From Anaerolineae bacterium (GTDB taxonomy: Bacteria; Chloroflexota; Anaerolineae; Aggregatilineales; Phototrophicaceae), in NCBI GenBank assembly GCA_022843745.1, contig JALHNB010000057.1, forward strand, positions 1-40,331: a stretch of DNA of 40,331 nt, given 5' to 3'. Both the position numbers and the translations under genes were made by a program. This document shows, in pieces, positions 1-40,331 of the stretch. The notes under the pieces were generated by a model. The model worked only from the letters and a program-made list of their open reading frames with translations, did not search any database and had not been told where the DNA came from. Each line of letters begins with the position of its first letter. The first letter of the stretch is position 1.

Positions 1-32
1 ATCATTAATTACAAAAATTCGATTATGGTATT

Positions 33-63
33 TGTAGGGGCGACCCGGCGGGTCGCCCCTACA
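33..63. repeat. GTAGGGGC-family palindromic repeat (intergenic)
   Basis: Perfect inverted repeat with 14-nt arms beginning TGTAGGGGCGACCC and a 3-nt GGC centre. It belongs to the family that recurs at 5968, 26526 and, in related forms, at 15474, 22783, 28828 and 31000. Here it lies upstream of the permease operon and outside any gene, showing that the family is a genomic repeat and not a PKS-specific sequence. Confidence 0.85.
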
Positions 64-142
64 ATAGCAAAACGTTACATGTGTAAACCATCATTTCAGC
101 AGCGCTAAAAAGTTATATGACTGTTTGGAGTCCAAAAACGCG

Positions 143-1084
143 ATGGCAACTACTTCAATTCCTCTGCCGCGCCAGCAAGCTAAAACTAAACGGCGACCCG
201 GATACTGGCGTGAAGCGATTACAGGCTATCTCTTTATCATGCCTGTGGTGCTGGGCCTCATCATCTGGACATTTGGGCCAATGATCGCCTCAGCCTATTA
301 CAGCCTCACGGATTACAACATTCTGAAGGAGCCTACCTTTGTCGGCTTCGACAATTATGTGAAGCTGTTTACCCGTGATCGCGATTTTGCCCGTTCGCTG
401 GGCGTAACATTGCGATTTGCCATCGCAAGTATGGCAATCGGGCAGACCGTGAGCCTGGCTATCGCGATCCTGCTGACACAAAAAGTGCGGGGAATGGTTA
501 TTTTTCGAACGATGTTTTATTTGCCGATCATCGTGCCATTTGTGGCCTCGGCGCTTCTTTTTAAATATATGTTTAATGCCCAGTTCGGCCCGGTCAATGC
601 GGTGCTGGAATTTATTGGCATCCCAGCCATCAACTGGCTCGGCTCACAGGATTGGGCGCAGGCGGCAATGGTGCTGATCGCCGTGTGGACGGGCGGCGTG
701 GTCGCGACCATTATTTACGTCGCGGGCTTGCAGAACGTCCCGGAAGAACTCTACGACTCGGCGAAAATCGACGGCGCGAACGGCTGGCAGCGCTTTCAAA
801 CCGTCACGCTGCCGATGCTTACGCCAACGATATTTTTTAATGTCGTGACCGGCTTCATTGGCGCATTCCAGTTTTTTGTCCCGGCGTTTGTCATCACCCA
901 GGGCGGCCCCTCAAAAGCCACTTATTTTTACAATCTCAATTTGTACGATAAAGCGTTTGACTGGTTCGAGATGGGTTACGCATCCTCAATGGCCTGGGTG
1001 CTGTTTGTGATCATCATCGGGCTGACGCTGCTGATTTTCCGATCATCGCCTTTATGGGTGTATTACGAAGGGGAGGCGAAATAA
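143..1084 (+). CDS. Sugar ABC transporter permease (MalF/UgpA type)
   Basis: Inner-membrane permease of a carbohydrate-uptake ABC transporter. The 313-residue protein has a cytoplasmic N-terminus, a first membrane helix near residues 30-50 (LFIMPVVLGLIIW) and several further hydrophobic segments. Near residue 210 it has the EAA loop (EELYDSAKIDGANGWQRFQ) that contacts the ATPase. The family works as a heterodimer with a MalG-type partner, which is the next gene. I chose the ATG at 143 because GGAG lies at 127-130. A TTG at 125 would add six residues and cannot be excluded. The stop codon overlaps the next start (TAATG), so the two are translationally coupled. The binding protein is probably encoded just upstream, outside the window. 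The sugar is not readable from the permease; the GH32-like enzyme downstream suggests fructosides. Confidence 0.93.
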   Translation: MATTSIPLPRQQAKTKRRPGYWREAITGYLFIMPVVLGLIIWTFGPMIASAYYSLTDYNILKEPTFVGFDNYVKLFTRDRDFARSLGVTLRFAIASMAIGQTVSLAIAILLTQKVRGMVIFRTMFYLPIIVPFVASALLFKYMFNAQFGPVNAVLEFIGIPAINWLGSQDWAQAAMVLIAVWTGGVVATIIYVAGLQNVPEELYDSAKIDGANGWQRFQTVTLPMLTPTIFFNVVTGFIGAFQFFVPAFVITQGGPSKATYFYNLNLYDKAFDWFEMGYASSMAWVLFVIIIGLTLLIFRSSPLWVYYEGEAK

Positions 1085-1992
1085 TGGCGAGTATCACAAA
1101 ATCCACCAAGCCCGTTATGTCGCTGGAAAGGCCGCAGGATGCCGCTCGCCGCCGCAAGCAGTTTAATATGACCGTCATTTATGCGCTGCTGATTATCGGT
1201 GCGCTCATCTATATGCTGCCATTGATCGTGATGGTCAGCACCTCCTTTAAACCTTTTACAGAAATTAACCGCTACCCGCCAACATTTTTGCCTAATGAAT
1301 GGCGACCCAGCAACTACCCCGAAGCCCTGACTTACGGCGTAACCCAATTTCCACGCTGGACGCTCAATACACTCATCATTCTGGGCGGCATCCTTCCTGG
1401 CGTACTCATCTCCTGTTCGCTGTGCGCCTATGGCTTTGCTCGGCTGCGCTTTCCGGGGCGCAATATCTGGTTTATGCTCGTACTGGCCTCGATCATGCTG
1501 CCACAGCAGGTCACGCTGATCCCCCTCTATATTCTGTTCAGCAAAATTGGCTGGCTGGATACTTTTTGGCCGCTGATCGTCCCCACATGGTTCGGCGGCG
1601 GCGCGGTCAACATCTTCCTGATGCGCCAGTTTTTTATGCAGATTCCGCGTGACCTGGACGAAGCCGCCATTATCGACGGCGCAGGGCATTTCACGATCTG
1701 GTCGCGCATTTACTTGCCGCTGTCACGTCCGGCGCTGGTCTCTGTCGCGCTGCTCACCGTTCTGGCACAGTGGAACGACTTTTTCGGCCCATTGATTTAC
1801 CTGCGCAGCCCGGATAATTTCACATTGGCGATTGGCCTCAACTTTTTCCAGCTATCGGTCAGTACGCAGCTAGCCCGTACCGATTACATCATGGCGATTT
1901 CGACGCTCATGGTGCTGCCGATGGTCGTGATGTTCCTGCTGGCGCAAAAATATATCGTGCAGGGCTTTATTACCAGCGGCTTGAAAGGGTAA
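1084..1992 (+). CDS. Sugar ABC transporter permease (MalG/UgpE type)
   Basis: Second permease subunit of the carbohydrate importer. The protein is 302 residues. It has an N-terminal membrane helix (VIYALLIIGALIYMLPLIVM) followed by the periplasmic segment with FKPFTEI, which is typical of MalG-type subunits, and an EAA loop (DLDEAAIIDGAGHFTIWSRI) near residue 200. The start at 1084 overlaps the previous stop by one base and has a strong GGGGAGG ribosome binding site about 8 nt upstream. An earlier in-frame ATG at 1054 lies inside the preceding gene and has no such site. Partner of the 143-1084 permease. No ATPase is visible here; such importers often share one encoded elsewhere. Confidence 0.94.
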   Translation: MASITKSTKPVMSLERPQDAARRRKQFNMTVIYALLIIGALIYMLPLIVMVSTSFKPFTEINRYPPTFLPNEWRPSNYPEALTYGVTQFPRWTLNTLIILGGILPGVLISCSLCAYGFARLRFPGRNIWFMLVLASIMLPQQVTLIPLYILFSKIGWLDTFWPLIVPTWFGGGAVNIFLMRQFFMQIPRDLDEAAIIDGAGHFTIWSRIYLPLSRPALVSVALLTVLAQWNDFFGPLIYLRSPDNFTLAIGLNFFQLSVSTQLARTDYIMAISTLMVLPMVVMFLLAQKYIVQGFITSGLKG

Positions 1993-2006
1993 GAATCTGC
2001 TAGGCT

Positions 2007-2288
2007 ATGAGTAAGCGGAGTAAAAGATACAAGCGGATCGCGCAGAATCCAAACAACATCATATTTGACGATTTACGTAACTTGTTAGAAGATTATGGCT
2101 TCGAACACAGACGCACACGCGGCAGCCACCATTCGTTTGTTGGTAGAATAGGTGATGAAAAAGTGTCATTGGTTATTCCCTACCGAAAACCGCTTAAAGA
2201 AGTCTATGTCAAAAAAGCACTCGCACTGATCGAGCAAATCCAGGCATTGAGCATTGAAAATGATGAGGAAGGTGAGGCAGATGAATAA
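2007..2288 (+). CDS. hicA: HicA-like mRNA interferase toxin
   Basis: Small basic protein of 93 residues resembling HicA (YcfA family), a double-stranded-RNA-binding-fold toxin that cleaves mRNA. The diagnostic stretch is GFEHRRTRGSHHSF at residues 31-44, with the conserved catalytic histidine in GSHH, followed by the strand VSLVIPYRKPLKEVYVKKAL. Length fits the family; the lysine-rich N-terminal extension and acidic C-terminal tail are somewhat longer than usual. The reading frame overlaps the hicB-like gene by 8 bp, the usual toxin-first arrangement. It sits 14 bp after the permease stop, inserted between transporter and glycosidase genes. Its base composition looks more AT-rich than its neighbours, which suggests acquisition. 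Toxicity is inferred from family only. Confidence 0.8.
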   Translation: MSKRSKRYKRIAQNPNNIIFDDLRNLLEDYGFEHRRTRGSHHSFVGRIGDEKVSLVIPYRKPLKEVYVKKALALIEQIQALSIENDEEGEADE

Positions 2289-2511
2289 AACACTTGAATA
2301 CTACTTGTCGCTGCCCTACACCATTGAACTGACACCAGACCGAGATGGATACTGGTTTGCAGAGATTCCGCTTCTAAAGGGCTGTATGACACAGGGCGAA
2401 GATCGCGATGAAGCGCTTGAAATGATTGACGAAGCCAAAATCCTCTGGCTGGAAACGGCATTAGAAGAAGGTATTCCGATTCCTGAGCCAGTGCCACTGA
2501 CAAGCTTTTAA
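2281..2511 (+). CDS. hicB: HicB-like antitoxin (short form)
   Basis: Partner of the preceding HicA-like toxin, 76 residues. The partial RNase-H-like HicB fold is visible: YYLSLPYTIELTPDRDGYWFAEIPLLKGC followed by the helix GEDRDEALEMIDEAKILWLETALEEG and a PIPEP tail. I chose the ATG at 2281 because AGGTGAGG lies just upstream and the HicB homology starts there. In-frame ATGs at 2254 and 2257 would add residues unlike the family. There is no C-terminal HTH or ribbon-helix-helix DNA-binding segment, so this short form probably neutralises the toxin by direct binding. Autoregulation through DNA binding is not supported by what is visible. Confidence 0.8.
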   Translation: MNKTLEYYLSLPYTIELTPDRDGYWFAEIPLLKGCMTQGEDRDEALEMIDEAKILWLETALEEGIPIPEPVPLTSF

Positions 2512-2534
2512 TCTACAACATAGAAGTCAAAACA

Positions 2535-3929
2535 ATGTCTTTCCTATTCAAACCTGACGACGGCGTTGCAGCCGATTTTATCCCGTTCTACTGGAATGGG
2601 CGTTATCACCTCTTTTACCTGAAGGACTATCGCGACGAGGCCACGCATGGCAAAGGTACGCCCTGGTTTCACCTCGTCACCGATGATTTCGTCAACTTCG
2701 AGGATTGGGGCGAAGCGCTGCCACGTGGGGCTGAAGATTCACAGGATTTGTGGGTGTTCACCGGCTCGGCGTTCGAAAAAGATGGCACATTTTACATCTT
2801 TTACACAGGGCATAACTGGCTATTTAACGGCAAAAAACCCGTTCAGGCCGTGATGCGGGCTACCAGCTCTGACCTCCGCACCTGGACGAAAGACGAATCA
2901 TTCCTGTTTTTCGCGCCGGAAGGTTACGAGCCGGACGATTGGCGCGACCCGTTTATCTATTGGAATGACGATACTCACGAATATGGGATGCTGCTGGCGG
3001 CACGTAAGCCGAGTGGCCCCAGCCGAAATCGGGGCTGTGTCGCCCTCGCCACCAGCAAGGATTTGAACACCTGGGAAGTCCGCGAACCGTTCTGGTCGCC
3101 TGACTTGTATTTCACCCACGAATGTCCCGATTTATTTCGCATCGGCGACTGGTGGTATCTCGTTTATTCGACCTTCAGCGAACGCTCCGTCACGCATTAC
3201 CGCATGAGCCGCAGTCTGAACGGCCCCTGGGTCGCGCCACCAAACGACACCTTTGATTCACGCGCTTTTTACGCCGCGAAAACCGCCAGCGATGGTGAAA
3301 AACGCTATATTTTTGGCTGGCTGCCGACGCGCGTGGGTGAAAAAGACGACGGCAACTGGCAGTGGGGCGGCGATCTGGTCACGCACGAAATTTTGCAGCA
3401 ATCCGACGGCACGTTGAACGTTCGCCCGCCTGAAACCGTATTAGCGGCTTTTAGCAATTCACTGCTACTTGCGCCACGAAAAATTCTAGGCGATTGGAAA
3501 ACAGGCGAAAACAAATTCTCTTCAACATCGGTCAGTCGATTTTCGGCGCTGTCACTCGGCGAACTGCCTCAAACCTGTTTGATCGAAGCCGAAATTTCGC
3601 TCTCGCCGGGGACAGTGAATGCCGGATTATTTTTCCGCGCCGATGCCACGCTCGACCATTATTATCAACTGCGCATCGAGAATCATCGCATCGTGTTTGA
3701 CCGCTGGCCGAGGCCGGGGGATCAGCCCTTCATACTGGAACGTCCGTTGGAAGTTGGCGATACAGTGCGCCTCAAAGTTATCGTCGATGAAACGTGTATC
3801 GTCGCCTATGTGAACGATCAGATCGCGCTTTCCTGCCGGATGTACGAGCATCGTGCAGGGGAGTGGGGAACGTTCGTCACCGAAGGCGCGGCGCTGTTCG
3901 CCAATATCATTTTGCGAGACACCAAATAA
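2535..3929 (+). CDS. Glycoside hydrolase family 32-like (beta-fructosidase)
   Basis: Predicted retaining fructosidase of 464 residues without a signal peptide, so probably cytoplasmic. The N-terminal five-bladed propeller (about 1-310) carries the family landmarks in degenerate form: an Asp near residue 14 (VAADFIPFYW) where canonical enzymes have WMNDPNG, the transition-state stabiliser RDP at 137-139 (DDWRDPFIYW), and the acid/base Glu at 196 in HECPDLF. The C-terminal part (about 330-464) is a beta-sandwich that ends FANIILRD. Proteins of this subgroup are annotated as GH32, but substrate could be sucrose, levan-type oligosaccharides or another furanoside. It lies in the same direction as the sugar permeases and the kinase. 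The ribosome binding site is weak (AGAAG). The family call is good; the substrate is open. Confidence 0.82.
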   Translation: MSFLFKPDDGVAADFIPFYWNGRYHLFYLKDYRDEATHGKGTPWFHLVTDDFVNFEDWGEALPRGAEDSQDLWVFTGSAFEKDGTFYIFYTGHNWLFNGKKPVQAVMRATSSDLRTWTKDESFLFFAPEGYEPDDWRDPFIYWNDDTHEYGMLLAARKPSGPSRNRGCVALATSKDLNTWEVREPFWSPDLYFTHECPDLFRIGDWWYLVYSTFSERSVTHYRMSRSLNGPWVAPPNDTFDSRAFYAAKTASDGEKRYIFGWLPTRVGEKDDGNWQWGGDLVTHEILQQSDGTLNVRPPETVLAAFSNSLLLAPRKILGDWKTGENKFSSTSVSRFSALSLGELPQTCLIEAEISLSPGTVNAGLFFRADATLDHYYQLRIENHRIVFDRWPRPGDQPFILERPLEVGDTVRLKVIVDETCIVAYVNDQIALSCRMYEHRAGEWGTFVTEGAALFANIILRDTK

Positions 3930-3990
3930 AAACGGCGCAAGGATGAACTGTGCTACAATCAGGTTGCCAGGTGTTTAATCTGAGGTCAAC

Positions 3991-4098
3991 ATGATCGCGC
4001 AAGAGAAAACCTACATGACGCTGGATGGCACATTGGAGGGTGGCGACGTACTGCCCGGATTTACATTAGCCGTTAAAGATATTTTCAGCCGCGCATAA
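3991..4098 (+). pseudogene. C-terminal remnant of a Uma2-family (DUF820) protein
   Basis: A 35-codon frame whose end reads MTLDGTLEGGDVLPGFTLAV followed by KDIF. It matches the usual C-terminus of Uma2-family PD-(D/E)XK-like proteins, where a beta-hairpin is followed by LPGF and a short helix. The catalytic core that should precede it is absent; the bases before 3991 are not coding in this frame. I therefore read it as a fragment left by deletion or recombination, and not as a functional small gene. The match is short and rests on memory of the family. Confidence 0.45.
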
Positions 4099-4106
4099 CT
4101 CAAAAT

Positions 4107-5009
4107 ATGACTTACATCATCGGTATCGACGGCGGCGGCAGCACCATTCGCGCCGCATTATTTGACTCGAACCTCACGCAGCACGGACAATTTGTTGGCG
4201 AAACCGTCAACCCCAGCCTCATTGGACGCGAAGAATCCGCTTTACGCATTCAGCAAGCCATTCACAGCGTTATTTCAGATGCGAATCTCGAAACTGAGCA
4301 AATCGCGGCTGTCGGATTAGGCATCGCGGGCGCGGCAAAAGTCCATTCCGAAGCATGGCTGCGCGAAATCGTGGCCGAAATTTTGCCTCATGCGAAAGTC
4401 GCCGCCAGTTCGGATTACGAAATCGCGCTGGTCGGGGCACATGGCGAACGGCAGGGCGTGCTGGTTCTCGCTGGAACGGGCAGTCTGGCGTATGGCGTAA
4501 ACAAGGCTGGGGAATCCTGGCTAGCAGGTGGATGGGGTTATCTGCTCGGCGACGAAGGCAGCGGATATTGGCTTGGCACACAGGCGTTACGGGCGGCGGC
4601 ACGAATGGCGGATGGGCGCGGGCGCGAAACGGCGCTCACCGCTATCCTCATGAACGCGCTCAACCTCAAAAAACCACTCGATCTTGTCCCCTGGCTGTAT
4701 CAAAATAATCCGCCACGCGCCCGCGATGTCGCCCAACTAACCCCATTGGTGCTGGAATGCGCCCGATCCGGCGATTCCGTCGCGATAGAAATTGTCTCCA
4801 AAGGCGCGTATGAATTGGCGCTGGCGGGTCGTGCCGTCATCCGCCAACTGCACCTCGATCCTCAGAAAATCGCTTTTGCCGGAAGCCTGCTCACCGAGGC
4901 AAACCCACTGAGTACACTGCTCTGCGAATTATTGGGGCTAAAAGCCATCCCGCAGCCACGTTATGCTCCGATAGTCGGCGCGGCGATCCTGGCACGTGCG
5001 CAAATTTAG
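4107..5009 (+). CDS. BadF/BadG/BcrA/BcrD-type sugar kinase (GlcNAc kinase-like)
   Basis: ATP-dependent kinase of the ASKHA fold, 300 residues, resembling bacterial N-acetylglucosamine kinases of the BadF/BadG family. Phosphate-1 loop IGIDGGGSTIRAALFD is at residues 5-20. Phosphate-2 loop VLAGTGSLAYGV is near residues 119-130, followed by GGWGYLLGDEGSGYWLG, a hallmark of the GlcNAc-kinase branch. The adenosine segment IAFAGSLL lies near residue 253. In the cytosol it would phosphorylate an incoming amino sugar or hexose. Its position after the transporter and glycosidase suggests it completes one uptake-and-activation pathway. The start at 4107 has no clear ribosome binding site, but the homology begins there. 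Whether the substrate is GlcNAc or another sugar cannot be decided from sequence. Confidence 0.88.
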   Translation: MTYIIGIDGGGSTIRAALFDSNLTQHGQFVGETVNPSLIGREESALRIQQAIHSVISDANLETEQIAAVGLGIAGAAKVHSEAWLREIVAEILPHAKVAASSDYEIALVGAHGERQGVLVLAGTGSLAYGVNKAGESWLAGGWGYLLGDEGSGYWLGTQALRAAARMADGRGRETALTAILMNALNLKKPLDLVPWLYQNNPPRARDVAQLTPLVLECARSGDSVAIEIVSKGAYELALAGRAVIRQLHLDPQKIAFAGSLLTEANPLSTLLCELLGLKAIPQPRYAPIVGAAILARAQI

Positions 5010-5176
5010 AACATTTCCCCTCACAAACCTAAATTTAGATTGAAATGTTAACGCAAGGTACGTCTCCTATCGTATACTGAGTTAGGGGATCGAAACCTAT
5101 CGCGGCTCATTAATCGGAATCAATCGCGGCTCATCATATCGAAAACTCATAGCAGATCATTATCACGAGAACACTT
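5010..5176 (+). promoter_or_regulatory. Leader region of the polyketide locus with a 12-bp direct repeat
   Basis: This 167-bp gap separates the catabolic block from the polyketide locus and is the most AT-rich sequence just before the thioesterase gene. ATCGCGGCTCAT occurs at 5099-5110 and again at 5123-5134, a 24-bp spacing that would put both copies on one helix face. A weak -10-like TATACT lies at 5073-5078. A promoter and activator or repressor binding are inference only. Confidence 0.3.
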
Positions 5177-5965
5177 ATGACTGTATCCAATAAATTGAAT
5201 ACAAACACCTGGACTCTAGCCTTTAAGCCCAATGAACAGGCAAAACTGCGGCTGTTTTGCTTTCCATACGCAGGCGGCGGCGCGTCGATCTATCGCCAGT
5301 GGCCGCAAGCGCTGCCGGAGCAGATCGAGCTTCGTTCAGTCACGCTGCCGGGGCGAGAAGTACGCCTGCGCGAGAAATCCTATACGCGGATTACACCGCT
5401 GGTCGAGACGCTGGTCGAGGCAATTGAGCCGGAACTCGATAAACCGTTCGCATTTTTCGGCCACAGCATGGGCGGGCTGATCGCGTTTGAAACCGCGCGT
5501 GAACTGCGGCGACAGGGTTATCCCGAACCGCAGCACCTGTTTATCTCCGCGCGTCCCGCACCACAGATTGGCCGGGCTGACCCGCCGTTGAGCCATTTGC
5601 CGGACGTGACTTTTGCCAGCGAATTACAACGGCGCTATTCCGGCATTCCGGCGGCGATCTTCCGCGACCCGGAACTGATGGCGATGTATTTGCCGATTCT
5701 GCGGGCCGACCTGGAACTCCTGGAAACCTACAGCTATAACGCCGAAGAACCGCTTGATTACCCGATCTCGACCTATGGGGGAATGCAGGATTTAATGGTG
5801 ACACCGGACAAAATCACACCCTGGCAGCAGCAAACCACCCATGAGTTTAATCGGGCATTGTTTCCTGGCAATCATTTTTTCCTGCAAACCCAGCAATCAC
5901 AGCTTTTAGCAACCATTGGCAGGGCATTAACCGAAATTCTGAACCGGCTAGATGACGCAAGCTAA
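5177..5965 (+). CDS. Type II thioesterase
   Basis: Stand-alone alpha/beta-hydrolase of 262 residues that in PKS/NRPS systems removes wrong or stalled acyl groups from carrier proteins. Family signatures run in order: LFCFPYAGGGASIYRQW (26-42), VTLPGRE (55-61), the nucleophile elbow FFGHSMGG with Ser97, the acid Asp205 in YGGMQDLMV, and His233 in FPGNHFF. All three catalytic residues are present and length is normal. It is the first gene of the polyketide locus, in the same direction as the PKS genes, but the TnpB element now separates it from PKS1. Editing rather than product release is the usual role of this class. As no PKS here has a TE domain, a role in release cannot be ruled out. Confidence 0.93.
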   Translation: MTVSNKLNTNTWTLAFKPNEQAKLRLFCFPYAGGGASIYRQWPQALPEQIELRSVTLPGREVRLREKSYTRITPLVETLVEAIEPELDKPFAFFGHSMGGLIAFETARELRRQGYPEPQHLFISARPAPQIGRADPPLSHLPDVTFASELQRRYSGIPAAIFRDPELMAMYLPILRADLELLETYSYNAEEPLDYPISTYGGMQDLMVTPDKITPWQQQTTHEFNRALFPGNHFFLQTQQSQLLATIGRALTEILNRLDDAS

Positions 5966-5967
5966 TC

Positions 5968-5995
5968 GTAGGGGCGACGCATGCGTCGCCCCCAC
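5968..5995. repeat. GTAGGGGC-family palindromic repeat
   Basis: Inverted repeat with arms GTAGGGGCGACGCA and TGCGTCGCCCCCAC and one mismatch. It starts 3 bp after the thioesterase stop codon. It is nearly the same sequence as the in-frame copy at 26526-26555 in PKS4. It could act as a weak hairpin at the transcript end, but there is no U-tract. Confidence 0.8.
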
Positions 5996-6025
5996 AGTAA
6001 ATACCCATACATATAAGGGGCGCAA

Positions 6026-6180
6026 GTCAACGACTCCCGGATAAATCCGGGAGCTTGTAAGTCAGGCGGGACTTGAACCCTGGACACTGCGAACGTTTGG
6101 GTGATTGACTGCACCCCGACGACCAATGTTGATCGCCGCGTTTACATCGGCATGGGAGACGTGTCCACACGATGTACATT
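6026..6180 (-). ncRNA. Probable omega-RNA (reRNA) overlapping the tnpB 3' end
   Basis: In characterised TnpB systems the guide RNA is made from the 3' part of tnpB through the right-end hairpin, with the guide taken from flanking DNA. Here the equivalent region contains the last part of tnpB and the hairpin at 6034-6053. The guide would be the sequence leftward of about 6025 on the - strand, reading into the thioesterase/PKS1 gap. Boundaries are estimates; only the hairpin is directly seen. Confidence 0.35.
6034..6053 (-). repeat. Right-end hairpin of the TnpB element
   Basis: Stem of 9 bp, CTCCCGGAT against ATCCGGGAG, with a 2-nt loop, about 10 bases beyond the tnpB stop. Position and shape match the subterminal right-end hairpin of IS200/IS605 elements, which also forms the 3' part of the TnpB guide RNA. 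Confidence 0.7.
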
Positions 6181-7156
6181 TGAAAGTAGCTTGATTAGGA
6201 CGATTGGCTTTATCAATATGACCACAGACCGAACATTCACGAGAGGTATTGCGCGGGTCTACCAGAACCACCAGGACACCGCTGCGCTTGGCTTTATAGC
6301 TGACAAAATCGCGCAACTGCTGAAAAGACCAGTTGTGCAACTCGTCACGTCTCCGGCGCGAAACCGTTACCCGGTCACGGATGCCACTCAAATCTTCCAG
6401 GGCAATCCCGCGTCCAGTGCCTTTCGCCGTTTTGACAAGCTGCTTGCTGATACAGTGGTTCGTATCTCGCGCAAACCGAGACTCGCGTCCCGAACGTTCT
6501 TTCAGTTTTCGCCGTGCCGAGTCAGTGCATTTCTTTTGCAGTTTGCGGCGCAGGCGGCGATAACGATGGCGCACATTCAACAGGTGATGCCCCGCATGGA
6601 TATTCCCGTCGCTGTCGGTGGCAATATTCTTGATGCCCAGATCAACACCAAGAAAGCCCTCCAGGTCAATGGGCGCATCTTCAGGAACTTCGCAAGTGGT
6701 GAAAAGGTAGAACGTGCCGCTGCGAAACACCAGATCGCTTTCGCCATCCTGGTATTGCAGCAGCATCTTTTGATACTCGCCGCAGGTAAAAGCGATTGTT
6801 TCACGTCCACCCAATGTCCAGATCGACACGCGCTGTTTTTCAAGCTGCCAGGTCAGAATACGACTGTCAAAGGGAATAGCCCCATGCGGTTTGAACTGCC
6901 GTTTAACCTTTTTATCTTTCTTGTAACTATCGGCAACCTTGCCAACCACTCGTACCGCCAATTGCGCGGTCAAGGCAAACTGCTCACGGATGGTATAGTA
7001 AGCCAGGTGATGCAAACGTACTTTATTGAACGTTTTATCCTGCCACGCCAGATCGCTCACAAAGTCGCAGGCAGCATTGGCGCGTTCCAGTGTTTGCAGA
7101 AGGGATTGCCGTTGTTCATCTGTCGGCAAGAGCTTGACCGTAGCCGTAAGTTTCAT
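6062..7156 (-). CDS. tnpB: TnpB RNA-guided nuclease (IS200/IS605 family OrfB)
   Basis: Protein of 364 residues of the OrfB_IS605 family, the ancestor group of Cas12 nucleases. The start at 7156 gives MKLTATVKLLPTDEQ, the usual N-terminus; earlier in-frame ATGs up to 7192 add a non-conserved stretch. All three RuvC acidic residues are present: Asp172 in GVDLGIKNIATDSDG, Glu254 in GIALEDLSGI and Asp337 in HADVNAAINI. The zinc ribbon is complete (Cys308, Cys311, Cys327, Cys330). A basic helix with RHRYRRLRRKLQKK follows the first RuvC motif. Length and motifs indicate an intact, potentially active nuclease. It runs against all neighbouring genes. A long opposite-strand frame over the same bases has no recognisable motif and is a shadow. 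Confidence 0.93.
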   Translation of the reverse strand: MKLTATVKLLPTDEQRQSLLQTLERANAACDFVSDLAWQDKTFNKVRLHHLAYYTIREQFALTAQLAVRVVGKVADSYKKDKKVKRQFKPHGAIPFDSRILTWQLEKQRVSIWTLGGRETIAFTCGEYQKMLLQYQDGESDLVFRSGTFYLFTTCEVPEDAPIDLEGFLGVDLGIKNIATDSDGNIHAGHHLLNVRHRYRRLRRKLQKKCTDSARRKLKERSGRESRFARDTNHCISKQLVKTAKGTGRGIALEDLSGIRDRVTVSRRRRDELHNWSFQQLRDFVSYKAKRSGVLVVLVDPRNTSRECSVCGHIDKANRPNQATFKCTSCGHVSHADVNAAINIGRRGAVNHPNVRSVQGSSPA

Positions 7157-7208
7157 ATTCAGAAGCATAGCACAAATCATCTTGAATATCAACTAGTTGA
7201 AAGGAAAA

Positions 7209-7250
7209 GCGCCATTCCTCTCCCGGTTAAAACCGGAGGTCTCCTGGCGC
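7209..7250. repeat. Left-end hairpin of the TnpB element
   Basis: Outer arms GCGCCA (7209-7214) and TGGCGC (7245-7250) enclose an inner palindrome CCGGTTAAAACCGG (7223-7236). The structure ends 7 bp before the PKS1 start codon, so it will be part of any PKS1 leader RNA. The only purine-rich ribosome-binding-like stretch upstream of PKS1, GGAGG at 7235-7239, lies inside this hairpin and is far (18 nt) from the ATG. Confidence 0.65.
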
Positions 7251-7257
7251 GAATTCG

Positions 7258-10200
7258 ATGAACGAACCAATTGCGATTATTGGGATGGGCTGCCGTTTTC
7301 CCGGCGGCGCAAACACACCTGATTTACTCTGGCAGCTTTTGCGCGATGGTATAGATGCAATTGGCCCGATGCCGTCGGGGCGATTCGACGTGGACTCTTT
7401 TTATGACCCTACGCCCGGAACACCCGGCAAAATTGTGACTCGCGAGGGTGGATTTCTCGATCAGATTGATCGTTTTGATGCCGCGTTTTTCGGCATTTCC
7501 GCGCGTGAAGCAACCTATATGGATCCGCAGCAGCGCCTTTTGCTCGAAGTGGCATGGGATGCGTTGGAAGATGCGGGGCAGGTGCGCGAAAAAATCGCGG
7601 GCAGCACGACGGGCGTGTTCGTCGGCATGTGGACAAGCGATTACGAAGACGCGATGTATGCTGCATCAGACAACATTGATTTATATGTGACGACAGGTGG
7701 CGGACGCTACTCGGCTTCGGGGCGGCTGTCCTATATTTTTGATTTTCGCGGCCCCAGTATGACGGTTGACAGCGCTTGTTCGTCGTCGCTGGTAGCGGTA
7801 CACCTGGCTTGCCAGAGCTTGTGGAGTGGCGAGGCGCAAATGGCGATTGCCGGGGGTGTCAATCTGATTATCGAGCCGCAAATCACCATCGGCTACTCAC
7901 GTTCGGGGATGCTGTCGCCGGACGCACGATGCAAATTTGGTGATGCTAATGCCAACGGCTATGTCCGTAGTGAAGGCGCGGGGATGATTGTTCTCAAGCC
8001 GCTGTCGCAGGCATTGGCCGATGGCGACCCGATTCATGCGTTAATTCGTGGCGGTGCGGTCAACAACGACGGTCACGCGAGTCCGGTTCTGGTCGCGCCC
8101 AGCAGCGTGGGACAGGCCGCTATGCTGCGCGATGCCTATCGCATGTCGGGTGTCACACCGGGAGAGGTGCGTTACGTGGATGCGCACGGTACGGGTACGC
8201 GGGTGGGTGATCCGGTGGAGTTGATCGCACTCAGCGAAGTTCTCAGTATAGGTCGCGAGGCAAATCGTTACTGTGCGGTTGGCTCAGTCAAGACCAATAT
8301 CGGCCACACCGAAGCCGCGTCGGGTATCGCTGGGTTGATTAAGTCCGTCCTGTGCCTCAAAAATCGTGCTATCCCACCAAGTCTGCATTTCCACGAGCCG
8401 AATCCCAATATCCCCTGGGGCGAAATTCCACTCGTCATACAAACCGAATATGCCCCTTGGCCGGATGATGTGAGTCCGGCGTTCGCGGCTGTCAATTCTT
8501 TTGGCGTAACCGGCACAAACGCGCACATTATTCTGGAAGAAGCGCCAAAATTAAGTGTCCCCACCCCCAACCCCTCCCCATTGCAATGGGGAGGGGAGAA
8601 GGGGAGGGGATGTTATCTCCTGCCGATTTCCGCGCACTCGCCGCAAGCCTTAGCGGAACAGGCACAGGCATTTCGCCAACTACTCCTCGAATCGCCTGGA
8701 GGCCTGGCCAATATCGTTTATACCGCCAGCGCCCGCCGGACACATCACGCTTATCGCGCGGCGGTAGCAGGGTTATCAGCGGCAGAACTCGCCGAGCGAT
8801 TGGGCGTGTTGGCGCAGGAACGCCGCCCATTATCACCACCCGATCAACTTTCGCAGAAACGCAAAGTTGCTTTTGTGTTTCCGGGGCAGGGTGGACAGTG
8901 GATCGGCATGGGTCGCCAGTTATTCGAACGCGAGCCTGTTTTCCGCGCTGCCATCGAAGCCTGCGACACCGCCATGAGCCGTTACGCCGATTGGTCACTT
9001 ATCGAAGAACTGAACAGCGGCGCAAGATTCGACGAAATTGATGTCATTCAACCCGCGTTATTTGGTGTTCAGGTGGCGCTGGCGGCACTCTGGCGCTCAT
9101 GGGGCATCGAGCCGGAAGCGGTTATCGGACACAGTATGGGCGAGGTCGCCGCTGCGCATGTGGCTGGCGTACTGAGTCTGGACAATGCCGCACACATTAT
9201 TTGCCGCCGCAGTCAATTGATGAAACGTGTCAGCAATCAGGGTGCGATGGCGCTGGTCGAATTGACATTTGACGAAGCCCAGGCCGCAATCGTTGGATAT
9301 GAGAGCAAATTATCAATCGCAGTCAGCAACGGCCCACGCTCCCATGTGCTGTCCGGCGACCCTGAAGCGCTGCAAGAAGTCATCCAAACGCTCCAAAGCC
9401 GGGACATCTTCTGCCGCACGATTAAGGTCGATGTCGCCGCCCACAGCCCGCACATGGACAAACTTCGGCCTGAACTTGTGCATGATTTAGGCGCACTCCG
9501 TTCAGAGTCATCGCCGATTCAGGTTTATTCCACCGTGACCGGGGCAAAACGCGAAGGAGATGCTTTCGACGCGGAATACTGGGGACAAAATCTGCGTCAA
9601 CCCGTTCTCTTTTCGGACGCACTTTATCAGGCGCTTCAGGATGGCTTTAACACGTTTATCGAGGTTAACCCACACCTCACGCTCCTGCCCGCGATGGAAC
9701 GCAGCTTACGCGATTATGACCTCGATCATCTGGACAGTATCGCTTTAATATCGTCTACGCGCCGCGAAGAAGACGAGCAAGTCACTATGCTGTCGTCGTT
9801 GGGTACGCTTTACAGCCGGGGCTATGCGCTTGACTGGGACAGGCTTTATCCAACAGGTGGTCGCTCTATTCCGCTGCCTGCTTATCCCTGGCAGCGCGAA
9901 CGCTTCTGGGTGGATGCGTCGCCGGAAACGCCAAAATCGAGCCGAGGCGCTCGTGTCCCCGATCATCCCTTGATTGGTACACGCCTGCCGGAACTGGCAC
10001 ATCTACCCGGAAATTTCTTTTGGGAAAATCCGATCAACTCACGCTTTCAGAATTTCGTGCGCGATCATTACGGCGCGTTGGGTGAACCTGCCTATGCGGA
10101 TATGGCGCTGGCAGCGACAAAATCAGCCTTTGGCGATAAGCTGCACCGCGTCACCGAACTGACCCTCGAACATGCGCCGCCAACATCCGGCAGTTTGCAG

Positions 10201-12219
10201 ATCATTATCGTGTCAAACGACGCAGATTCAGCAGCCGTCCAGATTTTTGGCCGCGAAGACGACACCGCCAATTGGAAACGACTCGCATCCGGCAAAATCG
10301 CGATCAGCCAGGTCGAATCAAGCTGGATACACGAACTGGCATGGGAAGTCGCACCGCGTGAGGCCACAAAATCCGCTACAGCGTCCGGTAGCTGGCTGAT
10401 TTTTGCTGACGACTCCGGACTCGGGGAAAACCTCGCCACGCTGCTTGAAAATCAGGGCGGACGAGCTGTGATGGTAAAACCGCATGACATGAGTCTGCAA
10501 AGCGCGGACGATATGCGGCAATTTTTCGCGACAGCGCTCAAGCCGGATGATCCGCCATGCCGGGGAGTCGTCTATTTGTGGGGCATCAACAATGGCGATA
10601 CATCCCTACAAAACGCTCTGCATCTGATTCAAACGATGGCGCAGGCTGAATGGCGTGAACGCCCACGTTTGTGGCTGGTCACGCAGCAGGCGCAGGCCGT
10701 CATCGACGGTGAATCGCCTGCGCTCGATCAATCGCCACTGTGGGGTTTCGGGCGCGTTGTAGCCAGTGAGCATCCAGAACTCTGGGGCGGGCTGATCGAC
10801 CTCGATGCGAATTTGCCCACCGAAACACTCCTTGAAGAAATCGTCACTCCTGACGGCGAAAATCAGATCGCATGGCGGCAGGGTGAGCGCTATGCCCTAC
10901 GACTAGTTCAAAAACCCCTTCCCTTCGCCCTTCCCCTTGCAAGGGGAGGGGTTGGAGGTGGGGTCATAACCTCCGATGCTGCCTACCTCATCACAGGCGG
11001 TTTGGGCGGGATCGGGGCGCTGGTCGCTCGCTGGATGGTCGATCAGGGCGCACGAACGCTCATTTTAATGGGACGAACGCTGTTCCCACCGCGCGAAGAT
11101 TGGGACTCGATTGATCCTGCCAGCAGCCTGGGACAAAAAATTGCGCTTGTCCTCGATCTTGAAGCACTTGGCGCGAATATCTGCCTCGCCTCTGTAGACG
11201 TGGCGGATGAAAGAGGTCTGCTCGGCTTTATTGACTCGTATCGAACCGAGGGTTGGCCTGCGGTTCGCGGCATCATGCACACAGCAGGCGTACTCGATGA
11301 TCGTCTGCTGCTGCAACTAGACGACTCCTCGATGACCGATGTGCTGCGTCCCAAAGTCGATGGCAGCCTGCTCCTGCACAACCATTTCAGCAACCTCGAT
11401 TTTTTTGTCATGTTCTCGTCGATGAGTTCAATCATGGGCAATCAGGGGCAGGGTAACTATGCCGCTGCCAACGCCTACATGGACGCGCTGGCACACTATC
11501 GCCGCGCACAAGGTCTGCCCGCGATGAGCGTAAATTGGGCGATCTGGAATGATCTCGGCCTCGCGGTCACGTCCGGCGGTCAGATTTTGGCGAAACAACT
11601 CGCCGAAACGGGCATCGACAGCCTCAGCAACCAGCAAGGTATGGAAGCCCTGAACTCCCTGTTCTACGCGGACATCACACAAGCCGTTGTTATCCCGGCT
11701 GATTGGTCGGTATACAAGCAGATGCGGGCTGGACGAACCTATCCGCTGCTGGCAAATCTGGCGGCTCAGACATCCGCTGTTGAGGTCACGCATGTAGCCG
11801 AAAACGGTCTGCGCGAAAGCTTATTGACGATGGAAACATCTGAGCGTTGGGCGGTTATGCAGACCGCGTTACAGGAGCAAGTTGCCCAGGTTCTTAAGCT
11901 ATCGCCATCACAGATTATTCCCGATCAACCGCTTGGCATGTTCGGGCTGGATTCGCTGATGGGCATGGAACTCCGCAACCGTCTGGAAGCCCGATTTGGC
12001 ATAACGCTCCCGGCAACACTGGTCTGGAATTACCCGACTCTGGTGCTGATGACACCCTATCTGGCGGACAAAATGGGCGTTCCGTTGACAGCCGAAGCCG
12101 CCGTCGAAGAATCACTGGAACCCGAATTCGAGGCAGTTGGCGACCTGAACGACATCATCATTGATATTCAATCGCTTTCGGACGATGATATTCTGAAAGC
12201 CTTGATGGGAAAGAAATAA
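7258..12219 (+). CDS. PKS1: type I PKS module KS-AT-(half DH)-KR-ACP
   Basis: Single-module polyketide synthase, 1653 residues. KS about 1-430 with Cys174, His310 and His350, so condensation-competent and not a KSQ loader. AT about 535-885 with Ser626 in GHSMGE and VAAH at 726-729, an arrangement recalling methylmalonyl-type mycobacterial ATs. Residues 903-1015 resemble the first DH hot-dog but lack a proper HxxxGxxxxP and the whole second hot-dog with its Asp, so no dehydration is expected. KR about 1025-1490, with TGGLGGIG, LDD at 1346-1348 (B-type) and Tyr1401. ACP with Ser1566 in GLDSL. The C-terminal tail SLSDDDILKALMGKK looks like a docking segment. The KS begins at residue 3, so unlike the other four there is no N-terminal docking helix, as expected for a first module. 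Two in-frame repeat elements lie at 8558 and 10914. Confidence 0.95.
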   Translation: MNEPIAIIGMGCRFPGGANTPDLLWQLLRDGIDAIGPMPSGRFDVDSFYDPTPGTPGKIVTREGGFLDQIDRFDAAFFGISAREATYMDPQQRLLLEVAWDALEDAGQVREKIAGSTTGVFVGMWTSDYEDAMYAASDNIDLYVTTGGGRYSASGRLSYIFDFRGPSMTVDSACSSSLVAVHLACQSLWSGEAQMAIAGGVNLIIEPQITIGYSRSGMLSPDARCKFGDANANGYVRSEGAGMIVLKPLSQALADGDPIHALIRGGAVNNDGHASPVLVAPSSVGQAAMLRDAYRMSGVTPGEVRYVDAHGTGTRVGDPVELIALSEVLSIGREANRYCAVGSVKTNIGHTEAASGIAGLIKSVLCLKNRAIPPSLHFHEPNPNIPWGEIPLVIQTEYAPWPDDVSPAFAAVNSFGVTGTNAHIILEEAPKLSVPTPNPSPLQWGGEKGRGCYLLPISAHSPQALAEQAQAFRQLLLESPGGLANIVYTASARRTHHAYRAAVAGLSAAELAERLGVLAQERRPLSPPDQLSQKRKVAFVFPGQGGQWIGMGRQLFEREPVFRAAIEACDTAMSRYADWSLIEELNSGARFDEIDVIQPALFGVQVALAALWRSWGIEPEAVIGHSMGEVAAAHVAGVLSLDNAAHIICRRSQLMKRVSNQGAMALVELTFDEAQAAIVGYESKLSIAVSNGPRSHVLSGDPEALQEVIQTLQSRDIFCRTIKVDVAAHSPHMDKLRPELVHDLGALRSESSPIQVYSTVTGAKREGDAFDAEYWGQNLRQPVLFSDALYQALQDGFNTFIEVNPHLTLLPAMERSLRDYDLDHLDSIALISSTRREEDEQVTMLSSLGTLYSRGYALDWDRLYPTGGRSIPLPAYPWQRERFWVDASPETPKSSRGARVPDHPLIGTRLPELAHLPGNFFWENPINSRFQNFVRDHYGALGEPAYADMALAATKSAFGDKLHRVTELTLEHAPPTSGSLQIIIVSNDADSAAVQIFGREDDTANWKRLASGKIAISQVESSWIHELAWEVAPREATKSATASGSWLIFADDSGLGENLATLLENQGGRAVMVKPHDMSLQSADDMRQFFATALKPDDPPCRGVVYLWGINNGDTSLQNALHLIQTMAQAEWRERPRLWLVTQQAQAVIDGESPALDQSPLWGFGRVVASEHPELWGGLIDLDANLPTETLLEEIVTPDGENQIAWRQGERYALRLVQKPLPFALPLARGGVGGGVITSDAAYLITGGLGGIGALVARWMVDQGARTLILMGRTLFPPREDWDSIDPASSLGQKIALVLDLEALGANICLASVDVADERGLLGFIDSYRTEGWPAVRGIMHTAGVLDDRLLLQLDDSSMTDVLRPKVDGSLLLHNHFSNLDFFVMFSSMSSIMGNQGQGNYAAANAYMDALAHYRRAQGLPAMSVNWAIWNDLGLAVTSGGQILAKQLAETGIDSLSNQQGMEALNSLFYADITQAVVIPADWSVYKQMRAGRTYPLLANLAAQTSAVEVTHVAENGLRESLLTMETSERWAVMQTALQEQVAQVLKLSPSQIIPDQPLGMFGLDSLMGMELRNRLEARFGITLPATLVWNYPTLVLMTPYLADKMGVPLTAEAAVEESLEPEFEAVGDLNDIIIDIQSLSDDDILKALMGKK
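8558..8611. repeat. In-frame G/C-rich palindromic element, KS-AT linker of PKS1
   Basis: Contains a perfect 26-bp palindrome at 8571-8596 with arms CCCCTCCCCATTG and CAATGGGGAGGGG, flanked by CCCCACCCCCAA and AGAAGGGGAGGGG. Translated as VPTPNPSPLQWGGEKGRG immediately after the KS end (LEEAPKL) and before the linker motif YLLPIS. Forward orientation of the family. Confidence 0.9.
10914..10965. repeat. In-frame palindromic element before KR of PKS1
   Basis: Core arms CCCCTTG/CAAGGGG followed by GGAGGGGTTGGAGGTGGGGT. It is the reverse orientation of the element at 8558. Translated PLPFALPLARGGVGGGV, placed directly before the KR Rossmann start YLITGGLGG. Confidence 0.88.
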
Positions 12220-12220
12220 T

Positions 12221-12315
12221 TGAACCACAGAGACACAGAGAACACAGAGCATACAAAGAGGATTTATAAATTTTCTCTGCGACCTTGCCTTTTTGCGTCT
12301 CTGCGTTAAGTCTTT
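12221..12315. repeat. Fold-back CACAGAGA repeat between PKS1 and PKS2
   Basis: Fills the intergenic gap. The left arm AACCACAGAGACACAGAGAA and the reverse complement of the right end, TTAACGCAGAGACGCAAAAA, share the pattern AACNCAGAGACNCA, so the repeat is an imperfect fold-back of about 95 bp. A related partial sequence lies at 39975-40037 after the last gene. The PKS2 ribosome binding site lies just beyond its right end. Confidence 0.7.
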
Positions 12316-12338
12316 GATTTTTTATGGAGAATAACCGG

Positions 12339-15300
12339 ATGAGCAAGATTTCGGCGCGAATCGCGAATATGTCCTCGGTCAAGCTGGCGCTGCTGGCGAA
12401 GCAGATGCGGGCGCAGGTCGAGGATGTGCTGGACGCAGAACCGATTGCCATCATTGGCATGGGTTGTCGCTTTCCCGGCGGCGCGGATAATCCGGCGGCG
12501 TACTGGGAACTGCTGAAAAACAAACGGGATGCGATTACCGAAATTCCGGCGGATCGCTGGGATATTAACGCGCTTTATGACCCGGACTTCGAAAAACCGG
12601 GCAAAATGTCTACACGCTGGGGCGGCTTTATCCACGGCGATCTGGGAGGTTTTGACCCGACATTTTTCGGCATCGCGCCCCGTGAAGCGCGACAGATGGA
12701 TCCCCAGCAGCGGCTCTTTCTCGAAGTCGCTTACGAGGCATTAGAGGACGCGGGACAGCTTCGCGAACAGCTTACGGGCAGCCAGACGGGTGTTTTCGTC
12801 GCCAGCTATCACAACGATTACGCGATGATGGAGTATGGTGATCCGCGTAATGTCAACGCACGCACGGTCACGGGTACGCTCCACGCGGTCATTCCTAATC
12901 GTCTGTCGTTTCTCTGGAATTTGCGCGGGCCAAGTATCAGCGTTGAGACAGCCTGCTCGTCCTCGCTGGTGGCGGTACATCTGGCCTGCCAGAGCTTGCG
13001 AACACGCGAATCTGAATTGGCGCTGGTGGGCGGCGTGAATTTGATTATCTCACCCGACCTGCACATTTCGTTGAGCAAAGGCGGTTTCATGTCGCCGGAC
13101 GGTCACTGTCGCGCTTTTGATGTTGGCGCGAACGGTTTTGTGCGCGGCGAGGGCTGCGGGGTCATCGTCCTCAAACGGCTTTCCGATGCGCTCACCGATG
13201 GCGACCATATTCTGGCGCTGGTACGCGGTTCGGCGGTTAATCAGGATGGTCGCTCGAACGTTTTGAGTGCGCCCAACGGCCCGGCGCAGGAAGCAGTTTT
13301 GCGGCAAGCGTGGCAAAACGCGGGTATCGAACCCTGGCAAATCTCGCACATCGAAGCGCATGGTACTGGGACAGTATTAGGCGACCCGATTGAGGTCGAA
13401 GCGCTCGCAGCGGCAATCGGCGCACCGCGCGGGCAGCAGGTGGCGTTGACATCGGTCAAGACCAACATCGGTCATCTGGAAGCCGCCGCTGGACTTGCAG
13501 GGTTAATCAAAATCGTGCTGTCGATGCAGCATAATGAAATTCCGCCAATTATTCTTTACACAAAGCTCAACCCCTACATTTCGCTGGACAATACGCCGTT
13601 TGTGATCCCTACCGAGATGCACCCCTGGCCTGCGGGCAATCAACCGCGATTCGCTGGGGTGAGTGGGTTCGGTGTCGGCGGGACGAATGCCCATGCCGTG
13701 CTGGAAGAAGCACCAAAATTAAACATCCCCACCCCCACCCCCTCCCCATCGCAATGGGGAGGGGAGAAGGGGAGGGGATATTATCTCCTTCCGCTTTCGG
13801 GGCATAACGAAAATGCGTTGATCGCGCGGGCAGGTCAATTCCGCGATTTATTGGCAAGCGGCGCAATTCAAAATTTGCGCGATCTCACCTACACCGCCAG
13901 CGCGAAACGCAATCATTATGATTACCGCGCGGCGGTGGTCGGGCAAACGCCAGAGCAGATGGTCGAGCAGCTTGACGCTTTACTGCGCGGCGAAATGCGT
14001 CCTGAATCGGCAGCGGGGCAGGCACATCCGGTCAAATTAGCCTTCGTGTTCTCCGGTCAGGGGCCGCAGTGGTGGGCGATGGGTCGCCAACTGCTCGAAA
14101 GCGAACCTGTTTTCCGCGAGATGATCGAAAAATGTGATGCGCTGTTTAAGCAGTACGCGCCCTGGTCGCTCCTGGCGGAACTGACCGCTGAAGAAAATAA
14201 ATCGCGCCTCGACCAGACCGAAATTGCTCAACCTGCGATTTTCGCGCTGCAAGTCGCGCTTGCGGCCTTGTGGCGTTCATGGGGCATCGTGCCGGAAGCG
14301 GTTGTCGGTCACAGCATCGGCGAGATCGCGGCGGCGCAGGTTGGTGGCATTTTGTCGCTCGAAGATGCCGTGCGGGTGGCCTACCATCGCGGGCGGCTGA
14401 TGCAGCAGGCCACAGGTTTTGGCAAAATGGCGGCTGTCGAATTGCCCGCTGCCGAAGCGCAAAAACTGATCGCGCCTTATGCCGATAAATTGTCTATCGC
14501 GGCAGTCAACAGCCCAACTTCGTGCGTCATCTCCGGTGAGCCGGAAGCGTTGGAGAAAATTCTGGCGCAGGCGGAATCGCAGGGCATCTACCAGAAAATG
14601 ATGCGCGTGAATTATGCTTTCCACAGCCCTCAGATGCAGCGTTTCCAGTCCGAGATGACAAAAATCGTCGCGTCCATCAAGACTCAAAAAGCGGCTGTCC
14701 CGGTCTATTCGACGGTACGCGGCGGCCTGAGCGAAGTGGGCGATTTTGGCGCGGGATATTGGGCGCGTAATATCCGCGAGGCGGTACGTTTCGCCGATAC
14801 GATCACAGGCATGAGTCAGGCTGGATTCAATACATTTTTGGAAATCAGCCCGCATCCCGTTCTGGCGAAAGATATGGAACAAACGCTGAATGGGCAGGGT
14901 GCGATTTTCTCGTCGCTGCGGCGCAACCGTGATGAACAGGCGACCATGCTCTCGGCACTTGGGGGGTTATACGCGCAAGGATTAAAACCCGACTGGAAAG
15001 CACTCTATCCCGATGGCGGCGGTTACGTTTCGCTTCCGACCTATCCCTGGCAGCGTCAGCACTACTGGCTGGAACATTTCAGCCGCAAGAATATCCAGCG
15101 TGACGAAAACGCGCACCCGCTGCTGGGGCGACAGATTCAATCCCCTGCGCTTGAGGGCATCATCTTCGAATCGCAGTTGAGCGCGGAGTGGCCGCCATTT
15201 TTGAATGAACATCGCATTTTCGGCACGGCGATTTTGCCCGCTACCGCCTATCTCGAAATGGTGCTTTCGGCTGCGGATGCACTTGGCGCGGGTTCATATG

Positions 15301-18300
15301 CGCTCGAAAATGTCGCTATTCTGGAAGCCCTCCCGCTGCCAGACGAAGGTGAGCGAACCGTACAGGTCATCCTCACGACCACTGATACAGAAACAAATTT
15401 CCAACTGGTCAGCCGGAACGAAAACGGCGATTGGAGACACCACGCCGAGGGAAAAATCACGACGGTGGGCGACGTAGGGGCGCATCGCGATGCGCCCTTG
15501 CAAGACGCGCAAAATCGTTGCAACGAATCATCGTCAATTGACGAGCATTATCGCCAAATTCAGGAAAATGGGCTGGATTTTGGCGCGGGATTTCGCGGAC
15601 TCGAACAGATTTGGCGCGGTGATGGCGAGACATTAGGCTTTGTGCGTCTGCCGGATGATCTGGCGAATGATGCTGGACGCTATCACATTCACCCCGCGCT
15701 GCTGGATGCCTGTTTGCAGGTTTTGACTGCCGCGCTGCCCAACGATGCCCTCTATCTGCCCGTGAGCCTGGACAATATTCAGATTTTTGAAACCCCAGGC
15801 ACGATGCTCTGGAGTCACGCACAGGTCAAAAATCCAGTAAACTCGAGTGGGGTGGTCACAGGGGACATCTCGCTTTATAGCGAAGCCGGAACGCTCATCG
15901 CGCAAATCACGGGATTGCGCTTCAAACGGACGAGCCGGGAAGCGCTGCAACACGCGACACAGGAAAAACCCGACTGGTTCTACGACATCGTATGGCGCGA
16001 ATCGCCTCCACAATATCAACCGCAAACGCCGGGCGAGTGGCTCATTCTGGCGGATTCCGAAGGCTTGGGCGAAGAACTGGCATCGCTGCTCCACGAAAAC
16101 GGCGAAAATGTCGCTGTTGTTCCGCAAGGGCAGAATTTTGACCCGATTATCGCCAGCAAAACATGGCGTGGCGTGATCTATCTCCGCGCGTTGGGCGAGT
16201 CCACGCAGGAAGTCATCTGCGGTGGTGCGCTGCAAGTGGCACAGGCGCTCGTCAAAAATGGCAACGCGCAGGCGTTATGGATGGTCACACAACGGGCGAT
16301 GCCTGTAGCCGATACTGCCGTATCGAGCGTGGCACAGGCGACCTTGTGGGGCTTCGGCAATACGCTGGCGCTGGAATATCCCGACCTGCGCTGTGTTCGC
16401 GTTGATCTCGACACCACTGACGGCAGTCACGCCCTGTTGCAAGCGATTAGCGCAAATGACAATGAAGATCGAATCGCATTTCGCGACGGGAAGCGCTATG
16501 TGGCACGGTTAATCCCCACCCCTACCCCCTCCCCATTGCAATGGGGAGGGGACGCATCGCGAGGGGAGGGGACGAGTCATGCGTCGCCCCTACAAGGCAC
16601 ACCGACTACCCTCGACATCACCGAGCGCGGCGTTTTTGATAATCTGGCACTGCGCCCCATCGAACGGCGCTCACCGGGGCCAGGTGAAGTCGAAATCCGC
16701 GTTCACGCGACAGGCTTGAATTTCCGCGATGTCCTGAAGGCGCTCGGTGTGTATCCCGGCGATATGAGCTTCTTCGGTGACGAATGTGCTGGGGAAGTCG
16801 TGGCGGTGGGCGAGGGCGTTGAGCATCTGCACGTCGGCGACCACGCGCTCGGAATCGTCGCGAACGGCTTTAGCAGCTACCTCACCACACGCGCCGATTT
16901 CATGGTGCATATGCCGGAAAATATGAGCTTTGAGGAAGCGGCTACGATCCCGATCACCTTTTTGACCGCGCATTATGGGCTGCATCACCTCGGCCATATG
17001 CAGGCGGGTGAGCGCGTCCTGATCCATGCGGCGGCAGGGGGTGTCGGCATGGCGGCGGTACAGTTGGCGCTGCAAGCCGGAGCAGAAGTCTTTGCTACCG
17101 CCGGAAATGACGAAAAACGTGCTTTCCTGCGTTCATTGGGCGTACAGCATATCATGGATTCGCGTTCGCTCGATTTCGCTGACGAGATTATGACCCTCAC
17201 TAACGGCGAAGGCATTGATCTGGTTCTGAACTCACTGGCAGGAGAATTCATCCCCAAGAGCCTATCGGTTTTGCGGGCAGGTGGGCGCTTCCTGGAAATC
17301 GGCAAAACGGACATCTGGAATGCCGAACAAGTTGAGGCTTTCAACCCCGGTACGGCCTACCACATTATATTTCTAGGCGAACTGTATGTTACGCAGCGTG
17401 ATCTGATCCGCGCGATGCTGCTGGACATTGTCGAAGCCATCGAAACAGGTGCGCTGAGTCCGCTGCCACGACAGGTTTTCTCGATTACAGATGTGGTCGG
17501 CGCGTTCCGCTACATGGCGCAGGCGCGGCACATCGGCAAAATCGTCGTAATACAACCTCACCCCCAACCTCTCCCCTTGCAAGGTGAGGGGCGAAGGGGA
17601 GGGGTTATTCAACCCGATGCCACCTATCTCGTCACGGGCGGGTTGGGCGGACTCGGCTTGCTGGCGGCGCGTTGGCTGGTCGATCAGGGTGCGCGGCATG
17701 TCGCGTTAATGGGTCGGAGCGAACCATCGGACGCGGCGCGTGAAGCCATCCATGACATGGAAACAGCAGGCGCACAAATTTTTGTCGCGCTGGGTGATGT
17801 CGCGAATCAGGCCGATGTCAGCCGAATTTTGGGTGAAATCGGCGCACCGCTGCGAGGCATTATCCACACGGCGGGTGTCAATGATGACGGTGTGCTGCTC
17901 CAGCAGGATTGGTCGCGCTTCGAAAAAGTAATGAGTCCCAAAGTCGATGGAACGTGGAATCTCCATCTTCTCACACTCGATCTGCCATTAGAATTCTTTA
18001 TAGTGTTCTCATCCATCGCGGCGAATCTCGGCTCGGTGGGGCAGATTAATTATGCGGCGGCGAATGCCTATCAGGATGGCTTCGCGCACTGGCGGCGAGC
18101 GCAGGGTTTACCCGCCACGTCCATCAATTGGGGCGCATGGGACAATGTTGGTATGACGGCACGACTGGATAACCGCGATACTCAACGCCATGAAAAGCAG
18201 GGCATTGGTATCATTCCGGCAGAGTCAGGAATGCAAGCGCTGGGCGATATTTTGCAGCGCAATCCGGCGCAAATCACGGTTTCGCCGATCAACTGGCGCG

Positions 18301-18812
18301 TGTTCGAGAGCAGCGCACCGCTGTTTAGCGAGATGACCCGCGAAAAAGCCACGCCCGTTCGTACCGAAACCGCGCCGCGTGAGCCGGAACTGCGGCGAAA
18401 ATTGAACGAAGCGCCGCCGAGCAAATATCGCAGCATTTTGCAGGCGCACATTCGCGAACAGGCGATGATCGTCCTGGGGCTGCCATCGTCCATGACCATT
18501 GATGCGCGTCAGCCGCTGAACGAACTCGGCCTCGATTCGCTGATGGCCGTCGAGCTGCGCAACGCACTTGGCCGCAGCGTGGGTGCGACTTTGCCCGCGA
18601 CGCTGCTCTTCGATTATCCAGTCATCGACGCACTGGCGGATTATCTGGCGAACGATGTGCTGAAATTGCAAACCATCGCCGAAAAGCCAGCCGAAGATGA
18701 AGTGCCAAACGCGAAAGCGCAAGCCGCTGCTGAAATGAACGAGCTGACCGACGAAGAAGCCGAGGCACTGCTGCTTCAAGAATTGATGAACCCGAAGAAA
18801 AAAGGGCGTTAG
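12339..18812 (+). CDS. PKS2: type I PKS module KS-AT-DH-ER-KR-ACP (fully reducing)
   Basis: 2157 residues from the ATG at 12339, chosen because GGAGA lies 8 nt upstream; an ATG at 12324 overlaps that site. N-terminal docking helix (SSVKLALLAKQMRAQVEDVL), then KS about 34-460 with Cys206, AT about 565-900 with Ser659 in GHSIGE and YAFH as the specificity motif, probably malonyl-CoA. DH about 926-1204 has both catalytic residues: His958 in HRIFGTAILP and Asp1123 in HPALLDACLQ. ER about 1422-1736 with NADPH loop HAAAGGVGMAAVQLA and Tyr in LGVYPG. KR from about 1760 with TGGLGGLG and NDD in place of LDD. ACP Ser2067. C-terminal docking-like tail LTDEEAEALLLQEL. The module should fully reduce the beta-carbon. 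Four in-frame repeat elements at 13727, 15474, 16512 and 17554. Confidence 0.95.
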   Translation: MSKISARIANMSSVKLALLAKQMRAQVEDVLDAEPIAIIGMGCRFPGGADNPAAYWELLKNKRDAITEIPADRWDINALYDPDFEKPGKMSTRWGGFIHGDLGGFDPTFFGIAPREARQMDPQQRLFLEVAYEALEDAGQLREQLTGSQTGVFVASYHNDYAMMEYGDPRNVNARTVTGTLHAVIPNRLSFLWNLRGPSISVETACSSSLVAVHLACQSLRTRESELALVGGVNLIISPDLHISLSKGGFMSPDGHCRAFDVGANGFVRGEGCGVIVLKRLSDALTDGDHILALVRGSAVNQDGRSNVLSAPNGPAQEAVLRQAWQNAGIEPWQISHIEAHGTGTVLGDPIEVEALAAAIGAPRGQQVALTSVKTNIGHLEAAAGLAGLIKIVLSMQHNEIPPIILYTKLNPYISLDNTPFVIPTEMHPWPAGNQPRFAGVSGFGVGGTNAHAVLEEAPKLNIPTPTPSPSQWGGEKGRGYYLLPLSGHNENALIARAGQFRDLLASGAIQNLRDLTYTASAKRNHYDYRAAVVGQTPEQMVEQLDALLRGEMRPESAAGQAHPVKLAFVFSGQGPQWWAMGRQLLESEPVFREMIEKCDALFKQYAPWSLLAELTAEENKSRLDQTEIAQPAIFALQVALAALWRSWGIVPEAVVGHSIGEIAAAQVGGILSLEDAVRVAYHRGRLMQQATGFGKMAAVELPAAEAQKLIAPYADKLSIAAVNSPTSCVISGEPEALEKILAQAESQGIYQKMMRVNYAFHSPQMQRFQSEMTKIVASIKTQKAAVPVYSTVRGGLSEVGDFGAGYWARNIREAVRFADTITGMSQAGFNTFLEISPHPVLAKDMEQTLNGQGAIFSSLRRNRDEQATMLSALGGLYAQGLKPDWKALYPDGGGYVSLPTYPWQRQHYWLEHFSRKNIQRDENAHPLLGRQIQSPALEGIIFESQLSAEWPPFLNEHRIFGTAILPATAYLEMVLSAADALGAGSYALENVAILEALPLPDEGERTVQVILTTTDTETNFQLVSRNENGDWRHHAEGKITTVGDVGAHRDAPLQDAQNRCNESSSIDEHYRQIQENGLDFGAGFRGLEQIWRGDGETLGFVRLPDDLANDAGRYHIHPALLDACLQVLTAALPNDALYLPVSLDNIQIFETPGTMLWSHAQVKNPVNSSGVVTGDISLYSEAGTLIAQITGLRFKRTSREALQHATQEKPDWFYDIVWRESPPQYQPQTPGEWLILADSEGLGEELASLLHENGENVAVVPQGQNFDPIIASKTWRGVIYLRALGESTQEVICGGALQVAQALVKNGNAQALWMVTQRAMPVADTAVSSVAQATLWGFGNTLALEYPDLRCVRVDLDTTDGSHALLQAISANDNEDRIAFRDGKRYVARLIPTPTPSPLQWGGDASRGEGTSHASPLQGTPTTLDITERGVFDNLALRPIERRSPGPGEVEIRVHATGLNFRDVLKALGVYPGDMSFFGDECAGEVVAVGEGVEHLHVGDHALGIVANGFSSYLTTRADFMVHMPENMSFEEAATIPITFLTAHYGLHHLGHMQAGERVLIHAAAGGVGMAAVQLALQAGAEVFATAGNDEKRAFLRSLGVQHIMDSRSLDFADEIMTLTNGEGIDLVLNSLAGEFIPKSLSVLRAGGRFLEIGKTDIWNAEQVEAFNPGTAYHIIFLGELYVTQRDLIRAMLLDIVEAIETGALSPLPRQVFSITDVVGAFRYMAQARHIGKIVVIQPHPQPLPLQGEGRRGGVIQPDATYLVTGGLGGLGLLAARWLVDQGARHVALMGRSEPSDAAREAIHDMETAGAQIFVALGDVANQADVSRILGEIGAPLRGIIHTAGVNDDGVLLQQDWSRFEKVMSPKVDGTWNLHLLTLDLPLEFFIVFSSIAANLGSVGQINYAAANAYQDGFAHWRRAQGLPATSINWGAWDNVGMTARLDNRDTQRHEKQGIGIIPAESGMQALGDILQRNPAQITVSPINWRVFESSAPLFSEMTREKATPVRTETAPREPELRRKLNEAPPSKYRSILQAHIREQAMIVLGLPSSMTIDARQPLNELGLDSLMAVELRNALGRSVGATLPATLLFDYPVIDALADYLANDVLKLQTIAEKPAEDEVPNAKAQAAAEMNELTDEEAEALLLQELMNPKKKGR
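13727..13779. repeat. In-frame palindromic element, KS-AT linker of PKS2
   Basis: Forward copy with core arms CCCTCCCCAT and ATGGGGAGGG. Translated IPTPTPSPSQWGGEKGRG after LEEAPKLN and before YYLLPLS, the same linker position as the 8558 copy in PKS1. Confidence 0.9.
15474..15501. repeat. In-frame GTAGGGGC-family element inside DH of PKS2
   Basis: Inverted repeat GTAGGGGCGCATCG/CGATGCGCCCTTGC with one mismatch pair. Translated VGAHRDAPLQ, at the junction between the two DH hot-dogs. PKS4 carries a related element at the equivalent position (26526). Confidence 0.85.
16512..16592. repeat. Composite in-frame repeat before ER of PKS2
   Basis: A CCCCTCCCC-family palindrome (arms CCCTCCCCATTG/CAATGGGGAGGG) appears interrupted or followed by a GTAGGGGC-family segment (GACGCATCGCGAGGGG then ATGCGTCGCCCCTAC). 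Translated IPTPTPSPLQWGGDASRGEG, then TSHASPLQG. Looks like one repeat inserted into another, still in frame. Confidence 0.8.
17554..17606. repeat. In-frame palindromic element, ER-KR linker of PKS2
   Basis: Forward-orientation copy with core CTCCCCTTGCAAGGTGAG. Translated QPHPQPLPLQGEGRRGGV between the ER end (GKIVV) and the KR start (QPDATYLVTGG). The other three pre-KR copies are in the reverse orientation. Confidence 0.85.
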
Positions 18813-18840
18813 TTTTTATTGTATTCAGGGAGCTGCTATT

Positions 18841-21800
18841 TTGACTGATGCTGAAAATCTTTCGCCCATCAAGCGGGCGCTGCTGGAAATCCGCGAACTA
18901 CGGGCGCAGGTGGATGAGTACGAATTCGCCCGCACCGAGCCGATTGCGATCATCGGCTTGGGTCTGCGCTATCCCGGTGATGCCAATACGCCGGAAGCGT
19001 TCTGGCAAATGCTGCGCGACGGCGTAGACGCGATCTCCGATGTGCCGCCGGATCGCTGGAATATTGACGATTTTTACGACGACGATATGAATGCACCCGG
19101 CAAAATGACCACACGCGCGGGTGGTTTTATCAGGAATATCGACCAGTTTGAACCGCAATTTTTCGGTATTTCCCCGCGTGAAGCCCTGAGCATGGATCCG
19201 CAGCAGCGCTTACTGCTCGAAGTGGCCTGGGAAGCACTGGAAAATGCCGGACAGTCGCCCGACAACCTGATCGAATCCAAAACGGGCGTTTTCGTTGGCA
19301 TGAGTACCAACGATTATGGGCGGTTAGTGGCAGCGGACATCGACAATATCGACGTGTATTATGCGACTGGCAACAATTACAGTGTCGCGGCGGGGCGCAT
19401 CTCTTATATTCTCGGCTTGCAAGGGCCAGCGGTCGTCGTCGATACGGCCTGCTCATCATCGCTGGTGGCGGTACATCTGGCGGCGCAAAGCCTGCGCAGC
19501 GGCGAGAGCAGCATGGCGATTGCGGGTGGGGTGAATATCATCCTCGCGCCGGAAACCAACGTCAATTTTTCGAAAGCCGGGATGATGGCGGCAGATGACC
19601 GCTGCAAAACATTTGATGCCGATGCCGACGGTTATGTGCGCGGCGAAGGCTGCGGTGTGGTCATCCTCAAGCGGCTTTCGGATGCGATCAATGATGGTGA
19701 TAATATTCTGGCGCTGGTTCGCGGCACGGCAGTTAACCAGGACGGACGCAGCAGTGGACTGACCGCACCCAACGGCCCTTCGCAGGAAGCCGTGATTCGC
19801 TCGGCGCTGGAAAACGCCGGAATCGAACCAGCCGATGTCGATTATGTCGAGACGCACGGCACGGGTACACCGCTAGGCGACCCGATTGAAGTGCGGGCGC
19901 TGGCGGCAGTTCTGAGCGAAGACCGTCCGGCGGATCGCCCCTTGATGATCGGTGCGGTCAAAACCAATATCGGCCACACCGAAGCGGCGGCGGGCGCTGC
20001 CGGGCTTATCAAGCTGGTGTTATCGCTGCAACATAGCGAGATTCCACCGCATCTCCATCTGCAAAAGCTCAATCCCTACATCGGCTGGGACAAAATTCCG
20101 GTGGTTGTGCCAACGACCCTCACGCCCTGGTCTGCGGGTGATAAAAAGCGCATTGCGGGTGTGAGTTCGTTCGGCTTCAGCGGCACAAACGCGCATGTGA
20201 TCGTGGAAGAAGCGTCCCCAACCCCTCCCCATCGCAATAGGGAGGGGATAAAGGGGAGGGGATTACATCTCTTGACCCTCTCCGCCAAGACCGCCGACGC
20301 GCTCACCGAACAGGTGCAGCAGATGGAGGCCTATCTCGCGGAAAATCCTGACGCTTCACCAGCAGATGTGGCCTTCACACTCAACGCCGGACGCGCACAT
20401 TTTGCGCATCGACTGGCGCTGACGGCGAATTCGACAGCCCAGGCACGCGAAAAGTTGGCAGCGTTTTTGGAAACCCCTTCCGCGACTCCCCTCCCCTTGC
20501 AAGGGGAGGGGGCGGGGGTAGGGTTATTCACCGAGCAGGTGGAAACCACTGCGCCGGAAGTCGCGTTTTTGTTCAGCGGGCAGGGTGCGCAGTACATCCA
20601 GATGGGACGCGAACTCTACGAGACATCGCCCATCTTCCGCGACGCGCTGAACAAATGTGACGAAATCGCGCGGGCATACGTGCCGGAATCGTTGATTTCG
20701 GTGTTGTATCCCACCGACAACACAAACACACAATCACTGTTCGACCAAATGACCTACGCCCAACCCGCGCTGTTCGCTGTCGAGTACGCGCTGGCGACGA
20801 CATGGCGAGCCTGGGGCATCGAGCCAACGATGGTCATGGGACACAGCGTTGGCGAATACGTGGCGGCGGTCATCGCAGGCATGTTCAGCCTCGAAGACGG
20901 CCTGAAATTAGTGGCGACTCGCGGGAGACTGATGGACTCGCTGCCCGGAAACGGCGAAATGGTCGCGGTGCTGGCAGACGAGAGCCGCGTCGCGCAAGCG
21001 ATTGCCCCCTACGCGGATCGCGTTTCAATCGCCGCCGTCAACGGGCCGCAGAATATCACTATCAGCGGCGACGGCGCGACCATCGCGACCATTCTCGCCG
21101 AACTGAAAAAAGAGCGCATCCACGCGCGAAAATTAGCGGTCACGCAGGCATCGCATTCGCCCATGCTTAACCCGATTCTCGATGAATTTGAATCCGTCGC
21201 ACGTACCGTGACCTATTATCCGGCGCAAATCGGCCTGATTTCCGGCATGACCGCCCAGCTTATCACCCGCACCGATGCGGCTTACTGGCGCAATCATACG
21301 CGGCAGGCGGTTCAGTTCTCCAAAGCGATGGTCACACTTTACGATCAGGGCTACCGTGTATTTTTAGAGATCGGCCCCAGCCCGACGCTGCTGGCGTTGG
21401 GTCGGCGCTGTGTGCCGGAAGAAGGGAGTTTGTGGCTGCCATCGCTGCGTGAAGGTTGGAGCGACTGGACGCAAATGCTCGAAAGTTTAGCGGGCTTATA
21501 TATCAGCGGAGTCAACCCGAACTGGAACGGCGTTGATCGTGATTTCGCCCAACACAAACTGCCGATGCCGACCTATCCCTGGAAGCGGGCGCGTTATTGG
21601 GTCGATTCGACTCCGCAGTACCGTACAGCACAGAAGCCTGTGTGGGACGCGCTGGTCGAAAGCGGTACACGTCAGGCAGAGCAGGGGCCGCTTGATCTGG
21701 GATTGCAAAGCTATCCACTCAAATGGTGGCATCTCAACCGTTTAGCGACGGCCTATATTGGGCGCACTTTCCGGCAGCTTGGCGCATACACACAGCCCGG

Positions 21801-23241
21801 TGAAAGCTATTCGCTGGACGAATTGATCGAAAAATTTGGCATCCTGCAAAATTATAAGCCGCTGATGACGCGCTGGTTGAGCCTGTTAGCCGAAGATAAT
21901 CTCTTAACAGAGAATGGCGGCACTTATACCAACGCCGCGCCGCTGCCGGAAGCCGATTTTGATGCGCTGTGGCAGGAAGCTGAGGATGTGCTGGCGGACA
22001 TCAGGCCGTTGGCAGATTACATTGCCCGCTGCGGGGAACTATTGGCGGCAGTGCTGACAGGAACAGAAAGCCCCCTCGGAACATTGTTCCCCGATGGCCG
22101 CTATGAAACCGTCGATTTTCTCTATCACTCCTGGGCTTTGCCGCGATATTACAACAGCATCGTCCGCGCGGTGATCGAAAAAGCGGCGAGTCACGGCAAA
22201 AAACTGCGCATTCTGGAAGTCGGTGCGGGGACAGGCGGCACAACGGGGACAATTTTGCCTGCGCTGCCAGCCGAACGCACCGTTTACCACTTCACCGATG
22301 TGTCCGATTTCTTCCTGGGACGGGCGGAAGAAAGATTCGCAGCCTATCCATTCGTGCGCTATGGCATTCTGAATGTCGAGAATGACCCACAAGAGCAGGG
22401 TTATGCGGCAGGCAGTTTTGATGTCATTATCGGCGCGAATGTGCTTCACGCGACGACGGATTTGAACCAAACGCTGCAAAATGTGCGCTCGCTGCTGGCA
22501 CCGGGCGGCTTGCTGCTGGTCTACGAGGCCACCGATCACCCGGCCTGGTTCGACATCACCGTTGGCCTGATTGAGGGCTGGTCGCTCTTTGAGGATAATT
22601 GGCGGCGCGATAATCCGCTGCTGACACCACAAATCTGGGCGGATGCGATGGGCGCGAACGGCTTTGAATCCGTCGCGGCTTTCCCCTATGCAGGCGCACC
22701 ATCGGAAATTTTGCTGCATCACGTCATCGTGGCGCAAAATTCATCCGATCAAGCCGCACAATCCTATGTTGACGATGATGTTGTAGGGGCGCATCGTGAT
22801 GCGCCCTTACGAGAGTCAACAAACACCGCAACCGCTGCTGATGCCTTGTTACAAAAGCTAAACGATTCCCTTCCAGCGGAACGTCAGGATATACTGATTG
22901 AATACGTGCGCGGTCACGTCGGGCGCATTTTGAGAATCGACCAGCCCGTTGAACGGCGGCAGCGCTTGATGGAAATCGGCGTTGATTCGCTGATGGCTGT
23001 CGAACTGCGATCCCGCGTGAGCGCAGGCGCGAATGTCACGCTGCCCTCGACGCTGATTTTCGATTATCCGACGGTTGAGGCGATTGCCGAACTTTTGGAG
23101 CGCCTCTTGTTTCAGCAGCCTGTTGACGAACAACCGCCTGAACAGGCAACGGCGGCAGAATCAGCCGAAGCGACAGATGTAGGCGATATGTCCGACGATG
23201 AAGTCGAGGCGCTGCTGATGAAGAAATTGAAAAATTTGTAA
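18841..23241 (+). CDS. PKS3: type I PKS module KS-AT-cMT-ACP (non-reducing, C-methylating)
   Basis: 1466 residues from a TTG start at 18841, supported by GGGAG at 18827-18831; no in-frame ATG precedes the docking helix (LSPIKRALLEIRELRAQVDE). KS about 37-460 with Cys204. AT about 575-900 with Ser669 in GHSVGE and the unusual motif QASH. C-methyltransferase about 940-1310 with SAM motif ILEVGAGTGGTTG near 1124-1136 and NVLHATTDL. No DH, ER or KR, so the beta-keto group should remain and the alpha-carbon be methylated once or twice. ACP Ser1383 in GVDSL. C-terminal tail MSDDEVEALLMKKLKNL, a docking-type segment almost the same as that of PKS5. The gene begins 28 bp after PKS2. In-frame repeats at 20215, 20472 and 22783. 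Confidence 0.94.
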   Translation: MTDAENLSPIKRALLEIRELRAQVDEYEFARTEPIAIIGLGLRYPGDANTPEAFWQMLRDGVDAISDVPPDRWNIDDFYDDDMNAPGKMTTRAGGFIRNIDQFEPQFFGISPREALSMDPQQRLLLEVAWEALENAGQSPDNLIESKTGVFVGMSTNDYGRLVAADIDNIDVYYATGNNYSVAAGRISYILGLQGPAVVVDTACSSSLVAVHLAAQSLRSGESSMAIAGGVNIILAPETNVNFSKAGMMAADDRCKTFDADADGYVRGEGCGVVILKRLSDAINDGDNILALVRGTAVNQDGRSSGLTAPNGPSQEAVIRSALENAGIEPADVDYVETHGTGTPLGDPIEVRALAAVLSEDRPADRPLMIGAVKTNIGHTEAAAGAAGLIKLVLSLQHSEIPPHLHLQKLNPYIGWDKIPVVVPTTLTPWSAGDKKRIAGVSSFGFSGTNAHVIVEEASPTPPHRNREGIKGRGLHLLTLSAKTADALTEQVQQMEAYLAENPDASPADVAFTLNAGRAHFAHRLALTANSTAQAREKLAAFLETPSATPLPLQGEGAGVGLFTEQVETTAPEVAFLFSGQGAQYIQMGRELYETSPIFRDALNKCDEIARAYVPESLISVLYPTDNTNTQSLFDQMTYAQPALFAVEYALATTWRAWGIEPTMVMGHSVGEYVAAVIAGMFSLEDGLKLVATRGRLMDSLPGNGEMVAVLADESRVAQAIAPYADRVSIAAVNGPQNITISGDGATIATILAELKKERIHARKLAVTQASHSPMLNPILDEFESVARTVTYYPAQIGLISGMTAQLITRTDAAYWRNHTRQAVQFSKAMVTLYDQGYRVFLEIGPSPTLLALGRRCVPEEGSLWLPSLREGWSDWTQMLESLAGLYISGVNPNWNGVDRDFAQHKLPMPTYPWKRARYWVDSTPQYRTAQKPVWDALVESGTRQAEQGPLDLGLQSYPLKWWHLNRLATAYIGRTFRQLGAYTQPGESYSLDELIEKFGILQNYKPLMTRWLSLLAEDNLLTENGGTYTNAAPLPEADFDALWQEAEDVLADIRPLADYIARCGELLAAVLTGTESPLGTLFPDGRYETVDFLYHSWALPRYYNSIVRAVIEKAASHGKKLRILEVGAGTGGTTGTILPALPAERTVYHFTDVSDFFLGRAEERFAAYPFVRYGILNVENDPQEQGYAAGSFDVIIGANVLHATTDLNQTLQNVRSLLAPGGLLLVYEATDHPAWFDITVGLIEGWSLFEDNWRRDNPLLTPQIWADAMGANGFESVAAFPYAGAPSEILLHHVIVAQNSSDQAAQSYVDDDVVGAHRDAPLRESTNTATAADALLQKLNDSLPAERQDILIEYVRGHVGRILRIDQPVERRQRLMEIGVDSLMAVELRSRVSAGANVTLPSTLIFDYPTVEAIAELLERLLFQQPVDEQPPEQATAAESAEATDVGDMSDDEVEALLMKKLKNL
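20215..20262. repeat. In-frame palindromic element, KS-AT linker of PKS3
   Basis: Slightly decayed forward copy (CCCCTCCCCATCGCAATAGG). Translated SPTPPHRNREGIKGRG directly after VEEA and before LHLLTLS, the same position as in PKS1, PKS2 and PKS5. Confidence 0.85.
20472..20524. repeat. In-frame palindromic element before the AT core of PKS3
   Basis: Reverse-orientation copy with arms CCCCTCCCCTTG/CAAGGGGAGGGG. Translated TPSATPLPLQGEGAGVGL, inserted just upstream of the AT start VAFLFSGQG. No equivalent in the other four ATs. Confidence 0.87.
22783..22810. repeat. In-frame GTAGGGGC-family element, cMT-ACP linker of PKS3
   Basis: Inverted repeat GTAGGGGCGCATCG/TGATGCGCCCTTAC, imperfect at the centre. 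Translated VGAHRDAPLRE, between the methyltransferase and the ACP. Confidence 0.85.
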
Positions 23242-23310
23242 CCTCACCCCCAGCCCCTCTCCGTATATAGAGAGGGGAGTCAAACATCGTAAGACGGGGC
23301 AGGGTTTTAG
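23242..23310. repeat. Palindromic repeat between PKS3 and PKS4
   Basis: CCTCACCCCCAGCCCCTCTCC, read as two parts CCTCACCCCCAG and CCCCTCTCC, is followed by TATATA and GAGAGGGG, and ends GGGGCAGGGTTTT. This is an intergenic member of the same C-rich/G-rich hairpin families found in frame inside the PKS genes. The PKS4 ribosome binding site AAGGA follows it at 23315-23319. Confidence 0.75.
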
Positions 23311-23325
23311 CAATAAGGAATATTG

Positions 23326-31129
<7,804 letters not shown>

Positions 31130-31143
<14 letters not shown>

Positions 31144-34100
31144 TTTTTTAAAGCGTATCAGCGAACTCTCTCCCAAGCGATTGGCGCTGCTGGCGCTGGA
31201 ATTGCAAAACAAGCTGGATGTGGCGGAGCGCCAGAAAAATGACCCGATAGCCATCATCGGCATGGGTTGTCGGCTGCCCGGTGGCGCGAATACCCCCGAT
31301 GAATACTGGGAGCTGCTGCTCAACGGCGTGGACGCGATCACCGAAGTGCCGCCGGATCGTTGGGATGCGGACGCGAATTTCGACCCCGACCCCGAAGCCA
31401 TTGGCAAAATCGCCACACGCTGGGGTGGCTTCATCCAGAATGTCGATCAATTTGACCCGCAGTTTTTCGGGATCGCCCCGCGCGAAGCGATGAGCATGGA
31501 TCCCCAACAGCGGATGCTGCTCGAAGTCGCCTGGGAAGCGCTGGAAAATGCGGGTTACGCGCCGGATAAACTGGCCGGAAGCGCGACAGGCGTTTTCGTC
31601 GGCATCTGCAACGGCGATTATTATCACCTCATCACCGAGGCAGGCGGCGACAATATCGACGCTTATCTGGCGACAGGCAGCGCCCACAGTGTCGCATCCG
31701 GGCGCGTATCCTACGTGCTGGGCTTGCAAGGGCCGAGCCTGTCGGTTGATACCGCTTGCTCCTCATCGCTGGTGTCAATTCATCTGGCGGTGCAAAGCCT
31801 CCGCACGGGTGAATGCGATCTGGCGCTGGCAGGTGGCGTAAACCTTGTCCTGGCGCTGAACACGACGATGGCGCTTTCACGCGCAGGCATGATGGCCTCG
31901 GATGGTCGCTGCAAAGCTTTTGATTCACGCGCTGACGGTTTTGTGCGTTCGGAAGGCTGCGGGATGATCGTCCTCAAGCGGCTCTCGGAAGCGCAAAAAG
32001 ATGGCGATAATATTCTGGCGGTGATTCGCGGCTCAGCGATTAATCAGGATGGGCGCAGCAACGGTCTGACCGCGCCCAATGGCCCCTCGCAGGAATCGGT
32101 GATTCGCGCGGCACTGGCGGATGCGAAAATCGAGCCGAGCGAAGTCAGCTATATCGAGACTCACGGCACAGGCACATCATTGGGCGATCCGATTGAGGTG
32201 CAGGCGCTCGGTGCAGCCATCGGGCGGGCGCACACGGCTGAAAATCCGCTGATGATCGGCGCGGCCAAGACCAATCTCGGCCATCTGGAATCGGCGGCAG
32301 GTGTGGCCGGACTCATGAAGCTGGTTCTGATGCTCCAGCATGGCGAGATTCCGCCCCATTTGCATCTCGAAGAATTGAGTCCTTTCATTCCCTGGGGCGA
32401 TTTCCCGGTGATCGTGCCGACGGAGCGCACAGCATGGAACGGCAAGCGCATCGGCGGCGTGAGTTCGTTCGGCTTCAGCGGCACGAACGCGCATTTGATT
32501 TTGGAAGCGGCACCAGTCCCCACCCCCAACCCCTCCCCATCGCAATGGGGAGGGGAGAAGGGGAGGGGATTAAATCTCCTCGCCCTCTCAGCGAAATCCG
32601 AAAACGCGCTCAAGGAATTAGCCTCACGATACGTCGATTATTTCGCCGTGAATCCCGATGTGTCGCTGGCGGACGCGGCCTATACCGCCAACATCGGACG
32701 CGGACATTTCGCGCACCGCCTGACACTCACGGCAGCATACGCGGGACAGGCGCGGGATACGCTGGCGGCATGGCTGAATAACGCTGGCGGTGCGTCCGAA
32801 AACACAAGCGAAATTATCGCCGGACAGGGACGCGGACGGCCTGACATCGCATTCCTGTTCACGGGGCAGGGTGCGCAATACGTCCAGATGGGACGGCAGC
32901 TTTACGAGACCGAGCCAGTTTTCCGCGATGCCATCAACAAATGTGATGAGTTAGCACAACCTCAGCTTAAACAATCGTTGTTATCGGTGTTATACCCCGA
33001 AAACGACGACGCATCGCCCATCCAAGACATCGAATACGCCCAGCCCGCGCAGTTTGCGATTGAATACGCGCTGTCGGAACTGTGGCGCTCGTGGGGCATC
33101 GAGCCGACAGTCGTCATGGGTCACAGTGTCGGCGAATACGCGGCGGCAGTGGTCGCCGGGATTTTCAGCCTTGAAGATGGCCTCAAGCTGGTCATCGCGC
33201 GTGGACGTTTGATGGCGACCACAGCGCCGGGGTCGATGGCAGCCGTTTTCGCGGATCGTGAGCGAGTCGCGGTGGCGATTGCACCCTATAAAGGCAAGGT
33301 CTCGATTGCCTCGCTGAATGGCGCGGAAATCACCGTCATTTCCGGCGAAAAAGAAGCGATTCAAGCCGTCATTGATGACCTCAAGCCGCAAAAAATCCGC
33401 GCCCGTCGTCTGGAAGTTTCGATTGCCGGACACTCACCGCTGATGGATCCGATTATCGCCGAATTTGGCCGCATCGCCGCCACTGTGACCTATTCACAGC
33501 CGCAAATTGAGTATGTTTCCGGCATGACCGGGGGCTTCGTAAAAGATATTCCCCGTGCCGATTATTGGCGGCGGCATCTGCGCGAAGCGGTGCAGTTCTA
33601 CCCGGCGATGCAAACGCTGCATCACAATAACACCAGCGTTTTTGTCGAGATCGGCCCTGCGCCGGATTTGCTGTCGTTGGGCCAGCGCTGCCTGCCGGAT
33701 GGTTATGGCCTGTGGCTGCCATCGCTGCGTCCGGGGACGGAAGACGGACCGCAGATGTTCAAAAGTTTATCGGCGCTCTATGTCAACGGCGCAAATGTCG
33801 ATTGGTCGGGCGTTATTCGCCACGAACCGCACCAACGCCTGCCGCTGCCAACCTATCCATTCCAACGCCAAAGCTATTGGTTCCAGGTCAATGCTCCCAA
33901 GCGTCCGGCTCACCGTACCCAGTCCGGCGATTCGCATCCGCTACTGGGTCAGCGTTTGCGCTCGTCAGTCATCAAGGACATTGTGTTTGAGACGCACCTG
34001 GGCGCGACATGGCCTTCCTTCCTCGATCACCATCGCATCTATGGCATCGTGATTTTGCCGTCGCCTGCCTATCTGGAAATGGCGCTCGGCGCGGCAAAAG

Positions 34101-37100
34101 AAGCCTTTGGGCGCGGGTCGTACAGTGTGCGCGATTTCACGATTCAAGAAGCGCTGGTGCTGCCCGAAGATGGCGAACGCACAATCCAGATTGTGTTATC
34201 ACCGATGGCAAACGGCGCATCATCATTTCAGGTTTTGAGCCTCGTTGATGAAGTCTGGAAACTGAACGCCACCGGCAACCTCACCCTAAATCCCTCTCCG
34301 CAAGCAGAGAGGGACTTCACACTTGCGCCCATGCAGGAAGTTTTTGAACCCGGCGACGTGCAGGCGCGATGCACCGAAGAAATCTCCGGCGAGGTCTATT
34401 ACGACAAAATCCGTGCGCTGGGGCTGGAATTCGGCTCCGATTTTCGCGGCATTACCCGGCTGTGGCGGCGCGATGGTGAAGCACTCGCCGAAGTCCGCTT
34501 GCCGGATGCGCTGAACGCCGAAGCCGGACAATATGGCATTCACCCGGCCTTTTTGGATGCCTGTCTCCATTTACTCGGCGCACCGCTGCCGGATGATGAT
34601 CTGGAAACAGCCTATCTGCTCATCGGCATCGAAAGTTTTCAGCTTTATCGCTCACCGGGCAAAATGCTCTGGAATCATACCGTGATTGAAGAACCCCTCT
34701 CCATCTCCCCTCCCCTTGCAAGGGGAGGGGCTGGGGGTGAGGTTTTTACCGGAACGGTGAAGCTGTATGACGAATATGGCGATCTGGTCGCGGAAATCGG
34801 CGGCTTGCAGTTGAAACGCGCCGGACGTGAAGCGCTCATGCGTGCCGTCCACCGCCGCCCCGACGATTGGTTCTACGAGGTCGCGTGGGAAGAAAAGCCG
34901 CACCCGAACCCGATTATGGTAACAGGTTCAGCCGCACATTTGCCCACACCCCCGGAACTTGCCGAAAAGCTGCAACCGCTGATGACGCAACTCAGCATCG
35001 AGCGCGGGCTGGATGATTATCCGACGATGAATCAGGCTGTAGATGAGGTCGGTGCAATTTATATCGCGCGGGCGTTGGCTGCATTGGGCTGGGATTTTCA
35101 TGTGGGCTGCCGCATTTCCGCCAGCAGCCTGATGGATCAAGCCAAACCGCAGCACCGCCGTTTCCTGAAGCGACTGCTCGATATCCTGCGCGAAGATGGC
35201 ATTTTGCGCCGCGTGGGGGATGAGTGGCACGTCATGGAAGTACCGGAAAATATGGGCGATCCCCAGGCCGCCATGCACGAACTGATGGCACAGTACCCGG
35301 ATTACCGTTCGCAGTTGGTGTTGATGGAGCGCTGCGCCTCACAGCTTGCCGAGGTCTTGAGTGGTCAGATCGACCCGCTGCATTTGCTGTTCCCCGGCGG
35401 TTCGCTGGATGATCTTGAAGCGGTCTATCAGGAAACACCCTATGCGCAGGTCTATAACACCCTGATTCAGGAAGCTATCCAGACGGCGCTGCAAAACCTG
35501 CCGCAGGAACGCCAGTTACGCATCCTCGAAATCGGCGCAGGGACGGGCGCGACAACCGCCTATGTCGTGCCGGTTTTGCCCTCCAAGCACGTCGAATATG
35601 TCTTTACCGATCTCTCGCCGCTGTTCCTGGAACATGCTAAAGAAAAATTCCGCGATTTCCCGTCGATGCGCTACCGTCTGCTGGACATCGAGCGCGAACC
35701 AACGATACAGGGATTCGCGCCACAGTCCTTCGACATCGTGATCGCCGCCAATGTCCTACACGCGACGGCGGATTTGCGCCATACGATGGAGCATGTCAAG
35801 AGCCTGATCGCACCCGGTGGCCTGGTCATGATTCTTGAAGGTCTGAAAGCCGCGCGTTGGGTTGACCTCACATTTGGCATGACCGAAGGCTGGTGGAAAT
35901 TTACCGACACCAAGCTGCGCCCGGATTATCCGCTGCTGTCGCGTTGGGGTTGGCTCGATCTGCTCCGGTCATCGGGCTTAAATGACGCAACCGCCATCAC
36001 CAATTGGGACGGCGTGGCCGGGATGGGCATCCTGCTGGCGCATACTTCGCATATGGAAGCCTCGATGGAAACATCTGAGGTACGCGCGGCGCTCTCCGCT
36101 GAACGAACCGATTGGCTGATTTTCGCCGATAACAAGGGTTATGCCGAGGCGCTGATTAACCGCTTGAGTGCGCGTGGCGAAATTGGCGCGGTGGTTTTGC
36201 CGTCCGATCATTATCAGTCCTTGCATCATAGCTGGACAGTGAACCCGGCCAATCCCGATGATTTCCGGCGGTTGATCGAGGAAGCCAATCCACAGCGCGG
36301 CGTGGTTGTTATCACCTGCCAGTGGAGCGACGAAACCACGCTCGATACGCTGAAGGGCGAAATGAATCGCTATTCGGCTGAAGTGCTGCATCTCGCCCAG
36401 GCGATGGCAGCATCCGAGCAAAAGCCCATCCTGTGGCTGGTGACGGAAAGTGCGCAGGCCGTCGATAGCGCACCGAACGGCTTCTCGCTGGCGACGATGT
36501 GGGGATGGGGGCGGGTGATCGCGCTGGAGCATCCTGAAATCTGGGGCGGCGTGATTGACATCGACATGCGCGATGCGCCCTATATCAGCGCTGCCGAAAT
36601 TTTCACCGAAATCACACAGCCCGATGGTGAAGATCAAATGGCATGGCGCGAAGGCAGGCGTTATGTAGCGCGGCTGGCACCCCACCCCTTCGCCCCTCCC
36701 CTTGCAAGGGGAGGGGTTGGGGGTGGGGTTTTGCAGCCCGATGCCTCCTACCTCATCACGGGTGGGCTAGGTGGCCTGGGGCTGAAAGTCGCCCGCTGGA
36801 TGGCTGAAAATGGCGCGGGTCATATCGTCCTCACTGGACGGCGCGGACTGCCACCACGCGAAAACTGGGATTTGGCAGACGAAACCATCCAGCCGCAAAT
36901 CCACGCCATCCGCGAGATCGAGAAACTGGGTACGCAGGTCATCGTCGAATCAGCCGATGTGAGCGACATGGGGCAGATGCGAAAAATCTTCGCCCGTTTC
37001 GATCACGGATTGCCGCCACTGAGAGGTGTCATCCACGCGGCGGCGGCACTCGATTTCTGGCCTGTGCAGGATATGCCTCTGGACGGCGTAAAGTCCATGT

Positions 37101-37975
37101 TCGCCCCCAAAGTGATGGGGACATGGATACTGCACGAACTCACGCAGCATTTGTCGCTCGACTTCTTCGCCCTGTTCTCGTCCACGACGGCGCTGTGGGG
37201 CGTAACCAACATGGCGCATTATGCCGCTGCCAACACCTTCATGGACAGCTTCGCCCATTACCGCCGAGCGCTCGGCCTGCCAGCCCTCAGCATCAATTGG
37301 GGAACGTGGGAGGAAATGCGCGTCGCTTCGGCAGAAGATCAGGAATCCATCGCTCAGTTTGGCCTCAAAAAGATGCCATCCGATCAGGCGTTGGCGATTC
37401 TCGGCGATCTGATCTCCGGCACAGATGTGGCTCAGATTGCGGTTGCGTCGGTGGATTGGGCAGCGCTCAAGCCCCTGTATGAAGCCCGTCGCGAACGGCC
37501 ATTTTTAGCGCTGGTCGGCATAAAACCTGTCGCTATGCCGGAAACCGAAGTAGGCAAACCGCAGTTGTTGGATGAATTGGCGAATGTCCGTGCGGAAGAA
37601 CGCTACGAACTGATCGAAAACTATGTCCGTGAACAGGTGGCGCGTGTGCTAGGGATAGCCGATCCGCTGGCGATTGACGCGAGTCAGGGTATGTTTGAAA
37701 TGGGCATGGATTCGCTGATGTCGGTTGAGCTAAAAGGCCGTCTGGAAAAAGTCGTCGGTCAATCCCTGCCTTCAACGCTGACGTTTAACTACCCAACTGT
37801 TGCCGAATTGACCGAATATTTTGACACCAGAGTGTTGGCGACTCCCGAACCCGTCAAAGATGCTGTCGTCGAGATTCCCAAGATTGAAACACCCACCGAA
37901 ACCGACCTCAGCGACGACCTTTCGGAAGACGAACTCGAAGCGCTGTTGATGAAAAAGCTGAAGGGCTTGAAATAG
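31130..37975 (+). CDS. PKS5: type I PKS module KS-AT-DH-cMT-KR-ACP
   Basis: 2281 residues. The ATG at 31130 overlaps the PKS4 stop by 14 bp. Docking helix LSPKRLALLALELQNKLDVAE, KS with Cys210, AT with Ser666 in GHSVGE and the atypical motif IAGH where malonyl ATs have HAFH. DH with His968 (HRIYGIVILP) and Asp1143 (HPAFLDACLH). C-methyltransferase with EIGAGTGATT at about 1467. No ER. KR from about 1873 with TGGLGGLG, the catalytic Tyr in HYAAANTF, but LDF instead of LDD, so its stereochemical class is unclear. ACP Ser2195 in GMDSL. Expected outcome: alpha-methyl, alpha,beta-unsaturated acyl-ACP. No TE domain; the protein ends with SEDELEALLMKKLKGLK, a docking-type tail with no downstream PKS in the window. 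Four in-frame repeat elements. Confidence 0.95.
32517..32570. repeat. In-frame palindromic element, KS-AT linker of PKS5
   Basis: Forward copy, arms CCCCTCCCCAT and ATGGGGAGGGG. Translated VPTPNPSPSQWGGEKGRG between LEAAP and LNLLALS. Nearly identical to the PKS1 and PKS2 copies. Confidence 0.9.
34277..34318. repeat. In-frame CCCTCTC-family element inside DH of PKS5
   Basis: Hairpin CCCTCTC/GAGAGGG with an 8-nt loop, identical over 41 bp to the first part of the PKS4 element at 24715. Translated NLTLNPSPQAERDFT at the DH hot-dog junction, where PKS2 and PKS4 carry GTAGGGGC-family elements. Confidence 0.9.
34693..34746. repeat. In-frame palindromic element in the second DH hot-dog of PKS5
   Basis: Reverse-orientation copy with arms CCCCTCCCCTTG/CAAGGGGAGGGG. 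Translated EPLSISPPLARGGAGGEV, in a surface loop late in the DH between WNHTVIE and FTGTVKLYDEYG. PKS2 and PKS4 have no element here. Confidence 0.9.
36680..36730. repeat. In-frame palindromic element before KR of PKS5
   Basis: Reverse-orientation copy with arms CCCCTCCCCTTG/CAAGGGGAGGGG. Translated PHPFAPPLARGGVGGGV before the KR start QPDASYLITGG, equivalent to the copies in PKS1 and PKS4. Confidence 0.9.
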
Positions 37976-38225
37976 AGCCTTTCAGCTTTGCTCACCCGAG
38001 TCGCGTACACGCTCCGACTGGTACAACATATCCCTGAGCAATCATAGACAAACCTAACAATAGCTATTAAGATGATTTGGGAGCTTGTTAGGCAAACAGG
38101 CTTCTAATGGAAGTGTATCTGCTTTCATGTCTATGCTGTAATGGGCGAAAATTATTTCAAACGTTCAAGCGCGTTGCTTCACCTTTCGAGCATAGGGAGC
38201 TAAAGGCTTATTATGGGGGAAATAT
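37976..38225 (+). other. 250-bp gap between PKS5 and the hydrolase pair
   Basis: More AT-rich than the PKS genes and free of the palindromic repeats that fill other gaps. No terminator hairpin with a T-tract is visible after PKS5. The spacing and composition allow a separate promoter for the hydrolase pair, but I cannot point to convincing -35/-10 boxes. A frame starting at 38107 overlaps the hydrolase in another frame and looks spurious. Confidence 0.4.
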
Positions 38226-39026
38226 ATGTACGCGGACGAAATTACACCATTTTATTTTGGTGCAGATCAAGGGCTGTTTGGCCTGTATTATACCCCGGAG
38301 ACTGACAAGAAGCAGGACATGGCGATCTTATTGTGTCCATCAATGGGGCAGGAGTACATTCGCGCACATCGGACATATCGTCAGTTAGCGTTCCGCCTCG
38401 CCAGAGCCGGTTTTCCCACCATGCGCTTCGATTATTACGCATCCGGCGACTCGGCGGGGGACGACAGCGAAGTCAGCATCGTCCGTTGGCAGGCCGATAT
38501 TTCGACAGCCATTGCTGAACTCAGGCAGCGCAGCGGGGTCGAGCAGGTTTCGCTCATCGGTTTGCGGCTGGGCGCGAGTTTAGCGGCGCTGGTTGGTGCG
38601 CAGCGCCAGGATATTGTCCGGCTTGTTGCCTGGGAACCTCTGGTCAGCGGGAGCGATTTTGTCGAGGAGCTGATCGAGCGGCATCAGAATTGGTTATATT
38701 ATTTCCTCAACAAGCCTGCTACGGGTGCAAAACATGAAAATCTTACGGAACTGCTGGGCTTCACATTTACGCAATCCCTGTTTGATGAGTTAAACGCTCT
38801 TGATCTGCTTGCCCTCCGGCAAAAACCAGCACAAAATATATTAGTGATTGAACGTGCGACACAGCCTCTCACGGGAAAATTCCAAGCTCGGTTGGAAAGT
38901 CTGGGATCTGCGACTCAATATCAAGTGGTTGAAGGGCCGCAAATCTGGACAGAAGACCCGGACAAAGCGTTGATCCCACAGCAGGTGTTGCAAGCGATTA
39001 TTAACTGGATAACCACCTTTGGATAA
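38226..39026 (+). CDS. Alpha/beta hydrolase-fold protein, exosortase-A hydrolase 2-like, catalytic Ser missing
   Basis: 266 residues; good ribosome binding site GGGGGA 5 nt before the ATG. The alpha/beta-hydrolase order is clear: LLCPSMGQEYIRAHRTYRQL (oxyanion region), MRFDYYASGDSAGD (66-79), and a nucleophile elbow reading IGLRLGASLAAL at 111-122. The nucleophile position is Arg114 instead of Ser or Cys, and the C-terminal GPQIWTED segment has no catalytic His at the expected place. Both features recall the hydrolase 2 family found with exosortase A systems. It may be a structural or acyl-binding partner of the next gene, not an enzyme in its own right. It follows the PKS genes after a 250-bp gap, in the same direction. 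A role in chain release or transfer is an inference from position. Confidence 0.75.
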   Translation: MYADEITPFYFGADQGLFGLYYTPETDKKQDMAILLCPSMGQEYIRAHRTYRQLAFRLARAGFPTMRFDYYASGDSAGDDSEVSIVRWQADISTAIAELRQRSGVEQVSLIGLRLGASLAALVGAQRQDIVRLVAWEPLVSGSDFVEELIERHQNWLYYFLNKPATGAKHENLTELLGFTFTQSLFDELNALDLLALRQKPAQNILVIERATQPLTGKFQARLESLGSATQYQVVEGPQIWTEDPDKALIPQQVLQAIINWITTFG

Positions 39027-39047
39027 CCATCTTTGGATAACGACTTT

Positions 39048-39965
39048 ATGAGAGAAGAAGCGCTGTTATTAGGTGAATATAAATCCCTTGCTGGCATCAT
39101 CACTATTCCCGAAACGCCCAACGGGGCGGCGATCCTGCTGCTCAATGCGGGAATGATTCATCGCATCGGCCCCAACCGCATTTATGTCAAGCTGGCACGT
39201 CAACTGGTGAAACTGGGATTCACGGTACTGCGTTTCGATCTTTCCGGCATTGGTGATAGCAAGGTTCGCCCCGATAACCTGCCGTTTGAAAAGAGCAATA
39301 TTGACGATACCCGGCAAGTCATGGATTATGTTCAGCAAACACACGGAATCGACCAGTTTTTGCTCATCGATCACTGTGCTGGAGCTGTCACTTCATTCTG
39401 GACATCGCTTGAAGACTCGCGCGTGATTGGTATCGGGCTGCTCAACCTGGAAAGTGGCGATCAACAGTGGGATTTATACGACCATAAACGCAAGGTTAGC
39501 CGCTTTTATGGGAATTATTATACTAAAACGGCGGTCACTGATTGGTCACGGTGGAAGAAACTGCTCACGGGTAAAGCCGATTACACCAGCATTACACGCA
39601 ATATTTTCCGAGATTTTTTCTGGAATAAAGTCTCGAATACCCTATTTCGCTATCGAAATAAGGTTGCCAAAAATCATCAGGTCGGTGATGCCTGGTACAA
39701 CGTGTTCATGAATGGGCTGGAATCACTGGCGGCGCGTAACATTCGTATACTGATGGTTTATGCCGAAGGCAGCACAGGGATGGAGCGCATCGAGCTTCTC
39801 GTCGGCCCCAGTCTGCGGGCTATGAAAGAATCCGGCAAACTCCAAATGAACATCATTAAGGGGTCTGACCACACCTTTACGCTGCTGCATACCCAGGAAG
39901 CTCTGTTCAATGTGCTTGAAACGTGGAGTCAAGACGTTGTAGGCGAACGGATGCAGCCGATTTAA
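39048..39965 (+). CDS. Alpha/beta hydrolase-fold protein with Cys nucleophile elbow (exosortase-A hydrolase 1-like)
   Basis: 305 residues from the ATG at 39048; a TTG at 39033 would add five. Recognisable features are AAILLLNAGMIHRIGPNRIY (27-46), a hallmark of hydrolase 1 of exosortase-A-type loci, VLRFDLSGIGDS (60-71), and the nucleophile elbow LLIDHCAGAV with Cys110, where classical members have GxSxG or GLCSG. A candidate catalytic His lies in KGSDHTF near the C-terminus. It is therefore plausibly active as a thiol acyl hydrolase or acyltransferase, unlike its neighbour. It begins 22 bp after the previous stop; the gap contains a short tandem duplication (CTTTGGATAAC twice). Together with the neighbour it forms the pair likely to act on the polyketide or its carrier. 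Confidence 0.77.
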   Translation: MREEALLLGEYKSLAGIITIPETPNGAAILLLNAGMIHRIGPNRIYVKLARQLVKLGFTVLRFDLSGIGDSKVRPDNLPFEKSNIDDTRQVMDYVQQTHGIDQFLLIDHCAGAVTSFWTSLEDSRVIGIGLLNLESGDQQWDLYDHKRKVSRFYGNYYTKTAVTDWSRWKKLLTGKADYTSITRNIFRDFFWNKVSNTLFRYRNKVAKNHQVGDAWYNVFMNGLESLAARNIRILMVYAEGSTGMERIELLVGPSLRAMKESGKLQMNIIKGSDHTFTLLHTQEALFNVLETWSQDVVGERMQPI

Positions 39966-39974
39966 CCCTCTTTA

Positions 39975-40037
39975 TGCGATCCATTGCTTTTGCGCTTCTG
40001 TGCCTCTGTACTTCTATGCTTCTAAGTGCAACCACAG
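39975..40037. repeat. Partial CACAGAGA/CTCTGTG-type repeat
   Basis: Reads TTGCTTTTGCGCTTCTGTGC, then CTCTGTACTTC and AACCACAGAAA. It has the same vocabulary as the fold-back element at 12221-12315 but is rearranged or decayed. Located directly after the last gene. Confidence 0.5.
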
Positions 40038-40114
40038 AAATTATGGGGGTGTTTTCCGTAGGGGCACGATGATGCCGTTTAAGAATTAAATACGGATAAC
40101 GCGAGACCGTTTTC

Positions 40115-40140
40115 GTAGGGACACGATGTATCGTGTCCTG
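40115..40140. repeat. GTAGGGACACGAT hairpin
   Basis: GTAGGGACACGAT followed by GTATCGTGTCCTG, a small inverted repeat (ACACGAT/ATCGTGT) of the GTAGGGGC-family type. A half copy, GTAGGGGCACGATGATGCC, lies at 40058-40076. A third palindrome, AGGGCATGAT/ATCATGCCCC, lies at 40200-40221. Confidence 0.6.
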
Positions 40141-40331
40141 ATGATGCGTACCAATTGCCAGGAAGACGCGCGTCCTGTCATAGGTTTTAGATGGCGGGAA
40201 AGGGCATGATGAATCATGCCCCATATGCACCAACTTAAGAGACCTGCCGGAGAGACTGAAAGGTCAAAGGATGGAGAGAACGGCAGGACATGCGGGAGGT
40301 GGCGGGCAAGAGATGGGCGAGACGGCGTAAA

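Follow-up and report, generated by a model that had tools for sequence, protein, structure and literature searches.

The gene PKS1 of an Anaerolineae bacterium starts immediately behind a TnpB element, which raises the question whether the element has separated the gene from its ribosome-binding site and how PKS1 could be translated in this position. The window, the whole stretch of DNA analysed, comprises 40,331 nucleotides. The initial annotation had placed the element at 6011-7262, between ribosome-binding site and start codon, and suggested that the insertion silenced or re-wired PKS1 and with it the whole line.

The element and its junctions at PKS1

The following features are used below (positions of the window).

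5177-5965, plus strand: thioesterase gene upstream of PKS1, on the same strand
6010-6025, minus strand: expected omega-RNA guide, a 16-nt stretch of flank complementary to the PKS1 ribosome-binding region, predicted from its position
6015-6020, plus strand: original ribosome-binding site of PKS1, AAGGGG, at present separated from the ATG by 1,237 nt
6026-7257, minus strand: tnpB-only element of the IS200/IS605 type, 1,232 bp, delimited by junction reading and by matching its ends to relatives by eye
6026-6053, minus strand: right end with a hairpin (6034-6053) and the terminal TTGAC (6026-6030, GTCAA on the plus strand)
6062-7156, minus strand: tnpB coding sequence, ATG at 7156, 364 aa, stop included, start set by comparison with relatives
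7164-7192, minus strand: promoter-like site of tnpB, TTGATA-17-TATGCT, with a TG before the -10 box
7200-7205, plus strand: SD-like AAAGGA next to the left-end hairpin on its 5' side, perhaps the upstream part of a split ribosome-binding site
7209-7250, no strand assigned: left-end hairpin, outer stem GCGCCA/TGGCGC, inner stem CCGGT/ACCGG, enclosing GGAGG at 7235-7239
7258-7262, plus strand: PKS1 start ATGAA, complement of the target motif TTCAT
7258-12219, plus strand: PKS1, KS-AT-KR-ACP by Pfam, with a DH match just below the cut-off

The insertion lies where the initial annotation had put it, but its exact limits had to be moved slightly inwards to 6026-7257, because the right end is the TTGAC at 6026-6030 and the left end follows directly on TTCAT. 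In plus-strand coordinates the left end is position 7257 and the right end position 6026. Relatives also terminate in TTGAC or in variants of it (such as ATGAC, CTGAC, CTTAC), and the 48 elements that could be curated at both ends measure 1,216-1,296 bp. Subterminal hairpins are present at both ends, and none of the three inverted-repeat pairs detected connects one end with the other. The outer stem of the left-end hairpin (7209-7214 paired with 7245-7250) stops 7 nt short of the PKS1 ATG; folded as RNA, 7206-7257 yields -20.1 kcal/mol (z -3.33). An Rfam search of 5500-7800 gave no match at E up to 1, and no outward promoter toward PKS1 was called in the left end.

The encoded TnpB matches PF01385 (OrfB_IS605, 8.2e-10) and PF07282 (Cas12f1-like_TNB, 6.3e-24) above the cut-offs, and alignment to Cas12f identified the RuvC D/E/D motifs GVDLG, ALEDL and HADVNAA. 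The promoter-like site in front of tnpB is weak on its own, because one such site was found and 1.2 are expected in shuffled sequence. The element, which we take to be of the IS1341 type (tnpB-only), contains no tnpA; two Y1_Tnp matches lie elsewhere in the genome, and their link to its mobilisation is only putative. Besides one close copy (L104, 87% DNA identity) the genome harbors two distant TnpB relatives (31% and 23%), and no short derivatives sharing either element end were found in it.

Like ISDra2, the reference for IS200/IS605 elements (PMC8612924, PMC2806898, PMC6006769), the element is inserted 3' of a short fixed motif on its own strand without target duplication, carries subterminal hairpins and a TnpB with OrfB_IS605 and TNB domains, and would use its flank as guide; RNA-guided cleavage is here a prediction from the sequence. 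The reRNA of ISDra2 is described to end in about 16 nt of flank (PMC8612924). In contrast to ISDra2 the motif of this family is NTCAY instead of TTGAT, tnpA is missing, and the CAT motifs coincide with start codons.

Reading of the junctions confirmed that TTCAT, the complement of the ATGAA start, abuts the left end. On the other side the plus strand reads AAGGGG, then CGCAA (6021-6025), then the element. With the flanks joined without the element, AAGGGG comes to lie 5 nt before the ATG, within the expected 5-10 nt, and an in-frame TAA (6014-6016) is separated from the ATG by three codons. The reconstructed leader pairs with the anti-SD sequence at -6.2 kcal/mol, compared with -2.7 for the present -20 to -3 stretch; this value or a better one occurs at 8.6% of random sites of the same genome, and the mean energies are -6.0 for called starts, which were picked partly by SD, and -2.3 for random sites. 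The GGAGG of the present leader is enclosed in the hairpin and lies 18 nt from the ATG, as had been noticed before.

Relatives of PKS1 and empty sites

The best DNA matches to the PKS1 locus outside its own genome reach 63-73%, and regions from six genomes were compared; they serve as relatives and not as the same locus. Five of the six fetched relatives share the PKS1 start residue, and purine-rich leaders precede the starts. A longer N-terminus, which would have spoken against the initial annotation if found in close relatives, is thus absent from these five. It is present in the less similar sixth (L222, 50% identity), which has no thioesterase match beside it and looks like a different module.

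Within the order, 154 genomes were searched at the DNA level for an empty allele of the PKS1 locus and gave none, and for this reason we infer the join at this locus. Empty sites were available for two sister insertions, L182 and L211, and these are split as predicted. For L182 they are L243 and L244 (94% over about 1,000 bp in one alignment; three further genomes with partial matches of about 70% were left out), and for L211 L245 (81% over 1,005 bp). For L211 seven element-free relatives exist: in five of them a single alignment spans the breakpoint, in two the alignment falls into two parts, and the join can be read at single-base level only in L245, which is sufficiently close. All three empty sites read SD, 9 nt, ATG, and the element splits this SD-spacer-ATG arrangement without target duplication. 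Taken together, junction anatomy, the starts of five relatives and the empty sites of two sister insertions support that the element was inserted between the ribosome-binding site and the start codon of PKS1.

Landing at start codons recurs in the element family

For the family, 53 junctions were curated by hand and eye, not blind. The Streptomyces relatives (most of 70 loci) were left out of this set, and 22 of 62 places were not fetched, two of which are the PKS1-locus element and L104. Same-site duplicates (L169 and L170, equal to L168; L035, equal to L165; L198, equal to L037), incomplete or unreadable left ends (L083, L109, L110, L113-L115, L176, L186, L194, L207, L212, L214) and low-identity loci with such ends were also left out. 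The target motif ends in CAT at 17 of the 53 junctions and in CAT or CAC at 49. A junction was scored as a start if the complementary ATG is the first codon of an ORF spanning 100 codons or more, and the same rule was applied to a background of 400 kb of one genome, from which sites inside genes, called with a home-made caller that uses SD strength, had been removed.

Under this rule the CAT motifs lie at an ORF start in 11 of 17 cases, compared with 224 of 995 (22.5%) in the background (p = 2.3e-4), and TTCAT in 7 of 8, compared with 47 of 160 (29.4%; p = 0.0011). With an SD energy of -4.5 or lower as additional requirement the CAT motifs score 8/14 against 118/995 (11.9%; p = 6e-5). Since the CAC motifs, read as GTG, are also in excess (10/32 against 9.4%, p = 5e-4; with SD 5/30, p = 0.01), the effect is not confined to ATG. 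A looser comparison, with the ORF rule for junctions and called starts for the background, gave p = 2.7e-6; it overstated the excess, which is weaker when like is compared with like.

The two ways of scoring the CAC junctions disagree: the plain ORF rule counts 10 of 32, whereas judgement by eye accepts two (L183 and L195) as true or adjoining starts (p = 0.32 versus called starts).

The SD of the joined leader is stronger at the start-codon cases (mean -6.0, n = 9) than at the rest (-3.3, n = 39; p = 0.005). At L178 and L208 a downstream start scores better on SD alone. The second copy in the genome, L104, also sits on an ATG, behind AGAGGG, and a sister element precedes tsaD (Pfam 4e-97) in the same manner as at PKS1. 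These data show that landing at start codons is a repeated event in the family, seen best with target motifs ending in CAT; several relatives in other bacteria occupy equivalent positions, since the target sequence adjoining them reads backwards as a start codon.

Translation behind the element

The best explanation as a whole, which we consider very probably correct, is a tnpB-only element 3' of TTCAT that splits the PKS1 leader from its ATG, in a landing mode that recurs in the family. Insertion would have occurred on the PKS1 template strand, 3' of TTCAT, as seen at the junction and expected for the empty allele; since the complement of this motif is ATGAA, the point of entry is the phosphate that immediately precedes the ATG. 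The event would have kept the reading frame whole and moved AAGGGG 1.2 kb away. PKS1 would then be made only from transcripts reading through the element, with translation beginning behind the left end; its output may be lowered, not lost. Silencing or re-wiring of PKS1 and the whole line, as suggested initially, is no more than a possibility: all five PKS ORFs are open, a sister element sits before tsaD in the same way, and an SD-like stretch is present in the left end itself. From published IS605/TnpB biology the guide should match the PKS1 leader, therefore TnpB is expected to cleave the empty allele and to retain the element at its site, and excision would give back the original leader exactly.

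How translation could continue is suggested by AAAGGA (anti-SD energy -4.9), which is absent from the initial annotation. It lies outside the hairpin and is 10 nt from the ATG if the hairpin loops out, so that a hairpin-bridged ribosome-binding site is possible; in the fold of a longer leader it is partly paired. T4 genes 38 and 25, where a hairpin between SD and AUG makes the effective spacing smaller (PMC3014915), provide precedents for split sites, and so does E. coli thrS (PMC3936740). The T4 case is backed by mutations and reporters, whereas at PKS1 the arrangement is read from the anatomy, and a mobile element would be the supplier. That AAAGGA acts as such a weak, hairpin-bridged site is conceivable but doubtful; the opposite-strand and energy controls given below speak against it.

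The recurrence could also reflect survivor bias. If the family inserts at any NTCAY and insertions within genes are lost, gene starts make up a large share of the remainder; the landing at PKS1 would be an accident, and the gene off or nearly so. This survivor bias alone is a serious contender, though we rate it somewhat below an even chance. In general, insertions do concentrate a short distance upstream of genes (at 28 of 53 a possible start lies on the left-end side within 80 nt), and the CAC motifs behave similarly but more weakly, with only two of their ten cases looking like true or adjoining starts. However, the background without in-gene sites still expects far fewer starts for CAT and TTCAT than were seen, and one target is tsaD. 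Loss of tsaD is usually lethal; therefore translation presumably continues behind the element there. Landing could also be selected, if the left end brings its own gene-strand SD outside the hairpin, the gene hit at its ATG stays translated and a start-codon insertion is nearly harmless. The spacing at PKS1 and the precedents named above fit this idea, and AAGGA, AGGAG or GGAGG occurs on the gene strand at -90 to -38 in 21 of 53 left ends, compared with 10.5% of shuffles, and in 8 of 11 start-codon cases compared with 13 of 42 others (p = 0.015). But these motifs were chosen after inspection, the elements are not independent, and the motifs are commoner on the opposite strand (29/53; 3 of 11 start-codon cases, 26 of 42 others). 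Measured by energy at predicted hairpin feet, which look misplaced at several loci (e.g. the PKS1 locus, L104 and L185), the association is not significant (p = 0.12). L178, L205 and L213 lack a left-end SD motif, and the tract may have a different function on the tnpB strand. We therefore regard selected landing as unlikely.

TldR proteins descended from TnpB and have lost the RuvC catalytic residues. Their description as an RNA-guided family of transcription factors (PMC13418256) suggests a further reading, in which TnpB is a domesticated regulator and acts in trans with its guide as an RNA-guided repressor of the start region. The likeness lies in a guide that points at the 5' region of a gene, here the expected complement of a ribosome-binding region. 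TldR, however, acts on other genes, whereas the guide at PKS1 matches the element's own flank and thus its own empty site; the D, E and D motifs are present, the loss typical of TldR was not encountered, and a BLAST search with 6000-6095 detected no second convincing copy in the genome. Such a role is very improbable.

Beyond the splitting of the PKS1 leader, the full proposal is of a TnpB lineage specialised for start codons: the complement of its motif is a start codon, so that the element settles between SD and AUG with the frame whole, its left-end SD outside the hairpin forms a hairpin-bridged ribosome-binding site, genes hit in this way, essential ones included, therefore continue to be translated, the guide matches the leader of the gene, and excision restores the gene exactly. 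In this complete form we think it quite unlikely.

We regard the recurrence of landing at start codons as a new result. Among the matches listed in the open-licence full-text literature there was no description of it, nor was there one in the passages of a study on IS200/IS605 in one species (PMC7290912), whose text does not contain the words start codon. The finding may offer a concrete, testable reason for the low-cost persistence of some IS605/TnpB elements: a motif containing the complement of a start codon would steer surviving insertions to places where the protein is untouched and only the translation signal changes. For any such element it predicts that the guide contains the complement of an SD and that excision would act as a clean translation switch.

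The insertion upstream of PKS1

In the 7.96-Mb host genome, an element with tnpB as its sole gene lies directly before PKS1. Its ends were set by eye, by comparison with relatives.

5177-5965, thioesterase gene
6026-7257, minus strand, element of 1,232 bp between the thioesterase gene and PKS1
7258-12219, PKS1

Read on the minus strand, the element starts directly after TTCAT and its last bases are TTGAC. The tnpB gene (start ATG at 7156) encodes 364 aa with OrfB_IS605 and Cas12f1-like TNB domains, and alignment to Cas12f revealed three RuvC acidic motifs. tnpA is absent from the element; two Y1_Tnp matches are located elsewhere in the genome. The element shares a TTGAC-type right end with L104, another copy in this genome (87% DNA and 90% protein identity), and with relatives in other genomes, and the left end of all of them begins a few nt before a hairpin. 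The 48 junctions with both ends gave element lengths of 1,216-1,296 bp. The element belongs to the tnpB-bearing elements of the IS200/IS605 type. Its assigned orientation agrees with ISDra2, for which PMC8612924 describes integration 3' to TTGAT in the strand that is excised, and an RNA whose last ~16 nt are derived from the flank.

The palindrome CAACTAGTTG, or a similar one, overlaps the -35 of the promoter-like site of tnpB in the window (7190-7199) and in the close relatives L104, L106 and L204; it is perhaps an operator. A near-perfect palindrome (14-nt arms, 93%) at 5968-5995, directly past the thioesterase stop, is possibly a REP-like repeat.

The rejoined leader and empty sites

Without the element, AAGGGG sits 5 nt 5' of the PKS1 ATG, and an in-frame TAA precedes this joined start with three codons between. 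The joined leader has an anti-SD (Shine-Dalgarno) energy of -6.2 kcal/mol, which is as good in 8.6% of random sites; called starts in 400 kb of the same genome, picked partly by SD, average -6.0, and the current stretch from -20 to -3 reaches -2.7. Of the six PKS1 relatives fetched, five share the start residue. These five (L217-L221), each from a different genome in the same family, begin with MNEPIAIIG or MREPIAIIG, are 65-70% identical to PKS1 over 101 columns and carry purine-rich leaders directly 5' of the ATG (AGGGGG, GAGGGGG, AAGGGG twice, GAAGGA). A longer N-terminus, which the initial annotation had set against its own proposal, was found in the sixth relative, L222; with 50% identity and no thioesterase match alongside, it is probably a different PKS module. 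Insertion between SD and ATG at the PKS1 locus, as initially proposed, is well supported.

In four of the relatives (L217-L220), thioesterase and PKS1 are separated by a gene that the window lacks at this position; both of the two tested encode 4'-phosphopantetheinyl transferases (PF01648). In the window, the DNA outside the element comes to only 60 bp here (5966-6025).

An empty allele of the PKS1 locus was not found among 154 genomes, and empty sites of sister insertions were therefore sought. For L182, an insertion before a GH18 gene, two same-genus species (L243 and L244) have an element-free locus; the alignment is unbroken over ~1,000 bp (94%), and the empty site reads AAAGGAG, 9 nt, ATG. 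The element-free counterpart of L211 in another species (L245; 81% over 1,005 bp) reads AGAGGA, 9 nt, ATG. Six more distant L211 relatives also lack the element, with a start too diverged to read the join. At both loci the comparison places the element exactly between SD and ATG, so that the predicted kind of insertion is seen directly there.

As a caution, the ~8 nt adjoining the right end of L182 differ almost completely from L243 and L244, despite the 94% identity of the locus; the expected guide, which would start with these nucleotides, would therefore not match those alleles. By eye, the stop TGA of the upstream gene in L245 overlaps the start as ATGA, so the L211 insertion may also alter the C-terminus of the protein encoded upstream.

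Expression of PKS1

The initial annotation had also suggested that the insertion may have silenced or re-wired PKS1 and with it the whole line. Five of five PKS ORFs are open, so nothing indicates silencing, which is unproven. No promoter toward PKS1 was called. Barring an unseen promoter, any PKS1 transcript would have to read across the element in the direction antisense to tnpB, and translation of PKS1 would have to begin behind the left end.

7200-7205, gene strand, AAAGGA, 3 nt 5' of the outer stem
7209-7250, outer stem of the left-end hairpin, 7 nt before the PKS1 ATG

With the hairpin looped out, 10 nt would thus be left between AAAGGA and ATG, and AAAGGA could act as the SD of a split ribosome binding site. 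The hairpin exceeds shuffles in stability (z -3.33), and the arrangement resembles that in use, according to PMC3014915, in T4 genes 38 and 25; PMC3936740 describes a related one for thrS. On the gene strand, 21/53 left ends carry AAGGA, AGGAG or GGAGG between -90 and -38, compared with 10.5% of shuffles, and start-codon cases do so more often (8/11) than others (13/42; p 0.015). However, these motifs were picked after the sequences had been seen, they are commoner on the opposite strand (29/53; 3/11 start-codon cases, 26/42 others), and the energy version of the association is not significant (p 0.12). On balance we consider a split site at PKS1 rather unlikely.

A 386-codon plus-strand frame (6101-7261), antisense to tnpB, ends in a TGA overlapping the PKS1 ATG (ATGA); translational coupling is possible, chance more likely.

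Recurrence at start codons

From the window and other loci, 53 distinct left-end junctions were curated by eye, not blind. Their target motifs end in CAT (17), CAC (32) or otherwise (4). In 11/17 CAT junctions, among them 7/8 with TTCAT (exception L206), the complementary ATG is the start of an open frame of 100 codons or more.

Start-codon cases (locus, gene)
window, PKS1
L104, NTP transferase
L105, tsaD
L034, Glu/Leu-type dehydrogenase
L178, signal-peptide-like protein
L182, GH18 protein
L185, Ser/Thr kinase
L205, GNAT
L208, response regulator
L211, acidic protein
L213, signal-peptide-like protein

Pfam supported seven of the eight genes submitted, with no match for L213 (L178 and L211 were left out; PKS1 was searched separately). 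By eye, the right end of L196 lies within one base of the ATG of a phosphoesterase-like frame, so right ends can also touch starts, and at L176 a small HTH-like frame ends in a stop that shares bases with the start of tnpB.

As background, the same ORF rule was run over 400 kb of the host genome, with sites inside genes called by a home-made caller removed. In this one genome 224/995 NYCAT (22.5%; p 2.3e-4) and 47/160 TTCAT sites (29.4%; p 0.0011) passed. Requiring in addition an anti-SD energy of -4.5 or lower left 8/14 CAT junctions against 11.9% (p 6e-5). Against called starts only (14.3% CAT, 16.7% TTCAT), a comparison of unlike rules, p was 2.7e-6 and 2.4e-5. CAC junctions also passed above background (10/32 against 9.4%, p 5e-4; with SD required 5/30 against 4.4%, p 0.01), which indicates a weaker excess for GTG too; CAT and CAC junctions differ (p 0.026). 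The joined-leader SD is stronger in start-codon cases (mean -6.0, n=9) than at other junctions (-3.3, n=39; p 0.005). L178 has a weak joined SD (-3.0), and there and at L208 a downstream start scores better on SD; without L178, 10/17 CAT junctions pass (p 0.0013).

What is new in these results is that such insertions recur at gene starts. Since a possible gene start lies within 80 nt in 28/53 junctions, the data suggest that survival of harmless insertions accounts for at least part of the start-codon excess.
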